The notes under the pieces: generated by a model | Database searches by the model: none | Told to the model about the DNA's origin: nothing | What the model saw: only the letters and a program-made list of their open reading frames with translations | Translations under genes and position numbers: made by a program | Part shown: positions 1 to 64,000 of the stretch, piece by piece | How positions within the stretch are numbered: position 1 is the stretch's first letter | Layout of the letters: every line of letters begins with the position of its first letter | From: Dyella sp. 2HG41-7 | GTDB taxonomy: Bacteria; Pseudomonadota; Gammaproteobacteria; Xanthomonadales; Rhodanobacteraceae | DNA length: 64,000 bases | Assembly: GCF_021390675.1 (NCBI RefSeq) | Contig: NZ_JAJEJV010000004.1 | Span: 3,534,001-3,598,000, forward strand | Direction: 5' to 3'

Positions 1-515
1 GCGAGGTGTATCCGGGCTTTCTGCAGCACGCCGGATTTATCGCGATGAATCCGGGCCGTCATCTGACGTCGCATTGGGACTTCTATCTCAACCTGTTGCG
101 CGGCGACGAAGACGACGCGCAGGCGCATCGCAAGTTCTACGACGAATACAACGCCGTGCTCGATATGCCGGCGGAGTATTACCTCGACACGATCAGCACG
201 GTGTTCCAGCAATTCCTGCTGCCGCGCGGCGTGTGGGACGTGAACGGCGAGCGCGTGGATCCTTCGGCGATCAAGCGCACCAGTCTGCTTACCATTGAAG
301 GCGAGTTGGACGACATCTCCGGCATCGGCCAGACGGAAGCGGCGCACGACTTGTGCACCGGCATCCCGCAATCGCGCCGCCTGCACCGCATGATTCACGG
401 CGCCGGCCACTACGGCATTTTCAGCGGACGTCGTTGGCGCGAAGTGGTGTATCCGCAAGTGCGCGACTTTATTCGCCGCTCGGATATGGCGCTGGTGTCG
501 ACCAAGCGCGCCTGA
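1..515 (+). CDS. Intracellular polyhydroxybutyrate depolymerase, C-terminal part (5' end outside window)
   Basis: The reading frame is already open at the window edge and ends in TGA at 513-515, leaving about 170 codons. The visible protein matches the C-terminal domain of intracellular PHA/PHB depolymerases (PhaZ, PHB_depo_C), alpha/beta hydrolases that mobilise stored polyhydroxybutyrate in the cytoplasm. Two family landmarks can be seen: the segment EGELDDISG, which carries the catalytic Asp, and GAGHYGIFSG, which carries the catalytic His. The nucleophile lies upstream of the window. The gene converges on ltaE, with a hairpin between them. A related alpha/beta hydrolase of the same family cannot be excluded without the N-terminal half. 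Confidence 0.85.
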   Translation, partial: EVYPGFLQHAGFIAMNPGRHLTSHWDFYLNLLRGDEDDAQAHRKFYDEYNAVLDMPAEYYLDTISTVFQQFLLPRGVWDVNGERVDPSAIKRTSLLTIEGELDDISGIGQTEAAHDLCTGIPQSRRLHRMIHGAGHYGIFSGRRWREVVYPQVRDFIRRSDMALVSTKRA

Positions 516-519
516 TGCG

Positions 520-540
520 TTCTCCCCGTTTTGGGGAGAA
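520..540. terminator. Hairpin between convergent phaZ-like gene and ltaE
   Basis: TTCTCCCC (520-527) and GGGGAGAA (533-540) form a perfect 8-bp stem with a 5-nt T-rich loop. It lies 5 nt after the upstream stop codon and just before the ltaE stop on the other strand. There is no long T tract, so it is a weak or bidirectional terminator at best. Confidence 0.5.
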
Positions 541-545
541 TCGCT

Positions 546-1562
546 TTAACGGACGAAAAAGGCCTTGAATGCGGTGATGACGCGTTCGATGCCGGCATCG
601 TCGATATCCAGATGCGTCACCAAACGCAGCGTCGGCAGATAGCCGATGCTGATGCGAATCGATGCGGCGCGCAGATGCGCATCCAATTCGCGCAAGCGAT
701 CCGCTGGCACGTCGATAAACACCATGTTGGTGTGCTGGCCGAGCAACTGGATGCCCGGAATATCGCGCAGGCTACTCGCCAGTTGCACGGCGCGTGCATG
801 ATCGTCCGCCAAACGGGCGACGTGATGATCCAACGCATGCAAACACGCCGCCGCAAGCATGCCCGCCTGACGCCAGCCGCCGCCGGCGACTTTGCGCCAA
901 CGCCGCGCCTTGTCGATCAACGCTGCGGAACCGACGAGCACCGATCCCACCGGCGCGCCCAGCCCTTTCGACAAACAAATCGAAACGCTGTCGAAATACC
1001 GCGCGATATCGCGCACCGACACGCCGCCGCCGATCGCGGCGTTATAAAGACGCGCGCCATCCAGATGCAACGCCAGCTTGCGGTCGCGCGCAAAAGCATG
1101 CGCAGCGCTCAAGTAATCCATCGGCAACACGCGACCGTGCCAGGTGTTTTCCAGCGCCAGCAACCGAGTGCGCGCGAAATGCGGATCGATCGGCTTGATT
1201 GCCGCGGCGACCTTGTCTAGCGGCAACGTGCCATCGGCATCGTGCGCGATCGGCTGCGGCTGAATCGAGCCAAGCACGGCCGCGCCGCCGCCTTCGAATT
1301 TATACGTATGCGCATCGGCGCCGACGAGGTATTCGTCGCCGCGCTCGCAATGCGACATCAAGGCAAGCAGATTGGATTGCGTACCCGATGGCACGAACAA
1401 GCCCGCTTCGAATCCGAGATCGCCGGCAAGTCGCTGTTGCAGCGCATTGACGGTGGGATCTTCGCCGTAAACATCGTCGCCGACCTCGGCATCGAGCATC
1501 GCCTCGCGCATCGCGCGCGTGGGGCGCGTCACCGTATCGCTGCGTAGATCGACCCAGTCCAT
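546..1562 (-). CDS. ltaE: Low-specificity L-threonine aldolase
   Basis: A 338-residue PLP-dependent fold-type I enzyme that cleaves L-threonine or L-allo-threonine to glycine and acetaldehyde in the cytoplasm. The N-terminus [11 protein letters not shown] is characteristic of the family. HLDGAR at 166-171 supplies the Asp that contacts the PLP pyridine nitrogen. SKG, with Lys199, is the Schiff-base lysine site. The length is normal for the family. The gene reads towards the PHB depolymerase gene and has no same-strand partner closer than the PIN-domain gene 75 bp upstream. Confidence 0.93.
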
Positions 1563-1637
1563 GACATACCTCGTTGACGGACGAAACAGTCTTCCACTTT
1601 GCCGCTCATGCGAGCGAACGGCAAGTCGTCTTTCGCC

Positions 1638-2093
1638 CTAAATCGCGTCCCGCCATGCGCTAGGCGGCAAAATGGCGAATAAGCCATCGCGCTTCGTACG
1701 GCGTGCAAGTCGTAAAAGTTCGTCGTCGCGTGTCAGTAACGCCACCGCGCCCGCTTGCAGGGCCAATTCCAGAAACTTTTGATCGTCGCGGTCTCGACAG
1801 CGCGGCAAGGCGATGTCGCCGGCTTCCATCATGTCCGCGACGCTCAGATTTCGTACGTGCTTATCAGACAGCGCAATCGCTTGCGCCTGCCGCTCAGCAC
1901 TCAGTTTAAGCTGCGAATACGACAGCACCGCGTGCCATTCGGCGCGGCAATCGTTACGCGTAACAAGCTCGATCTCCCCGGCTTGCGCCGCCGTCAACAA
2001 AGCAGCGCATTGCGGATCGTCGAAAACGAACAGATCCAGGCAGACGTTGGTGTCCAGTACGTAACGCGGCGGCGCGCCCATCGCATCAGGCAT
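1638..2093 (-). CDS. PIN-domain protein (putative toxin-type nuclease), no visible antitoxin
   Basis: The protein has about 151 residues when started at the ATG at 2093, which lies inside the last codons of lptG and gives an 8-nt overlap. A longer frame from 2171 exists but would run far into lptG. The PIN fold is indicated by LDTN near residues 13-16 (first metal-binding Asp), acidic residues in the middle, and TRDDELLRLA near the end. PIN proteins are Mg-dependent ribonucleases, often VapC-like toxins; this one looks like the stand-alone PIN_3/COG1569 type. No small antitoxin frame is visible on either side. Co-translation with lptG is unusual and suggests a domesticated role, but that is inference. 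Confidence 0.75.
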   Translation of the reverse strand: MPDAMGAPPRYVLDTNVCLDLFVFDDPQCAALLTAAQAGEIELVTRNDCRAEWHAVLSYSQLKLSAERQAQAIALSDKHVRNLSVADMMEAGDIALPRCRDRDDQKFLELALQAGAVALLTRDDELLRLARRTKRDGLFAILPPSAWRDAI

Positions 2094-3186
2094 TTTTGCG
2101 GAAATAGAACCACGCAATAAACGCCAGCAACATGGCCGGCAACACGTTCGCAGCGATCGGTGGCACGCCATACACCGTGCCGAAGCTCACAATCGCCTTC
2201 TGCACGAAATACCAGCTGATCGCGATGATCATGCCAATGAAAATGCGTTTGCCCAACCCGCCCGAGCGCAATGCGCCAAAGGCGAAGGGCATGGTGCACA
2301 ACACCAGCACCAGCACATTGAAGGGATACATCACGCGGCCCCAGAACGGAATTTCGTAAGGCCGCGTGTTTTCGCCGTTCTTTTGTTTGTAATCGATGAT
2401 GTGCTGCAGATCGCGCATCGCGAGGTATTGCGGCAACACTTGCGATTGCTGCAGCACTTCTGGGTCGAGTTTGGAATCCCAGTGTTCGTTGGCCGACGTG
2501 CTGTCGTGCACGCCGGTGTCGTCCACCGTGGTGGTGCGTACACCGTTCAACACCCACTGTTTGCCGATCTGTTCGGCCGTATTGGCCTGATCGAAACGCA
2601 CCAATTGCCGGCCGTCGGGCGACAGGGTGAATACGCGCACGTCCATCAATTGCACGTGGGACCCATCGCTCGTATTGCGCACTTCGCTGTGTTTGGCGTT
2701 GATGATGCGATCGCCGTCGCGCGCCCACAGGCCGCTATTGGTCAGTCCAAGGCTGCCGCCGGAACGCAGGCGCATTTGCAAGGCTTGCGCCTGTTGATCG
2801 CCCCATGGACCGACGGTTTCGCCCATAAAGACCACGCCGGCCGCCAATACAGCGACCACGCCCACGGTCGACACAGCGATACGCAGGCGCGACATGCCGG
2901 CCGCGCGCAGCGCTGTCAACTCGCCGGTAGCAGCCAAGCCACCGAGCCCCAGCAGGCCGCCAATCAACGCCGAGAAACTGAACATCTCGTACATGCGGCG
3001 CGGAATCGTCACCACGATGTAGAAAATGGCGTTGCTGAGCGTATAGCCGTTGCGCCCGATAAAACCGAGTTGGCGCACGAACTGGATCATCGCGTCCAGC
3101 CCCACCAGCACCATCCACACCAGAAACAGCGAGCCGAACACGGTAACGCCGATCAGCCAATCCACGCGTTTGATGCGCAAGCTCAT
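2086..3186 (-). CDS. lptG: LPS export ABC transporter permease LptG
   Basis: A 366-residue inner-membrane subunit of the LptB2FG transporter, which extracts lipopolysaccharide from the inner membrane and passes it to the LptC/A bridge. The ATG at 3186 (MSLRIKRVDW) sits 2 nt after the lptF stop. The frame continues upstream to 3279, but that part lies inside lptF. The YjgP/YjgQ layout can be seen: three N-terminal membrane segments, a soluble periplasmic domain at about 130-270 and three C-terminal segments. The downstream PIN gene begins inside its last codons. The order lptF-lptG divergent from pepA-holC is common in gammaproteobacteria. Confidence 0.93.
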   Translation of the reverse strand: MSLRIKRVDWLIGVTVFGSLFLVWMVLVGLDAMIQFVRQLGFIGRNGYTLSNAIFYIVVTIPRRMYEMFSFSALIGGLLGLGGLAATGELTALRAAGMSRLRIAVSTVGVVAVLAAGVVFMGETVGPWGDQQAQALQMRLRSGGSLGLTNSGLWARDGDRIINAKHSEVRNTSDGSHVQLMDVRVFTLSPDGRQLVRFDQANTAEQIGKQWVLNGVRTTTVDDTGVHDSTSANEHWDSKLDPEVLQQSQVLPQYLAMRDLQHIIDYKQKNGENTRPYEIPFWGRVMYPFNVLVLVLCTMPFAFGALRSGGLGKRIFIGMIIAISWYFVQKAIVSFGTVYGVPPIAANVLPAMLLAFIAWFYFRKNA

Positions 3187-3188
3187 CG

Positions 3189-4292
3189 TTACGCCCCTGC
3201 TTTGCGCGGTTTGCGCGCCGCGTATTGATTGCGGAAATACCACGCAGCGACCAGAAACAAAGCGATGCTGAGCAACCACATCGGCGTGGCGTGATGCCAG
3301 TTGCCTTTAGCGATCTTGCCGCGGCACAAGGCGAGCAGATTGTTGTAAACGAAAAATCCGAGCACCGCGATCAACATGCGCCCATAGCGCGGCTCGCGCG
3401 GCGTTTGCTTCGACAACGGCAACGCCATCATCAACAATGCCAGGGTCATCAGCGGCATCACCGTACGCCACGCGAATTCGGCGCGCGCATCGGGCGTGAC
3501 GTTGTGCAGCAGCTCGACCATGTTGAGGTTGTGGATCGGATCTTCTTCGTCATCCGATTGCACCGACGACAATGCGTTGTCGTTGCGCTCGTACTCCATG
3601 CGGCGCCAGTTATTGGCGCCCAGCGGAATTTCGTATTGCCAGCCGTCCTGCAGAGCCAGATAGCGGTTGCTGTTGTCACTGTTGGAATACAGATGCCCGT
3701 GCTGGCCGGTGGCCATCTTCATGACCAGGCTGCCGTCCTTGTTAGTGCGTTCGGTGGCGATAAACGTGCGGCCGAGCTTTTGACCATCGCGGCTAAGCGT
3801 ATCCACCAGAATGATGCCGCCCTTACCGGGCAGATCGGTAAAGCGTCCGGCATCCAGACCGGCGGCGATGACCGAACGGTTGGCCGCCTGCACCAGGCTA
3901 TCGGACGTGCGCGCCGCCAACGGCCCCAACCACATCGCCACCGCGCTGACCGACACCACCATCACGATCGCGATGATCGACATCGGCCGCAACAAACCGG
4001 CCATGCCCATGCCCGACGACGACAGCACGTGCATTTCGCTTTCGCGATACATGCGCCCGAAGGTCTGCAACACGCCAAGGAACCCCGCCAACGGCAACAT
4101 GGTGGACAAGGTGTCGACCATGTTCAGCCCCAGCACCTGGAACATCACGCTGGCCGGAAAGCTGCCCTTGGCCACCTGCTCGAGCACGTGCGCGAAGGTG
4201 GTGCCGGCCATGATCACCAGCAACACAATCACTGTGGCGCCAATGGTTTGGCCCAGTTCGCGCAGAAAATACCGGTCTAGGATGCTCAGCAT
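3189..4292 (-). CDS. lptF: LPS export ABC transporter permease LptF
   Basis: A 367-residue partner of LptG in the LPS export complex. The start MLSILDRYFLREL is typical of the family. An N-terminal membrane region, a central beta-jellyroll-like periplasmic stretch (about 135-265) and C-terminal membrane segments (PLMTLALLMMALPLS and onward) follow in order. It is the first gene of the lptF-lptG-PIN unit, and its promoter must lie in the 91-bp gap shared with pepA. Confidence 0.93.
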   Translation of the reverse strand: MLSILDRYFLRELGQTIGATVIVLLVIMAGTTFAHVLEQVAKGSFPASVMFQVLGLNMVDTLSTMLPLAGFLGVLQTFGRMYRESEMHVLSSSGMGMAGLLRPMSIIAIVMVVSVSAVAMWLGPLAARTSDSLVQAANRSVIAAGLDAGRFTDLPGKGGIILVDTLSRDGQKLGRTFIATERTNKDGSLVMKMATGQHGHLYSNSDNSNRYLALQDGWQYEIPLGANNWRRMEYERNDNALSSVQSDDEEDPIHNLNMVELLHNVTPDARAEFAWRTVMPLMTLALLMMALPLSKQTPREPRYGRMLIAVLGFFVYNNLLALCRGKIAKGNWHHATPMWLLSIALFLVAAWYFRNQYAARKPRKAGA

Positions 4293-4383
4293 GCGATAGA
4301 ATTTGGGGTTCCATGCCTCCCGTCCGGAGAGGCAAACCCTTAGTGTAGCCGGTTGGTGAAGACCGGTCTTCCCGCAGGAACTT
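4293..4383. promoter_or_regulatory. Divergent lptF/pepA control region with a 14-bp palindrome
   Basis: This 91-bp gap must hold the promoters of both lptF and pepA. It contains a perfect 14-bp palindrome, GAAGACCGGTCTTC, at 4358-4371, only 12 nt before the pepA ATG. A purine-rich AGGA follows it at 4376-4379 as the likely ribosome-binding site. The palindrome may be an operator or may form a hairpin in the pepA leader; the sequence does not decide. Confidence 0.45.
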
Positions 4384-5874
4384 ATGATGACGCTTCAATT
4401 CAGCCTCGCCTCCGCCGCCCCTGAAACTGCCGAAACCCCCTGCGTGGTGGTCGGCGTCTATGAAAACGGTCTACTGACCAGCGCCGCCGCGCGCGTGGAC
4501 AGCGCGGCCGGCGGTGCGATCAAGCGCCAAGTGGAAAGCGGCGACATCTCGGGTAAGGCTGGCTCCACCACAGTGTTGTTCGCGCCGGAAGGCATGCATG
4601 CCAAGCGCGTGCTCGTCGTGGGGCTGGGTTCGCAAAAATCGTTCGACGCCGCGCGCTTCCAGAAAGTGTGCATGGAAGCGACGCGCGCGCTCACCCGCTT
4701 GCCGATCGACAGCGCTGTTTCGTTCCTCGCCGACGTCGAGGTGCCGGGTCGCGATAGCGCATGGCGTTTGCGCACGGCCGCCTTGGCGGCGGATCACGCC
4801 GCCTATCGTTACACCGCCACCTTCAAGCCACGTGAAAAGAGCAGTCAGCCCGAGCTCACCAGCATCACGTTCGCGAGCGACGAACAGGCGCGCACCGGTC
4901 TCGATCAGGCCATCGCCATCGCCGAAGGCGTGCGTTTCGCGCGCGAATTGGCAAACCTGCCGCCGAACATCTGCAACCCGGCTTACATCGCCGATCAAGC
5001 CGTGCAATTCGCGGAAAGCAACGAAAAAGTCAGCTGCACCGTGCTCGATCACGAGGAAATGGATCAGCTCGGCTTTGGGTCGCTGCTCGCGGTCGGCCGT
5101 GGATCGGCCAACCATCCCAAATTGATTGCGCTCGAATACATCGGCGGCGCGTCGGACGAAAAACCGTATGCATTGGTGGGCAAAGGCATCACTTTCGACA
5201 CCGGCGGCATCAGCCTCAAGCCCGGCCCGGGCATGGAAGAAATGAAGTTCGACATGGGCGGCGCAGCCGGTGTGCTCGGCGCCTTTATTGCGGCCGTAAA
5301 AATGGGTTTGAAGATCAACCTCGTCTGCGTCGTGCCGGCGGTGGAGAACATGCCCGACGGCAACAGCTATCGCCCGAGCGACGTGCTCACCAGCTTGTCC
5401 GGCATCACCATCGAAGTGCTCAACACCGATGCGGAAGGCCGCTTGATTCTGTGCGACGCGCTCACCTACACCGCGCAGACGTTCCAACCCAAAGCGATGA
5501 TCGACGCCGCCACGTTAACGGGCGCGTGCGTCATTGCGCTCGGCAAACACGCCAGCGGCTTGATGAGCAAGCACGACGATCTCGCCGCGGAATTGCTCAG
5601 TGCCGGCGAAACCACGCTCGATCGCGCATGGCGTTTGCCGCTGTGGGACGACTATCAAACCCAGCTCGATTCCGGTTTCGCCGACATCGCCAATATCGGC
5701 GGCAAGAACGCGGGCGCCATTACCGCCGGCTGCTTCCTGTCGCGCTTCACCGAAGGTCAGCGCTGGGCGCATCTGGATATCGCGGGCACCGCGTGGGACG
5801 AAGGCCGCAAAGGTCTTGCGACCGGTCGTCCTGTGCCGCTGTTGGCGCAGTGGTTGATCGATCGCGCCGGCTGA
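4384..5874 (+). CDS. pepA: Leucyl aminopeptidase (M17, cytosol aminopeptidase)
   Basis: A 496-residue metallopeptidase that removes N-terminal residues in the cytoplasm as a hexamer; in E. coli the same protein also binds DNA in Xer recombination and carAB control. The metal site is seen in GKGITFDTGGISLKP and in the M17 signature NTDAEGRL at 347-354. The length is normal. ATG codons at 4384 and 4387 are both possible, with AGGA just upstream. It is followed by holC, as in many gammaproteobacteria. Confidence 0.96.
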   Translation: MMTLQFSLASAAPETAETPCVVVGVYENGLLTSAAARVDSAAGGAIKRQVESGDISGKAGSTTVLFAPEGMHAKRVLVVGLGSQKSFDAARFQKVCMEATRALTRLPIDSAVSFLADVEVPGRDSAWRLRTAALAADHAAYRYTATFKPREKSSQPELTSITFASDEQARTGLDQAIAIAEGVRFARELANLPPNICNPAYIADQAVQFAESNEKVSCTVLDHEEMDQLGFGSLLAVGRGSANHPKLIALEYIGGASDEKPYALVGKGITFDTGGISLKPGPGMEEMKFDMGGAAGVLGAFIAAVKMGLKINLVCVVPAVENMPDGNSYRPSDVLTSLSGITIEVLNTDAEGRLILCDALTYTAQTFQPKAMIDAATLTGACVIALGKHASGLMSKHDDLAAELLSAGETTLDRAWRLPLWDDYQTQLDSGFADIANIGGKNAGAITAGCFLSRFTEGQRWAHLDIAGTAWDEGRKGLATGRPVPLLAQWLIDRAG

Positions 5875-5883
5875 TGACGATCG

Positions 5884-5910
5884 GAAACAGGAGCCCCTCG
5901 CTCCTGTTTC
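5884..5910 (+). terminator. 10-bp hairpin between pepA and holC
   Basis: GAAACAGGAG (5884-5893) and CTCCTGTTTC (5901-5910) pair perfectly around a 7-nt loop. The stem starts 9 nt after the pepA stop. The downstream tract is pyrimidine-rich but not pure T, so it may attenuate rather than fully end transcription into holC 28 nt later. Confidence 0.5.
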
Positions 5911-5938
5911 CTCTTCTCCACATTTCACGTCCATAACG

Positions 5939-6361
5939 ATGCCCCGCGCCGATTTCTACCTTATCGCCAAGCCGCGTTTCAGCGAGCAACCGTTGTTGTT
6001 GGTTTGCGAGCTGGCGAAAAAAGCGTTCGCCGCGCAACAACCCACGCTTATTCTCACGCGCGATTTTCCGCAGGCCGAGGCGCTGGACGAATTGCTGTGG
6101 TCGTTCGACGAAGATGCGTACATTCCGCATCAATTGGCCGGCGACGACGATGATGCACATACCGCCGTGCTGATCGCCCCGCCCGGCGTGGATACGCAAG
6201 CGCGGCCGCTCATCATCAATCTGCGCGAGCAGTGTCCGCAAACCTATGGTGACCGTGTGCTGGAGGTGGTTGCGGCGGATCCTGCGGAACGCGACGGTTC
6301 GCGCGTGCGATGGCGCGAATATCAGCGGCTTGGATTCGAAGTCAGCAAGTTCGATATGTAA
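5939..6361 (+). CDS. holC: DNA polymerase III subunit chi
   Basis: A 140-residue clamp-loader accessory subunit that links the psi subunit to single-strand DNA-binding protein. Family features are the N-terminal ADFYLI, the conserved middle part with LLWSFDEDAYIPHQ, and the C-terminal RWREYQRLGFEVSKFDM. In many relatives valS follows holC; here the next gene is a convergent histidine kinase, so the usual pepA-holC-valS order is interrupted. Confidence 0.92.
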   Translation: MPRADFYLIAKPRFSEQPLLLVCELAKKAFAAQQPTLILTRDFPQAEALDELLWSFDEDAYIPHQLAGDDDDAHTAVLIAPPGVDTQARPLIINLREQCPQTYGDRVLEVVAADPAERDGSRVRWREYQRLGFEVSKFDM

Positions 6362-6367
6362 GCGAGC

Positions 6368-6391
6368 GCGGCGCGCGTTGAGTCGCGCCGC
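6368..6391. terminator. GC-rich hairpin between holC and the convergent hybrid kinase
   Basis: GCGGCGCG (6368-6375) and CGCGCCGC (6384-6391) form an 8-bp stem with an 8-nt loop in the 44-bp gap between two convergent stop codons. No T tract follows on either strand. Confidence 0.4.
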
Positions 6392-6405
6392 CGCCTCGAA
6401 ATATC

Positions 6406-9400
6406 TTAGACGGGATTTGCTTCCCGCCGCATTAACGCCTCTTGCAACGCCGCGGCGAGTTGCGCACCGGTCAGCGGCTTGTGCAAAAACGCATCGATAC
6501 CGACCTCGCGACCGCGCGCGATATCCGCCTCACCACCGCGTACCGTCATCGCAACGATGGGCACGTGTTCGCCTTTGACTTCGCCATGGCGAATGAGCTG
6601 CGCGATCTGAAAGCCGTCGATGCCGGGCAAATCCAGTTCAAGCACAATGACATCGCTCACCTTCAACGCCGATTCCGCAAGCGCGTTCAATCCATGACTG
6701 ACGCAGCGCACGTGATGGCCTTGGTGCTCCAACATGCCGCGAATCGCGTTGGCGGCCACCGTATCGGCTTCCACCAACAGCACATCCAGCGAACGCCCTT
6801 CTTGCGGAGCGACGATATCGGCAGCCGTTTGCGGCGCTTCTGGCACAACCTGCAACGGGATGCGCACGTGGAAGGTGCTGCCGATGCCGAGCGTGGAATC
6901 CAGCAACATGCTGCCGCCCATCAGGCTTACCAATTCGTTGCAGATCGACAAGCCAAGGCCACTGCCGATGCTGCGTTGCGGACCTTCGTCCTGCTCGAAA
7001 CGGCGGAATAAACGCACGCGGCTGGTTTCGGAAATACCTGGACCCGTGTCGATCACATCCAGCAACAGGGAGCCGCTCACCCATTTCACGTTGATGCGGA
7101 TGCTGCCGCGCTCGGTGAATTTGACCGCGTTGTTGACGAGATTGAACAGCACTTGTCGTATGCGCAATGCATCGCCGACCAACGATGACGGCACATCGTC
7201 TTGGATGTGCATATCGAGCGACAATCCTTTGGCCAGCGCGGCGCCTTTCTGCAAGCGCACGATGTCCTGCAGTATCGGCCGCAGCTCGAACGGCGCCGGG
7301 TCCAGCGAAAGCTTGCCGGCCTCGATGCGTGCGAGATCCAACGCATCGTTGAGCAGTTTCAGCAAGGCGTTGCTCGCGCGCTGCATGGATTCGGCGTATT
7401 CGCGCTGCGTATCGTTCAGCGGCGTAGCCAGCAACAATTCGGCCATGCCGATCACGCCGGTCATAGGCGTGCGAATTTCATGGCTGAGCGTGGCGAGAAA
7501 CTGGCTCTTGGCCGCACTGGATTGCTCGGCGATCTGATGCCGCTGTTCGACCAGCTGCATGCGATGGCGATGCGCCAACCGACGACGCCATGCCAGCATC
7601 ACCAATGCCGCGATGCCCGCCACCATGACTGCATAGAGCAGCCATGCCCACCAACGCAACCAAGGCGGCGATTGCACCGTAATTTGCAGCGGCGTCGGCA
7701 ACTGCACCCAGCCGCCTTCCGACCCACGCGCCATGATGTCCAGCGTGTAATGGCCGCTGCGCAGGCCGGTGAATTCGCGCTCGCCGTGATTGTCCAGATC
7801 AACCCAATCGTTGTCGAACCCGTTGAGGCGGTATCGATATTGATTGGCGGTCGGGTTGATATAGGAAAACACTCTGGCCTGGATATGCAGCTGACTATCG
7901 CGCCAGCCGACTTTGACTGGCTCCGCTAGCAACGGCAGTCCGTGCGTCACGCCTTTGTGCTGCACGGTGATTTGCGTCACCGACAACGTCGGCAAGACAG
8001 AAGCGGGATCCTCCTTGTCCGGATCGAATCCGACCACACCGCCATTGGTCGCCGCGTAGAGATAACCGTTCGGCAACAATGCATAGCCGCGCGCGAATTC
8101 GCCGTTCGCCAGGCCGTTCTGCAAACCAACGTGATAGAAGCTGTTTTGCTTGGGGTCGAAACGCCACAACCCATCGACGCTAAAAACCCACACGCGTCCG
8201 TAACAATCCACGTCCAAGTCGACCGCCCGCACGGATGGCCAACCTTGCGAGGCGTCCACTGTGCGATCCAACACCAGGGCCTGACCATTCCGGCGGTAAT
8301 GCGACAAACCATCCTCTGTCGCCAGCCAAATGCCGGTGCGATCGAAATCGAAGGCGTCGATGGGCTTATCGACCGGTACGCCAGGTACGACGACGAACCG
8401 ATCGCGCGCGCGGTCAAACCACATCAGTCCGCCATCGCTGGCGTACCAGAACGTATCCTTGTAAAGCATCATCTGACTGCCTAACGTCACCTTCTCGTTA
8501 GGCTTATCCATCGCAACCTCGGACACCTCCAAGGTCTCAGGATCGATTCGAAGAATCCCTTGCCCGAAGGTGCGCGCATACATCATTCCGTCGACGCCCG
8601 ACTCCACTTCCAGTGGGCGGTCGAGCAGTTTTCTCTGCGGATCGATCAGATCCAACCGATCATGCACATAGTCGTAGCGATACAGCGCACCTTGCACGGC
8701 GATCCACAGACGATGCCGATTGTCTTCGGTCATGCCGAGAACGTTTCCGTTCAGACCACTGAGGATGTGTTCCACTTTGCCGGTGACGGGATCGAGTCGA
8801 TCGATGCGGCCTTCGCGCTCGCCCACCCAAATGTGCGTAGCATCGCGTCCGCGCGCCATAGTGGTCGCCACCGAATCGCGCAAGCTGTCGGCGTCGTCGG
8901 GTATGTGCGTAAAGCGGCTGAAACGTCCCCAACCGGGCGCGAGATACGCCACACCGCCATCAAGCAGCGTGACCCACATGCCGCCCTCGCGGTCCATCAG
9001 CGTTTGCCACACCCACGTGCCCGGTAGATTTCCGTACAAAAGCGGCTGATTGACCAGCTCGATGATCGGCCCGTCCGCATGGGTTTGCAGATACATGCCG
9101 CGCTGCGTGCCGATCCATAGCCGACCCGCCTTATCGCGGGTGCTGGTCATGATATTGGTCTCGTGCGGGATGACCGGATCGCCGAACAATCGCGCGACAT
9201 CGTCCGCGCCGACCATCAACAGTCCGCGATCGGTGTCGATACGCACTTCGTCGCCATTGCCATCAATGCGCCAGGCGTCCATCGACTGGTTGGGATCGGC
9301 GGGCTTGATGCGCACAAAGCTTCCATCCGCGTCGCGTCGAAACACGCCTCGATCCGTTCCAATCCAAAGGCGTCCCTTAGGATCGGCATACAACGATTCC

Positions 9401-10008
9401 ACGGTGCCCATATCACCCGGATACAGGCCGGCGAGCGGATTGACCACGTGCTCGAAGCCGTGCCCGTCGGGCAACATGCGGTCGAGCCCCGCGTTGGTGC
9501 CCACCCAGATGGCGCCGTCCGAGGTCTGCGCGATCACCCAGACGCGATCGCTGGCCAAGCTTTGCGGATCCGCCGGAATATGCCCCCAATGCGTAAACTT
9601 GCCCGTGTCGGGGTTGTAGCGATTGAGCCCCGCATCGAGGCTGCCGGCCCAAATCATTCCGCGCTTGCCGACGACCAGGGTGGCGATTTCGTTGTTGTAG
9701 AGCGAGTCGGGATCGTTCTCGATATGACGAAACACCTGGAAATGCAGGCCGTCGAATCGAGCGATGCCACCCTTGGTGCCGAACCACATAGCGCCATCAC
9801 GATCTTGCGCCACCGCATAGACAGCACTGCTAGGCAAGCCTTCTTGCACGCCGTAGCGTCGAAATTGAGGCGTGGGCAGGGGTGCGGAATCCTGCGCATG
9901 AGCGGTCGTTTGCGCGGCAGGAGCAGTCGCTTGAGACGCCGCGGATGCGGGCCCGCCGGGCACGGAAGCACTCAGCAGGAAGGCCAGCCCCAAACTAAAA
10001 ACCGCCAC
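6406..10008 (-). CDS. Hybrid two-component histidine kinase with periplasmic beta-propeller and degenerate receiver
   Basis: A 1200-residue protein. A signal peptide ends near PASA. About nine Reg_prop repeats follow (for example GAMWFGTKGGIARFD and GRLWIGTDRGVFRRD), forming a periplasmic propeller pair. Next come a Y_Y_Y domain, a membrane segment at about 783-806, HisKA with LSHEIRTP (His843), and HATPase_c with intact N box (NLVNNAVKF), DTGPGI and SGLGLSI. The C-terminal receiver runs from about 1075. In the receiver the phosphoacceptor position in VLELDLPGIDG is Glu1124, not Asp, and the usual acidic pair reads Glu-Ala, while the Thr (AMT) and Lys (HKP) switch residues remain. There is no Hpt or DNA-binding output domain and no adjacent response regulator. 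The kinase is likely active; the receiver probably cannot be phosphorylated. Confidence 0.9.
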   Translation of the reverse strand: MAVFSLGLAFLLSASVPGGPASAASQATAPAAQTTAHAQDSAPLPTPQFRRYGVQEGLPSSAVYAVAQDRDGAMWFGTKGGIARFDGLHFQVFRHIENDPDSLYNNEIATLVVGKRGMIWAGSLDAGLNRYNPDTGKFTHWGHIPADPQSLASDRVWVIAQTSDGAIWVGTNAGLDRMLPDGHGFEHVVNPLAGLYPGDMGTVESLYADPKGRLWIGTDRGVFRRDADGSFVRIKPADPNQSMDAWRIDGNGDEVRIDTDRGLLMVGADDVARLFGDPVIPHETNIMTSTRDKAGRLWIGTQRGMYLQTHADGPIIELVNQPLLYGNLPGTWVWQTLMDREGGMWVTLLDGGVAYLAPGWGRFSRFTHIPDDADSLRDSVATTMARGRDATHIWVGEREGRIDRLDPVTGKVEHILSGLNGNVLGMTEDNRHRLWIAVQGALYRYDYVHDRLDLIDPQRKLLDRPLEVESGVDGMMYARTFGQGILRIDPETLEVSEVAMDKPNEKVTLGSQMMLYKDTFWYASDGGLMWFDRARDRFVVVPGVPVDKPIDAFDFDRTGIWLATEDGLSHYRRNGQALVLDRTVDASQGWPSVRAVDLDVDCYGRVWVFSVDGLWRFDPKQNSFYHVGLQNGLANGEFARGYALLPNGYLYAATNGGVVGFDPDKEDPASVLPTLSVTQITVQHKGVTHGLPLLAEPVKVGWRDSQLHIQARVFSYINPTANQYRYRLNGFDNDWVDLDNHGEREFTGLRSGHYTLDIMARGSEGGWVQLPTPLQITVQSPPWLRWWAWLLYAVMVAGIAALVMLAWRRRLAHRHRMQLVEQRHQIAEQSSAAKSQFLATLSHEIRTPMTGVIGMAELLLATPLNDTQREYAESMQRASNALLKLLNDALDLARIEAGKLSLDPAPFELRPILQDIVRLQKGAALAKGLSLDMHIQDDVPSSLVGDALRIRQVLFNLVNNAVKFTERGSIRINVKWVSGSLLLDVIDTGPGISETSRVRLFRRFEQDEGPQRSIGSGLGLSICNELVSLMGGSMLLDSTLGIGSTFHVRIPLQVVPEAPQTAADIVAPQEGRSLDVLLVEADTVAANAIRGMLEHQGHHVRCVSHGLNALAESALKVSDVIVLELDLPGIDGFQIAQLIRHGEVKGEHVPIVAMTVRGGEADIARGREVGIDAFLHKPLTGAQLAAALQEALMRREANPV

Positions 10009-10171
10009 AGTGGCCCCCGGACCATTCGCGTGAGAGCGGTACCCTACACGCTCGCTGGGGAGGGATCATGCCAAACCTGACAGGTATCCGCATGTGCTGT
10101 TCATCCAGCGGCAACAATCCGTTTCCGCGCCCGCGCTGGCAGACCCTAAGCGTTTCCGCCAGACTTCCTGG

Positions 10172-10786
10172 ATGACGAAAAGCCGCCTCGCCTGCTCTCT
10201 GCTGACCGTGTGTCTCAGCTCGCTATGGCTGCCGTCGGCTGTCTTAGCAGCCGACAGCTATCGCTACGACACGGTGCACAGCCAGATCGTCTTCAGCATC
10301 GACCACGACGGCTTCTCGCGCCCCTTGGGCCGCTTGCATATCGCGCAAGGTTCGCTGCGTTTCGATCCCAACGATTGGACGCAATCGAGCACCGAACTGG
10401 ATATCGACATGCGCAGCCTGGATCTGGGCGACGCCGCCTGGAACGAAGCGGTGTGCAAGCCCTCGCTGCTGGATTGCAAAACGTATCCGACCGCGCACTT
10501 CAGCAGCGCGTCGGTGGAACGCAAAGACGATACGCACGGCGTGCTGCATGGCACGCTTCTCCTGCATGGCGTGAGTCGGCCGATCGACATACCGTTTCGC
10601 ATCAACCGCGTCGGCAAAACCATTTACGGCATGCATACGATCGCTGGCTTTTCCGCAACCGCCACGCTCGATCGCACCGCGTTCGGCATCAGCGGCTTTC
10701 CCAACGCCATCGGCCACGACGTCGCGATCTGGCTGGAGCTCGAAGGCATTCGCGACAACTCGACCAACGACAAGGAACATCCATGA
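10172..10786 (+). CDS. YceI-family periplasmic lipid-binding protein (first copy)
   Basis: The ATG at 10172 gives 204 residues with a clean signal peptide ending VLAADSYRYD; an earlier in-frame codon at 10094 would bury that signal behind 26 residues. The mature part has the YceI lipocalin-like barrel pattern: TVHSQIVFSIDHDGF near the start, strand-rich repeats, HGVSRPIDIPF and DRTAFGIS. YceI proteins bind isoprenoid lipids such as quinone-like molecules. It overlaps the cytochrome b561 gene by ATGA and is the first gene of a three-gene operon divergent from the hybrid kinase. Confidence 0.85.
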   Translation: MTKSRLACSLLTVCLSSLWLPSAVLAADSYRYDTVHSQIVFSIDHDGFSRPLGRLHIAQGSLRFDPNDWTQSSTELDIDMRSLDLGDAAWNEAVCKPSLLDCKTYPTAHFSSASVERKDDTHGVLHGTLLLHGVSRPIDIPFRINRVGKTIYGMHTIAGFSATATLDRTAFGISGFPNAIGHDVAIWLELEGIRDNSTNDKEHP

Positions 10787-11364
10787 GTCTGCGTAGCGAC
10801 GACCGCCAGTGGGGATCGGTCTCCAAACTGTTTCACTGGGTGGTGGCACTGGGCATTCTCGGCAACGGCATCTGGGGATTGCTGATGACCGATATGTCGC
10901 CGTCGATGACCAAGATCAGCGTTTACGCGCTGCATAAATCGATAGGCTTGACCATTCTCGCGTTATTCGCATTGCGCCTCGCGTGGCGGCTTTACGACCG
11001 CGCACCGCCGGACGAACCGATGCCGCGTTGGCAACGCATCGGCGCACACCTGACGCATATCGCGCTGTACGGATTCATTCTTGCGTTGCCACTGAGCGGC
11101 TGGTGGTTCAATTCCTTGCACGGTTATCCGCTGCAGTGGTTCAAGCTGTTCAATCTGCCCGCACTGGCCGACAAAAACGATGAACTGGCGCGCACCGCGC
11201 ACGCGATTCACGAATCGCTGTTCTATCTGTTGCTGCTGGTATTGGTCGCGCATGTCGGCGCCGCGTTGAAACATCATTTCTTCGATCGCGACAACGTTCT
11301 TCGTCGCATGCTGCCGTTTAGCCGCGTCAATGGCGACAAATCATCTCAAGGAGAGCTCTCATGA
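10783..11364 (+). CDS. Cytochrome b561
   Basis: A 193-residue di-heme membrane protein of the bacterial b561 type, which passes electrons between quinones and other carriers. Four membrane helices can be seen. The heme-ligand histidines are suggested by KLFHWVVALG, ALHKSIGLTI, AHAIHESLFYLL and VAHVGAALKHHFF. The start ATG overlaps the stop of the first yceI (ATGA), and its own stop overlaps the start of the second yceI in the same way, so the three are almost certainly translated together. Confidence 0.9.
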   Translation: MSLRSDDRQWGSVSKLFHWVVALGILGNGIWGLLMTDMSPSMTKISVYALHKSIGLTILALFALRLAWRLYDRAPPDEPMPRWQRIGAHLTHIALYGFILALPLSGWWFNSLHGYPLQWFKLFNLPALADKNDELARTAHAIHESLFYLLLLVLVAHVGAALKHHFFDRDNVLRRMLPFSRVNGDKSSQGELS

Positions 11365-11921
11365 CCTTTCGCATTCGTCCTCGCGCGCTCGCGTTGCTGC
11401 TCGTGCTCGCTGCACCGTGCGTCGCCACCGCGACCGATTACACCGTGCAGCCGGGCAGCACGCTGGGTTTTGCCGACAGTTTCCAGGGCAGTGGTTTCGA
11501 TGGCCACTTCGAGAAATGGACGGCGGCGATCAGTTACGACCAAGCCAAATTGGCGTCGTCGAAATTCGATGTGACCGTGGATCTTTCCAGCGCCAAAACC
11601 GGCGACAGCGATCGCGATGGCGCCCTGCCCGGTGCGGATTTCTTCAATGTCGCGAAATTTCCGCAAGCGCATTTCGTCACCACGGCGTTCCATCAGCAAG
11701 GCAACCAAGTCGTGGCCGATGGCATGCTGACGTTGCGCGGCGTGACTAAGCCGGTGAGTTTGAATGTCGTGTTCAAGCCTCAGGGCGGCGGCGCCACGCT
11801 GGACGTAAGCGGCTCGCTCAAGCGCCTGGATTTCGGCGTGGGCGGCGGTCAATACGCCGATACGTCCGTGATTGGCGCGGACGTAAAGATCACGGCGCAT
11901 CTGGTGCTCAAAGGCAAGTAA
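11361..11921 (+). CDS. yceI: YceI-family periplasmic lipid-binding protein (second copy)
   Basis: A 186-residue secreted protein with a signal peptide ending ATATDYTVQPG. It carries the classical YceI barrel: QGSGFDGHFEKWTAAISYD, DFFNVAKFPQAHFVTT, LTLRGVTKPVSLNV and DFGVGGGQYADTSVIGADVKI. This copy is closer to the canonical family than the first gene of the operon. AAGGAG lies about 8 nt before the ATG. It is likely a periplasmic binding partner for a quinone or isoprenoid handled by the preceding cytochrome b561. Confidence 0.92.
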   Translation: MTFRIRPRALALLLVLAAPCVATATDYTVQPGSTLGFADSFQGSGFDGHFEKWTAAISYDQAKLASSKFDVTVDLSSAKTGDSDRDGALPGADFFNVAKFPQAHFVTTAFHQQGNQVVADGMLTLRGVTKPVSLNVVFKPQGGGATLDVSGSLKRLDFGVGGGQYADTSVIGADVKITAHLVLKGK

Positions 11922-11940
11922 TCGGCGCTACGCTAAACGG

Positions 11941-11970
11941 TGAGGAACGGGTTACCCCACTCGTTCTTCA
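11941..11970 (+). terminator. 12-bp hairpin ending the yceI-b561-yceI operon
   Basis: Positions 11941-11952 pair with 11959-11970 around a 6-nt loop, using two G-U wobbles that only work in the plus-strand transcript. It starts 19 nt after the yceI stop and covers the last codon of the convergent glutaredoxin-like gene. There is no T tail. Confidence 0.4.
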
Positions 11971-12207
11971 TCGTCCGTTCGCATGGATCCAACGCGACAC
12001 TTTGTCGGCATCGAACGGCCAATCCAGCTCCCGCCCGCTGCGTAGATCGCGCAGCACGGGTACACGGGCGCCGTAGCGTTCTTCCAGCTCCTGGCTGTCG
12101 TCCACCCAGACGCTATCGAAATCCGGCGCACGCGCTTCGGCCAGCACGGCCAGGGCCATGTCGCACAGGTGGCAATAATCGCGTTGGTAAAGGACCCAAT
12201 CGGCCAT
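11968..12207 (-). CDS. Small glutaredoxin-like thiol-disulfide protein (DUF836 type)
   Basis: A 79-residue protein with a thioredoxin-fold start and the active-site-like motif CHLC at 12-15. VPVLRD at about 49-54 carries the cis-proline loop usual for the fold. The size and the WPFDADKVSRWI ending match the DUF836 glutaredoxin-like family found in gammaproteobacteria. It is probably a cytoplasmic redox protein; its partner is unknown. It is divergent from sdaA, 77 bp away. Confidence 0.85.
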   Translation of the reverse strand: MADWVLYQRDYCHLCDMALAVLAEARAPDFDSVWVDDSQELEERYGARVPVLRDLRSGRELDWPFDADKVSRWIHANGR

Positions 12208-12284
12208 TACGTGCGTCCGCAGAATGCTGGGAAGGAACGGTCCGCGTAGAATAGCCAGTTCTTCCCTGTCATCGCATCGCCCCC

Positions 12285-13667
12285 ATGGCTGTCAGCGCAT
12301 TCGATATTTTCAAGATCGGTATTGGCCCTTCTTCCTCTCACACCGTAGGCCCCATGCGGGCCGCCGCTCGTTTTTCCGAGCGCTGGCTGGATGAAAAAGG
12401 CGTGCTCGATCGCGTGGTGCGCGTGCGCGCGGAACTCTACGGTTCTCTCGCCATGACCGGTCGTGGACACGGCACCGACAAAGCCGTCGTGCTCGGCTTC
12501 GAGGGCGAGCATCCGGATACGGTCGACGCCGACAATATTCCCGAGATTCTCAAGCGCGTGCATACGAGTCATCGCATTCGCCTCCTCGGCAAACATGAGA
12601 TCGAGTTCGACGAAAAGCGCGATCTCGTTTTCAACAAGCGTCAAAAGCTTCCGTTCCACACCAACGGCATGCGCTTCTCCGCCTACGATGCCGACGGCAA
12701 CGAACTGGCGACGCGCGATTACTACTCCGTGGGCGGCGGCTTCGTCGTCAATCACGATGAAGCGGCGGAAGACCGCATCGTCGCCGACACCACTGAGCAG
12801 CCGTATCACTTCGCCACCGGCGATCAATTGCTGGCGTTGTGCGAACAGCACAAGATGACCATCGCCCAGCTGATGATGGAAAACGAAAAGGTTTGGCGCA
12901 GCGAAGCGGAAATCCGCGCAGGCATGCTGAATATTTGGAAAGCCATGCAAGGATGCATGGAACGCGGGCTGCGCTCGCCGGGCATATTGCCGGGCGGCTT
13001 GAAAGTCACGCGTCGTGCGCCCGCGATGGCGACGGAATTGCGCAACCAACCCGAGGCGTCGCTCAAAGATCCGCTCACGATTCTGGACTGGGTGAATCTC
13101 TACGCGCTTGCCGTGAACGAAGAAAACGCCGCCGGCGGACGCGTCGTCACCGCACCGACCAACGGCGCGGCGGGCATCGTTCCGGCGGTGCTGCACTACT
13201 ACCACCGTTTCTGCCCGAAATCCGACGAAAACGGCATTATCGATTTTCTACTCACCGCCGCCGCCATCGGCATTCTCTACAAAGAGAACGCATCCATTTC
13301 CGGCGCCGAAGTCGGTTGTCAGGGCGAAGTGGGCGTCGCGTGCTCCATGGCCGCGGGCGGCCTAACCGCCGCCTTGGGCGGCACCGTGCATCAAATCGAA
13401 AACGCCGCTGAAATCGGCATGGAACACAACCTAGGCCTGACGTGCGATCCCATCGGCGGCCTGGTGCAGATTCCGTGCATCGAGCGCAACGCCATGGGCT
13501 CGGTCAAAGCCATCAACGCCAGCCGCATGGCGCTCAAGAGCGACGGCAAGCACCGCGTATCGCTCGACAAGGTGATCGCGACTATGCGCGATACGGGTCG
13601 CGATATGAAGGACAAGTACAAAGAAACGTCGCGCGGCGGGCTTGCGGTCAACGTGATCGAGTGCTGA
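12285..13667 (+). CDS. sdaA: L-serine ammonia-lyase (iron-sulfur serine dehydratase)
   Basis: A 460-residue single-chain enzyme converting L-serine to pyruvate and ammonia with a [4Fe-4S] cluster. The N-terminal [15 protein letters not shown] is the beta-domain signature. The catalytic alpha domain holds the clustered cysteines Cys345, Cys353 and Cys387 ([10 protein letters not shown] and LTCDPIGG) and a further Cys in QIPC. The length and domain order are normal for the type 2 enzyme. It is transcribed alone and is followed by a repeat element. Confidence 0.95.
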
Positions 13668-13723
13668 TGCACGCGCCTTAGCATTGTCGTCGCCATGAAG
13701 ACACTGTCTCGCCGATAACCGCT

Positions 13724-13761
13724 CCCTCCCCTGCGTAGTAGGGGAGGGCTGGGGTGGGGTC
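13724..13761 (+). repeat. GC-rich REP-like palindrome with tail, left border of DUF559 unit
   Basis: CCCTCCCCT (13724-13732) and AGGGGAGGG (13740-13748) form a 9-bp stem, followed by the tail CTGGGGTGGGGTC to 13761. The same stem-plus-G-rich-tail design recurs, inverted, at 14144-14179 and as a pair at 24402-24538. The tail here points towards the DUF559 gene, whose stop codon lies 11 bp further on. Confidence 0.75.
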
Positions 13762-13772
13762 AGTCCCCAACC

Positions 13773-14111
13773 TTACCGATTCGGCAAATTCCGCCAAATT
13801 TCTTCAAGCGCACTTTCCGTCCGAAGCAGTACGTCATCGTTCCAAAAGCGCAAAACACGATATCCACGCGACCCAATTACGCGTGTACGATTCACGTCGT
13901 ATTCCCGCGATTCGCTATGCTTCCCGCCATCCAGTTCAATAACCAATTTGGCTGATACGCAGACAAAATCTACGATATATCCAGCTATGGGATATTGCCG
14001 CCGGAACTTGAATCCCGCGAGATTTTCGCGTCGCAAAAAGCGCCACAAGTGGCGTTCCGGATCGGTTGTAGCATGACGAAGCGCGCGTGCGCGCATCCAT
14101 TTTTCGTCCAT
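13773..14111 (-). CDS. DUF559-domain endonuclease-like protein
   Basis: A 112-residue protein of the DUF559 family, which has a PD-(D/E)XK/Vsr-like restriction-endonuclease fold. Landmarks are Glu19 in DPERHLW, Asp48 in YIVDF, and Glu59/Asp61 in VIELDGGKH. A C-terminal RVLRFWNDDVL segment is typical. The protein covers the whole domain with nothing added. The gene is bracketed by two inverted REP-like elements whose tails face it from both sides, with 11 bp and 32 bp gaps. Its function is not established; a role in moving or maintaining these repeats, as RAYT transposases do for other REPs, is a guess from context. Confidence 0.88.
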   Translation of the reverse strand: MDEKWMRARALRHATTDPERHLWRFLRRENLAGFKFRRQYPIAGYIVDFVCVSAKLVIELDGGKHSESREYDVNRTRVIGSRGYRVLRFWNDDVLLRTESALEEIWRNLPNR

Positions 14112-14143
14112 CGCAAATCCATTGCGTTATCGCGAGGTGCGTT

Positions 14144-14179
14144 ACCCCCTCTCAACCTCCCCCTGCCTGCAGGGGGAGG
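14144..14179 (-). repeat. GC-rich REP-like palindrome with tail, right border of DUF559 unit
   Basis: CCTCCCCCTG (14156-14165) and CAGGGGGAGG (14170-14179) form a 10-bp stem. On the minus strand it is followed by a G-rich tail covering 14157-14144. Relative to the element at 13724 it is inverted, so both tails point into the DUF559 gene. It also sits 14 bp past the stop of the sensor kinase gene and may help end that transcript. Confidence 0.75.
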
Positions 14180-14193
14180 GCAAATTCCAAAGC

Positions 14194-15492
14194 TCAATCG
14201 CTGCCGCTGCGCACGAATACGATGGTCGCGATGGCGCCGTTGGTATCGGTGCGTGGTCGCATCGACACATCCCAGCTGTAAAGCTCGCAAAGACGACGCA
14301 CGATGGCTAGGCCCAGACCCGCGCCGCTTCCGCCTGCGCCCTCACCACGCACGCCGCGCTGAAATAGGCGCTCGGCGTCTTCCGGTTTGATGCCGGGGCC
14401 GGTATCGATCACGTCGACACGACCTTTTTCCACGGTGACCGTCACGCGACCTTCGAGCGTGTATTTGATCGCATTGCCGATCAGGTTGGTGAGCGCCACC
14501 GACAATACCGAAGCCGGCGCGTTGACGGTGATCGCATCGTTCTGCACCAGCTCGATGTCGACGGGTTTGTCGCGAATTTGCGGCCGCTGGCTTTCGATGA
14601 CGTCGGAGGCGACTTTGGCGACATCAGTGGTTTCGCCACGCGTCGGCCCGCGGCGCTCGGCGCGCGACAAAAGCAGAAGCGCCTCGATCAGTTCCGTCGC
14701 CTGACGCGATGCACGCTCGATACGCTTGAGGCGTTCGCGCAATTTGTCGGTGAGATCCGGTGAACCTTGCAACAGTTCCGTCGTGCTGGAAATAACGGCA
14801 AGCGGCGTGCGCAACTCGTGGCTTACATCGGAATTGAATTCGCGGTCGCGTTCCACAATGGCGGTAAGCCGCTTGGCGTATTCGTCCAATGCTTGCGCCA
14901 ACTCGCCTACTTCATCGTCGGCAAAGTGCACCGCGAGCGGTTCGGCTCGACCTGTTTTCTTGAAATCGCGCAAGCGTCGCGCCAATTCGCTGACGGGTTT
15001 GAGCACTTTGCGCGACAGCCACAAACCAATCGCGAGCGACAACAAGCTAAACAAAACAACCGCAGAAATGAGCGATGTGATCAGCTGGCGCTTACCTAGA
15101 TCTTCGCGACTGATGTCGTAGCGCACGAACCCGATAATGCCGTCCTTGCGACGAACGGCGAGCTTGTAGTGTTTGACATGCCCGCTGGCATCCGTTTCGT
15201 ACATGTCGTGGATGCCGGTATCCAGGTTCTGCCACGCCAACGGCATCTTGTAGAGCGTGCGATCGCTCTTGATCCACGCTTCCACCAATTCGGAAGCAAC
15301 CGGCTGATTGGGATTGGCGATGGTTTTATCGACCGCCTGATCGACGTCGCTTTGCAGCGCGCCAGCGACCAACTGATTCTCGACCTTGTAGCGCACATAC
15401 AACGACGCCACGGCAAACAACGCGCTGAGGCCAAAACCGAACAGCGCGAAGGAGAGGATGAGGCGAAACCGCAGCTTACGCCTGGACTGCAT
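14194..15492 (-). CDS. Sensor histidine kinase (two-component system)
   Basis: A 432-residue membrane kinase. One membrane segment lies at about 9-30, a periplasmic domain of roughly 105 residues follows, and a second segment lies near 138-160. Then come HAMP (LSRKVLKPVSELARRL), HisKA with VSHELRTPL (His225), and HATPase_c with NLIGNAIKY, DTGPGI and GAGLGLAI. All catalytic boxes are intact. The start overlaps the end of the response-regulator gene by 17 nt. The stimulus cannot be read from the sequence. Confidence 0.93.
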   Translation of the reverse strand: MQSRRKLRFRLILSFALFGFGLSALFAVASLYVRYKVENQLVAGALQSDVDQAVDKTIANPNQPVASELVEAWIKSDRTLYKMPLAWQNLDTGIHDMYETDASGHVKHYKLAVRRKDGIIGFVRYDISREDLGKRQLITSLISAVVLFSLLSLAIGLWLSRKVLKPVSELARRLRDFKKTGRAEPLAVHFADDEVGELAQALDEYAKRLTAIVERDREFNSDVSHELRTPLAVISSTTELLQGSPDLTDKLRERLKRIERASRQATELIEALLLLSRAERRGPTRGETTDVAKVASDVIESQRPQIRDKPVDIELVQNDAITVNAPASVLSVALTNLIGNAIKYTLEGRVTVTVEKGRVDVIDTGPGIKPEDAERLFQRGVRGEGAGGSGAGLGLAIVRRLCELYSWDVSMRPRTDTNGAIATIVFVRSGSD

Positions 15493-16162
15493 CCGGATCG
15501 ACCATGCGGTAACCGATGCCGTGTCTGGTGTGGATCAAGGCCTTTTCGAACGGCTTGTCGATCGCGGCGCGCAGACCGTGGATGTGCACCCGCAGGCTAT
15601 CGCTGTCGGGCAATTCTTCGCCCCACACTTTCTGTTCCAGATCCTGCCGCGTGACGACGGAAGGGCTGGCTTCCATCAACGCTTGCAACAGCTTCAGCCC
15701 GATCGGATTGAGCTGGATGGATTTGCCGTCGCGGGTGACCGTGAGGGTGTCCAGGTTATAGGTGAGGTCGGCGACCTTGAGCACACGGCTCTGCGGGCCC
15801 TTGCCGCGACGCGCCAAGACTTCCAGGCGCGCGGCCAGCTCCTGCAGGGCGAAGGGCTTGGTCATGTAATCGTCCGCGCCGGACTCGAAACCGGTGAGCT
15901 TTTGCTCCAGGGCGTCGCGGGCGGTGAGCATCAGCACGGGGGTTTGCTTGTGGGCTTCGTGGCGCAGCTTGCGGGCTACGTCCAGGCCGTCCATACCCGG
16001 CAGGGTCAAGTCGAGCACGATGACGTCGAAATCGTGCACCACGGCCAGGTGCAGGCCGGTGACGCCATCTCCGGCAAAATCCACGACGTGGCCACGATCT
16101 TCCAGATAGTCGCCAATATTGGTCGCGATATCGCTGTTATCTTCTATGACTAGAACGCGCAT
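15476..16162 (-). CDS. OmpR-family response regulator
   Basis: A 228-residue protein. The N-terminal receiver has the acidic pair in VIEDN, the phosphoacceptor Asp51 in VLDLTLPGMDG, Thr in LTA and Lys in KPF. The C-terminal winged helix ends RHGIGYRMV. It is the partner of the overlapping downstream kinase gene and is upstream in the operon, so it is made first. The pair resembles Xanthomonadales envelope or metal-stress systems, but I do not assign a name. Confidence 0.94.
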   Translation of the reverse strand: MRVLVIEDNSDIATNIGDYLEDRGHVVDFAGDGVTGLHLAVVHDFDVIVLDLTLPGMDGLDVARKLRHEAHKQTPVLMLTARDALEQKLTGFESGADDYMTKPFALQELAARLEVLARRGKGPQSRVLKVADLTYNLDTLTVTRDGKSIQLNPIGLKLLQALMEASPSVVTRQDLEQKVWGEELPDSDSLRVHIHGLRAAIDKPFEKALIHTRHGIGYRMVDPDAVQA

Positions 16163-16284
16163 GCGTCTCTCCGCTACGCAGCCAGCACAAGGGCCGGGGG
16201 AGCCCCAAGCTTAACGAGTGAAGGACGCAAATGTTAAGAGCCAGGCTGAACGTTTAGTGCCAGCTCATTTTTCGGGGGCCGCAG

Positions 16285-16398
16285 CCAAGAAAAAGCCCGG
16301 ACACTGCAGCTGCGCTGCCGCATCCGGGCTGAAGCTACTGCCCCGATACCGTCGTCTGCTGTCGCCCTTGCGATTGAAGTAGCGAGCAAACAAACAGT
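16285..16398 (-). ncRNA. Candidate small RNA or terminator in the 322-bp gap between the response regulator and rimK
   Basis: On the minus strand AGCCCGGA (16330-16323) and TCCGGGCT (16301-16294) form an 8-bp stem followed by TTTTT, a good intrinsic terminator. A TATAAA box lies at 16410-16405 on the same strand, about 115 nt upstream, but no convincing -35 box is seen. The two could bound a small RNA of roughly 110 nt, or the hairpin may simply end the rimB-rimK transcript about 155 nt past its stop. No frame of note is visible in the gap. The rest of 16163-16484 holds nothing else I recognise apart from the likely promoter side of the response regulator. Confidence 0.4.
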
Positions 16399-16484
16399 AG
16401 GGTCTTTATAGACGCGGAGCAGTTACGCCGTAGTTAACCCGCGCTCACTGCTTGGTTAATGCGCGGCGCGGTGCAGGTTTGTGG

Positions 16485-17399
16485 TCACTGCGTGAATGCG
16501 CGCGAGGACGCGCGTTTACGGCGTTTGCCGCAGTGCTGCTCCAGGTGCAGGATGATGTGCTCGGCCACATTCACACCTGAAGCCGCTTCGATCCCTTCCA
16601 AGCCTGGCGACGCGTTCACTTCCAGCACCAGCGGACCGCGCTTGGAGCGCAATAGATCGACGCCGGCGATCCCCAGGCCAAGGGCTTCGGCGGCATCGAT
16701 GGAAATCCGCCGCTCGGCCGGCGTCAATTTGGCGACGACGGCGGTGCCGCCGCGATGCAGGTTGGCGCGAAATTCTCCGGGAACCGCTTCGCGCTGCATG
16801 GCTGCCACCACCTGGCCGCCCACCACGAAACAGCGCAGATCGCTGCCCTTGGCTTCGGCGATAAATTCCTGCACGAGGAAGTTGGCGTACAGGCCGCGGA
16901 ACGCTTCCACCACGCTTTGCGATGCGCTGCGCTTTTCCGCCAGCACCACGCCGGTGCCTTGGCTGCCTTCGTTGAGTTTGATCACGTGCGGTGGGTCGCC
17001 GAGCATGTCCAGCACATCGGTGGTGTCGTCAGGGTTGTCGCCGAACACGGTGACCGGCATGTCCAGACCTTTCGCGGACAGGATCTGCAAGCAGCGCAGT
17101 TTGTCGCGCGCACGCAGCACCGCGTCGGACGAATTGGGCGTGTACACGCCCATCATTTCGAGCTGGCGCAACACGGCTGTGCCATAGAACGTGCTCGATG
17201 TGCCGATGCGCGGGATGGCCGCGTCGATATCGTGCAGCGCTTTGCCCTTGTAGCGAATTTCCACTTCGCCCGGCGCGATACGCACGTAGCAGCGCAGCGG
17301 ATCGAGCACGCGCACCACGTGCCCGCGTTCGCGCGCCACCTCGACCAGGCGTTGCGTGGAATACAGCCGCGCGTTGCGCGAAAGGACGGCGATTTTCAT
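16485..17399 (-). CDS. rimK: RimK-family ATP-grasp ligase
   Basis: A 304-residue ATP-grasp enzyme. E. coli RimK adds glutamate residues to the C-terminus of ribosomal protein S6 and can make poly-alpha-glutamate. The central segment [16 protein letters not shown] is the nucleotide-binding loop, and [15 protein letters not shown] is the metal- and phosphate-binding end of the fold. The length is normal. The start overlaps the stop of the upstream gene by ATGA, placing it in an operon with its protease partner. Confidence 0.92.
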
Positions 17400-17848
17400 G
17401 GCTTATCCATCGTGAGGTGCGCGGGCTTGGGCAACGTATAGGAAAGTGCTGGGTTGACGAGGAAGCGCCCAACCAGCGCGGTGCGCCCCAATAGCATAGG
17501 AAACAGCATGTGCCGACGATCCGTCAGATTTATGTCAACTTCAAAACGCTCGCCGGCCAGCATCACGTCGGTACGGATAAACCAGCGCTCGCTGCGTCCG
17601 CCGCCGGTGTCGACCACCACGCGACGGTCGCAAGCCGGCGCTTCGCAAAGCACCTGACGCCCTGAACGGCGCCCCAGGCCCACCATGAATCGCAGCCAGG
17701 TATTGCCGTCGCGGGTAAAGGTTTCCAACTGGTCCACATGCAGCGAACTGCTGCGCGCGCCCGTATCGAGTTTAACCTTGAGGGAGGCGATGCCGAACTG
17801 AGGCAATGCCAGTCGTTCCCGCCAACCGAGGGTGATTGCTTCCGCCAT
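17396..17848 (-). CDS. rimB: RimB-type retropepsin-like protease (RimK-associated)
   Basis: A 150-residue protein of the COG4067 group. [15 protein letters not shown] near 24-38 is an aspartic-protease-like D-T-G motif, which gives the retropepsin fold. In Pseudomonas the RimB protease removes the glutamate tails added by RimK. The gene overlaps rimK by ATGA, which supports joint function. It is the first gene of the pair, and the tRNA-Gly gene lies about 53 bp upstream on the same strand. Confidence 0.85.
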
Positions 17849-17901
17849 GTCAGCTCACGCTGTCGGGTCTGAGAATCTCGGTGGGGGCCGAAAAGAGATC
17901 G

Positions 17902-17975
17902 TGGAGCGGGTGAAGGGAATCGAACCCTCGTCAGTAGCTTGGGAAGCTACAGCTCTACCATTGAGCTACACCCGC
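17902..17975 (-). tRNA. tRNA-Gly (anticodon CCC)
   Basis: A full cloverleaf reads on the minus strand from GCGGGTG (acceptor 5' arm, 17975-17969) to CACCCGC followed by T and an encoded CCA at 17904-17902. The D arm has AGCTCAATGGTAGAGCT. The anticodon stem is GTAGC/GCTAC with loop TTCCCAA, so the anticodon is CCC, reading GGG. The T arm has GGTTCGATTCC. The rest of 17849-18154 outside the tRNA shows no gene. Confidence 0.97.
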
Positions 17976-18154
17976 GACGTTTGGCGATGGTAACCGGCAG
18001 GTGGGGCTTTTGGAATCCTGACCCGATTTCTAAACCCTCGGCAACGGCCACTCCTTCACTAAGCAAACGCTCATAATGGATAAGCAACATCTCCCATACA
18101 CGGATGATGACGGGAGCGCGACCGTTTCGCGCGCTGCAGCACGGAGAGAGATTT

Positions 18155-20212
18155 ATGCGTGCGCTCATGGCTGTTGTGTCTTTCTCGCGCGGCTGGCGAA
18201 TGCTGCTGGCCACGTTGCTTCTGATCTGCGCCAGCTTGGCATGGGCCCAATCGGACGATAGCCAGCCAGGCGATGCCGGCGATCCACCCGCGCGCGTCGC
18301 GCGACTTTCTTACGCCACCGGCGATCTGGGTTTGATGCCCTCCGGCAGCACCGATTGGAGCGCTGCCGACGTCAACCGGCCCCTAACCAACGGCGACAAG
18401 TTATCCAGCGGCGCGGATGCGCGCGCCGAGTTGGATCTCGGTGGCGCATCGTTGCGCATCAACAGCCAGAGCGATGTCGGCGTACTCAATCTCAACGACC
18501 AGATCGGCCAGTTCGAACTGACGCAAGGTACGGTAAATCTCACCGTGCGCAATATCGATCAAGGCGCGACCTACGAGATCGACACGCCGACGCTGGCGCT
18601 GGTCGTCAATCAACCCGGCACCTTTCGTATCGATGTAGGCGCCAATGGCAACGGCACGACGATCACCGTGATCGACGGCGGCGGCATCGTCTACGGCGAA
18701 AACAACGCGCAGCGCGATGTGTTCAGCGGCCGCACCTATGAAGTTGCCGATTCCACGTTGAACAACATCACGGTGAGCGATATCCAAGGTCGCGACGAGT
18801 TCGATGCGTGGTGCAACGATCGCGATGCGCAATACGCCAACACCGACAACACGCAACAGCAATACGTGTCGAGCGATGTCGTGGGTGCGCAAGATCTCAA
18901 CCAATACGGCGATTGGCAGCAAGACGAGGACTACGGCAACGTGTGGTATCCCACCACCGTCGTAGCCGGTTGGGCGCCGTATCAAAACGGACACTGGGTC
19001 TGGATCGGGCCGTGGGGTTGGACCTGGGTCGACGCCATGCCGTGGGGTTTCGCGCCGTATCACTACGGTCGTTGGGCTTACATTCGCAATCGCTGGGGAT
19101 GGATTCCGTGCCCCCCGCGCGCGCGTCCGATCTACGCGCCTGCGCTAGTGGCTTTCGTCGGCATGGGCGCCGGCGGACCGGTGGGTTGGTTCCCGCTCGG
19201 ACCGCATGAAGTTTACAACCCGTGGTATCGCGCATCGCGCGGTTATTACACCAACGTCAACGTCACCAATATCGCGATCAGTCGCAACTACAACCAGACG
19301 ACGGTGATCAACAACATCCACAATCAATACAACTACTACCGCGATGGTCGCCCGGTCACCGGCGTGGATTATGTGAACCGCAACGCGCCGCATGCGTTCA
19401 CCGCCGTTCCGGCGCAGGCGTTTGCCAGCGCGCGCAACGTGCGAAGCAGCCAGATGCACGTGGATCCGCAGCAATGGGCGCATGCCTCGGTCGTCGCGCC
19501 TACGGCATTGCAACGTCCTTCGTCGGCAAGCTTCGGTCAACCGCGCAACGCCAATATGCGACCGCTGCCGGCGGCCGGATTCAATCGCCCGGTGGTTGCG
19601 GTGAATGCGCCTTCGCCTTCGGTCGCGGCGAATGCATCGTTTCGTGCGGGTCAACCGGCATCGAATGTACGCATGCTCGGTGTGCAGCCGCGCAACGTGC
19701 CGAATGTGGTGTCGGGTCGCAGCTATCCGCGCTATGCGACGCCTGGCGAGCAACCGCAAAACGTGCCGGCTCCGCGCCAAGCTCCGCAGCCGTTGCCGCA
19801 GGTTCCGCATTTCGCGCCCGCGCAGCAGATTCAGCAGGTGCAACAGGCGCCGCACTATGCGCCGGCGCAACCGTCGTTCGAACAACAGCAACGTGAGCGC
19901 GAAGCGACTATGGAGCAGCAGCAACAGCAGCAACGCCAGCGCGACGCCGCCATCGAGCAACAGCGTATGGAGGCCGTGCAGCGCGAGCGTCAATACACGC
20001 CGGAACAACCGCGCCAGTACGTTCCCCAGCAACAACCGCGTCAATACGAGCCGCAGCCGAATCCGTCGTATCGACCGCAGCCGTATCAGTATCAGGCTCC
20101 GCCGCAATACGCACGCCCAGAAATGTCGCATCCGGCGCAACAGCCGCATCCGCAAAATGCGCCGCAACCTCACTATGCGCCACCGGCCAAAAACGACAAC
20201 CAGCAGCATTGA
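18155..20212 (+). CDS. Secreted FecR-domain / DUF6600 protein with glutamine- and proline-rich tail
   Basis: The ATG at 18155 is chosen because GGAGAGAG lies just before it and a signal peptide (about residues 1-32, ending LAWAQS) starts there; this gives 685 residues. The mature part begins with a FecR-like beta domain (ARVARLSYATGDLGLMPSG through GGGIVYGEN, about 50-200). A DUF6600 block follows, rich in Trp and Tyr: WAPYQNGHWVWIGPWGWTWV, then WGWIPCPP and GWFPLGPHEVYNPWY. From about residue 440 the chain is low complexity, ending in Gln/Pro/Tyr-rich repeats that look disordered. It is probably an outer-envelope or periplasmic protein; its function is unknown. It is transcribed alone, and a hairpin follows. 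Confidence 0.85.
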   Translation: MRALMAVVSFSRGWRMLLATLLLICASLAWAQSDDSQPGDAGDPPARVARLSYATGDLGLMPSGSTDWSAADVNRPLTNGDKLSSGADARAELDLGGASLRINSQSDVGVLNLNDQIGQFELTQGTVNLTVRNIDQGATYEIDTPTLALVVNQPGTFRIDVGANGNGTTITVIDGGGIVYGENNAQRDVFSGRTYEVADSTLNNITVSDIQGRDEFDAWCNDRDAQYANTDNTQQQYVSSDVVGAQDLNQYGDWQQDEDYGNVWYPTTVVAGWAPYQNGHWVWIGPWGWTWVDAMPWGFAPYHYGRWAYIRNRWGWIPCPPRARPIYAPALVAFVGMGAGGPVGWFPLGPHEVYNPWYRASRGYYTNVNVTNIAISRNYNQTTVINNIHNQYNYYRDGRPVTGVDYVNRNAPHAFTAVPAQAFASARNVRSSQMHVDPQQWAHASVVAPTALQRPSSASFGQPRNANMRPLPAAGFNRPVVAVNAPSPSVAANASFRAGQPASNVRMLGVQPRNVPNVVSGRSYPRYATPGEQPQNVPAPRQAPQPLPQVPHFAPAQQIQQVQQAPHYAPAQPSFEQQQREREATMEQQQQQQRQRDAAIEQQRMEAVQRERQYTPEQPRQYVPQQQPRQYEPQPNPSYRPQPYQYQAPPQYARPEMSHPAQQPHPQNAPQPHYAPPAKNDNQQH

Positions 20213-20222
20213 TCGCGCACAT

Positions 20223-20251
20223 AGACGTGCTCTCGAAGTGGGAGCACGTCT
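20223..20251. terminator. 10-bp hairpin between the DUF6600 gene and the convergent cytochrome gene
   Basis: AGACGTGCTC (20223-20232) and GAGCACGTCT (20242-20251) pair perfectly around a 9-nt loop, 10 nt after the DUF6600 stop. It serves two convergent genes. T content downstream is low. Confidence 0.55.
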
Positions 20252-20266
20252 AGCCGGTTTGCGCGA

Positions 20267-22375
20267 TTACAGCGTCTTTAGATATTCGATAATCGCAGCA
20301 CGCTCCTGATCCGTCAGAACATCGGTGAATGCATGGCCTGAATTGGATTGGCTGTACATGTGCGTGTTGTAAATCTTGCGATTTTCGATATCCGCATTGG
20401 TAAACGTCGGCGCCGTCAGTTCCGACAGCACGTTCCACAAGATCGAACCGTTGGCGTAAACCGGATTGAACAACGTCGTGAGCAGCGACTGGACCAACAC
20501 GGTGTTCTCCGGGTCTGCGGGATTGCATGCGAGATATGGCGAAAGCAAACCCGTGGGATCGCATTGCAATGTGGCGAACTGCCAACCGAGATTGGTTTGA
20601 TCGTAGGCCGACAGATCGGTTTGGTACCCCATTACAAATCCCGTTTGCGGTGGTTTGGACACGCGCTCCCATAACGCAGGGCGATCGGACGACTTCAGAA
20701 CGTCCCATACGCTCGGCACCGATCCGTTATGGAAGTAAGGCGCCTCCGCCCAGACGCCGTAGAGTGGCGGCGCCAGATAACCGGTACCTTCGAACTGCTC
20801 CGCGCAACCGGTCTGACCCGGATAACCAAAGTAGTTGTTCTGAAACTGAGCTTTGATCGCGAGGGTATTGGCGTTGAATCGCGCCGGATCGGTATTGATG
20901 ATGTTAATGGGCGTGACATAACCCGCCATGCCCGCTAACGTCGAATCCGACAGGAAAGCTGTGTTATTCGCGTAATACGGTGCATAAGCACCGTGGCAGC
21001 TCGCACAGGAGCCGTTGCCATTGCCACTGCCGTAACCCGGTGGAGGCGGCACTGGATTGTTACGCGAGGGATCCCACAAATTAAGCGTGTGGAACAACAC
21101 CGACCCTTGCTCCGCCAATGCGGTATTGATAGGGAATGGATACGACGGCGATTGGACGCTAAGCAGCCAGGTGTTGGACGAACTCACGTGCGACTCGACC
21201 CAGTCGAAACCTTGCTGATACTGCGGTGTCGCTGCGTACGGCATGTACCACGACAATTCGATCCGTGCCGAATCGGCACTCATCCCTGCGTCGTAAAACT
21301 TCGCCGGACGGTGACCGAGGTTCCACCAACTCGGCGGGTTTTCGCTCCCGCTGGTTCCCGACAGCCAAAGTCCTGGATTGAGAAGGCTGGGCAACGATTG
21401 CGGGTCGAACAACGTGAGCAGTCCGAACATCTGAAAGTTGGTAATGTCCCCGCTGCCACGCACTCGATTGAGGCCAAACAGATAGAAACCCGTATTGCCG
21501 TTGGGCGTGCCATTCGCCAAACCCGTATTCGCGAATTCGGTCAACAGTACATCGAGGTCCGCTAGGCCGTTGCGACCCAGCAAAGGTCCGAGCCCCGGCC
21601 CGTCAGCCGCACTGCCAACCTGTCCGCCGTGACATACCGCGCAGGTAATACCGACATTTCCACTCCACGAACCGTCGGCGTTATGCAATTGCGTCAACGC
21701 CATCGGGAGGGTGCCCGAACCGCCATGGGTCTGATTCGGATCTTCGCCGGGCAATGGATACGGATTGCTTACTCCTGGCGGCGGTAACGGCACCCCATAG
21801 CGCTCAGCCACCATTTGGTCGAAATTGGCTGGCCGAGTCGCGAAAAGTCCAAGGCCCCATTGCTGCCACAGATTGTTGTAAGCGGCGGCAGGAAGCGTCC
21901 ATTGACTCGACGCTTGGTTACCGGTGAACTCCGCCGCGTCGTTCGCGCTACCAAAGCCGGCCACCGTCTGCGCCCCCGCTGCCGCTTGCGAGCGCAAGTC
22001 GCCGCACGTCTGGGGCCGCTGAGTTTGCGCCATGCACGCGTACCAGGACACGTTGAACATCACGGCTCTGCCCTGGGAGATGGCGGGTGAAACTTCCGCA
22101 CGTGGATCGTTTGGTAACGGCGTGCTATCTGGCAGTGGGGTGCCAGGACCTCCAGGCGTTTGCCCCGCACAGTATTTGAACCAATAGTGCCCACCGTGAT
22201 CGCTGCTGAGCAGGTCTTGCTGGGATTGCGCACGCGCTGCTCCGCTGAGCCCCAAAAGACCGCAGAAACACGCCATCGCCTGCAATCTTCGATGATGGCG
22301 ATAGGGTTCTGCCTCGGATTTCCCCTGCCGTGCGCGAGCGGCGGTATATCTGCGCATAGGCTTGCACGTGCTCAT
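20267..22375 (-). CDS. Secreted di-heme c-type cytochrome, RoxA/MauG-like
   Basis: The start at 22375 (MSTCKPMRR) is preceded by GGAGGTG; an earlier in-frame codon at 22408 is less likely. The product has 702 residues, with a late signal peptide ending SGAARAQS. Two CXXCH heme sites are present: CAVCH and CASCH, 212 residues apart (245 and 457 from this start). Between them lies WWNLGHRPAKFYDAGM, the bridge region typical of MauG/CcpA-type di-heme proteins. The size, the wide heme spacing and the CASCH second site resemble rubber oxygenases RoxA/RoxB of Xanthomonas and relatives. It could instead be an uncharacterised di-heme peroxidase or oxidase. No accessory gene lies next to it. Confidence 0.75.
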   Translation of the reverse strand: MSTCKPMRRYTAARARQGKSEAEPYRHHRRLQAMACFCGLLGLSGAARAQSQQDLLSSDHGGHYWFKYCAGQTPGGPGTPLPDSTPLPNDPRAEVSPAISQGRAVMFNVSWYACMAQTQRPQTCGDLRSQAAAGAQTVAGFGSANDAAEFTGNQASSQWTLPAAAYNNLWQQWGLGLFATRPANFDQMVAERYGVPLPPPGVSNPYPLPGEDPNQTHGGSGTLPMALTQLHNADGSWSGNVGITCAVCHGGQVGSAADGPGLGPLLGRNGLADLDVLLTEFANTGLANGTPNGNTGFYLFGLNRVRGSGDITNFQMFGLLTLFDPQSLPSLLNPGLWLSGTSGSENPPSWWNLGHRPAKFYDAGMSADSARIELSWYMPYAATPQYQQGFDWVESHVSSSNTWLLSVQSPSYPFPINTALAEQGSVLFHTLNLWDPSRNNPVPPPPGYGSGNGNGSCASCHGAYAPYYANNTAFLSDSTLAGMAGYVTPINIINTDPARFNANTLAIKAQFQNNYFGYPGQTGCAEQFEGTGYLAPPLYGVWAEAPYFHNGSVPSVWDVLKSSDRPALWERVSKPPQTGFVMGYQTDLSAYDQTNLGWQFATLQCDPTGLLSPYLACNPADPENTVLVQSLLTTLFNPVYANGSILWNVLSELTAPTFTNADIENRKIYNTHMYSQSNSGHAFTDVLTDQERAAIIEYLKTL

Positions 22376-22580
22376 ATTCACCTCCAGCAACATGGCGGAG
22401 CGAATCAAAACAACTGCAAATCCCCAGGTTTTTGACGCTAGCCCAGAAATTGTTTTGCCCAGATGAAGGGATGAGAATCAATCGGTAAGCGATGAGAACA
22501 AAACGGCAAACCTCGCGTGGACGCCCACGACATATAGCCAATCTTCAAAACCGTGTAGGAATTAAACGCAAGCCTGCCGT

Positions 22581-22592
22581 TACAATAGGCGG
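22581..22592 (+). promoter_or_regulatory. Possible -10 box for a near-leaderless thiS transcript
   Basis: TACAAT at 22581-22586 ends 6 nt before the thiS ATG, so transcription would start at or next to the start codon. No clear -35 match is visible, and no Shine-Dalgarno at normal spacing is seen. No TPP-riboswitch core was recognised between the cytochrome gene start and thiS. Confidence 0.3.
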
Positions 22593-22793
22593 ATGCAGAT
22601 CAGCTTGAATGGCCATCCGCGCGATTGCGCAGACAACCTCACCGTCACCCAGCTCCTCCACGAAGCCGGCTACGCCGGACGGCGTGTTGCGGTGGAGGTG
22701 AATCACGAAATTGTTCCGCGCAGCCAGCACGACGGCCATGCCTTGCGTGAGGGCGACCGCGTGGAAATCGTCCATGCCATCGGTGGCGGCTGA
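22593..22793 (+). CDS. thiS: Sulfur carrier protein ThiS
   Basis: A 66-residue ubiquitin-like protein that carries the thiazole sulfur as a C-terminal thiocarboxylate in thiamine synthesis. It ends in HAIGGG, which supplies the Gly-Gly tail. The start [12 protein letters not shown] and the [24 protein letters not shown] body are typical. It is followed 37 nt later by thiG, its direct partner. Confidence 0.92.
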
Positions 22794-22830
22794 CCCCGCC
22801 CGCCTCACCCTGCCGCGAAAGACATTCCCC

Positions 22831-23631
22831 ATGAACATCAAAACCCACGACACCACCGATTCCCTGGTCATCGCCGGCAAAAGCTACGGCTCGCGTTTGC
22901 TCACCGGCACGGGCAAATACAAAGATCTCGACGAAACGCGACGCGCCACGCTGGCTGCCGGCGCGGAAATCGTTACGGCGGCCATCCGTCGCGTGAATCT
23001 TGGGCAAGATCCGAATGCGCCCAGCCTGCTCGACGCCCTGCCGCCCAACGAATTCACCCTGCTGCCCAATACTGCGGGCTGCTACAACGCGGTCGATGCG
23101 GTGCGCACCTGCAAACTCGCGCGCGAGCTGTTGGACGGCCACAAACTGGTGAAGCTGGAAGTGCTCGGCGACGAACGCACGCTATTTCCCGACGTCGTCG
23201 AAACATTGAAGGCCGCCGAACAATTGGTCGCCGACGGTTTCGACGTGATGGTCTACACCAGCGACGATCCCATCCTTGCCAAGAAGCTCGAACAAATCGG
23301 CTGCGTGGCGGTGATGCCACTGGCGGCGCCGATCGGTTCCGGTCTCGGCATCCAGAATCGCTACAACCTGCTGGAAATCATCGAGAACGCAAAAGTGCCG
23401 ATCATTGTCGACGCCGGCGTGGGCACGGCTTCCGATGCCGCGATCGCGATGGAATTGGGTTGCGACGGCGTGCTGATGAATACCGCCATCGCCGGCGCCA
23501 AAGATCCGGTGTTGATGGCGCATGCGATGAAGCTAGCGATCGAAGCAGGCCGCGCGGCGTTTCGCGCAGGACGCATTCCGCGTAAACGGTTTGCGTCGGC
23601 TTCCAGCCCGATTGACGGCACGATTGGCTAA
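22831..23631 (+). CDS. thiG: Thiazole synthase
   Basis: A 266-residue TIM-barrel enzyme that joins the ThiS thiocarboxylate, 1-deoxyxylulose 5-phosphate and dehydroglycine into the thiamine thiazole. Lys108 in [10 protein letters not shown] is the Schiff-base lysine. [14 protein letters not shown] and [12 protein letters not shown] are the phosphate-binding loops. The ATG at 22831 is used; the frame runs upstream to 22711 but only through thiS. No thiH or thiO lies nearby. Confidence 0.96.
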
Positions 23632-23634
23632 AGG

Positions 23635-23671
23635 TTTTGCTCCCTCTCCCCGGAGGGGAGAGGGAGCAAAA
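23635..23671 (+). promoter_or_regulatory. 17-bp perfect hairpin overlapping the trmB ribosome-binding site
   Basis: TTTTGCTCCCTCTCCCC (23635-23651) and its exact complement (23655-23671) flank a 3-nt GGA. The right arm contains AGAGGGAG, the only good Shine-Dalgarno sequence, and ends 6 nt before the trmB ATG at 23678. The core CCCTCTCCCCGGAGGGG is shared with the repeat at 24516-24538, so it is probably a REP-family element that now sits in the leader. There is no T tail after it on the plus strand. Confidence 0.6.
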
Positions 23672-23677
23672 ATTCGC

Positions 23678-24385
23678 ATGAGCAACGATCACGACACCAC
23701 CAACCACCTGCGCCGTATCCGCAGCTTCGTGCTGCGCGAAGGCCGCATGACGCCCGCGCAAGAGCGTGCCTTCCAAACGCATTGGGCGCGCTTTGGCGTC
23801 GACTTCACCGGCAACGTGCAAGACTTCGACGCGCGTTTCGGTCGCCATGCGCCGCGTGTGCTGGAGATCGGCTTCGGCAATGGCGAAGCGCTGGCGTGGG
23901 CCAGCGAGCACGATCTGGCTCGCGATTACATCGGCGTGGAAGTGCACGGCCCCGGCGTCGGTCGACTGATGAATGCACTGGCTGCGCGCGATGCGACCAA
24001 TGTGCGCCTCTACAAGCATGACGCGGTGGAAGTGCTGGAACAGGAGATCGCCCCTGGCTCCTTGAGCGAGGTGCGTATTTGGTTTCCCGATCCCTGGCAC
24101 AAGAAGCGCCACAACAAGCGGCGCATCGTGCAGCCAGCGTTCGTCGCCCTGCTCGCCTCACGCGTCGCGCCCGGCGGCCTGCTGCACCTTGCTACCGACT
24201 GGGAACCGTACGCGCAACACATGCTGGACGTGATGGAAGGCGCGCCGGATTGGCGTAACGACATCGGGCCAGGACAATACGCCGAGAAGCCGGATTGGCG
24301 CATCGAAACGCACTTCGAGCGGCGTGGGCTGAAGCTGGGGCACGGCGTGTGGGATCTGCTCTATAGGCGCGATCCTCGCGCATAG
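23678..24385 (+). CDS. trmB: tRNA (guanine-46-N7)-methyltransferase
   Basis: A 235-residue SAM-dependent enzyme that makes m7G46 in tRNA variable loops. [14 protein letters not shown] is the SAM-binding loop. [18 protein letters not shown] is the family signature, and [14 protein letters not shown] follows. The ATG at 23678 is used because it fits the usual start and follows AGAGGGAG; the frame is open upstream to 23591 through the repeat. Its ribosome-binding site lies in a strong hairpin. Confidence 0.95.
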
Positions 24386-24401
24386 CGCGACGCGTTTACC
24401 T

Positions 24402-24538
24402 CCTCTCCCCTATGGGGAGGGGATGGAGGTGAGGGGGCATGGCTTGTCTCAGACAACAATAGAGAGAGCTTCGCTTCGATTTTTGAATACCCGCGAGATT
24501 GACCCCTCACCCCAGCCCTCTCCCCGGAGGGGAGAGGG
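24402..24538. repeat. Inverted pair of REP-like elements (BIME-like), 137 bp
   Basis: A left unit has the stem CCTCTCCCC/GGGGAGGGG (24402-24422, one mismatch) and the tail ATGGAGGTGAGGGGG. The right unit has the tail GACCCCTCACCCCAG and the stem CCCTCTCCCC/GGGGAGAGGG (24516-24538). The two are inverted, with tails facing inward across about 60 bp of unrelated sequence. This fills most of the 302-bp gap between trmB and the SLC13 gene. The remaining part, 24539-24687, shows no gene and should hold the transporter promoter. Confidence 0.8.
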
Positions 24539-24687
24539 CGCGACGCCGTGCCCCAATGCGGCAACGGTTCACCAGTAATCCGACGCACGCGCTTATACTT
24601 CTTCGCTAAACAGGGAAGAGTCATTCGCGTGAAGCTGCTGCTGCCCCATCGCAACCCGCCTCTTTCGCCCGCCAGGGATGGTCGACA

Positions 24688-26529
24688 GTGTCGCTGACCC
24701 TGACCCCTGAGATGATTCTGGTGTTGGGGCTGGTGTGTTTCACCATGCTCATGCTGGTGCTGGAATGGATTCGGGCCGACATGGTGGCCTTGCTGGTGGT
24801 GGTAGTGATCGGCCTCACTGGCCTCATTCCCTCCGATCGCGTGTTCAACGGTTTCGCCGGTAACGCTGTGATCGCCATCATCGCGATCATGATCATGGGC
24901 GCCGGGCTCGATCGCGCCGGCGTGCTCGGACTTACCGCGCAATTCGTGATGCGTATGGCGCGCGGCAAAGAATCGCGCCTCGGCGTCGTCATCAACTCTG
25001 TCACCAGTCTGTTCAGTGCGGTGATTCCGAGCCAGGCGCTTGCGGCGCTGATGATTCCCGTCACCAGTCGCCTGTCCGCGCGCACCGGCGTGCCGATCTC
25101 GCGTCTGTTGCTGCCGATGGCGTTCTGCATTCTTACCGCCACCAACACCACGTTGATCGCGAACTCGCCGCTGATCGTTCTCAACGACCTCATCGCCAGC
25201 GCCAACGCCAACCTGCCGCCGGGCGCGCAAACGGTGCCGAAGTTCGGGCTCTTCAGCGTGACGCCGGTGGGTCTCGCGCTGGCTGTCGCCGGCGTGCTGT
25301 TCTTTTATCTCTACACCAATAAACTTTTGCCGGAACGCGAAGACGAACGGCAGAAAGTGACGCCTGGTCGTACCGAAAGTTACTTCGCCGAAACCTACGG
25401 CATCGTGGGCGAAACGGCGGAGCTGACGGTGACGGCGGAAAGTCCGCTGGTCGGCATGAGCATCGGCGAAGTGGAACAACTGCACGGCGCGCCGCTGATC
25501 CTCGCCATCAAGAGCGCTAACGATGCGCGCATGGCGCCGCCGGCCGATCAAGTGATCTGGGTCGGTTCGGTGCTCGGCGTGCTTGGTCCGCGCGACGAAT
25601 TGAATCGCTTCGCCAACAATCAACTCTGCAAAGTGTCGCCGCGCATGCGGCAGTTGGCCGAACTGTTCAACCCGACGCGCGCCGGTATTTCCGAGGCAGT
25701 GATTCCGCCGAACTCGCGTTTTCTCAAGCAATCGGTGGGCGATCTTCGCTTGCGCAAACGCTACGGCATTTCGGTGCTTGCGGTAACGCGCGGCGAGCAG
25801 GTGTATCGCGACGATCTGCGCTCGGTGAGTTTGCGCACGGGCGACACGCTGGTGCTGCACTCGAGTTGGAAAGCGCTGCAAGACGTCTCGGAAGACAAAG
25901 ACCTGGTCGTCGTCACCGACATCCCGCGCGAAGAGCAGCGCCCAAACAAAGTTTGGCAAGCGGTGGGTTTCTTTCTGTTGGCGAAAAGCCTGGCGCTGTT
26001 CACCAACCTCGACTTGTCCATCGCCATGATGACCGGCGCCATCGGCATGCTGCTCACTGGCGTGTTGAACATGGACGAGGCCTATCGCGCAGTGAACTGG
26101 AAAACCATCTTCGTTACCGCCTGCTTGATTCCGCTCGGTTGGTCGATGGATACCACCGGCACTGCCGCATGGGTAGCGCAGGAAGTGCTGGTGCATCTCG
26201 GGCATGCATCGCCGTGGATTCTGCAGACGTCGCTCGCCATTCTCACCTTGCTGTTTTCGCAGGTGATGTCGAACGTGGGCGCCACGGTGATGATGGTGCC
26301 GGTGGCGATCAGCGTGGCGGTCGCCACGGGCGGCAATCCATCCGCGTATGCGTTGATCGTCGCGGTGTCATCGTCCAACACGTTCCTGCTGAGCTCTGGT
26401 CACCCGGCCTTGATGATGGTCACCGGCCCCGGCGATTACAGCGGCAAGGATTTTTTGCGTGCGGGCATACCGCTTACGTTTATCGTGCTGGTGATTACGC
26501 TGGTGGCCATCAACCTGATGTTCCGCTAA
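24688..26529 (+). CDS. SLC13-family permease with TrkA_C domains
   Basis: A 613-residue inner-membrane transporter of the divalent anion:Na+ symporter group. About five hydrophobic helices (residues 8-205) are followed by two cytoplasmic RCK/TrkA_C regions (about 230-300 and 320-410, with SLRTGDTLVLHS), then about six more helices. NATNTTLIANSPL-like and GATVMMVPVAISVAV stretches give the repeated helix-hairpin motif of the family. The start is a GTG at 24688; no in-frame ATG lies upstream. The substrate, possibly sulfate or dicarboxylate, cannot be decided. Confidence 0.85.
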   Translation: MSLTLTPEMILVLGLVCFTMLMLVLEWIRADMVALLVVVVIGLTGLIPSDRVFNGFAGNAVIAIIAIMIMGAGLDRAGVLGLTAQFVMRMARGKESRLGVVINSVTSLFSAVIPSQALAALMIPVTSRLSARTGVPISRLLLPMAFCILTATNTTLIANSPLIVLNDLIASANANLPPGAQTVPKFGLFSVTPVGLALAVAGVLFFYLYTNKLLPEREDERQKVTPGRTESYFAETYGIVGETAELTVTAESPLVGMSIGEVEQLHGAPLILAIKSANDARMAPPADQVIWVGSVLGVLGPRDELNRFANNQLCKVSPRMRQLAELFNPTRAGISEAVIPPNSRFLKQSVGDLRLRKRYGISVLAVTRGEQVYRDDLRSVSLRTGDTLVLHSSWKALQDVSEDKDLVVVTDIPREEQRPNKVWQAVGFFLLAKSLALFTNLDLSIAMMTGAIGMLLTGVLNMDEAYRAVNWKTIFVTACLIPLGWSMDTTGTAAWVAQEVLVHLGHASPWILQTSLAILTLLFSQVMSNVGATVMMVPVAISVAVATGGNPSAYALIVAVSSSNTFLLSSGHPALMMVTGPGDYSGKDFLRAGIPLTFIVLVITLVAINLMFR

Positions 26530-26550
26530 CGCTCAACGGGCGAAACCGTT

Positions 26551-26895
26551 TCAGACATCCAGCAAGACGTCGCCATGCTCCACGCGTACTGGCACAGCGC
26601 GCAGGCTTTCGCCCTTGCACGGTCCGCCAATGCAGTCGCCGTTCTGGACATTGAACGCCGCGCCATGTGCTGCGCACACCAGCATGCCTTTGGAGACCAG
26701 AAACTTGCCCGGCGCCCAATCGAGGCGGCGGCCCGCATGCGGGCAGATGTTCAGCCAGGCGTTAACGTGATGGCCCAGCCTCAGCAGGATCACGCTCTCT
26801 TCGCCTTCGGGCAGCGCCACGTCTAGCGCGATCGCCTCGCCATCGGGCATGTCGTCAAGCCGGCAAAGGCGGCGGGGAGAGGTGGCTGTATCCAT
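26551..26895 (-). CDS. Rieske-type [2Fe-2S] protein
   Basis: A 114-residue soluble protein when started at the ATG at 26895. The two cluster loops are CPHAG (Cys51, His53) and CAAHGA (Cys74, His77), the standard Rieske ligand set. The frame runs open upstream to 27222, but that part lies opposite another gene. Stand-alone Rieske proteins of this size resemble the NirD/ferredoxin subunits of oxygenases. No oxygenase gene lies nearby, so its partner is unknown. Confidence 0.85.
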   Translation of the reverse strand: MDTATSPRRLCRLDDMPDGEAIALDVALPEGEESVILLRLGHHVNAWLNICPHAGRRLDWAPGKFLVSKGMLVCAAHGAAFNVQNGDCIGGPCKGESLRAVPVRVEHGDVLLDV

Positions 26896-26909
26896 GGGCA
26901 CTTGTCTTG

Positions 26910-26925
26910 GAGGCCATATGGCCTC
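26910..26925. promoter_or_regulatory. 16-bp perfect palindrome between divergent genes
   Basis: GAGGCCATATGGCCTC is a perfect palindrome, 14 nt upstream of the Rieske ATG and 46 nt upstream of the small membrane-protein gene. Its position in a 76-bp divergent gap suits an operator for either gene. No regulator gene is adjacent. Confidence 0.4.
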
Positions 26926-26971
26926 ATCGTTACGCACGTAAGTCGTTGATTTTACCACACGGATTTTTAAC

Positions 26972-27247
26972 ATGCGCATCGTTCTGCCATTGATGCACCG
27001 TCGTCGTAACCCACTCCTCCAGGCCCTTTCGCTGGTGCTGGGCCTTGTGGTGATTGGCGTGCTGATGGTGTTTGGCTTGGTTGTGGCCGGTGTGCTGACC
27101 GTCGGTGGCACCCTGTGGCTGGTCTGGCGGCAGTGGAAGCGCAGCCGCGTTGCGTCCCCGAAAGTCGCCCAGAACGCCCGCCAGCCGGAAGTGCTGGAAG
27201 GCGAGTATGTGGTCATTCGCAACTCGCGCCCGGTCGCTCACCACTAA
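26972..27247 (+). CDS. Small membrane protein of unknown function
   Basis: A 91-residue protein with a basic N-terminus (MHRRRNP), two closely spaced hydrophobic stretches at about 14-33 and 36-53, and a cytoplasmic-looking basic tail ending in VLEGEYVVI. I do not recognise a named family. The codon use matches its neighbours and the frame fills the space between divergent and downstream genes, so it is probably real. Confidence 0.65.
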   Translation: MRIVLPLMHRRRNPLLQALSLVLGLVVIGVLMVFGLVVAGVLTVGGTLWLVWRQWKRSRVASPKVAQNARQPEVLEGEYVVIRNSRPVAHH

Positions 27248-27318
27248 ACGCAAGATTCGGATAGCTGCTTTCGGACAACGCTTTTAGTCTGCAAAGCAGC
27301 TCCTTTTCGGATACTGCC

Positions 27319-28185
27319 ATGCGTAACTCCCTCGCTACCCTCGATGCCCCACTGGAACACGTCCGCGCGCTGATCGAGCGCGCCACAGAAGCGCCTACGC
27401 TGACGGCGCTGGCCAACGCCGCCAAACTCAGCCCCAGCCATTTGCAGCGCGCCTTCCGTCGCCGCTATGGCATGAGTCCGGCCGAATACCATCGCGCGCG
27501 TCGCTTCGGTCAATTCAAAACTGCGTTGAAGCAAGGCGCCGCCGTCACCGATGCCGTATACGACGCCGGTTTCGGCTCCGGCAGCCGCGTTTACGAGCAC
27601 ACCAATCGTTTGCTCGGCATGACGCCGGCCAGCTATCGCGCTGGCGGTGCGGGCGCCAGCATTCGCTACACCACCACCAAGACGCCTTTAGGCCAGCTGC
27701 TGGTTGCCGCTACCGCCAAAGGCATCTGCTCCGTAACGCTCGGCGCGAGCGACAAGGCATTGGAGCAGCGACTGGCTGATGAATTTCCCAAGGCCACACG
27801 CGAACGCGTCGATAACGGACGCGAAGAATGGCTCGATGCCGTGATTGCCCGCATCGCCAGCGAACTGGGTTGGAGCGATGTCGAAGCGCCCGAGATGCCG
27901 CCGCTCGACGTCGCCGCAACCGCGTTTCAATGGCGCGTATGGGAAGCACTCACGCGTATTCCCGCAGGCACGACCAAGAGCTATGGAGAGCTTGCCGCAA
28001 TGATTGGCAAGCCCGGTGCGGCGCGCGCAATCGGCCAGGCGTGCGGTAGCAATCGGCTTGCTTTGCTGGTGCCGTGCCATCGCATCGTTCGCGAGGATGG
28101 ATCACTGGGCGGTTGGCGTTGGGGCGTGGAATTTAAGCGTGCGTTGCTAGCTCGCGAGGAACAGCGCAGCGCACGCTCCGCCTGA
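27319..28185 (+). CDS. Ada-type methylated-DNA--protein-cysteine methyltransferase with AraC domain
   Basis: A 288-residue protein. An AraC-type helix-turn-helix (about 15-110; SPSHLQRAFRRRYGMSPAEYHRARR) precedes the O6-alkylguanine-DNA alkyltransferase part, with VPCHRIVREDGSLGG and the acceptor Cys253. E. coli Ada has an extra N-terminal zinc domain with the phosphotriester-accepting Cys38; this protein lacks it entirely. It can therefore probably repair O6-methylguanine, but activation through phosphotriester sensing is not expected. It may still bind DNA and regulate by another means. Confidence 0.9.
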   Translation: MRNSLATLDAPLEHVRALIERATEAPTLTALANAAKLSPSHLQRAFRRRYGMSPAEYHRARRFGQFKTALKQGAAVTDAVYDAGFGSGSRVYEHTNRLLGMTPASYRAGGAGASIRYTTTKTPLGQLLVAATAKGICSVTLGASDKALEQRLADEFPKATRERVDNGREEWLDAVIARIASELGWSDVEAPEMPPLDVAATAFQWRVWEALTRIPAGTTKSYGELAAMIGKPGAARAIGQACGSNRLALLVPCHRIVREDGSLGGWRWGVEFKRALLAREEQRSARSA

Positions 28186-28226
28186 TTCAGCGACTCGGCA
28201 TTCGCGTTCACCCGATGACACACCTT

Positions 28227-28355
28227 GCCTTACTGTCATTCCGGCGAAAGCCGGAATCCAGTTAAACATGGAGTGCGAAGCACACTCATTAGGTTTTGTG
28301 TCCTTCGGACGCGTATTTAAACTGGATTCCGGCCTTCGCCGGAATGACGTAAGGC
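28227..28355. repeat. 129-bp MITE-like element with ~39-bp terminal inverted repeats
   Basis: The left end, 28227-28266, and the right end, 28316-28355, are inverted copies that differ by one substitution and one inserted base. Each end contains the palindrome CCGGCGAA(A/G)GCCGG within CATTCCGGCG...CCGGAATCCA, a repeat type often seen between genes in proteobacteria. The 49-bp interior has no coding capacity and has small hairpins. It lies between the ada-like gene and the EamA transporter gene. No clear target-site duplication is seen. Confidence 0.85.
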
Positions 28356-28450
28356 TAGAACAAGCTTTTCCTCTGCGTTGACTCCCCATCAACGCAATCT
28401 TGCAGACCTTTCGCTACTGCATCGCCCGCGATGCAGGTATCGTTGTTCCC

Positions 28451-29362
28451 ATGAACGATTCCGCCAACACGCTCGCCGCAACCAGCGATAAAAGCAGCAC
28501 CGGCACGTGGGTGCCCTTGTCGATGTTCGCTCTGTACATCATCTGGGGTTCCACGTACCTGGGCATACGCATCGCGCTGGAAAGCTATCCGCCGTTTCTC
28601 CTGGCGGGACTCCGTTTCGCGGTGGCCGGATCGCTATTGTTTGGCTATCTGCGTTTGCGCGGCGTCGCATTGCCCACCGCACGCCAATGGTTCAACGCGG
28701 CGATTACCGGCGTGCTTTTGCTGGGTTTCGGCAACGGCCTAGTGTGTTACGCCGAAGAGAGCGTGAGCTCGGGTATCTCCGCCGTGGCGGTGGCGAGCAT
28801 GCCGTTGTTTGCGGCGGCATTCACGAGCATGTACGGCGAATGGCCGACACGGAGCGAAACCACGGGACTGCTTATCGGCTTCGTCGGCGTGATCGTGCTG
28901 AATTTCGGCAGCGCCTTGTCGGGCTCGCATATCGGCGCGGTCGCGCTGATCGTCGCATCCATGGCGTGGGCGTTCGGCTCGGTGTGGAGTCGCCGCCGCG
29001 ATATGCCGTCAGGGATGATGAACACCGCGGCACAAATGCTGTGCGGTAGCGTCGCCTTGCTGGTCGTCGGATTTTTAAGCGGCGAGCGATTGCCATCGCA
29101 TCCCAGCGCGCACGCCACGTTGGCGGCGGCGTATCTGGTGGTGTTCGGCTCGTTGATCGCATTCAGCGCGTACCTTTATGTACTCAAGCACGCGCGCCCT
29201 GCGTTTGCGACAAGCTATGCCTACGTCAATCCTCCCGTCGCAGTGCTGTTCGGCGTATTGCTGTTGGGCGAATCGGTAGGTCCTTACGACTTGGTCGGCA
29301 TGGCGATTATTCTCGTCGGCGTCGGCACCATCACGCTGGCGCGCGTGCGACGCACGCGCTGA
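28451..29362 (+). CDS. yedA: EamA-family drug/metabolite exporter (YedA-like)
   Basis: A 303-residue inner-membrane protein with ten predicted helices in two EamA repeats. The start MFALYIIWGSTYLGIRIALE (about 24 onward) and the NGLVCYAEESVSSG and SYAYVNPPVAVLFG stretches match the YedA group. The ATG at 28451 is preferred to an upstream TTG at 28400. The substrate is not evident; family members export amino acids or other metabolites. Confidence 0.85.
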   Translation: MNDSANTLAATSDKSSTGTWVPLSMFALYIIWGSTYLGIRIALESYPPFLLAGLRFAVAGSLLFGYLRLRGVALPTARQWFNAAITGVLLLGFGNGLVCYAEESVSSGISAVAVASMPLFAAAFTSMYGEWPTRSETTGLLIGFVGVIVLNFGSALSGSHIGAVALIVASMAWAFGSVWSRRRDMPSGMMNTAAQMLCGSVALLVVGFLSGERLPSHPSAHATLAAAYLVVFGSLIAFSAYLYVLKHARPAFATSYAYVNPPVAVLFGVLLLGESVGPYDLVGMAIILVGVGTITLARVRRTR

Positions 29363-29449
29363 CTGTCACAGAAACATCACCCGCGAGCGCTTGCGGTAAT
29401 CCATGGCGCAGCCTCACCATAAACGCATCCTCCGGGGAGAAATGCGTTT

Positions 29450-30865
29450 ATGAGCAATGCAACCGATGGTTGGATGGCGCGCGCTGCTCTGCGCAGCGCT
29501 GCATGGGCGGAGCGCTGGTTTCCTGATGCATGGGTGTTTGCCGCATTGGGCGTCATTCTGATCGCTGCGATGGTGCTCGCGTTTGGCGCCACGCCTACGG
29601 CAACGGTCAATGCATTTGGCGATGGCTTTTGGAGCCTCATTCCTTTCACCATGCAGATGGCCTTTGTGGTGATCGGCGGATACGTGGTAGCCAGCGCTCC
29701 GATTGTGGCGCGTTTTATCGATGCGCTGGCGCGCATACCACGCACAGGACGCGGCGCCATCTGTTTCGTCGGCTTGATCAGCATGCTTGCCTCATTGCTT
29801 TCATGGGGCTTTTCGCTGGTGTTCGGCGGCTTGCTGGTGCGCTCGCTCGCCAAACGTACTGAGCTGCGCATGGACTATCGCGCTGCAGGCGCAGCGGCCT
29901 ATCTCGGGCTTGGCGCAGTGTGGGCGATGGGTTTGTCTTCCTCGGCGGCGCAATTGCAGGCCAATCCCAAAAGCATGCCGCCGGGTTTGCTTGCCATTAC
30001 CGGCGTACTGCCGTTTGGTCAAACGATTTTTCTATGGCAATCGATCGTGCTCACCGCCGTATTGATCGCGGTGTCGCTGTTGATCTGCTGGTTGACGGCG
30101 CCATCGGATACGCAGGCACGCACAGCTGAAGATTTCGCTATCGCTGAGACAACCCCATCGACACTGCCACCACGCAGCCGTCCCGGCGAATGGTTGGAAT
30201 ACAGCCCCGCGCTATCCATTCTCATTGGCTTGCTCGGACTTGGTTGGCTTGGCTACGAATTCGCGAGCAAACCCGTCGTCACCGCCATCGCCAATCTCAA
30301 CACGTACAACTTTTTGTTCCTCACGATTGGATTGCTGCTGCACTGGCGACCGCGTAGCTTTCTCAACGCAGTGACGCGCGCCGTGCCGAGCACGACCGGC
30401 GTGCTTATCCAATTTCCGCTTTACGGCGGTATCGCCGCGTTGCTGACACATGCGCCTGGCGCCGATGGCGCAACAGTGGCGCATCGTCTTTCCGGCTTGT
30501 TCGTACATATCGCCTCGACCGGAAGTTTTCCGTTGGTGATGGGCGCGTACTCCGCCATTCTCGGTTTCTTCGTGCCGTCGGGCGGAGGCAAATGGTTGGT
30601 GGAAGCCCCGTACGTAATGCAAGCGGCCAACGATTTGCACGTGCATCTGGGCTGGGCTGTACAGGTCTACAACGCGGCCGAAGCGCTGCCGAATTTGATC
30701 AATCCGTTCTGGATGCTGCCGCTATTGGGCGTGCTTGGATTGAAAGCGCGCGATGTGGTGGGTTTCACCTTCATGCAACTGATGGTGCATGTACCGCTAG
30801 TGCTCGGCTTGCTATGGCTGCTTGGGTTGACGTTGCAGTACGTGGCGCCCGTAGCGCCCACGTGA
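29450..30865 (+). CDS. Short-chain fatty acid transporter (AtoE family)
   Basis: A 471-residue membrane protein with about 12 hydrophobic segments. The order and motifs match AtoE: SLIPFTMQMAFVVIGGYVVA, SLLSWGFSLVFGG, and SAILGFFVPSGGGKWLVEAPYVM near 385-405. AtoE proteins import butyrate and related short acids. GGGGAG lies about 11 nt before the ATG at 29450. No atoDAB genes lie nearby, so use in acetoacetate breakdown is only a family-based guess. Confidence 0.9.
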   Translation: MSNATDGWMARAALRSAAWAERWFPDAWVFAALGVILIAAMVLAFGATPTATVNAFGDGFWSLIPFTMQMAFVVIGGYVVASAPIVARFIDALARIPRTGRGAICFVGLISMLASLLSWGFSLVFGGLLVRSLAKRTELRMDYRAAGAAAYLGLGAVWAMGLSSSAAQLQANPKSMPPGLLAITGVLPFGQTIFLWQSIVLTAVLIAVSLLICWLTAPSDTQARTAEDFAIAETTPSTLPPRSRPGEWLEYSPALSILIGLLGLGWLGYEFASKPVVTAIANLNTYNFLFLTIGLLLHWRPRSFLNAVTRAVPSTTGVLIQFPLYGGIAALLTHAPGADGATVAHRLSGLFVHIASTGSFPLVMGAYSAILGFFVPSGGGKWLVEAPYVMQAANDLHVHLGWAVQVYNAAEALPNLINPFWMLPLLGVLGLKARDVVGFTFMQLMVHVPLVLGLLWLLGLTLQYVAPVAPT

Positions 30866-30889
30866 TGCGCATGTTTCAACCATCAACGT

Positions 30890-30917
30890 GGGAGCGCAGA
30901 CGAATGCCTGCGCTCCC
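30890..30917. terminator. 10-bp hairpin between the atoE-like gene and the convergent ABC operon
   Basis: GGGAGCGCAG (30890-30899) and CTGCGCTCCC (30908-30917) form a perfect stem with an 8-nt loop, 24 nt after the transporter stop and 8 nt before the permease stop on the other strand. Confidence 0.55.
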
Positions 30918-30925
30918 GATTCCCA

Positions 30926-32242
30926 TCACAATTCGCGCAATGCAGTCGTGACAGGCAGACGCGCTGCGCGCAGCGCGGGGAACAAACCGCCGACGAAGCC
31001 GATCGCCAGCGCCCATTTCAGGCCTTCCCACAATAAGCTGGGTGTCACCCTGAAGGTAAACGCCAGCTGCCCGGTCGTGCCCGCGGCGAGTGTCGACGCT
31101 GTCCATCCATTGAAGATCAGCCACGCCAGCAAGCCACCGACCACGCCACCCAGCAACGCCAGCATCATCGTTTCCAGCATCACCGCGACCACCACCGGCA
31201 CACCACGGAAACCGATGGCGCGCAGCGTAGCGATTTCGCGCGCACGTGCGGCGACGGCGGCGAACATGGTGTTGAGCGCGCCGAAGATGGCGCCGATCGC
31301 CATGATCGATCCCACGGTAATGCCCATGATGCGCATCACCTTGCTCATGCCTTCGGATTGCTTGCTGAAGTAGTTGAGCGTGGTGTCGACATCTACCTGC
31401 AAACGCGGATCGCTCGCCAAGGCGGCCTTGAACGTATCGAGCGCTTTGGCGTCGGTGAGTTTGGCGAACACCGATGTACGACTGCTGCCACGACGGTAGG
31501 TGTCCGCAATGACGTTCGCATCGCCCCAGATTTCCGAGTCGTATGCATCGCCGGAAGCGAACACGCCAACCACGTTCCAGGTTTGCGTACCCAACTTCAC
31601 TTCGTGTCCAGGCTGCAAACCTACGAACTGTCGCTGCGCGCCTTGACCGACCACCAGTTCGCGCATGCCGGGTTGGAACATGCGGCCGGCAACGATCTTG
31701 GCGTTAGGGCGCAGCGCCCACGCCTGCTCGCCTACGCCACGTACTTGCACGCTGCCCTCGTCGCCCGGCGTGCCATCGTTCACCGGCAAATTCGCCGCTA
31801 CCACGATTTCGCCCGACACGATGGGCTTGTTCTGCTTGTCGCGCGCAACGCCGGGTGCTTGTTCGATCACCACAATGCTGTCGTGATTCAACACCGAACT
31901 CACTTCGGCCGCCGAGCCGCCGCGCATCACAATGGCCGTATCGGTGCTGCCGGTCTTTTGCAGCGTTTCCGCGTAGCCTTCGCCCATCGCGAGCAACGCC
32001 ACTAATACGCCGACCACGCCGGCAATACCGATCACGACCACCGACGACGACCCGAGGCGCTGCTTAAGCGTACTGACGCCTACGCCCGTCACGGATGCGG
32101 CTTGTCGACCGCGACGCGTAAGCGCCATCCATGCCGCGAATACCACGACCAGCGCCAAGACGACAAACCATGGCAATTGCACCCATACGTAGAGGGCCAC
32201 AGCCAGTATCACCAACACGAGAAGATTGAATAGAAACGTCAT
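30926..32242 (-). CDS. MacB-like ABC transporter permease (second permease)
   Basis: A 438-residue FtsX/MacB-type permease. An N-terminal pair of helices (about 1-40), a linker and a helix near 75 precede a large MacB_PCD periplasmic domain (about 100-290). Three C-terminal helices form the FtsX domain, with AIFGALNTMFAAVAARAREIATLRAIGF as the coupling region. It follows the other permease by 12 nt. The two presumably form a heterodimer in the same efflux complex. Confidence 0.88.
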   Translation of the reverse strand: MTFLFNLLVLVILAVALYVWVQLPWFVVLALVVVFAAWMALTRRGRQAASVTGVGVSTLKQRLGSSSVVVIGIAGVVGVLVALLAMGEGYAETLQKTGSTDTAIVMRGGSAAEVSSVLNHDSIVVIEQAPGVARDKQNKPIVSGEIVVAANLPVNDGTPGDEGSVQVRGVGEQAWALRPNAKIVAGRMFQPGMRELVVGQGAQRQFVGLQPGHEVKLGTQTWNVVGVFASGDAYDSEIWGDANVIADTYRRGSSRTSVFAKLTDAKALDTFKAALASDPRLQVDVDTTLNYFSKQSEGMSKVMRIMGITVGSIMAIGAIFGALNTMFAAVAARAREIATLRAIGFRGVPVVVAVMLETMMLALLGGVVGGLLAWLIFNGWTASTLAAGTTGQLAFTFRVTPSLLWEGLKWALAIGFVGGLFPALRAARLPVTTALREL

Positions 32243-32254
32243 GTCTCAGACTCC

Positions 32255-33424
32255 TCACCGACCAGCCAGTGCGTCGACAATATTCAGGCGCATGGCGCGC
32301 CATGCGGGAATCGCGCCGACGACCAGACCGATCGCCAACATCAATGCAATACCGAGCGACCAACTGCTCGCGCCCACCGTCGGTAGATTGAGAAAACCAC
32401 CGCTGCTCGCGCTGACGCCGGGAATCAATAGCGCCGCCAATCCGATGCCGATAACGCCGCCGAGCAAGACCATCAACACCGATTCGGCCAACACCATGCT
32501 CAGCACACCGCGATCAGAAAAACCCAGCGTTTTCAGCACCGCCAATTCCGATGTGCGCTCGCGCACCGCTTGCATCATGGTGTTGCCGGTCAACAGCAAC
32601 AGGGTGAAGAACACGGCGCCCATGATCGAACCCACGATCAGGCCGATATTCGCCAGCTGCTTCATCCACGAAGCCGTGGCGGCGGCTTCGGTTTGCGTGC
32701 GGGTTTCATGGTCGGAATTGGCCGATATCGCATCGATGGCCTTCGCGACCTGATCGGCCTGATTTACATCGTTCACGCGCGTGACGTACCAACCGACCTG
32801 GCCATTGTTGTAGCCCTTCATCACGGCATCGTCGAAGTATTTCCAATGCATCAGGATCATCTGACCGTAGAAAGCCACGCTCGAATCCGTGGGATGAAGC
32901 ACGCCGACAATATTGAAGGTCCAGTTCTTGCTACCGTTCTGCTGCGGAAAGATGTTCGATTGCAACGGAATCTGATCGCCGACCTTCCAGTGATATTTCT
33001 CCATCAGCTTTTCGCCGACCAACACGCCGGTTCGCGTGTCTACATAGGCTTTGCGCTGATCGGCGCTGACCGCCACTTCCGGGTATTGATCGATGTAGTT
33101 GTCGCTGACGGCGAATGTGAACACCTGATTGTGCGGATCTTGATACGCGCCGCCAAACCAGTTGGCATACGCCACCGACTTCACGCCGGACACGACCGCA
33201 ATTTTCTCGCCCAAACCTTGAGGCAAGGTGTCGATAAAGGACAACTTGGAACCCGTCTGCAAGCGTTGTGCGCCGTTCGCGCTCTTTCCCGCCTGATCGA
33301 ACGAGGTGCGCACGGCGTCGAGCATGCCGAACAACAAAAATGCCGCGGCGATGGACACCAGCGTAAGCACGGTGCGCGTCTTGCGCCTAAACAGCGCCGC
33401 CCAGATGAGATGAAGGTATTTCAT
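32255..33424 (-). CDS. MacB-like ABC transporter permease (first permease)
   Basis: A 389-residue permease. The start MKYLHLIWAALFRRKTRTVLTL is the usual amphipathic-plus-helix entry of the family. A periplasmic MacB_PCD domain lies at about 45-250, and a C-terminal FtsX domain contains MMQAVRERTSELAVLKTLGF. It is followed 12 nt later by a second, distinct permease of the same type and preceded by the ATPase gene with a 10-nt gap. Confidence 0.9.
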   Translation of the reverse strand: MKYLHLIWAALFRRKTRTVLTLVSIAAAFLLFGMLDAVRTSFDQAGKSANGAQRLQTGSKLSFIDTLPQGLGEKIAVVSGVKSVAYANWFGGAYQDPHNQVFTFAVSDNYIDQYPEVAVSADQRKAYVDTRTGVLVGEKLMEKYHWKVGDQIPLQSNIFPQQNGSKNWTFNIVGVLHPTDSSVAFYGQMILMHWKYFDDAVMKGYNNGQVGWYVTRVNDVNQADQVAKAIDAISANSDHETRTQTEAAATASWMKQLANIGLIVGSIMGAVFFTLLLLTGNTMMQAVRERTSELAVLKTLGFSDRGVLSMVLAESVLMVLLGGVIGIGLAALLIPGVSASSGGFLNLPTVGASSWSLGIALMLAIGLVVGAIPAWRAMRLNIVDALAGR

Positions 33425-33434
33425 CGCAGCCTCC

Positions 33435-34121
33435 TCAGGCCGTAGCCTGTTCGACGAGCGTGCCCTTATCCAGATGCAGCGTGTGATCGGCGTATTCGGC
33501 GGCCTTCGGATCGTGCGTCACCATCACGATGGTCTTGCCGTGTTCGCGATTGAGCAGACGCAACAAGCCGAGCACTTCTTCCGCCGATTGGCGATCCAAG
33601 TCGCCGGTCGGTTCATCGCACACCAGCAAGCTGGGATCGGACACGATGGCGCGCGCAATCGCGACGCGCTGTTGTTGACCGCCGGAAAGTTCGCTGGGCT
33701 TGTGCGAAGCGCGATCCGCCAGACCGACCAATTGCAACGCAATGGCCGCATTTTTGCGACGCTGCGCCGCCGACAACTTGGTGAGCAGCAACGGCAATTC
33801 GACGTTACGCTGCGCGCTCAACATCGGCATCAAGTTGTAGAACTGGAACACGAACCCGACGTTTGATGCGCGCCAACGCGCCAACGCTCCGGCGCTCAAT
33901 TGGTCGATGCGCTGGCCGCCGACTTGAATACTGCCGCCGGTCGGCGTATCCAGCCCGCCCACCAGGTTCAACAACGTGGTCTTGCCCGAGCCGGACGGCC
34001 CCATCAGCGCCAGGAAGTCGCCTTCGGCGATATCGAGGTTGATGTGATGCAACACTTCGACTTTCTGCTTTCCGCGTTCGTAGACTTTGGAAAGATCGCG
34101 CAGCTCAATCAACGTACCCAT
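33435..34121 (-). CDS. ABC transporter ATPase (MacB/LolD type)
   Basis: A 228-residue nucleotide-binding subunit. The Walker A motif is GPSGSGKTT (41-49), the signature LSGGQQQR, and Walker [13 protein letters not shown]. The switch His is in MVTHD. The ATG at 34121 is used because AGGAGG precedes it; the frame continues upstream through the adaptor gene. It powers the permease pair downstream. Confidence 0.94.
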
Positions 34122-34189
34122 AGCGACAACCTCCTGAATGAAACGATCCGACCTACCGTCATGATGCAGGTCGCGTGTTCTGATGATGG

Positions 34190-35425
34190 TTACGGGGTTT
34201 GCACACTGACGTCCGAACCGTCTTTCAAATCGTCCGGCGGTGAAACGACCACGTTGTCGCCCGCATTCACGGACGCGGGAATCAGACGCATATCGCCATA
34301 GTCTTGCGCGGCGGGTTGCACCGATTGTTGGCGCGCCTTGCCGTTCGCAACGATGAAGACGCTTTCGCTGCCGTCGCGCTTGACGATCGCCTTGGCCGGC
34401 ACCAGCACGCCCTTCGGCGCTTGTGCGGTCGTGGCGGGCTTGGCTTCCAGGAACGATACGCGCACGCCCATATCCGGCACGATGCGCGAATCTTTTTGTT
34501 CCATCGCGACACGCACTTTTACCGTGGCTTTGCCGCGATCGGCAGCCGGCACGATGGCGATCACGTGCGCGGGAATTTTCCAGTCGGGATACGCATCGAG
34601 CACCGCTTCGGCCGACATCTTCGGCGTGACGCGTCCGATGTACGCCTCGTTGACGTCGACGTCGACTTCCAACGAATCCATATCCACGATGGTGCCGATG
34701 CCGGTACGCGTAAAACCGCCGCCAGCGGAGAACGGCGAAACGATTTCGCCGATCTGCGCATCTTTGGTGGTGATCACGCCATCGAACGGCGCACGAATCA
34801 CGCAATAGCCGTAATTGACTTGTGCTTCGACCACTTGCGCATCGGCAGCCGCCGCCTGTTTCTGTTGCGACAACAGCAGCGCGTTGGTGCTGTTGGCCTG
34901 CGTACGCGCTTGCTCGGCGGCCTGCTTGGAAATCAGGCCTTGTTTGGCGAGCGCTTCGTCGCGCGAGGCGTCGCGCTGATTCTGCGCCAGTTGCACCTGA
35001 TACTGAGCCACCAGCGCGTGCGCCGCTTTGGCTTGCGCAACGGCCGTGTCGAGCGCCGCCTTGTATTGGCTATCGTCCAAGCGCGCCAGCACTTGGCCGT
35101 TCTTCACGTGATCGCCTTCTTCGATCTGCACGGCGGTCAACGTGCCGGTGATCTGCGCGGAAACCGTCGCTTGCCGGCGCGCCGTGACATAACCGGTGGC
35201 CTGCAACACGGCGCCGGCCGAGTGATCGCTGGCCGCCGTCACCGCCTGCGCAGTATGAACGGCCACGCTGCGGTGGCTCGTCCACCACCAGGCCCCGGCG
35301 CCAGCCGCCAGCAACACCACAAGGATCGCCACGACGATCCACGGCCAGGGTCCCGGGCCGCTTTTATGGTCGTCGCGCTGATGACGCTCGATCCGCAATT
35401 CCTTTAATAGATCGGTATTACTCAC
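34190..35425 (-). CDS. Periplasmic adaptor (HlyD/RND-MFP family) of the ABC efflux operon
   Basis: A 411-residue membrane-anchored protein with one helix at about 28-48. The biotinyl-lipoyl-like half motifs (ATVSAQITGTLTAVQIEEGDHV and NYGYCVIRAPFDGVI) flank an alpha-hairpin rich in Ala and Gln (about 125-195). Beta-barrel and membrane-proximal parts follow. It is the first gene of an operon adaptor-ATPase-permease-permease, as in MacAB-like systems. No outer-membrane channel is encoded nearby, so a shared TolC is likely. Confidence 0.9.
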   Translation of the reverse strand: MSNTDLLKELRIERHQRDDHKSGPGPWPWIVVAILVVLLAAGAGAWWWTSHRSVAVHTAQAVTAASDHSAGAVLQATGYVTARRQATVSAQITGTLTAVQIEEGDHVKNGQVLARLDDSQYKAALDTAVAQAKAAHALVAQYQVQLAQNQRDASRDEALAKQGLISKQAAEQARTQANSTNALLLSQQKQAAAADAQVVEAQVNYGYCVIRAPFDGVITTKDAQIGEIVSPFSAGGGFTRTGIGTIVDMDSLEVDVDVNEAYIGRVTPKMSAEAVLDAYPDWKIPAHVIAIVPAADRGKATVKVRVAMEQKDSRIVPDMGVRVSFLEAKPATTAQAPKGVLVPAKAIVKRDGSESVFIVANGKARQQSVQPAAQDYGDMRLIPASVNAGDNVVVSPPDDLKDGSDVSVQTP

Positions 35426-35509
35426 GCTGATAGGCCTTGTTGTCCCCGACTTTGAACACGATAACGGCCCTGGCTAGGGATCGCCACGTGCGCTCATCAA
35501 CCCTTACCA

Positions 35510-35533
35510 ATGACAGCTGTCATGTCATATGAC
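35510..35533. promoter_or_regulatory. Two adjacent palindromes upstream of the ABC efflux operon
   Basis: A perfect 14-bp palindrome, ATGACAGCTGTCAT (35510-35523), is followed at once by GTCATATGAC (35524-35533), also perfect. They lie 85 bp upstream of the adaptor ATG and about 180 bp before the FAA-hydrolase gene. The shared TGTCAT units look like a repressor site. The rest of this 287-bp gap shows no gene. Confidence 0.45.
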
Positions 35534-35712
35534 GTGCGAGCACGCGAGGAATCGACATCCAGGCCCCGCGCACAAGGCCGCCTAAGGTCGCTGTTTTCGC
35601 TTGCGTACCGCTGACTTTGCATCGCCGAAACTGCAGATTGCTGACAACGCGCGATACCTGCCATGGCTAGTTTCTTGCCCCACAAGCGCATGGAACTGCT
35701 AACCTTTTTGGC

Positions 35713-36405
35713 ATGCGCTACCTCATCGATCCCCCTGCCATTCCCTCCCTCCCCGTCATCGGCCGCGAGGAACGTTTTCCCGTGCGCCGCGTGTTCTGCA
35801 TCGGCCGCAACTACGCCGAGCATGCGCGCGAGATGGGCGCCACCGTCGACGCGTCCGCACCGATGTTCTTCTGTAAGCCTGCCGATGCGGTGGTGACGGA
35901 CGGTGCGGATGTGGCGTATCCGCAAGCCACCCACGATCTGCATCACGAAGTGGAAATGGTGGTAGCGCTAAAAGCAGGCGGCCGCGATTTGAATGCTTCG
36001 CAAGCGGACGACGCGATCTTCGGTTACGGCGTGGGGCTCGACCTTACGCGGCGCGATCTGCAAGCGATCGCCAAGGCCAAGAGTCATCCGTGGGACGTCG
36101 CCAAGGCGTTCGATCATTCCGCGCCCGTTTCCGCATTGCGTTTGGCGAGCGATGCCGCTCCGCATGCTGAGACGCGCATCAGCCTGTATGTGAACGACGA
36201 TCTGCGCCAGCACGGTCAGCTCAAGGACATGGTGCACGGCGTAACGGACATCATCGTGGCCTTGTCCAAACTGTTCGAATTGAAACCTGGCGATCTTATT
36301 TTTACGGGTACGCCGGCGGGCGTGGCCGCTTTGCAGCGCGGCGATCGCTTCCGCGCGGAATTGGAAAACATCGCGCTGCTTGAGGGACGCGTCGGCAACG
36401 GATAA
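35713..36405 (+). CDS. Fumarylacetoacetate hydrolase-family protein
   Basis: A 230-residue protein with the FAH C-terminal fold. FCIGRNYAEHA begins the domain. HEVEMVVAL gives the metal ligands Glu79 and Glu81, with Asp109 in GLDLTRRD as the third, and the C-terminal DLIFTGTPAGVA closes it. Relatives are hydrolases, decarboxylases or oxaloacetate tautomerases acting on beta-keto acids; the sequence alone does not choose. It lies upstream of mscL with a 69-bp gap. Confidence 0.9.
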   Translation: MRYLIDPPAIPSLPVIGREERFPVRRVFCIGRNYAEHAREMGATVDASAPMFFCKPADAVVTDGADVAYPQATHDLHHEVEMVVALKAGGRDLNASQADDAIFGYGVGLDLTRRDLQAIAKAKSHPWDVAKAFDHSAPVSALRLASDAAPHAETRISLYVNDDLRQHGQLKDMVHGVTDIIVALSKLFELKPGDLIFTGTPAGVAALQRGDRFRAELENIALLEGRVGNG

Positions 36406-36474
36406 AGCGTTACCACGCTCGATGCATACGTTAAAGTTCTTCACGCCATTCGGCGCCAAATTGGGAGACGACAA

Positions 36475-36873
36475 ATGAGCATGTTGAAGGAGTTCAAGGA
36501 ATTTGCCATGCGTGGCAACGTGGTCGACATGGCGGTGGGTATCGTCATCGGCGCGGCGTTCGGCAAAATCGTTACGTCGCTGGTCAGCGACGTCATCATG
36601 CCGCCCATCGGCTGGGTCACCGGCGGTATCGACTTCTCCGACATGAAGTGGGTGATCAAACCCGCGGATGCCAGCAATCCGGCGCACAAGATTCCCGAAG
36701 TGGCGATTGCCTATGGCAGCTTCATCAACAGCATCATCGCCTTCCTGATCTTGGCGTTCGCCATCTTTATCCTGGTGAAGGTGATCAATAAGTTTTACAC
36801 CAAGGCCGCCGCCGCAACGCCGCCCGACGTCGCGCTGCTTACGGAAATTCGCGATCTGTTGAAAAACAAGTAA
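36475..36873 (+). CDS. mscL: Large-conductance mechanosensitive channel
   Basis: A 132-residue pentameric inner-membrane channel that opens under osmotic downshock. The N-terminal [20 protein letters not shown] holds the amphipathic helix and the start of TM1. TM2 is near 80-102, and the C-terminal bundle ends [20 protein letters not shown] precedes the ATG at 36475. It is complete and typical. Confidence 0.97.
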
Positions 36874-36964
36874 TAACGCACATCCTTCACTCGGCCATGA
36901 CTTCTGGCCTAAGCACTCCCTGAGGCGAGCCCCATAATTTGGGGTTCGTCATCAGGAGCCGTCC

Positions 36965-38410
36965 ATGTCCCGCCCCTCCCTCACCCTGCTCGCCGCCAGC
37001 TTGATGCTGGCTACCGGATTTGTTTGCGCGAAAGATGCGCCCACCACGATCCCTGCATCCGCAGTTCAAACCGCAGAACATTTGCGCGACAAGGCCATGC
37101 ACGACGACACCGCGTACAAGCTGGTGGAAGGCCTTACCACCGAAGTGGGCGCACGCCTCGCCGGCGGCGTGAACGATCAGCGTGGCCGCGACTGGATGGT
37201 CGCCAAGTTCAAGGCGCTTGGTTTCGACAAGGTTTACACCGAAGAGGTGACGTACCCGCTGTGGGTGCGCCGCAGCGAGCATGGCGCCATCGTTGCGCCG
37301 TTTCCGCAGCCGTTGACGCTCACCGCATTGGGTTATTCGCCCGCGACGCCCAAGGGCGGCCTCACCGCGCAAGTGGTGCAGTTCGCCAACCTGGACGCCT
37401 TGAAAGCGGCCGATCCGGCCAGCGTGAAAGGTAAGATCGTCTATATCGGCGAACGCATGCAGCGTCACAAAGATGGCCTGGACTATGGCCGCATCGGCTC
37501 GCCGATTCGCGTAGAAGGCCCGGTGCTTGCGCAATCCAAAGGCGCCGCCGGTTACCTGTTGCGCTCGGCCGGCACCGACGCCGACAGCCGCACGCCGCAT
37601 ACCGGCGTGACCGGCTTTACCGATCCGACCAAAGCCATCCCCGCCGCCGCACTGACCAATCCGGATGCCGACCAGCTTGAACGCGTGCTGGCGCACGGCC
37701 AGCCGGTCACCGTCAAACTCGATCTGGATTGCGGCATTGAGGGCCAGTACACCGGCGCGAACGTGATCGGCGAAATCACCGGCAGCAAATATCCCGATCA
37801 AGTGATCGCCATCGGCGGCCATCTGGATTCCTGGGATCTGGGCACCGGCGCCATCGACGACGGCGCGGGCGTGGCGATTGCCGCCGGCGCGGCTAAGTTG
37901 ATCCACGACTTGCCGCAACGCCCGGATCGCACGATCCGCGTGATCGCCTTCGCCAACGAGGAAATGGGTTTGTGGGGTGGACGCGCGTACGCCGAAAAGC
38001 ATGCGTCGGAAGTGAGCAAATTCCAGCTTGGCACCGAATCGGATTTCGGCTCCGGCCCGGTGTGGAAGATGACCGCCAGCGTGAAACCCGAAGCACGCGG
38101 CGCCATCGCGCAGATCGCCAAGGTGCTGGCGCCGATTGGCGTGAGCTACGACGTCAAGAAACCTGGCGGCGGCGGCTCGGATCTTTCGCAGATGCACGGC
38201 AAAGGCATGGCCGCGCTCACGCTGACTCAGGACGGCACGTACTACTTCGATTGGCACCACACGCCCAACGATACGCTGGACAAGATCGATCCGAAGCAGC
38301 TGGCGCAGAACGTGGCGGTGTACGCGGTGTTCTCGTATATGGCCGCGCAGGCGGATGGCGACTTCGGTTCGGCGCCGGGCGCGTTTGCGCATGACAACGC
38401 TGAAGACTGA
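36965..38410 (+). CDS. Secreted M28-family zinc peptidase
   Basis: A 481-residue protein with a signal peptide ending GFVCAKDA. A PA-like insert lies at about 100-240, and the M28 catalytic domain follows. The metal ligands appear in GGHLDSWDLGTGAIDDGAG (His286 and nearby Asp) and in FANEEMGLWGG (the Glu general base and ligand), with a late His in WHHTPNDT. It probably acts as a periplasmic or secreted aminopeptidase or carboxypeptidase. It is transcribed alone and is followed by a strong terminator. Confidence 0.92.
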   Translation: MSRPSLTLLAASLMLATGFVCAKDAPTTIPASAVQTAEHLRDKAMHDDTAYKLVEGLTTEVGARLAGGVNDQRGRDWMVAKFKALGFDKVYTEEVTYPLWVRRSEHGAIVAPFPQPLTLTALGYSPATPKGGLTAQVVQFANLDALKAADPASVKGKIVYIGERMQRHKDGLDYGRIGSPIRVEGPVLAQSKGAAGYLLRSAGTDADSRTPHTGVTGFTDPTKAIPAAALTNPDADQLERVLAHGQPVTVKLDLDCGIEGQYTGANVIGEITGSKYPDQVIAIGGHLDSWDLGTGAIDDGAGVAIAAGAAKLIHDLPQRPDRTIRVIAFANEEMGLWGGRAYAEKHASEVSKFQLGTESDFGSGPVWKMTASVKPEARGAIAQIAKVLAPIGVSYDVKKPGGGGSDLSQMHGKGMAALTLTQDGTYYFDWHHTPNDTLDKIDPKQLAQNVAVYAVFSYMAAQADGDFGSAPGAFAHDNAED

Positions 38411-38434
38411 TCCATTTCCTATAGCGTGAAAGCA

Positions 38435-38466
38435 AGAAAGGCGGCTCGTGAGCCGCCTTTCTTTTT
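38435..38466. terminator. Strong bidirectional intrinsic terminator
   Basis: AGAAAGGCGGCTC (38435-38447) and GAGCCGCCTTTCT (38450-38462) pair along 12-13 bp, followed by a T run to 38466. It lies 24 nt after the M28 peptidase stop and just at the MarR stop codon on the other strand. Confidence 0.85.
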
Positions 38467-38944
38467 ACTCGGCCGAATCGTCGTCGCTACGCAGCGGCGG
38501 GTCGTCGGTGGTATCGAGCGCCTGCAGGTTTTCTTTGAGGCGCGTCATGATTTCCAGCGCATGCGTCAGTTCCTCGTAAGTAATGCCTGCGGTGCATTCA
38601 CGACGCAGATCGCGCGCGATGCGCTCCATGTCGTCGATCACCTCGCTGGCTTGCGCGGTGGTGTATAGGCGCCAGGCCCGCCGATCTTTCGGATCAGGCC
38701 TACGCTCCACGAAGCCGGCCGCCTGCAAGCGGTCGATCACTCGGCCCACGGCGATGGGCTCCATTTCGAGAAATTCGGCCAGCTCCGTCTGCCGCAGCCC
38801 TTCGCGGTGATACAGCATTTTGGTCGCGCGCCATTGGGCGCGCGTGAGCCCGAATTTCACCGCACGTCGGTCAAAATGCTTACGGAACAACAACGTGATG
38901 TCGTTCAGCAAGTAACCGAATGAAATGTCTTCCGTCTTTGGCAT
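38465..38944 (-). CDS. MarR-family transcriptional regulator
   Basis: A 159-residue winged-helix regulator. The DNA-binding region is GLRQTELAEFLEMEPIAVGRVIDRLQAAGFVERRPDPKDRRAWRLY (about 49-95), with the wing motif DPKDRR. It is divergent from the macrodomain gene across 51 bp that contains TGTC (38967-38970) and GACA (38977-38980) in inverted order, a possible autoregulatory site. The ligand is unknown. Confidence 0.92.
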   Translation of the reverse strand: MPKTEDISFGYLLNDITLLFRKHFDRRAVKFGLTRAQWRATKMLYHREGLRQTELAEFLEMEPIAVGRVIDRLQAAGFVERRPDPKDRRAWRLYTTAQASEVIDDMERIARDLRRECTAGITYEELTHALEIMTRLKENLQALDTTDDPPLRSDDDSAE

Positions 38945-38995
38945 GATGCAATCGCCCGGTAGAAGGTGTCACATTCGACAAGCATAAGCCGAATT

Positions 38996-39517
38996 ATGTC
39001 CCTTAGCGTCGTCACCGCCGATCTCACCCGACTGGCCCTGGATGCCATCGTAAACGCCGCCAACCCCGGTCTGCTGGGCGGCGGCGGCGTGGACGGGGCC
39101 ATTCATCACGCCGCGGGGCCCGCTCTGCTGGATGCCTGCCGCGCCATACCCGAGATCACGCCCGGCGTGCGGTGCCCGACCGGGGAGGCGCGCATCACGC
39201 CGGGATTCGCCCTGCCCGCGCGATTTGTCATCCATACCGTCGGCCCGATATGGCATGGCGGCAATAGCGGGGAACCAGACTTGCTCGCGCAGTGTTATCG
39301 GTCGTGCGTCGCGTTGGCGGTCGAATACGATATTCGCAACATTGGGTTTCCCGCGATAAGTTGCGGCGTCTACGGTTATCCGCCCGATCAAGCGGCCAGC
39401 GTGGCGATCGCGACACTTCGCGAAGCCCTTGCGGCTCATGTCGCGATAAACGTGCAACTCTGTTGCTACGGCGAACGCATGGCGTCGATTTGGCAACAAG
39501 CGCTCAATCGAGTTTGA
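38996..39517 (+). CDS. Macrodomain protein (O-acetyl-ADP-ribose deacetylase type)
   Basis: A 173-residue protein from the ATG at 38996; an in-frame GTG at 38966 would add ten residues. DAIVNAANPGLLGGGGVDGAIHHAAG at about 16-41 is the ADP-ribose-binding signature of YmdB-like macrodomains, and FPAISCGVYGYPPDQAA follows. The enzyme likely removes acetyl or ADP-ribosyl groups from small molecules or proteins. Its last 14 nt overlap the end of the convergent batD gene. It is divergent from a MarR regulator. Confidence 0.92.
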   Translation: MSLSVVTADLTRLALDAIVNAANPGLLGGGGVDGAIHHAAGPALLDACRAIPEITPGVRCPTGEARITPGFALPARFVIHTVGPIWHGGNSGEPDLLAQCYRSCVALAVEYDIRNIGFPAISCGVYGYPPDQAASVAIATLREALAAHVAINVQLCCYGERMASIWQQALNRV

Positions 39518-41225
39518 ACGGGTACAGCGGCGGCAAGGGCGAATCGGATTCGGCGGCATCGTCGCGTCGCCACGCAAATCCATGCGCGAACAATGTGGCG
39601 AGGTCGACGCGTTGTTCCGAGGAAACGTCGGCATACTGCTGACGTTGCAAAAGATCGATCGCTGCGCGTTGTTCGTCCGATGCCAAGGCATCGGCCACTT
39701 GACCGAGATTTCTCATCGCAGGTCGTTCCGAGCGCGCCCACGCGAGCAACCGACGCGCTTGTGTCGAACGATCGTCGCCGCGTGCGGCATCCAGAAATGC
39801 GTGGCGCAACCTTTTGATGGAATCGTCGTGCTTTGCCTCAACAACGACGACATGCCCGGATCGGCGACGCGCATACAACCAGCCGAACACGACCATGCTG
39901 ATCAACCACAGAGCGATACTGACCAACGCAATCCAACGCCATGGTGTCGTCGATGTTGTCGTCGCTGCGGCGCTTGTCGGCGCAGAGGCGGCAGCGTTCG
40001 TAGCGCCCGATGCGGATATCGACGTCGCGGTAGTCGGCGATGTAGCCGGCGTTCCGCTGGCCGCCAACACCGTCAAGGTGCGTGAAGGCACGGAGGCAAC
40101 GCGTTTTTGTCCCGTTTGCACATCGAACCATGTAAGCGTGATCTCGGGAATCGTGAGCGTGCCTGGGTGCTGCGGAAAAATTGCAAAACTGCGCTCGCGA
40201 TCGCCGGTCAACCATTCGCCATCATCGTGCGTGTTCGTGACGACTTTATCCGGATAGACCGTTGCGCCATCGATGGTGGAAAGACTCGGATCGGGCAACG
40301 CATCGCCGGGCAATCCTTGCGCCTTCACGACCATATGCAGATTGAGCGGCTGCCCGGCGGTCACTTTGTCGTCGCTAGGCATGCCTTGCAGTTCGAGCGT
40401 GAGCGAACGCGCCGGCAACCAATTGGTATTGCCCCAGTCGGCCGGCGGCGCTTGCACATCGATACTGAGCTGCAGCGAATCGGCCGTGACCGGCGAACTG
40501 TTGCCAAACAATCCGCCCGGACCGAAGAAATTTCCGGGATCGTTGGGATTGCCCGAGTCGGCGACTTCACCTTGAAATTCGACAGGTGGGATCGCAACCG
40601 ACCCGGCATGTTGCGGCGTCAACGCGTAATGCCGTTCGATAACTTGATAGCGCCGACCACTGCGCACAGTTTGATAATCGATGTCGTTACCCAGCTTGCG
40701 CAAATCCACACCGTCGGCATGCGGGTCGGACAAGCTTCCGCTGTTGAGATTGACGTCAAAAAAAAGACGAACCGTGTAGAGCAATTGCTGCCCGACATAC
40801 GCATGATTCGAACTAGCCGAGACATCGATAAAGACTTGTTTGTTCGTGTTCGAGCTCGTCGACGTATCCGGTGCGCCAACATGCAAGGTAAGCGGTTGCG
40901 TTTGACTCCCCCCAACCGTCAGCGAAGGAATTTGCACATCGCCGACATGCTTCGGGCGCAACGCGATGCCAATCACGAACTGCGCGCTCTGCCGTCCGTT
41001 GACGACGCTCAACGTGCTGTTGGATGACGTGCCGAGCACCTGAAAATCCTGATCGAGCACACTGAGATCGGGCGTGCTCGCGCCCATGGCGCCATCGATC
41101 GTGAGATTGAGCGTCACGGTTTCGCCCAAGTGCACGTCGTTGCGGTCCAGCGCGGCTTTCGCCGTGGCGGCCATCGCGTTCCACGGCAGCATCAAGCAAA
41201 GCAGCAACAGCCACCGGTGACTCAC
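39504..41225 (-). CDS. batD: BatD-like (BAM-domain) membrane protein
   Basis: A 573-residue protein with a signal peptide ending AMAATAKAAL. A long periplasmic region of beta-sandwich repeats follows (about 25-430), typical of BatD/oxygen-tolerance proteins. A Ser/Thr/Ala-rich stretch precedes a single membrane helix near 455-475 and a cytoplasmic tail of about 100 residues. It is the last gene of the MoxR-Bat operon, and its ATG overlaps the upstream stop by ATGA. The family is tied to aerotolerance and envelope stress; its molecular action is unknown. Confidence 0.88.
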   Translation of the reverse strand: MSHRWLLLLCLMLPWNAMAATAKAALDRNDVHLGETVTLNLTIDGAMGASTPDLSVLDQDFQVLGTSSNSTLSVVNGRQSAQFVIGIALRPKHVGDVQIPSLTVGGSQTQPLTLHVGAPDTSTSSNTNKQVFIDVSASSNHAYVGQQLLYTVRLFFDVNLNSGSLSDPHADGVDLRKLGNDIDYQTVRSGRRYQVIERHYALTPQHAGSVAIPPVEFQGEVADSGNPNDPGNFFGPGGLFGNSSPVTADSLQLSIDVQAPPADWGNTNWLPARSLTLELQGMPSDDKVTAGQPLNLHMVVKAQGLPGDALPDPSLSTIDGATVYPDKVVTNTHDDGEWLTGDRERSFAIFPQHPGTLTIPEITLTWFDVQTGQKRVASVPSRTLTVLAASGTPATSPTTATSISASGATNAAASAPTSAAATTTSTTPWRWIALVSIALWLISMVVFGWLYARRRSGHVVVVEAKHDDSIKRLRHAFLDAARGDDRSTQARRLLAWARSERPAMRNLGQVADALASDEQRAAIDLLQRQQYADVSSEQRVDLATLFAHGFAWRRDDAAESDSPLPPLYPFKLD

Positions 41226-43183
41226 GGTTGATCTCCTCCCGTCGGTTGTGCGCCCATGCGTTCGCGGTATTCGAGCTCAAACTTTCGCCGCAGCAATGCG
41301 CCCGGATCATCGGGAACGCGCTGAAGGTCCCGACGCGTATCGTTGGGCAATTTCGACAGCGGATCGTCGCTTTCGACGGCGCCCAGTTCATGGGTTTGCG
41401 AGCTGTCGGCTTTTTTCTGTTCGGCCGCCAACGCGTGATCCATCTGCGATTGCAATGCTTGCTGCGCTTTTGCGCTCTGCGCACGCTCAGCGCTCGATGA
41501 GGGTGCGGGAGCTGGCTTGGCCGAATCCTGCGCTAGATCCTGCTGCGTGTTTTGCGCTTGCTGATCGTTGGAAGAAGTATTTTGTTGGGAACTATCGTTT
41601 CCATTCGTCTGTTGAGCGCTTTCGTCGCGGCCATTCTGGTTTCTGGCGTCTTTGTTCTGATCACTTTGCCCGGCACTTTGCTGCCCGCCGGACTGACCGC
41701 TTTGCCCTTCGCTATTTTTTTGTTCGCTCGACGATTGGCCGCTGTGACCGCTCTGGTTGTTTTGACCGCTTTGGCCACCCGACTTTTGCTGTTGCGAGGA
41801 TGTCGAGGAATTCTGTGGCGGCTTACGCATAGCTTCTTCAACCAATTTGCGATTGACTCGCGCGTCGTCGTTGTGCGGATCGAGCTGCAACGCACGATCG
41901 TAGGCTTTGATGGCTTCCGGGTAACGACCTAGCTTGGCCAGCGCGTTTCCCAAGTTGTAGGGCGCATCCGCACCTTTGGCTTGCGCAAGCGCCTGGACTG
42001 CGGATGCATAGTCCTTGGCGCGATACGCAGCGGCCCCGCGCCAAACGGGATCGTGCGCCAATTGTTGCGCTTTCGCAGCATCACCTTGTCGCAACGCGCT
42101 TGCCGCTTGTTGATCGGCACGCTGCCACCAATCTTGCCAATCCGCCGCCTTGGCTTTCGTGGGCAGCATCGGCAACAAAACCAAAGGCAACAACAAAACC
42201 CATCCGCGACGAAACGCCATCGCAACCACCAGCAACAAAGGTAACAACAACCACGGACCGCGATCTTCCCATACATCGCTGCTCTGCCCCGTTGACACGG
42301 AGCCATGTTGCGGCAGCTGCAACTCAGCACGCAGCGCATTCACGTCGTCATTGTTCGACGTCATCGGAACGTATCGGCCGCCGCCTGCTTGCGCGAGTGC
42401 GGATAGGTTTTGATCGTCACGATGCGCGATCACCATATTGCCTTGATCATCGTGCAGAAAATTGCCATCAGCTTGCGTTACGGGCGCACCCTGAGGCGTA
42501 CCGATACCCAGTACGGAGATATGTATGCCGGACGATTTCGCAGCGCGGGCGGCAGCCTGCGCAGCGGCATTGGCGTCATCGGTGATCAATACGATCGAGC
42601 CATTGCTCAGCTTCGCATCGCGAATCAGTTGGACACCTTGTTCGATGGCCTGCGCCGCATTATCGCCGTCGACCGGCATAACATCCGGCGACATCGCGTC
42701 CAGCAAGGAATCCAGACTGTGCGCATCGCTCGTCAGCGGCGCCACCACGAAGGATTGACCTGCGTAGCCGATCAGCGCGTTCAGTCCATCATGATTGGCG
42801 GCGAGTAAATCGCGCGCTTTGTAACGCGCACGATCGATGCGATTCGGCGGGACATCGTGCGATTGCATACGCTGCGACAGTGAAATGGCCACGACCTGCG
42901 CGGCGCGGTCGGCGAACATGGGTTCGGCGACGCGACTCCATGTCGGACCCGCCAATGCCAATACACCTAGCATCCATCCCAACGCCGACAATATCGACGG
43001 CAGACGCGTCAGTTGCACTTTCCCGGTAACGACGAAGGGAAGCAGCTCCGGGTCGACAAGACGACCCAGAGCGCGATGCGATTTGTCGGCGCGCAAACCG
43101 ACCCACAGAAGCACTGGCAACGCGACAAGACCCAACAACCACATAGGTTGAAGAAAATGAAATTGGCGAAACGCCTCGATCAT
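41222..43183 (-). CDS. batB: BatB-BatC fusion: VWA-domain membrane protein with TPR and low-complexity tail
   Basis: A 653-residue protein from the ATG at 43183, which overlaps the batA stop (ATGA); the frame continues upstream inside batA. Two helices (about 14-30 and 64-82) precede a VWA domain at about 90-290. The MIDAS first motif reads S101-L-S-Q-R105 in place of D-x-S-x-S, so metal binding is probably lost. Two more helices follow, then TPR-like repeats near 395-455 (YNLGNALAKLGRYPEAIKAY), then a Gln/Ser/Asn/Gly-rich disordered stretch. BatC in other bacteria is this TPR part as a separate gene. Confidence 0.88.
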   Translation of the reverse strand: MIEAFRQFHFLQPMWLLGLVALPVLLWVGLRADKSHRALGRLVDPELLPFVVTGKVQLTRLPSILSALGWMLGVLALAGPTWSRVAEPMFADRAAQVVAISLSQRMQSHDVPPNRIDRARYKARDLLAANHDGLNALIGYAGQSFVVAPLTSDAHSLDSLLDAMSPDVMPVDGDNAAQAIEQGVQLIRDAKLSNGSIVLITDDANAAAQAAARAAKSSGIHISVLGIGTPQGAPVTQADGNFLHDDQGNMVIAHRDDQNLSALAQAGGGRYVPMTSNNDDVNALRAELQLPQHGSVSTGQSSDVWEDRGPWLLLPLLLVVAMAFRRGWVLLLPLVLLPMLPTKAKAADWQDWWQRADQQAASALRQGDAAKAQQLAHDPVWRGAAAYRAKDYASAVQALAQAKGADAPYNLGNALAKLGRYPEAIKAYDRALQLDPHNDDARVNRKLVEEAMRKPPQNSSTSSQQQKSGGQSGQNNQSGHSGQSSSEQKNSEGQSGQSGGQQSAGQSDQNKDARNQNGRDESAQQTNGNDSSQQNTSSNDQQAQNTQQDLAQDSAKPAPAPSSSAERAQSAKAQQALQSQMDHALAAEQKKADSSQTHELGAVESDDPLSKLPNDTRRDLQRVPDDPGALLRRKFELEYRERMGAQPTGGDQP

Positions 43184-44163
43184 GCCGCAGCACCTTTCCA
43201 GCGCGGCCACAACAGACCCGACAGCAGACACAGCGCAGAGATCGCAAGCGGAAGGCGGAACCACTCATGGTGCATGCGGAACGTGGGGCCTTGCTGCGGC
43301 ATCGGCTCCAGTGCGTCGATGGCGCGATACGCATCGGCCAGCTGATTGCCGTCCGTGGCGCGATAAAATTGCCCACCCGTTTCACGCGCGATATACGTCA
43401 GCATGTCCGCGTCCAGATCGGCAGACGGGTTGATGACACTGTCGCCAAAAAAGCCAGGAACCGTCATGCGCGTTGCGCCAATGCCGATGGTGTAGACGCG
43501 CACCCCGGCCGCTTTTGCGGCGCGCGCGGCGACTTGCGGCGTGATGCTGCCGGAATTATTCACACCGTCCGTTAGCAAAATCAGCACGCGCGCTTGATGT
43601 GGCAATGCGGCCAAACGCTTCACTGCCACGGCGATAGCATCGCCGATGGCGGTTTCGGTGCCAGGCAATCCGACCACAGCGCTTTGCAGTTGCGCACGCA
43701 CGGCATTGAGATCGTACGTCAACGGCGTAACGAGAAATGCGTGCGTACCAAAGAGAACGAGGCCAAGTTCGTCGCCGCTGCGACGCGAAATGAAATCGCT
43801 GGCGATGGCTTCGACGGCGTCGAAGCGACTGAGCTGCTGTCCACCCAGCTGCATATCCGGCGTCTGCATGCTGCCGGACAAATCGACCGCCATCATCATC
43901 GCGCGCCCGCTGTGTGTTTGCGCCTGTGGCGGACCGATATGCTGCGGCCGGGCTGCGGCAACGAGCAGGCTCAACCAACCGATGGTCAATAACCAAGGCG
44001 CTGCGCTTCGGGCGGAGACCTGATTATTTGCGCCCCACTCAAGCAAAGCATGCGGCAATCGCAACGCCTGTCCGGGCGACGCCGGGCGCCATAGGCGCCA
44101 TACCAGCCAAGGCAATGGCAATAGCGCAAACATCCACGGCCACGCGAATTCAAACATGGCCAA
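43180..44163 (-). CDS. batA: BatA: VWA-domain membrane protein
   Basis: A 327-residue protein with helices near 5-22 and 55-72, a VWA domain with an intact MIDAS (D94-L-S-G-S98, then LLTDGVNNSG), and a C-terminal helix. The domain faces the periplasm. A second ATG lies two codons downstream at 44157. Its start lies inside the end of the DUF4381 gene. In Bat systems it is thought to work with the other VWA protein and the MoxR ATPase. Confidence 0.92.
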   Translation of the reverse strand: MAMFEFAWPWMFALLPLPWLVWRLWRPASPGQALRLPHALLEWGANNQVSARSAAPWLLTIGWLSLLVAAARPQHIGPPQAQTHSGRAMMMAVDLSGSMQTPDMQLGGQQLSRFDAVEAIASDFISRRSGDELGLVLFGTHAFLVTPLTYDLNAVRAQLQSAVVGLPGTETAIGDAIAVAVKRLAALPHQARVLILLTDGVNNSGSITPQVAARAAKAAGVRVYTIGIGATRMTVPGFFGDSVINPSADLDADMLTYIARETGGQFYRATDGNQLADAYRAIDALEPMPQQGPTFRMHHEWFRLPLAISALCLLSGLLWPRWKGAAA

Positions 44164-44653
44164 CGTCCGCGGGTTTGATACGTCGCACTGCCGTCCGCAG
44201 CCATCGCTCCACCGCTGCCTCGATTACGGGACGATCAAAAGCAGCTTTCGGCTGATACATCCGCGCTTCGAGCATCATCAGGGTGTCGAGCGTTGTCGCA
44301 TCGACGGGCACTTGCGCTAAAACGCGTCGCCACTCTTCTCCCTGGGCATGATGCGCATTGCTTGCGTATTGCCACGCAGCGCGGCGCAAAAGTTGATGTA
44401 ACGAAGCGGCGTACGCCGCCTCGTCGTGCGCATAACGGTCCGCCAAGTGACGCACCTCGGCCATGACTCGCGTTCGCCAATGGCGCCGATGTCTGGTGCG
44501 CCGATAGAAGAAAAAGGCCAGCACAAAGCCGACGCACACGATGACGAAAAGCAACCACCACCCGGGAGCGGGCGGCCACCATGGCGGGTTGGGCGGAAGA
44601 TGAATATCGCGCAGCGGTAGATCGGGTGGCGACTGCGGAAAATGTCCGGTCAT
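44150..44653 (-). CDS. DUF4381 membrane protein of the MoxR-Bat operon
   Basis: A 167-residue protein with a proline-rich N-terminus (LPLRDIHLPPNPPWWPPAPGWW), one membrane helix at about 31-49, and a soluble helical tail. This is the usual DUF4381 form found between DUF58 and VWA genes in MoxR operons. Its ATG overlaps the DUF58 stop by ATGA. Its role is unknown apart from that context. Confidence 0.88.
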   Translation of the reverse strand: MTGHFPQSPPDLPLRDIHLPPNPPWWPPAPGWWLLFVIVCVGFVLAFFFYRRTRHRRHWRTRVMAEVRHLADRYAHDEAAYAASLHQLLRRAAWQYASNAHHAQGEEWRRVLAQVPVDATTLDTLMMLEARMYQPKAAFDRPVIEAAVERWLRTAVRRIKPADVGHV

Positions 44654-45582
44654 CGTCGTGCCCCCGCGTTGCGCAGCAAGGCGGACACGGCATCCAACGG
44701 GTCAATCGCGGTGTCGATCACGCGAAACGGAATACCTAATGACGTCGCCATCGTGGATAGCTTGGCTTGTCCGGCACCGAGTCGTTGCTGAAAAGTCTCT
44801 CGTTGCTGGGGGGAACGCAACGTTATATTGCGAAGCTCACCATCGTGTTCGATCGGATAGCTTCCCGGTGGCGCTGGCTTCAACTCCAGTTCGTCGGCAA
44901 CGATCAAGATGCGTACAGCCGTATGCCGCATCATTTCCAACAACCGATTGCGCGCGGATTCGTCGCTACTGTGCCCATCGCTGATCAGCAAGACGCGGTT
45001 TGCGCCCTGCTGAAGCTTGATGACGTGCTGCAATGCCGAGGAAAGCGACTCACCTTGATGGAGCGACTGGGCATCGTATTTTGCGAGCGCGCCGCATACG
45101 TCCAAGGCTCCATGCACGCCACCACGCGGACGCTGCAGAAATCGGCTTTCACCGAATGCCATCAGGCCCACGCGTTCGCCAGCTTTGACGGCATACCACG
45201 CAGCCAGCGCGGCCGCGCGCGCGGCTTGGACAGATTTGAAACGTACCCGTGTACCAAAACGCATGCTTGGATGTTGGTCCAGCAGGATCAACAACTGCCC
45301 TTCGCGCTCTTCCTGAAACAATTTGGTGTGAAGACGCCCACTGCGCGCCGTCAAACGCCAATCCAATCGACGCACGTCGTCGCCCGGCTGATACGCGCGC
45401 GATTCCGCGTAGTCCATACCGCGGCCATACAAACGACTCGATTGCGTGCCCACGCGCGTTGCGCGACTGTCCTGTGGCGGCATCCGCATTCGGGTCACTC
45501 GACCGCGCAACGCAATAAGTTCCGCCAGCGATACACGCACGCGCCCATCGCCGTCCGCTTGATGACTGACCACGGCGCTCAC
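44650..45582 (-). CDS. DUF58-domain protein of the MoxR-Bat operon
   Basis: A 310-residue soluble protein with a DUF58/VWA-like fold. GRGMDYAESRAYQPGDDVRRLDWRLTARSGRLHTKLFQEERE near 55-95 is the family core, and LLILLDQHPSM takes the place of a MIDAS-like strand. It overlaps moxR and the DUF4381 gene by ATGA at both ends. DUF58 proteins are standard partners of MoxR ATPases. Confidence 0.92.
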   Translation of the reverse strand: MSAVVSHQADGDGRVRVSLAELIALRGRVTRMRMPPQDSRATRVGTQSSRLYGRGMDYAESRAYQPGDDVRRLDWRLTARSGRLHTKLFQEEREGQLLILLDQHPSMRFGTRVRFKSVQAARAAALAAWYAVKAGERVGLMAFGESRFLQRPRGGVHGALDVCGALAKYDAQSLHQGESLSSALQHVIKLQQGANRVLLISDGHSSDESARNRLLEMMRHTAVRILIVADELELKPAPPGSYPIEHDGELRNITLRSPQQRETFQQRLGAGQAKLSTMATSLGIPFRVIDTAIDPLDAVSALLRNAGARR

Positions 45583-46574
45583 GGTAGCGGGACAAGATCC
45601 AGCAAACGGTGGATGACTCTTTCGCTGCGAACACCTTCCGCCTCGGCTTCATAGCTGAGCAGCACGCGATGGCGCAGTACTTCGTACACCACCGCGTGCA
45701 CGTCTTCCGGCAGCGCAAAGTCGCGACCATTCAACCATGCGTGAGCACGGGCGCAACGATCCAATGCGATGGTTGCGCGCGGGCTGGCCCCCCAGGCAAT
45801 CCATCGCTTCAATTCCTGACCATAACGACCGGCATCGCGAGTTGCGAGCACTAATTGCGTCAGATATTGCTCCAAGGCGGGTGCCACGTGCACGTTCAAC
45901 ACGGCATCGCGCGCAGCGAAGACATCTTCTTGCGTCACCAACGGAACAGTTGGGGTGGAGGGATGCATCGGTTCGCGGGCCTGCTGACGCGCGAGACGCA
46001 GGATGGCCAACTCCGAAGCAGCGTCGGGGTAGCCAATCGTCACATGCATCACGAAGCGATCAAGCTGTGCTTCCGGCAACGCGAACGTGCCTTCCTGCTC
46101 GATTGGATTCTGCGTCGCCATCACCATAAACAAGTCGGGCAAGTGCCAGGTATTTCGTCCGACCGTGATTTGCCGCTCAGCCATCGCCTCCAGCAGCGCC
46201 GATTGCACTTTCGCGGGCGCGCGGTTGATTTCATCGGCCAGCACGATGTTGTGAAACAGCGGGCCCCGCTCGAATTCGAAGCTACCGGATTGCGGCCGGA
46301 ATACGTCGGTGCCGGTAAGGTCGGCAGGCAACAGATCTGGCGTGAATTGCACGCGATGGAAGTCAGCGTCAATGCATCCTGCCAAAGCTTTAACGGCGGT
46401 GGTTTTGGCGAGGCCAGGCGCACCTTCGACCAGCAGATGGCCATCGGCGAGCAAAGCGATCAACAAGCAGTCGATAAGCTTTGGCTGCCCGATGACCTGC
46501 TGCTGCAAGGCACTGCGGAGACCAGAAAACGCTTGCTGAAGACGCCCAGACGTGGGGACTTGGGGCATATCCAT
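45579..46574 (-). CDS. moxR: MoxR-family AAA+ ATPase
   Basis: A 331-residue chaperone-like ATPase. Walker A is EGAPGLAKTT (50-59), Walker B IVLADEINRAP, sensor 1 ATQNPIEQEGTF, and an arginine-finger region lies further on. It is the first gene of the six-gene chain moxR-DUF58-DUF4381-batA-batB/C-batD, in which most junctions are ATGA overlaps. MoxR ATPases are thought to fold or activate VWA proteins encoded beside them. Confidence 0.95.
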   Translation of the reverse strand: MDMPQVPTSGRLQQAFSGLRSALQQQVIGQPKLIDCLLIALLADGHLLVEGAPGLAKTTAVKALAGCIDADFHRVQFTPDLLPADLTGTDVFRPQSGSFEFERGPLFHNIVLADEINRAPAKVQSALLEAMAERQITVGRNTWHLPDLFMVMATQNPIEQEGTFALPEAQLDRFVMHVTIGYPDAASELAILRLARQQAREPMHPSTPTVPLVTQEDVFAARDAVLNVHVAPALEQYLTQLVLATRDAGRYGQELKRWIAWGASPRATIALDRCARAHAWLNGRDFALPEDVHAVVYEVLRHRVLLSYEAEAEGVRSERVIHRLLDLVPLP

Positions 46575-46652
46575 CCGAAAATCCTGTACTGCTTGATGAA
46601 ATGTGAGACCGCCGCCTGCGAGGAAAGTTTGACGCTTGGAGGTCTACAACGC

Positions 46653-46682
46653 AAAAAGGGCGGCACACTGGCCGCCCTTTTT
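46653..46682 (-). terminator. Intrinsic terminator after pilQ
   Basis: AAAAAGGGCGGC (46653-46664) and GCCGCCCTTTTT (46671-46682) form a 12-bp stem with a 6-nt loop and T tracts on both strands. It lies 20 nt past the pilQ stop and about 80 nt upstream of moxR, so it separates the two operons. Confidence 0.85.
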
Positions 46683-46702
46683 GTTATTTCACACGTTCGA
46701 GC

Positions 46703-48883
46703 TTACTGAAGACTCTCGCTCAGAATGCGCGGGGTCACGAAGATCAGCAGTTCGTCTTTGTCGTTAATACGTTGCGTGTTGCGGAATAGCACGCCCAAGA
46801 CCGGGATATCTCCAAGACCAGGAACCTTGGCGACCGACGTGGTCTTGTTGACTTCGTAGATACCACCCAGCACCACCGTTTGTCCGTTATCCACAAGCAC
46901 CGACGTATTGAGCGAACGTGTATCGATCACCGGAACCTGGCCGCTGCCCGGCACCGTGATGTAGTGATCGAGCGAGTCTTTGTTCACGTTGATCGCGAGA
47001 TAGACGCGATTATCCGCAGTAATCGTCGGCGTGACTTTGAGTTCGAGCACAGCGTCCTTGAAGGCAACGGTCGCCGTTCCGGTCGCACCGCCGCCAGTGG
47101 AGGTGTTCTGATAAGTGACGTAACCGATTTCCTGACCTTGGCGGATATCTGCTTCTTGCTGGTTGGCGGTAATCACACGCGGACTCGAAACGAGCTGGCT
47201 GCGCCCTTCGGTTTGTGCGGCAGACAACTCAAGATCGAGCGCATAGTTCTTCCCGAGAATTGCGGCAGCCAACGTTGATGCAGTGCCCGTTGTGGGTGCT
47301 GCAGGCAGATTCACATTCAAACCGCCATTGGCGCCCTGCGTGCCGGTAACCGTGCTGCCAAGCTGCAAAACCTGCCCACTTGGGTTGGTACGACTACCAC
47401 TTACACCCCACTGAACGCCAAGGTCGCGCTCGAAGTCGTCGGTAGCGATGACAATGCGCGATTCGATCAGCACTTGCTGCACCGGCCGATCCAGCTGCGC
47501 AACAATACCGCGTAGCTCTGCGGTTTTCTCGGCCGTATCGTTGATCAACAAGGTATTGGTGCGTTGATCGAAGGTGACGCTGCCACGGGGCGAGAGGAAG
47601 CCACGGTGTTGAGCTGCTTCACCGCTACCTCCGCTGCCACCGGCGCCGCTCACACTCTGCATGCTTCCCGTCGTCAGCAACTTGGCAATGTCTTGCGCCT
47701 TACCGTAGCTGATCGGAAGGTACGTCGTTACAAGCGGAGCTGTGTCCTGCGCTTTGAAACGCGCATCAGCCACGTTTTGTTCGTAATTGGCCAATTCCTT
47801 CTGCGGAGCTATCCAGATCACATTGCCGTCGCGACGCTTATCCAAGTCTTTGGAACGCAGAATCACATCAAGCGCTTGATCCCAAGGTACGTTGACGAGC
47901 CGCAGGGTGACGCTGCCGCCTACGGTATCGGAAGCAACAAGGTTCAAACCCGATACGTCGGCCAACAATTGCAGCGCCGATCGCACGGGGATGTCCTGGA
48001 AGTTGAACGTCACACGACTACCGCTATAAACCGGCTGCGCATCGGACGCCGGATTGGTGTCCTTGGACGACTGCTTCTTCGGCGTCACTTCAACGACGTA
48101 TTGATTGGCCGTCTGATACGACGAAGTCTCCACCTCGCCACTGAATGCGATATCGATGTGCGTGCCATTTGGCGTGGCGCGCGGCGAAATCGATTGCACT
48201 GGCGTGGCGAAATCGAGCACATTCAGACGTTTCGCTTGATCAGCCGGCAATTGGACATTGCTTATGTCCACGCCGATGTTATCGCTCTGGCGGTGCATGT
48301 TTGCGCTCGCGCCGGAACCGTTGAAGTTGATCAATACTCGACCGGAACCGTTAGCGCCGCGCTGGAAATCGATATTGGTGATAGCCGGACCGTTCATGGC
48401 CGAAGGCAATGCCTTTGACGGATCGATCGTGGCAGCCGTCGTCACCGGCTGCGACTGCGTACCGTTATTGACCACCAACACCAAGCTGTTGCCTTCTACA
48501 TGCGACTTGTAGGAAGACGCCTGAAGCAATTCAACAACCACGCGAGTACGCCCGCCTGCGGACACCGCCGATACGCCGGAGGTGGTACCGATGCCGACAT
48601 CCTGGTGCCGGGCCGCATCGTTCGCGGTATCCGGAAGATCGATCGCGATGCGCGGCGGTGTTTCCGTTGTGAAGATATTGGGCTGCGGAACTTGGCCGTT
48701 GTCGAAATTCATACGCACTTCGACGCGACCACCCGGCAAGCTCTTGTAGGTGATGTTTTGCAGCGTACTAGTCGCGGTGGCGGCGTTCGCCCAAGCGGCA
48801 GCGCCCAGCACCATGACGGTCATCAGGCAACGGCTGGCCAGGTGCATGGCACGACTCCGGACTGGTTTGATGGTATTAGTCAT
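46703..48883 (-). CDS. pilQ: Type IV pilus secretin PilQ
   Basis: A 726-residue outer-membrane secretin from the ATG at 48883, 19 nt after the pilP stop; the frame is open further upstream inside pilP. A signal peptide ends AWANAATATS. AMIN-type domains (about 45-280) bind peptidoglycan, a secretin/TonB short N-terminal domain starts near RSALQLLADVSGLNLVA, and the C-terminal secretin pore contains VPGLGDIPVLGVLFRN. It lets the pilus fibre cross the outer membrane and is last in pilMNOPQ. Confidence 0.95.
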   Translation of the reverse strand: MTNTIKPVRSRAMHLASRCLMTVMVLGAAAWANAATATSTLQNITYKSLPGGRVEVRMNFDNGQVPQPNIFTTETPPRIAIDLPDTANDAARHQDVGIGTTSGVSAVSAGGRTRVVVELLQASSYKSHVEGNSLVLVVNNGTQSQPVTTAATIDPSKALPSAMNGPAITNIDFQRGANGSGRVLINFNGSGASANMHRQSDNIGVDISNVQLPADQAKRLNVLDFATPVQSISPRATPNGTHIDIAFSGEVETSSYQTANQYVVEVTPKKQSSKDTNPASDAQPVYSGSRVTFNFQDIPVRSALQLLADVSGLNLVASDTVGGSVTLRLVNVPWDQALDVILRSKDLDKRRDGNVIWIAPQKELANYEQNVADARFKAQDTAPLVTTYLPISYGKAQDIAKLLTTGSMQSVSGAGGSGGSGEAAQHRGFLSPRGSVTFDQRTNTLLINDTAEKTAELRGIVAQLDRPVQQVLIESRIVIATDDFERDLGVQWGVSGSRTNPSGQVLQLGSTVTGTQGANGGLNVNLPAAPTTGTASTLAAAILGKNYALDLELSAAQTEGRSQLVSSPRVITANQQEADIRQGQEIGYVTYQNTSTGGGATGTATVAFKDAVLELKVTPTITADNRVYLAINVNKDSLDHYITVPGSGQVPVIDTRSLNTSVLVDNGQTVVLGGIYEVNKTTSVAKVPGLGDIPVLGVLFRNTQRINDKDELLIFVTPRILSESLQ

Positions 48884-48902
48884 TGCATCAGCCCCTGTAA
48901 TC

Positions 48903-49436
48903 CTAATTCGCCTCGAGTGCGATGCTGGCCGGACGTTCCATCCAGCCGCCATTGCCGTTGGAAACCAATTCGACCAGCTCGATCCGATCACCGTCGATGG
49001 CGGTGACGCGGCCGTAGTTCTGGCCCATGTATTCGCTGACGTGAACGCGATGGATAACGCCACCGGGATCTTTGACCAGCGCTTCTGTCTTAGCGCCAGC
49101 ACCGATCGTGCCAACCATCCTCAAGCTATCCAAAGAAAACGCTTCAAGAGGTTCGCGTACTCGACCCGCATCCGGCCGTGGCCCAGTGTTCTGGTTGAGT
49201 TCGTCCGCACTCGGACTGAACGGATCGCGCTTTTCCTGATCGCTATACGTAAACGTTTCGAAAGTTTTGATGACCGGCAAAGCAGGAATTGGCGCGCCAC
49301 GCTTGGCTTTCTCTTGCGCAACCCAGTCGCGCAGATCGGACATGCCACGAGTGCAGCCCCCAAGCACGAGTGCGGTGGCGATCAGCAGCGATAACTTCAT
49401 CAAACGCGCAGGCTTTATGGCAGTCATGACGCTCAT
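48903..49436 (-). CDS. pilP: Type IV pilus lipoprotein PilP
   Basis: A 177-residue lipoprotein with lipobox LGGC near residues 25-28. A proline-containing linker follows, then a C-terminal beta domain (about 100-170; SLRMVGTIGAGAKTEALVKDPGG). It ties PilN/PilO to the secretin. The ATG at 49436 overlaps the pilO stop (ATGA); an internal ATG at codon 5 is also possible. Confidence 0.94.
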   Translation of the reverse strand: MSVMTAIKPARLMKLSLLIATALVLGGCTRGMSDLRDWVAQEKAKRGAPIPALPVIKTFETFTYSDQEKRDPFSPSADELNQNTGPRPDAGRVREPLEAFSLDSLRMVGTIGAGAKTEALVKDPGGVIHRVHVSEYMGQNYGRVTAIDGDRIELVELVSNGNGGWMERPASIALEAN

Positions 49437-50098
49437 TTCCGCCCCCCTGCCTTCTTAGCCTTGCTGTTCGCTTCAGCTGTTTCGGAGTCGTCCAGATAGC
49501 GATAGGTTTTCACCGTACCCTGAAGCACCAGCAACTGGTTAGGACCAGGCTCCGCGCCTTTGCCTGGAGGATTTAGGGGTGTCAACGACACGTCGTGCAT
49601 GGTGAGAATCACCACGCGCGGCAACGATGCGACACCGCTGATGAAGGTACCGAACTGATGATAGGTGCCGATCATCTTCAGCTGGATCGGTTTTTCGGCA
49701 TAGAAGTCCTTTGGAACCTCGGTGCCGGGTTGGAACAATTCCTGCTGAAGACCCGCCGACAAGGCCGTTTGCGACACATCCACCAGCAGTTCAGGCATTT
49801 CCGTCTTGCTGGGCAGCTGGCGCAGCAACTGGCGCAACATGTCTTTCATCTCGTCGAGCTGCTGTTGCAGCGCTTCCAGATTGACCGACTTGGCCTGCTT
49901 ATCCGAAAACTCTTTCTTTAGCTGCTCTTCTTTACCGGCAAGACTCTGCAAGGAGTCTTGTTGATCGCTGATGACCGTATACCAGCCGATAAGCAAGATC
50001 AGAAGGAACAACAGCACAGTAAAGAACGTCTTAACCGACTTTGGCCAACCACCTACGTTGTTGCGGTCGAGACCGCGCAAATCGTCGAGAAGTTTCAT
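49433..50098 (-). CDS. pilO: Type IV pilus alignment protein PilO
   Basis: A 221-residue inner-membrane protein with a helix at about 24-43, a coiled coil at about 50-100 and a ferredoxin-like domain after it. It pairs with PilN in the alignment complex. Its ATG shares one base with the pilN stop (TAATG), which indicates coupled translation. Confidence 0.94.
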   Translation of the reverse strand: MKLLDDLRGLDRNNVGGWPKSVKTFFTVLLFLLILLIGWYTVISDQQDSLQSLAGKEEQLKKEFSDKQAKSVNLEALQQQLDEMKDMLRQLLRQLPSKTEMPELLVDVSQTALSAGLQQELFQPGTEVPKDFYAEKPIQLKMIGTYHQFGTFISGVASLPRVVILTMHDVSLTPLNPPGKGAEPGPNQLLVLQGTVKTYRYLDDSETAEANSKAKKAGGRK

Positions 50099-50819
50099 TA
50101 CGCGGCCCCTCCTTTGGCAGGTGCGGTACTTGGCTTGGCCGGCACCGCGGGGGTTGCAGGAGGTTTAGCGACCGCGGGTGCGGTTTGCGATGCACCGGGC
50201 ATTACTGTGGATGGCGAGGCAGCGCTTGTGCTTGAAGAGGCCGGCTCGGAGTTGGCGTTCTGCCCTGTTCCGTCATCCTTCGGCTTTTGCAGTGCAACCG
50301 TTAACCCGAAGCTGTACGGCATGCGCGAAGCATCATGCGAGTTTTCGGTCTTGCTTAGATCCGTCTGCCCCATCCACGGCGAGGCTTCGATGTTGCGCAT
50401 GTATTCGGCAACGCTTGCGTTGGATTGCGCTACGCCGCCGAGCACCATCTGATCGCCATTCTGCTTGATCGACGTCAGACGCGCCGCGCCCGGAATGGTT
50501 TTCACGAGCTCGTCGAACAAATGCACCATTTGCGAGCGATTCGCTTGCAGCTGCTCGATGATCTGCTTGCGCGCAAGCAACTGCGCACGCACTTTTTCCA
50601 GATCCTTGATCTTGTCCAGACGCCCGTCCACCTGCTTGATTTGATCCTGCAGGTACGCATTACGATTGTTCTGGTTGTCGATGCGCATATCCATCCAGAA
50701 CCACCACAACAGGAGTGCGCCCACGGCAACGACCGCGGCAACACCCAGCTGCGTGAAGAACTCGCGCTGGCGAATCTTGCGGCGCTCGGCACGCCAGGGA
50801 AGTAGGTTGATGCGTGCCA

Positions 50820-50820
<1 letters not shown>
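50098..50820 (-). CDS. pilN: Type IV pilus alignment protein PilN
   Basis: A 240-residue bitopic membrane protein starting MARINLLPWRAERRK, the conserved cytoplasmic motif that binds PilM. A helix lies near 22-43, a coiled coil follows, and then a periplasmic domain. The last 50 residues are Pro/Ala/Ser-rich, longer than in many relatives. The ATG at 50820 shares one base with the pilM stop (TGATG). Confidence 0.94.
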
Positions 50821-52130
<1,310 letters not shown>

Positions 52131-54656
52131 ATGACGCGAATTCTGAAGGCCCTACTGCGCTGGCTGCTGATTCTGGGCTTCAGCGGACTCCTCTTGATTA
52201 CCGCCGCTATCGGGGTCGCCTACTGGCTGGTCTCCCCCCGCATCCCGTCGGTGGACGTGCTCAAGGACTACCACATGCAGGTGCCCCTGCGCGTGCTGAC
52301 GTCCGATGGCAAGCTGATCGCAACGTTCGGCGAGACACGCCGTATCCCGGTCGCCATCGCCCAGGTGCCGGACATGGTCAAGCATGCGGTGCTGTCCGCC
52401 GAGGATGCCGACTTCTACAGCCACCCCGGCGTGGACTGGCGCGGCGTGATGCGCGCGGGCTTCCATGTGGTGGCCTCGGGCGGCAACAAGACCCAGGGCG
52501 GCTCCACCATTACCCAGCAGGTGGCCCGCAATTTCTTCCTGAGTCCTGAAAAGCTCTACTCGCGCAAGATGATCGAGATGTTCATCGCCCTGCGCATGGA
52601 GAACGAGCTCACCAAGGACCAGATCCTGGAGCTCTACCTTAATAAGATGTTTCTGGGTCACCGCTCCTACGGCGTGGCTGCCGCCGCCGAGTATTACTAC
52701 GGCAAGCGGCTGGATCAGCTCACCGTGGCTCAATGCGCGGCGATCGCCTCCACCTTCCAGCTGCCGTCGGCGGTCAATCCGCTGACCAACGTCTCGCGCC
52801 TGGTCGCCCGCCGTAACTGGGTGCTGGGCCAGATGCTGGAGCACCGATACATCAACCAGGCGCAGTATCAGCAGGCCATCAATGCGCCGGACGATGCCGC
52901 ACCGCACGAACAGCCCATCCAGGTGGATGCCCCCTATCTGGCCGAAATGGCGCGCCTCCAAGCCCTCGATCGCCTCGGCAACGACGCATTGACGGAAGGT
53001 TACGTCGTCAAAACCACCCTGATCAGCACGCGCCAGTTGGCAGCCGTGGCGTCCGTGCGCGATGGCTTGTCCATCTACGACCACCGTCACGGTTGGCGCG
53101 GCCCCGAAGCGCATGAAGAGCTGGCTCCCGGCGCCACCGACACTGACTACGGCAATTTGCTGTCGAGCTATTACGAGGTCGCTGGACTGAGCCCAGGCCT
53201 GGTTACCGCATCCTCGGCCTCCGACGCCATGGTCTATTTGCCGAACAAGCAAACCATCACGTTGGACCTCAAAGCCATGGATTGGGCGCGGGCTTACGTC
53301 AACGAAAACCGCACGGGTCCAACCCCTACCAAGGTCGATGCCGTGCTCAAGCGTGGCGACATCATTCGCGTGATTCAGGACGACAAGGGCGCGTGGCAAC
53401 TCACGCAGATTCCCAAGGCGCAGGCGGCGATGGTGTCGCTCAGCACCGAAGACGGCGCCATTCAATCGCTGGTTGGCGGCTTCAACTTCCAACGAAGCAA
53501 GTTCAACCGCGCCGTAATGGCGGCTCGCCAGCCGGGATCGAGCTTCAAACCTTTCATCTATTCGGCTGCTTTCGAGCGTGGCTTTACGCCCGCATCGATC
53601 ATTAACGACGCGCCGTTGGCGCTCCCCGATCCATCGCAGCCCAACGGCCTGTGGACACCGAGCAACGACGATAACAAGTTCGCCGGCCCGATGCGGCTGC
53701 GCGAAGCGTTGATCGAATCCAAGAACTTGGTATCGGTTCGCTTGCTCGACGCTATCGGCGTGCGCTATGCGCGCGATTACGTCACCCGTTTCGGCTTCCC
53801 GCTCGATGCGATGCCGAACAACTTGTCGATGGCGCTCGGCACCGCATCCGTGTCGCCGCTCAGCATGGCGCGCGGTTTTTCGGTGTTCGCCAATGGCGGC
53901 TACCTTGTCACGCCGTACTTCATCAGCGAAATCGACGACCGCGACGGCAAGCCCGTTTATGTCGCCAATCCGGCGCGCGCGTGCGCAGACTGTTCCGAGC
54001 GACTGCTGCAAAACACGCCGCCCGCGCCGCCGCCGGCCAGCATGCTGACCAATGGCGTATCGCCGAGCTCATCCAACGCGCCCGCACCTGCGACGAGCGT
54101 TGCTATGGCGGGCGAAACCACGCTTCCCGCGGATGCGCACAATGGCGCCGCAGCGCCGGTGCTTGCGCCTCACGTCATCGACATCCGCAACGACTTCCTG
54201 GTCACGTCGCTGATGAAAGACGTGATTCAATCGCCGATGGGTACGGGCTACGCCGCCAAATCGCTTAATCGCGGCGACTTGGCTGGCAAGACCGGTTCGA
54301 CCAACGACCATCGCGATGCGTGGTTCGTCGGCTTCAACGGCGATGTGTCGACCGCGGTATGGGTGGGCTTCGACGATTTCAGCTCGCTAGGCAAAGGTGA
54401 ATTCGGCGCCAAGGCGGCGTTGCCGATCTGGACCGATTACGTCGGCGACGTGTTGAAGGGACAACCCGAAAAAAGTCTGCCGATGCCGCCAGGCATCACC
54501 ACGATGCTGGTGAATCGCCAGAGCGGCCTGCCCACCGAACAGGGCGATCCGGATGCGATGCAGGAAATCTTCAAGGTCGAAGATATCGACCGCCTGCACA
54601 ATCAAGCGCAACAGCAGCAAAACCAGGATCAACAGCAGAGTAACGACATTTTCTAA
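52131..54656 (+). CDS. mrcA: Penicillin-binding protein 1A (bifunctional peptidoglycan synthase)
   Basis: An 841-residue class A PBP with an N-terminal membrane anchor (about 10-35). The glycosyltransferase domain contains SAEDADFYSHPGVD (catalytic Glu91) and QGGSTITQQVARN. An OB-like insert lies at about 310-420. The transpeptidase domain has GSSFKP (Ser470), SKN and KTGS (Lys720). A Pro/Ala-rich insert lies near 640-690, and the tail is Gln-rich. It builds and cross-links the peptidoglycan and sits divergent from pilMNOPQ, as in Pseudomonas. Confidence 0.96.
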   Translation: MTRILKALLRWLLILGFSGLLLITAAIGVAYWLVSPRIPSVDVLKDYHMQVPLRVLTSDGKLIATFGETRRIPVAIAQVPDMVKHAVLSAEDADFYSHPGVDWRGVMRAGFHVVASGGNKTQGGSTITQQVARNFFLSPEKLYSRKMIEMFIALRMENELTKDQILELYLNKMFLGHRSYGVAAAAEYYYGKRLDQLTVAQCAAIASTFQLPSAVNPLTNVSRLVARRNWVLGQMLEHRYINQAQYQQAINAPDDAAPHEQPIQVDAPYLAEMARLQALDRLGNDALTEGYVVKTTLISTRQLAAVASVRDGLSIYDHRHGWRGPEAHEELAPGATDTDYGNLLSSYYEVAGLSPGLVTASSASDAMVYLPNKQTITLDLKAMDWARAYVNENRTGPTPTKVDAVLKRGDIIRVIQDDKGAWQLTQIPKAQAAMVSLSTEDGAIQSLVGGFNFQRSKFNRAVMAARQPGSSFKPFIYSAAFERGFTPASIINDAPLALPDPSQPNGLWTPSNDDNKFAGPMRLREALIESKNLVSVRLLDAIGVRYARDYVTRFGFPLDAMPNNLSMALGTASVSPLSMARGFSVFANGGYLVTPYFISEIDDRDGKPVYVANPARACADCSERLLQNTPPAPPPASMLTNGVSPSSSNAPAPATSVAMAGETTLPADAHNGAAAPVLAPHVIDIRNDFLVTSLMKDVIQSPMGTGYAAKSLNRGDLAGKTGSTNDHRDAWFVGFNGDVSTAVWVGFDDFSSLGKGEFGAKAALPIWTDYVGDVLKGQPEKSLPMPPGITTMLVNRQSGLPTEQGDPDAMQEIFKVEDIDRLHNQAQQQQNQDQQQSNDIF

Positions 54657-54704
54657 AGTTTTACGGTAGTCTAGCCTCGGACGATGCAGCAGAGGGTCCG
54701 CAGC

Positions 54705-55382
54705 ATGGCACGAGGCGAGCACCATCGTATCCACGCGCAAGACCGTGTGCAGCGCAATCGACTACGCGTCGCTCAGGAAGCGGCGCGCTTGATGAGCGAA
54801 CACGGCATCCGTGACTTCCACCGCGCCAAACGCAAAGCCGCCGAACGACTGGGCGTGCTGGACGAACAGGCGCTTCCCCGCAACCACGAAATCGAAGAGG
54901 CTTTGCGCGAACATCAGCGCCTCTTCCAGGGCGATAGCCAGCCGCAATTGCTCCGGGCGCGGCGCGAAGCCGCGATCGAAGCAATGCGATTCCTTGAGCG
55001 TTTCGAACCGCGTTTGGTCGGGTCCGTGCTGGACGGTACCGCCGACGCACATTCGGCGGTGTGTCTGCACGTTTTCAGTGACGACCCCGAAGCCGTGGGC
55101 ATTTATCTTCGCGAACACGGTGTACCGTTCGAAACACAAACCCGTCGCTTGCGCGTCAGTCGCGACGAGCAAGTCGAATATCCCGTACTACTTTTTGCCG
55201 CAGACAATCTTCCCTTCGACCTCACCGTGCTTCCGCACAACGCGCTTCGCCAGGCACCGCTCGATCGCATCGACGAAAAACCGATGCGTCGCGCAGCGTT
55301 GGCGTCGGTAGAAATTATGCTCGCCGAGGACAATGCCGAGCAGGATGATTTCGAGCGCAAATTGTCGGCAGCTTTGCGTTAA
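54705..55382 (+). CDS. Conserved protein of unknown function
   Basis: A 225-residue protein from the ATG at 54705, with AGAGGG about 9 nt before it; an in-frame ATG at 54684 would add seven residues. The N-terminal half is helical and basic (RLRVAQEAARLMSEHGIRDFHRAKRKAAERLG). The C-terminal half looks alpha/beta, with LVGSVLDGTADAHSAVCLHVFSDDPEAVGIYL. I recall similar unnamed proteins in Xanthomonadales and Pseudomonas, some loosely labelled nucleotidyltransferases, but no catalytic motif is visible. It follows ponA and precedes a strong terminator. Confidence 0.75.
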   Translation: MARGEHHRIHAQDRVQRNRLRVAQEAARLMSEHGIRDFHRAKRKAAERLGVLDEQALPRNHEIEEALREHQRLFQGDSQPQLLRARREAAIEAMRFLERFEPRLVGSVLDGTADAHSAVCLHVFSDDPEAVGIYLREHGVPFETQTRRLRVSRDEQVEYPVLLFAADNLPFDLTVLPHNALRQAPLDRIDEKPMRRAALASVEIMLAEDNAEQDDFERKLSAALR

Positions 55383-55400
55383 TCACACCAACACCACCAT

Positions 55401-55431
55401 AAAAAACGCCCGGCTTGGCCGGGCGTTTTTT
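55401..55431. terminator. Strong bidirectional intrinsic terminator
   Basis: AAAAAACGCCCGGC (55401-55414) and GCCGGGCGTTTTTT (55418-55431) form a 14-bp stem with a 3-nt loop and A/T tracts on both sides. It ends the conserved-protein transcript on one strand and gltA on the other. Confidence 0.9.
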
Positions 55432-55453
55432 ATTCGACACAACGTGCGATAGA

Positions 55454-56749
55454 TCAGCGCTTGTCGATATTCACGTAATCGCGCTTGTCGGAACCCACGT
55501 ACAACTGGCGCGGGCGGCCGATGCGCGAACCAGGCGTTTCGTGCTGTTCGATCCAATGCGCGATCCAGCCGGCGGTGCGCGCGATAGCAAACATCACCGT
55601 GAACATTTCGGTCGGAATGCCCAGCGCCTTGTAGATGATGCCGGAATAGAAGTCGACGTTCGGGTAAAGCTTGCGCTCGACGAAGTAATCGTCCTTCAGA
55701 GCGGCCTCTTCCAACTTCATCGCCACGTCGAGCAGCGGGTCGTTGACGCCGAGCTCGGACAACACCTTGTGGCACATCTCGCGAATGATCTTCGCGCGCG
55801 GGTCGAAGTTCTTGTACACGCGATGGCCGAAGCCCATCAGACGGAAGTTGTCGTTTTTGTCTTTGGCGCGCTTAACGGCGGTTTCCACCTTATCCGGCGA
55901 ACCGATTTCTTCGAGCATCTTCAGCACGGCTTCGTTGGCGCCGCCATGAGCCGGACCCCACAACGCAGTGATGCCTGCGGCGATCGACGCATATGGATTC
56001 GCACCCGTGGAACCGACCAGGCGCACCGTGGATGTGGACGCGTTCTGTTCGTGATCGGCATGCAGAATGAACAGCAGATCCAACGCCTTCGCACACACCG
56101 GGCTGAGTTCCAGCGGCTCGCTCGGCACTTCGAACATCATATGCAGGAAGCGGTTGACGTATTCGAGGTTGTTGCGCGGATAACGGAACGGCCAGCCGAT
56201 CGAATAGCGGTAACACGCGGCGGCGATGGTCGGCATCTTGGCGATCAGACGGATCGCGGCCAACTTGCGGTCTTCCGGATTCTCGACGTCCAGATCTTCA
56301 TGATAGAAGGCCGACAGCGAGGCGATGGAAGCGGCGAGCATCGCCATCGGATGCGCGTCGTGATGGAAGCCCTGGAAAAAATTCTTCTGCGATTCGTGCA
56401 TCATCGTGTGATGCGTGATCTCGTTGTCGAAGGCGGCAAACTGCGTCTTGCTGGGCAGCTCGCCGTTGAGCAACAGATAAGCCACTTCGAGGAAGTTGGA
56501 TTTTTCGGCCAGCTGTTCGATCGGATAGCCGCGATACATCAACACGCCTTGGTCGCCGTCGATGTAGGTGATCGCGCTCTTGGTGCTGGCTGTGCTGCCG
56601 TAACCTGGGTCGTAGGTGAAGTGCCCGGTGTCCTTGTAGAGCGGTGCGATGTCGATGCAGGCGGGGCCAATCGTGCCGGTCAGCAAAGGGAGCTCGCTGC
56701 TGCGGCCGTTGGACTCATCTACCAGCTTGACGGATTTGGAATCGGACAC
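55454..56749 (-). CDS. gltA: Citrate synthase (type II)
   Basis: A 431-residue enzyme condensing acetyl-CoA and oxaloacetate at the entry to the TCA cycle. Catalytic residues by alignment with the E. coli enzyme are His230 (LHADHEQN), His268 (GPAHGGANE), His309 (GFGHRVYK) and Asp366 (PNVDFYSG). The length fits the NADH-sensitive hexameric gammaproteobacterial type. It is transcribed alone between two terminators. Confidence 0.97.
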
Positions 56750-56910
56750 GGAAACCTCCTACAAATGGATCGCCACCGGGGCAACCGCAAAGCGGCGACC
56801 AGCCGGCAAGGGAAAGGCGCATCAACGTGGGGAGCGCCGATGCATCCGATCCATTATCGCACATGAACTACGGTTCAATCCGACCGCGAATGGTCGGATT
56901 GACAAACGTG

Positions 56911-56946
56911 AAAAAGCACAAGGCAGGCGCGAGGCCTGCCTTGTGC
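56911..56946 (-). terminator. Intrinsic terminator after rpmE2
   Basis: On the minus strand a 13-bp stem, GCACAAGGCAGGC with its complement (56916-56928 and 56934-56946), is followed by TTTTT at 56915-56911. It lies about 39 nt after the L31 stop. Confidence 0.85.
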
Positions 56947-56984
56947 GAATTCGTTGAACCTGCCAGCGAGGCAGGTCGCAGCAA

Positions 56985-57230
56985 TTACTTCTGCGCGTAA
57001 CGGCGGCGGAACTTGTCCACGCGGCCGCCGGCGTCGACGACTTTCTGCTTGCCGGTGTAGAACGGGTGCGAGTGGCTGGAGATATCCACCTTGACCAGCG
57101 GGTACTCGTTGCCGTCTTCCCATTTGACGGTTTCCTTGGTCGCAATCGTCGAACGCGTCAGGAACGCGAACTCAGACGACAGGTCCTGGAACACCACCTG
57201 GCGGTAATTCGGATGGATATCGGGCTTCAT
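56985..57230 (-). CDS. rpmE2: Ribosomal protein L31, zinc-free type B
   Basis: An 81-residue L31. It begins [16 protein letters not shown] and contains [10 protein letters not shown], the L31 signature. It has no CXXC pairs, so it is the type B, zinc-independent form that in many bacteria replaces the zinc form when zinc is low. No Zur-like site could be pinned down upstream. Whether a zinc-binding L31 exists elsewhere cannot be seen here. Confidence 0.95.
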
Positions 57231-57310
57231 GACGGACTCAAACCGGTGGAGACAAGAGCGGCATTATATCGACGGCCCGTCCTCTGGGTCAACCTGCGAA
57301 ACGCCCGAAT

Positions 57311-58252
57311 TCAAGCGCCCCGCTCCGCCCCCAGCGCCCGCCGCACCATCGCCCCGAACTTGGCCTGATCCAGCTCCAGCACGATATTGGCCCGCGCGGG
57401 CAAACCAAGCCGATGACCCCAATCCACGACGGTAGCGCCGCGCGTCAGGCGGCCATCCAGTTCGACCCCGACATGGCGGCGCTCGCTGCGAACCACCACG
57501 GACGGATCGATCGCGACCGCCATCGCCAAAGCGTCGGCCGCGATGATGCCTCGCCGCTCACGGCGCCGGTTGGCCTCGCGAGCGATTTTGAACACGCGAC
57601 CGAAGAAATCCGCACGGTGATCGCCGGCGGCCAGCCAACGATCGAATTCTTCCTCATCGAAGGCATGGCGAAGTGTGAGTTCCCAATCGACCAGATCGAA
57701 ATCCGGAAAACTCTCGAACACTATGTGCGCCGCTTCGGGATCGAAGCCGACATTGAATTCCGCCGGCACGCGATCGGTGTTGCCGTGACCGGTCACTGCG
57801 CCGCCCATCACGATAAGGCGTTTCACACGCTGAGGTAATGAAGGGTCGAGTCGTAACGCCAACGCGAGATTGGTCAGCGGCGCCAATGCCACCAAAGTCA
57901 CCTCGCCCGGCCGTTCGCGCGTCAGACGCAACAGGGCCAACGCAGCGTGCTCGCCCGACGTACTTGTCGTGGGTTCTGGAAAACCGACATCGCCTAAACC
58001 ATCGCGCCCATGCACAAATGCTGCGTCTTCTTCGGGCAATCGCACCAGCGGTGTGGGACAACCCGCGAAGACGGGCGTCGACGCGCCAACCAAATCGACC
58101 AACGTGCGCGCATTGCGCACCGTATGCGCCAGACCCACGTTGCCGGCGGCGATGCTCAAGCCGAGCACGTCGGCATGCGCGTGCGCCATCAAAATGGCCA
58201 GCGCATCGTCCACGCCCGGATCGGTATCGATAAGAAGTTGCGGCTTGCTCAT
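57311..58252 (-). CDS. Nucleoside hydrolase
   Basis: A 313-residue Ca-dependent N-ribohydrolase of the IUNH family that splits nucleosides into base and ribose. The DTDPGVDDA motif at 9-17 supplies the calcium-binding Asp cluster, and EFNVGFDPEAA at about 165-175 binds the ribose. A late Asp in the AADALAMAV region completes the site. It is upstream of rpmE2 on the same strand with an 80-bp gap; no functional link is apparent. Confidence 0.93.
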   Translation of the reverse strand: MSKPQLLIDTDPGVDDALAILMAHAHADVLGLSIAAGNVGLAHTVRNARTLVDLVGASTPVFAGCPTPLVRLPEEDAAFVHGRDGLGDVGFPEPTTSTSGEHAALALLRLTRERPGEVTLVALAPLTNLALALRLDPSLPQRVKRLIVMGGAVTGHGNTDRVPAEFNVGFDPEAAHIVFESFPDFDLVDWELTLRHAFDEEEFDRWLAAGDHRADFFGRVFKIAREANRRRERRGIIAADALAMAVAIDPSVVVRSERRHVGVELDGRLTRGATVVDWGHRLGLPARANIVLELDQAKFGAMVRRALGAERGA

Positions 58253-58311
58253 GGCGTTTCCCTAATTCCGACCGGCTAGCTTAATCGGCGTATGAGGAAA
58301 GCGGAATTGCT

Positions 58312-60426
58312 TCAAGCGTTCACATAGCGCGCCGCGCCGCCGATCCAGCGCTCGATCAAACGCGCCGCCTGATCCGGATGACGCGCCAACATCTGTTCGC
58401 CCACGCGCTGCACGGCCGGCAACAGATGCGCATCGCGCGCCAAATCGGCCATGCGGAAACTCAACTGACCGGTCTGGCGCGTTCCCAACACCTCACCAGG
58501 ACCGCGCAGCTCAAGATCTTTTTCGGCAATACGAAAACCGTCGTTGGTCTCACGCATCACTTGCAAGCGCTCGCGCGCAAGTTGGCCTAATGGTGGCTGA
58601 TAAAGCAGCACGCAATTGGAAGCGATCGCGCCGCGCCCAACGCGTCCACGCAGCTGATGCAATTGCGACAAGCCGAGCCGCTCGCTGTTTTCGATCACCA
58701 TCAAGCTCGCATTGGGTACGTCCACACCCACCTCGATCACGGTGGTGGCGACAAGCACAGCGAGTTCGCCGGTCTTGAACGCATCCATCACCGCTTGTTT
58801 TTCTTTCGGCTTCATGCGCCCGTGAATCAAGCCGACGCGGCAATCGGCTAGCGCATGCGTCAGTTCGGCATGCGCCGCTTCGGCAGCTTGCGCGCGCAAT
58901 TGCTCGGATTCTTCAATCAGCGTGCAAACCCAATACACCTGCCGACCTTCCGTGCAGGCGGCATGGATACGCTCGATCACTTCGCTGCGCCGTGCGTTGG
59001 AGATGGCAATCGTTTGCACCGGCGTGCGGCCGGGGGGCAATTCGTCGATCGCGGAAATATCCAAATCCGCGTAAGCGCTCATCGCCAGCGTGCGCGGAAT
59101 CGGCGTTGCGGTGAGCACCAGTTGATGCGGCACTGACTCGCCTTCTAAACCTTTATCCCGTAGCGCCAAGCGCTGCTGCACGCCGAAGCGGTGCTGCTCG
59201 TCCACAATCACCAGACCCAGGCTCGCAAACTCGACACCTTCTTGCATCAATGCATGGGTGCCAATCACTACCGATGCGCCTTCCGCCACGCGACGCATCG
59301 CTTGCTGACGCGCCTTGCCTTGCTGCTTGCCTGCGAGCCATTCGACAGCAATGCCGAGCGGATCGAGCCATTGGCGAAAATTGCGCAGGTGTTGCTCGGC
59401 GAGCAATTCCGTCGGTGCCATCAGCGCCACCTGATAGCCGGCTTCCACGGCAGCCAGCGCCGCCGCGCACGCTACCGCGGTTTTGCCCGAACCCACATCG
59501 CCTTGCACGAGACGAAGCATCGGACGCGGCTGCACGATATCGGTGGCAACTTCTTCACTTACACGTTGTTGCGCTGACGTGAGCTGGAACGGCAAGGATT
59601 TCAACCAGCGCTGCCGCAACGCTCCATCGCCGCCCAACACCGGTGCGCGCCGCTCACGCACCGCGGCGCGCAAGCGTTTGAGGCTCATATGTTGGGTAAG
59701 CAATTCTTCGAACGCAAGGCGCTGTTGCGAAGGATGGCGACCCTGGATCAATTGATCCATGCGCGCATCAGGAGGCGGTCGATGCACATACAACAGCGCT
59801 TCACGCAACGACGTCAGACCAAACGTGCCGCACAACGAAGGCGGTATCAATTCCAGATCCGCATCCTCCGGAAGCAGCTGCAACGCTTTGGCGATCACAC
59901 CGCCCAATCGTTTCTGCCCCAATCCTTCCGTGGTGGGATAGACCGGTGTGAGCCGCTCGTCGAGCGCGACGGCCGCGTCTTCCGCCAAGCGCTGATATTG
60001 CGGATGCACCATCTCTAGGCTGCCCGAACCCTGGCGCACTTCGCCGTAGCAAAGCACGCGCACGCCGGGACGAAACTGTTCGGCCTGCGAACGATTGAAA
60101 TGAAAAAATCGCAGCAAGAGCGTGTTCATCACGCCGTCGCCGATGGCGACTTTCAATTGTGGGCGATAGCGAAAACCTTTCTCGACCGCTTCCACCGTGC
60201 CCACCACCTGCGCACGCATACCCGGGCGCAGATCCTCCAGCGGAACAAGATGCGTGCGATCTTCGTAGCGCAACGGTAAGTGGAACCACAAATCCTGCAC
60301 GCGCTGCAAACCCAAACGCGCCAGCAAATCGACCAGCGCTGGGCCGACACCGCCCAAAGCCGTGACTGGCAGCTTGCCAGGATCATCGGTCGGCGCAGGT
60401 GCGGATTGACGTTTGGTGACGGCCAT
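58312..60426 (-). CDS. recG: ATP-dependent DNA helicase RecG
   Basis: A 704-residue branch-migration helicase acting on stalled forks and Holliday junctions. An N-terminal wedge/OB domain (about 1-250) is followed by helicase motifs: GDVGSGKT with Lys315, DEQHRFGV as motif II, TATPIPRT, and the C-terminal QLRGRVGRG and DLELRGPGEVLGTRQTG. Length and order are normal. It closes the rpoZ-spoT-ridA-recG block. Confidence 0.97.
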   Translation of the reverse strand: MAVTKRQSAPAPTDDPGKLPVTALGGVGPALVDLLARLGLQRVQDLWFHLPLRYEDRTHLVPLEDLRPGMRAQVVGTVEAVEKGFRYRPQLKVAIGDGVMNTLLLRFFHFNRSQAEQFRPGVRVLCYGEVRQGSGSLEMVHPQYQRLAEDAAVALDERLTPVYPTTEGLGQKRLGGVIAKALQLLPEDADLELIPPSLCGTFGLTSLREALLYVHRPPPDARMDQLIQGRHPSQQRLAFEELLTQHMSLKRLRAAVRERRAPVLGGDGALRQRWLKSLPFQLTSAQQRVSEEVATDIVQPRPMLRLVQGDVGSGKTAVACAAALAAVEAGYQVALMAPTELLAEQHLRNFRQWLDPLGIAVEWLAGKQQGKARQQAMRRVAEGASVVIGTHALMQEGVEFASLGLVIVDEQHRFGVQQRLALRDKGLEGESVPHQLVLTATPIPRTLAMSAYADLDISAIDELPPGRTPVQTIAISNARRSEVIERIHAACTEGRQVYWVCTLIEESEQLRAQAAEAAHAELTHALADCRVGLIHGRMKPKEKQAVMDAFKTGELAVLVATTVIEVGVDVPNASLMVIENSERLGLSQLHQLRGRVGRGAIASNCVLLYQPPLGQLARERLQVMRETNDGFRIAEKDLELRGPGEVLGTRQTGQLSFRMADLARDAHLLPAVQRVGEQMLARHPDQAARLIERWIGGAARYVNA

Positions 60427-60506
60427 CGAGACAAGACTAACCGAGCGCGCAGGTTTGGCGAGCCTAACTGCGGACGAAACCTGTCAGCAGTCAGCCCGCC
60501 GTTCCA

Positions 60507-60890
60507 TCAGTCCAAGACCATGATGGCATCCACTTCCACGTGCGCGCCCTTCGGCAGGCCGGACACTTCGATCGTGGAGCGCGCCGGATATGGCGCCTGG
60601 AAGTATTCGTTCATCACCGCATTGACGGCCGTGAAGTTAGCCAAGTCGGTGACATAGATACCCACGCGCACGAATTTATCGAACGATCCGCCAGCCGCTT
60701 CGGCGACCGCCTTCAAATTGTCGAACACGCGACGCGCCTGCGTGCTGATATCGCCCTCGACCAACATGCCGCTGGACGGATCGAGCGGAATCTGCCCGGA
60801 AAAGTACACCGTGTTGCCGGCGCGGACGGCTTGCGAATACGGACCGATGGCCGCGGGAGCTTTCTCGGTGGAGATGATGGTGCGAGGCAT
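60507..60890 (-). CDS. ridA: RidA-family enamine/imine deaminase
   Basis: A 127-residue trimeric protein that hydrolyses reactive 2-aminoacrylate and related imines. The start [22 protein letters not shown] and the C-terminal [21 protein letters not shown] (with the substrate Arg) are the family marks. A start three codons upstream at 60899 is possible. It sits between spoT and recG, its usual place in this lineage. Confidence 0.95.
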
Positions 60891-60969
60891 GGGGATCATC
60901 CATTGAGGCGAAAGTAGGAGTGTAGCGCGCCTGTACCTCTCAACTTCGAGAGGCGGAGCGAATCCCACG

Positions 60970-63132
60970 CTACAGCGGATAGCGATACGCGCCGCTCACC
61001 ACGCCCGTACGCCGCACGCGTCGAATCACTTCCGCCAGATGCTTGCGGTTCCTCACCTCGATGGCGAAGAGCAACGTCGCCGCGGACATATCGCGCTCGA
61101 CGTATTCGACGTTTTCGATATTGGAATTCGCAGCGGCGATGGCGGCGGCGATGGTCGCGAGCACGCCAGGGCGATTGATGACCTCGATGCGCAACTCGGC
61201 ACGGTAATCGCCTTGCACATCGCGATCCCATTCGATCGCCACGCAACGTTCCGGCGATTTGCGCAACTCGGCGACATTCGGGCATTCCGTGCGATGCACG
61301 ACGATGCCCTTACCTGGCGACAAGTAACCGATGATGTCGTCGCCCGGCAGCGGGTGGCAGCAATTGGCGAAGCTGAGCACACCGCGCTCGGCGCCGGTGA
61401 TGCGGATGTTCTCCGCCGGATGCGCCGTGGCGGCGCCGCGTGCGGACGTACCGCGCGACGCGACCAGTTGACTGGCCACCTGATCAGGCATGCGATTGCC
61501 GAGCGCGATATCGGCCAGCAATTCTTCCAGGCGCTTGAGCTTGGATTTATGCAGAAACTTTTCCAGCACGTCGGGCTGGATGGCGTCGAGACTGGTGCCC
61601 AACGCATCGAGCGCGCGGTCGAGCATGCGATGACCGAAGTCGACCGCATCCTCATGCTGCAGATGTTTCAGATATTGGCGAATCGCCGTGCGCGCTTTGC
61701 CCGTCACCACGAATTCCAGCCACGCCGGATTCGGCACGGCGGAAGGTGCGGTGATGATTTCCACCAACTGACCCGATTCCAAGCGCGTGCGCAGCGGCAA
61801 CAGCTTCTTGTCGACGCGCGCGGCAACGGCGTGATCGCCCACGTCGGTATGTACGGCGTAAGCAAAATCCAACGCCGTAGCGCTGCGCGGCAACGAAAGA
61901 ATGTCGCCGCGTGGCGTGAACAGATACGTTTCGTCCGGGAACAGATCGATCTTGACGTTCTCGATGAACTCGGTCGACGAAGGCGTATTTGCCTGACTGT
62001 CCGCCAGCGCGGAAAGCCATTCGCGCGCACGCGCCTGCGCGCTGTTCGCCGGACCGCTTTCGGTTTTGTACGCGCCGTGCGCAGCGACGCCACGCTCGGC
62101 CACCGCATCCATTTCCTCGGTGCGGATTTGCACTTCGATCGGCGCGCCGAACGGCCCCAGCAACACGGTGTGCAACGACTGATAGCCGTTCGCTTTGGGA
62201 ATCGCGATGAAATCCTTGAAGCGGCGATCCACCGGTTTGTACAACGCATGCACCACGCCCAGCGCCATGTAACAGCTCATCGCACTATCGGTCACGACGC
62301 GGAAGCCGTACACGTCCATCAGCTGAGCGAAGCTTTTATGCTCGCTGCGCATCTTCGAGTAGATGCTCCACGGCGACTTGATGCGCCCGACCACGCGCAC
62401 AGGAATGCGTTCTTCGACCAGGCGCGCCGTCAATGCGCCTTCGATGCGGCTCATCGCTTCGCGGCGATTGCCCAGCGCAGCGCGAATGCGTTCGCTGATC
62501 ACGCGATAGCGGTCCGGATGCAGCGCACGGAAGCCCAGATCCTGCAGCTCCGCCTTGATCTTGTTCATGCCCAATCGCTGCGCGATGGGCGCGTAGATTT
62601 CCAGCGTTTCGCGCGCGATGCGGCGACGCGATGGCGCGTCTTTGGCGCCGAGCGTGCGCATGTTGTGCAAACGGTCGGCCAGCTTGATCAAGATCACGCG
62701 CAGATCGCGCGCCATCGCCAGCAGCATTTTGCGGAAACTTTCCGCGTCTGCTTCCTGGCGACTGGAAAACCGCATCTTGTCCAGCTTGGTGACGCCGTCG
62801 ACCAGTTCGGCCACGGGTTCGCCGAATTCGCCCGCGAGTTGCGGCCGCGTGAGTTCGGTGTCTTCCAGCGTGTCGTGCAGGATCGCGGCGATGATGGTTT
62901 CCGCGTCCATGCCGAACTCGGCCAGGATGCTGGCCACGGCGATCGGATGCGTGATGTACGGCTCGCCGCTCTTGCGCGTTTGCCCTTCGTGCGCGACGGC
63001 GCCCACCTGGTACGCGCGTACCACGCGTGCGACATGTTGCTCGGGCAGATAGGCGATGCGCTCTTTCAGCGCAAGCACATAAGGAGGCAGTGCGGACGTA
63101 TCCTCGGGTGCGGGATGCGTGGCCGCTGTCAT
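60970..63132 (-). CDS. spoT: Bifunctional (p)ppGpp synthase/hydrolase SpoT
   Basis: A 720-residue stringent-response enzyme. The HD hydrolase domain has THPIAVA (His62) and ILHDTLEDT (His86-Asp87). The synthase domain carries [20 protein letters not shown]; its RFKD form is that of bifunctional enzymes rather than RelA. TGS ([13 protein letters not shown], about 390-450), a helical/zinc-finger-like region and a C-terminal ACT domain ([20 protein letters not shown]) follow. Both activities look intact. The upstream gene is rpoZ, 142 bp away. Confidence 0.97.
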
Positions 63133-63274
63133 GGGTTCACGACGCCCGTTCAGGCGACCGCCTCATTATCGATGGGGAAACGGCAAGGACGAAGGCAGCG
63201 TGAGCGCAGTGCGCAGTTAAACGCTCCGGCGTTACCGGCGTGACGACGACACTGTCGACAGCCGCCTCCATCCA

Positions 63275-63565
63275 TCAGTCATCTCCGCCTTTGGAGAGAT
63301 CGTCGTCCACTTCCTGCGCCGCCCATTCCAGCGCTTCGCGTTCGGCGCGTTCGCGTTCGGCGCGGTCGATCTCGTCGATCGTCACCTGGTCGATGCGACG
63401 GTCGGCAATTTCACGTAGCGCCAACACGGTGGGCTTATCGTTGTCAGGGTTGACGGCCGGGTCGGCGCCGTTGGCGAGCTGGCGGGCGCGCTTGGTCGCC
63501 ATCAACACCAGTTCGAAACGGTTGTCGACCACTTCAAGGCAGTCTTCCACGGTAATGCGGGCCAT
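63275..63565 (-). CDS. rpoZ: RNA polymerase omega subunit
   Basis: A 96-residue protein that helps assemble RNA polymerase and forms one ppGpp-binding site. The start [28 protein letters not shown] is the family signature. AAGGA lies about 7 nt before the ATG. It heads the rpoZ-spoT-ridA-recG block; gmk, which often lies upstream, is not present here. Confidence 0.97.
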
Positions 63566-63768
63566 GAGAAATCCTTAAACTATAGAAACTTATGCGGTCG
63601 TACAGTTTATCGGCCGGCCACTTGGCTGGCAACGCGATTGACTCTTATCATGCCGGTCCTTTGCGCGCCAGCTCGATCCAATCCGATTCAGCATTCATAA
63701 TGCGTGCACAATATAGAACTAAAAAGTACAATTTTTATCACTGACCCTTTGCAGCGGACCCCCAATCG
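63566..63768. promoter_or_regulatory. Divergent rpoZ/mlaA control region
   Basis: This 203-bp gap must hold both promoters. On the minus strand TATAGT lies about 20 nt before the rpoZ start region. On the plus side an AT-rich block near 63696-63740 contains CATAAT, TATAGA and TACAAT, each a possible -10 for mlaA, but no convincing -35 partner was found. Confidence 0.4.
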
Positions 63769-64000
63769 ATGCCCTCCCTGCCCCGATTCGCTTCCCTAAT
63801 CCGACTTTTGCCCGCGGTCGCCATGATGACCCTGCTCGTGGGCTGCGCCATCGCGCCGCCCCGGACCGACGACCCGCTGGAGAAATTCAACCGCAAGAGC
63901 TACGCCTTCAACATGGCGCTGGACACGCATGTGCTGCGTCCGGTGGCCGTGGGCTACACCAAGGTCACGCCCAAACCGGTCCAGACCTCGGTCAGCAACT
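63769..64000 (+). CDS. mlaA: MlaA (VacJ) outer-membrane lipoprotein, N-terminal part (cut by window end)
   Basis: About 77 codons are visible from the ATG at 63769. A signal peptide with lipobox LVGC is followed by DDPLEKFNRKSYAFNMALD, the MlaA/VacJ signature. MlaA removes misplaced phospholipids from the outer leaflet and passes them to MlaC. The remainder lies beyond the window. Confidence 0.93.
   Translation, partial: MPSLPRFASLIRLLPAVAMMTLLVGCAIAPPRTDDPLEKFNRKSYAFNMALDTHVLRPVAVGYTKVTPKPVQTSVSN

What the first reader, a model, noticed from the sequence alone, without database searches (positions are those of the whole stretch)
13724..14179. DUF559 nuclease gene nested between two inward-facing REP-like elements
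The 112-residue DUF559 gene (13773-14111) is flanked 11 bp away by a stem-plus-tail repeat (13724-13761) and 32 bp away by an inverted copy (14144-14179), both tails pointing at the gene. A gene-less pair with the same inward-tail layout lies at 24402-24538. The whole unit is only about 456 bp. This resembles the way RAYT transposases sit inside REP pairs, but with a Vsr/PD-(D/E)XK-like nuclease instead. It may be a small, undescribed nuclease-repeat unit that spreads or copies itself.
Basis: partly seen in the sequence, partly recalled or inferred. Interest (0 to 1): 0.62.

Follow-up and report, generated by a model that had tools for sequence, protein, structure and literature searches.

The report
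Nuclease gene paired with dispersed repeats
A tiny DNA-cutting enzyme gene sits between two mirror-image hairpin repeats, and in many related bacteria each lineage of this enzyme goes with its own version of a repeat scattered through the genome, which suggests that a nuclease of unclear role is the partner, and perhaps the spreader, of a widespread orphan bacterial repeat.

Summary
The 112-residue DUF559 gene (13773-14111, minus strand) lies between two inward-facing hairpin-plus-G-tail repeats; the genome's only other DUF559 gene found, 2.1 Mb away, has the same layout. It is general: 137 of 162 distinct DUF559 units, mostly from this bacterial family, have inverted flanking repeats, against 11 of 3285 control windows; across Pseudomonadota 67 of 108 against 3 of 255. 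In 197 genomes of the family, DUF559 predicts repeat number and the RAYT/IS200 domain does not; this genome shows none. Double dissociation: DUF559 clade A goes with repeat type 2, clade B with type 1. Gene-less inward pairs resemble REPINs. At the window's site 3 of 16 genomes of the genus have the unit, 11 lack it, 3 of those keeping one tail-less stem. The repeats belong to the known 'intrastrand triplex' (PIT/TM) motif, also beside E. coli ycjD (DUF559); I found no paper linking the two. Best reading: a nuclease-repeat partnership that works like RAYT/REPIN but with a Vsr/EDxHD-type nuclease. The gene itself seldom moves (clade B: one site in 47 of 47 units). Mobilisation by the nuclease is inferred, not shown.

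The parts
13773..14111 (-). DUF559 nuclease gene, 112 aa, Vsr/EDxHD-like PD-(D/E)XK fold, clade A
   Evidence: PF04480 E 4.1e-41; AF2 model pLDDT 89, best solved folds 3hrl, I-Bth0305I, Vsr; E19, D48, E59, D61, H65 invariant in 45 proteins
13724..13761 (-). [quoted passage not shown]
   Evidence: exact type-2 match at genome C4:3547738-3547760
14144..14179 (+). sister-variant repeat next to the start codon: tail ACCCCCTCTCAA then stem, tail pointing at the gene
   Evidence: similar variant at the 5' side of the G038 and G135 units
14130..14143 (+). TCGCGAGG just inside the tail, like the GC(G/A)AG motif inside gene-less pairs
   Evidence: seen; motif from 16 type-1 and 37 type-2 copies; likeness judged by eye
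24402..24538 (.). gene-less inward pair of type-1 repeats (REPIN-like); the left copy is degenerate

Best explanation
This is a nuclease-repeat partnership. A single-domain DUF559 nuclease is encoded between two inward-facing hairpin-plus-tail repeats; gene-less inward pairs of the same kind of repeat are non-autonomous relatives scattered in the genome. The nuclease recognises its own repeat type, most likely as a folded single strand (stem plus G-rich tail) exposed at replication, cuts beside it, and so lets pairs be copied elsewhere by host repair or replication; the gene's own unit moves rarely or not at all. Shown: the architecture, its recurrence, the clade-to-repeat-type association, independence from RAYT, presence/absence at one site, purifying selection, Vsr/EDxHD-like predicted fold. 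Inferred: recognition of the folded repeat, cleavage, copying. I put the cognate pairing itself at about 0.85 and mobilisation by the nuclease at about 0.6.
For: Inverted flanking repeats in 137 of 162 distinct units against 11 of 3285 control windows and 67 of 108 across the phylum against 3 of 255. Repeat number against strong DUF559 in 197 genomes: with n=116 median 24, without n=81 median 0, genus-stratified permutations reaching it 0 of 5000; Y1_Tnp gives no signal (1497 of 5000), and the window's genome has 93 repeats and no Y1_Tnp match. Double dissociation: A only (n=14) type 1 median 3.5, type 2 median 44; B only (n=37) 33 and 0; permutations A-type 2 0, B-type 1 0, A-type 1 226, B-type 2 2987 of 5000; same picture in the 156 genomes at least 95% complete. 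16 of 16 adjacent type-2 pairs inward. The window's site is filled in 3 of 16 genomes of the genus and without the gene in 11. Three complete units in tandem, period 501 bp, in G029. dN/dS median 0.13 over 268 pairs. Fold like I-Bth0305I and Vsr.
Against: No transposition event, clear target-site duplication or cut was seen. Clade B sits at one site in 47 of 47 units. Of close-protein pairs 843 share genomic context and 276 do not, so much of the covariation is shared descent; among non-syntenic pairs r is only 0.14. 25 of 162 units and 41 of 108 across the phylum score under 40, some because the ends are variants, some with no repeat seen. Exceptions: G000 itself has 60 type-1 repeats without clade B; 9 genomes have at least 10 type-2 repeats without clade A; 16 genomes with strong DUF559 have at most 1 repeat of the searched pattern. 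The family search did not ring in the control E. coli genome although K-12 has a DUF559 gene, so 'no DUF559' means none at that sensitivity. E. coli ycjD has one full repeat, on one side, tail away from the gene. Of three plasmid units looked at, one is flanked. Tail-less stem scars occur with either loop, as plain slippage would give.
Confidence: 0.6

Rival explanations
1. DUF559 is a repair or structure-processing nuclease that copes with these fold-prone repeats; genomes rich in a repeat type keep the matching nuclease, and the repeats are spread by something else or are relics.
For: Clade B at one site in 47 of 47 units; purifying selection; a Caulobacter DUF559 protein, VsrA, is responsible for a DNA-damage response in cells lacking a methyltransferase and is proposed to be a mismatch-repair enzyme (PMC12907096, passages).
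Against: Does not explain why the gene itself lies between inverted copies in 137 of 162 units, why clade A units occur at 10 sites among 22, or why gene-less pairs have the same inward layout.
Confidence: 0.2
2. Homing-type spread: the nuclease cuts at or near repeat-like or empty alleles and the unit or pair is copied in by recombination, as homing endonucleases do, rather than through a transposition intermediate.
For: Second-best solved fold is the homing endonuclease I-Bth0305I (TMq 0.67; Z 12.3, 2.2 A over 92 residues); one paper assigns a DUF559 gene to the EDxHD homing family (PMC9403480, passage); presence/absence at one site.
Against: Homing puts copies at allelic sites; 46 type-2 copies at many places in one genome need another step. 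Rfam reports no intron in 13500-24700.
Confidence: 0.12
3. Passive cargo: a RAYT or other transposase spreads the repeats and DUF559 merely landed in one pair and was inherited.
For: Y1_Tnp matches occur in 127 of 197 genomes of the family.
Against: Repeat load does not follow Y1_Tnp (medians 4 with and 9 without, p 0.36) and does follow DUF559 and its clade; the window's genome has no Y1_Tnp match; the association recurs across the phylum.
Confidence: 0.05
4. The repeats are transcription terminators or mRNA end structures of the DUF559 gene.
For: Stable hairpins close to both gene ends.
Against: No terminator-like site at the repeats in 13600-14300 (two weak ones lie inside the gene); repeats lie on both sides and also as gene-less pairs in tens of copies.
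Confidence: 0.03

Closest known systems
RAYT/TnpA-REP with REP/REPIN elements (PMC3116915 and PMC8049555, passages; PMC2817692, listing only)
   Same: Gene flanked by its own palindromic repeats, gene-less inverted pairs dispersed between genes, distinct repeat flavours each near its own gene, gene single-copy and vertically inherited (here clade B).
   Different: Enzyme is a PD-(D/E)XK (Vsr/EDxHD-like) nuclease, not an HUH tyrosine transposase; Y1_Tnp not found in this genome and not correlated with these repeats.
PIT / TM (TM_ECO) intrastrand triplex motif (PMC4666352)
   Same: Type-1 repeats have the layout stem + 3 nt + GGGNGAGGG; inverted pairs; intergenic; variable between E. coli strains.
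   Different: That paper proposes triplex-driven instability, found no association of the E. coli motif with mobile elements, and does not contain the words endonuclease or DUF; its K-12 motif no. 9 is the one beside ycjD. The window's flanking repeats are variants outside its consensus.
DUF559 / YcjD / VsrA proteins (PMC1189080 and PMC12907096, passages)
   Same: Same protein family; PD-(D/E)XK, Vsr-like.
   Different: The passages read do not mention flanking repeats; VsrA is proposed to repair T:G mismatches.
EDxHD homing endonucleases (I-Bth0305I)
   Same: Fold.
   Different: Free-standing gene between hairpin repeats, no intron or intein seen; many dispersed repeat copies.
MITEs of insertion sequences (general knowledge)
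   Same: Short gene-less copies with the ends of a coding unit.
   Different: The coding unit has no transposase and in clade B keeps one site; no clear target duplication seen.

Membership tests
RAYT / REPIN | HUH Y1_Tnp (PF01797) transposase | tested here: not met
   The gene is PF04480; no Y1_Tnp match in the window's genome
RAYT / REPIN | repeats flank the gene and occur in many dispersed copies | tested here: met
RAYT / REPIN | repeats form inverted pairs of near-constant spacing | tested here: met
   16 of 16 adjacent type-2 pairs inward, 15 of them at 51-102 bp; 7 type-1 pairs at 104-108 bp
RAYT / REPIN | gene single-copy and vertically inherited | tested here: inconclusive
   one site for clade B (47 of 47), ten sites for clade A (22 units)
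RAYT / REPIN | GTAG or CGTC tag at the foot of the REP | tested here: inconclusive
   no such foot seen by eye in the 53 copies; the definition is known to me only from the title and abstract of PMC3733652 in a listing
PIT / TM motif | consensus CCCTCNCCC N3-6 GGGNGAGGG N3 GGGNGAGGG | tested here: inconclusive
   by eye the right copy at 24503-24538 fits; the window's flanking repeats deviate (CCCTCCCCT, GGGGTGGGGT)
PIT / TM motif | folds into an intrastrand triplex | not testable with these tools
   only hairpin folding computed
EDxHD homing endonuclease | Vsr-like fold with E, D, H/D active site | tested here: inconclusive
   fold matches; E19, D48, E59, D61, H65 invariant, but the motif definition is recalled and was not checked
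EDxHD homing endonuclease | encoded within an intron or intein, cuts the empty allele | not tested
   free-standing gene; Rfam finds no intron in 13500-24700; cleavage not testable here
DUF559 (PF04480) | family score above curated cut-off | tested here: met
   139.7 bits against 20.6
IS/MITE | target-site duplication | tested here: inconclusive
   relatives too diverged at the window's site; the E. coli fepB-entC alleles show at most a 3-4 bp ambiguous overlap, judged by eye

The most novel reading that the evidence does not exclude
DUF559 nucleases are the mobilisers of a family of hairpin-plus-G-tail elements found across Proteobacteria and beyond (including the E. coli PIT/TM repeats): a second, independently evolved REPIN-like system driven by a lone PD-(D/E)XK nuclease rather than a transposase, with one nuclease clade per repeat type.
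Probability: 0.5. Interest if true: 0.92.

Novelty: new variant of a known kind. Interest (0 to 1): 0.82.

Why it matters
These repeats have been described for years without a partner gene in the paper I read, and DUF559 is a common family (matches in 145 of 398 sampled genomes of the phylum) whose role is unclear. If the two belong together, a mobile-DNA system of a new enzyme class has been overlooked in common bacteria including E. coli, the strain-to-strain 'instability' at such repeats gets an enzymatic cause, and the RAYT/REPIN lifestyle (immobile gene, numerous repeats) has evolved twice. Two nuclease clades with two repeat types in the same hosts make it directly testable by swapping.

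Tried and rejected
RAYT as hidden partner: no match in this genome and no correlation in the family. Terminator role: no such site at the repeats. Rfam: only a tRNA in 13500-24700. Whole unit as a busy transposon: rejected for clade B. Sinorhizobium pair as an empty site: the shorter allele is a deletion from inside the gene into the right repeat. E. coli fabI-sapF as an empty site: the two strains fetched without ycjD carry efflux genes there (also PMC12817139, passages), so not clean. Target duplication from E. coli alleles: ambiguous. I picked shorter alleles from the listings; at hrpB-mrcB one has no pair and two have one tail-less stem, one with each loop, which fits slippage between the palindromic stems (a palindrome at both ends is also a direct repeat), so scars cannot be counted as nuclease excision. 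Phages: 2 of 50,697 records (clade B query); plasmids: 44 of 72,556 (window protein). Of three plasmid units scored one is flanked (L377, score 74) and two are not (28 and 18); two further Azospirillum stretches were fetched and not analysed. A weak inverted-repeat score does not mean no repeats: the window's own unit scores 20 because its ends are different variants. The predicted fold also matches RAP-type chains of protist mitoribosomes at Z about 10; not followed.

Selection of data: the 80 loci are the best hits to the window protein; those are top-ranked matches, not random draws. In one search, 192 hits in 188 of 191 loci; 11 cut by contig ends and 19 duplicates dropped, 162 left. In one search, 141 of 162 units (score at least 38, plus L001) were used; the two sources label genomes differently, so one genome could bear two labels. 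In one search pairs without full context were left out. In one search one of 80 (L080) was cut. Clades A and B were set by me from the gap in identity, whose match lists are capped; four B genomes rest on partial matches (G022, G094, G106, G182). Clade lists were read by hand from the tree (few columns, many weak forks); 22 of 36 listed A loci and 47 of 47 B loci had usable context.

Papers: outline, passages and sections 12 and 19 of PMC4666352; passages of PMC12907096, PMC1189080, PMC12817139, PMC3116915, PMC8049555, PMC9403480, PMC12308824 and PMC9927313 (only DUF5590 there); a term search without hits in PMC12306157; all others only in listings. 'No paper linking the two' rests, in an open-access library only. 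The genus name Dyella is inferred: G038, of the same genus, has a contig of 2,327,151 bases like NZ_BSNQ01000003.1 of Dyella lipolytica.

Full report
What is there. The window (contig C4 3534001-3598000 of a 4.26-Mb genome, genus Dyella by inference) holds a 112-residue DUF559 gene at 13773-14111, minus strand. Eleven bases from its stop-codon end is a stem with a G-rich tail (13724-13761), and 32 bases before its start codon an inverted relative (14144-14179); both tails point at the gene. A gene-less pair of a sister repeat type lies at 24402-24538. The genome shows only one other DUF559 gene, at C4:1422357-1422668, and it too lies between two inward repeats, ACCCCACCC(C/T)ARCCCTCCCCT plus stem.

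The repeats in this genome. Type 1 (CCCTCACCCC..CCCTCTCCC): 47 exact pattern matches, 1 in the reversed control, 7 inward pairs with starts 104-108 bp apart. Type 2 (ACCCCACCCNARCCCTCCCCTNC, up to 2 mismatches): 46 copies, 0 in the control. Of 16 adjacent type-2 pairs closer than 600 bp, 16 are inward: 15 at 51-102 bp and one at 407 bp, the second DUF559 unit; random 312-bp segments are flanked this way in 4 of 200,000 trials. Inside the tails the copies in the fetched loci share a GC(G/A)AG motif: in 16 type-1 copies four of its positions reach 1.66 bits; in 37 type-2 copies it is weaker, best position 1.52. The window unit has TCGCGAGG at the same place (by eye).

Is it general? Of the 80 best relatives in named genomes, 79 could be scored and, counted from the listing, 62 score at least 40, from Dyella to Variovorax, Pseudomonas, deltaproteobacterial bins, Omnitrophota and Binatota; L151, L103 and L093 do not exceed their own control windows, and L081 and L122 barely do. 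With further loci from the family, 137 of 162 distinct units score at least 40, against 11 of 3285 windows of equal geometry in the same loci. Across Pseudomonadota 67 of 108 do, against 3 of 255; several of these have a second small hairpin between stem and tail. Units without repeats exist, among them L273, L275 and L282.

Partnership rather than proximity. In 197 genomes of the family, those with a strong DUF559 match (E < 1e-15, n = 116) have a median of 24 repeats and 93 have at least 5; the other 81 have a median of 0 and 11 have at least 5; within-genus permutations reach the observed value in 0 of 5000. Y1_Tnp, the RAYT/IS200 domain, shows nothing (127 with, median 4; 70 without, median 9; 1497 of 5000), and the window's genome has no Y1_Tnp match. 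Splitting DUF559 into the window's clade A (27 genomes) and clade B (50 genomes), and repeats into types 2 and 1, gives a double dissociation: A only n = 14, medians type 1 3.5 and type 2 44; B only n = 37, 33 and 0; both n = 13, 43 and 24; neither n = 133, 1 and 0. Permutations reaching the observed value: A-type 2 0, B-type 1 0, A-type 1 226, B-type 2 2987 of 5000. In the 156 genomes at least 95% complete the result stands: 0, 0, 425 and 2895. Exceptions are real: this genome has 60 type-1 repeats and no clade B; nine genomes have ten or more type-2 repeats without clade A; 16 with strong DUF559 have at most one repeat of the searched pattern. The DUF559 family search did not ring in its E. 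coli control although K-12 has the gene ycjD, so absence is only absence at that sensitivity.

Covariation of gene and flanks. Protein similarity and repeat similarity correlate over 141 units (Mantel r 0.43, highest of 999 permutations 0.14). In genomes with two dissimilar units the flanking repeats look more like those of the nearest protein elsewhere than like the other unit's in 26 of 28 cases. Much of this is shared descent: 843 close pairs share context and 276 do not; among non-syntenic pairs repeat similarity rises from about 0.42 to 0.55-0.63 (r 0.14 overall). On the protein tree the repeat label changes 33 times against 66 when shuffled (few columns, many weak forks).

Does it move? 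At the window's site, between sdaA (serine dehydratase, named by recall from the sequence) and a sensor kinase gene, 3 of 16 genomes of the genus have the unit (G000, G038, G135), 11 have both neighbours but no DUF559 (nine with 51-133 bp between the matches, two with 603 and 1004 bp), and 2 cannot be judged. Three of the sites without the gene (G051, G180, G125) hold one tail-less stem. G029 carries three complete units in tandem with a 501-bp period. Clade A occurs at 10 sites among 22 units; clade B at one site in 47 of 47, both neighbours homologous, one of them an amino-acid kinase/decarboxylase fusion gene. In E. coli a gene-less pair between hrpB and mrcB is full in K-12, absent in AH20K059, and a tail-less stem in two other strains, one with the left loop and one with the right; the fepB-entC pair is absent from two of four strains aligned. 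The scars fit slippage between stems and do not prove nuclease excision.

The protein. An AlphaFold2 model (pLDDT 89, pTM 0.83) matches NGO0050 of Neisseria gonorrhoeae (3hrl), the catalytic domain of the homing endonuclease I-Bth0305I (TMq 0.67; Z 12.3, 2.2 A over 92 residues), Vsr (Z 10.1, 2.3 A over 97) and, at a level that may be only a common arrangement, the Tn7 protein TnsA (Z 6.9). E19, R38, Q39, D48, E59, D61, H65, D72 and R75 are among 19 invariant columns in 45 proteins. Median dN/dS over 268 close pairs is 0.13. So selection keeps the protein and its likely active site.

What is known. [quoted passage not shown] that paper ties it to genome instability, did not find the E. coli motif associated with mobile elements, and contains neither 'endonuclease' nor 'DUF'. 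Its K-12 motif 9 (1351204-1351239) lies 167 bases from ycjD, the E. coli DUF559 gene, though on one side only and with its tail away from the gene, with a partial stem and a repeated piece of the gene end between them. DUF559 proteins are known as PD-(D/E)XK and Vsr-like, one has been assigned to the EDxHD homing family, and in Legionella a repeated transposase-DUF559 segment is a recombination hotspot. None of the passages read links DUF559 with these repeats. RAYT genes are described as single-copy, vertically inherited genes that duplicate REPINs, which resembles the lifestyle seen here for clade B.

Conclusion. The pairing of DUF559 clades with their own repeats is supported by several different tests, not all independent of descent. 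It works like RAYT/REPIN but fails the defining enzyme test, so it is not a member. Recognition, cutting and copying by DUF559 remain inference, and a repair role remains the main rival.

Noticed in passing
L159, L163, L164, L166, L169 (sdaA-kinase region of G115, G104, G163, G066, G092): The same intergenic site carries other inverted repeats of a GGTTGGG(G/T) type in several species without the DUF559 unit, as if the site between two converging genes attracts palindromic elements.
   Followed up: no
L278 and L298 (G392), also L312 and L323 (G576): Some alphaproteobacterial-looking DUF559 loci have inverted flanks of about 100 bp or more, alignment scores 119-201, much longer than the usual repeat.
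   Followed up: no
L153 5205-5465 (NC_000913.3 about 1351204-1351464): Next to E. coli ycjD about 23 bp of the gene's 3' end is repeated between two repeat remnants, like a decayed second unit.
   Followed up: partly
G017: One genome of the genus carries 16 near-identical-scoring Y1_Tnp matches in 152-codon frames, perhaps a recent IS200-type burst.
   Followed up: no
G156:C44 (182-kb contig; same length as the Rhodanobacter sp. C06 contig of L076/L077): DUF559 hits mirror each other about the middle of the contig and its two ends give alike loci; it looks like a palindromic assembly artefact.
   Followed up: no
G080, G124, G000: Genomes with many repeats but without the matching strong DUF559 clade: candidate orphan repeats after loss of the nuclease, useful for measuring decay.
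   Followed up: no
window 17905-17975: tRNA gene on the minus strand (Rfam RF00005).
   Followed up: no
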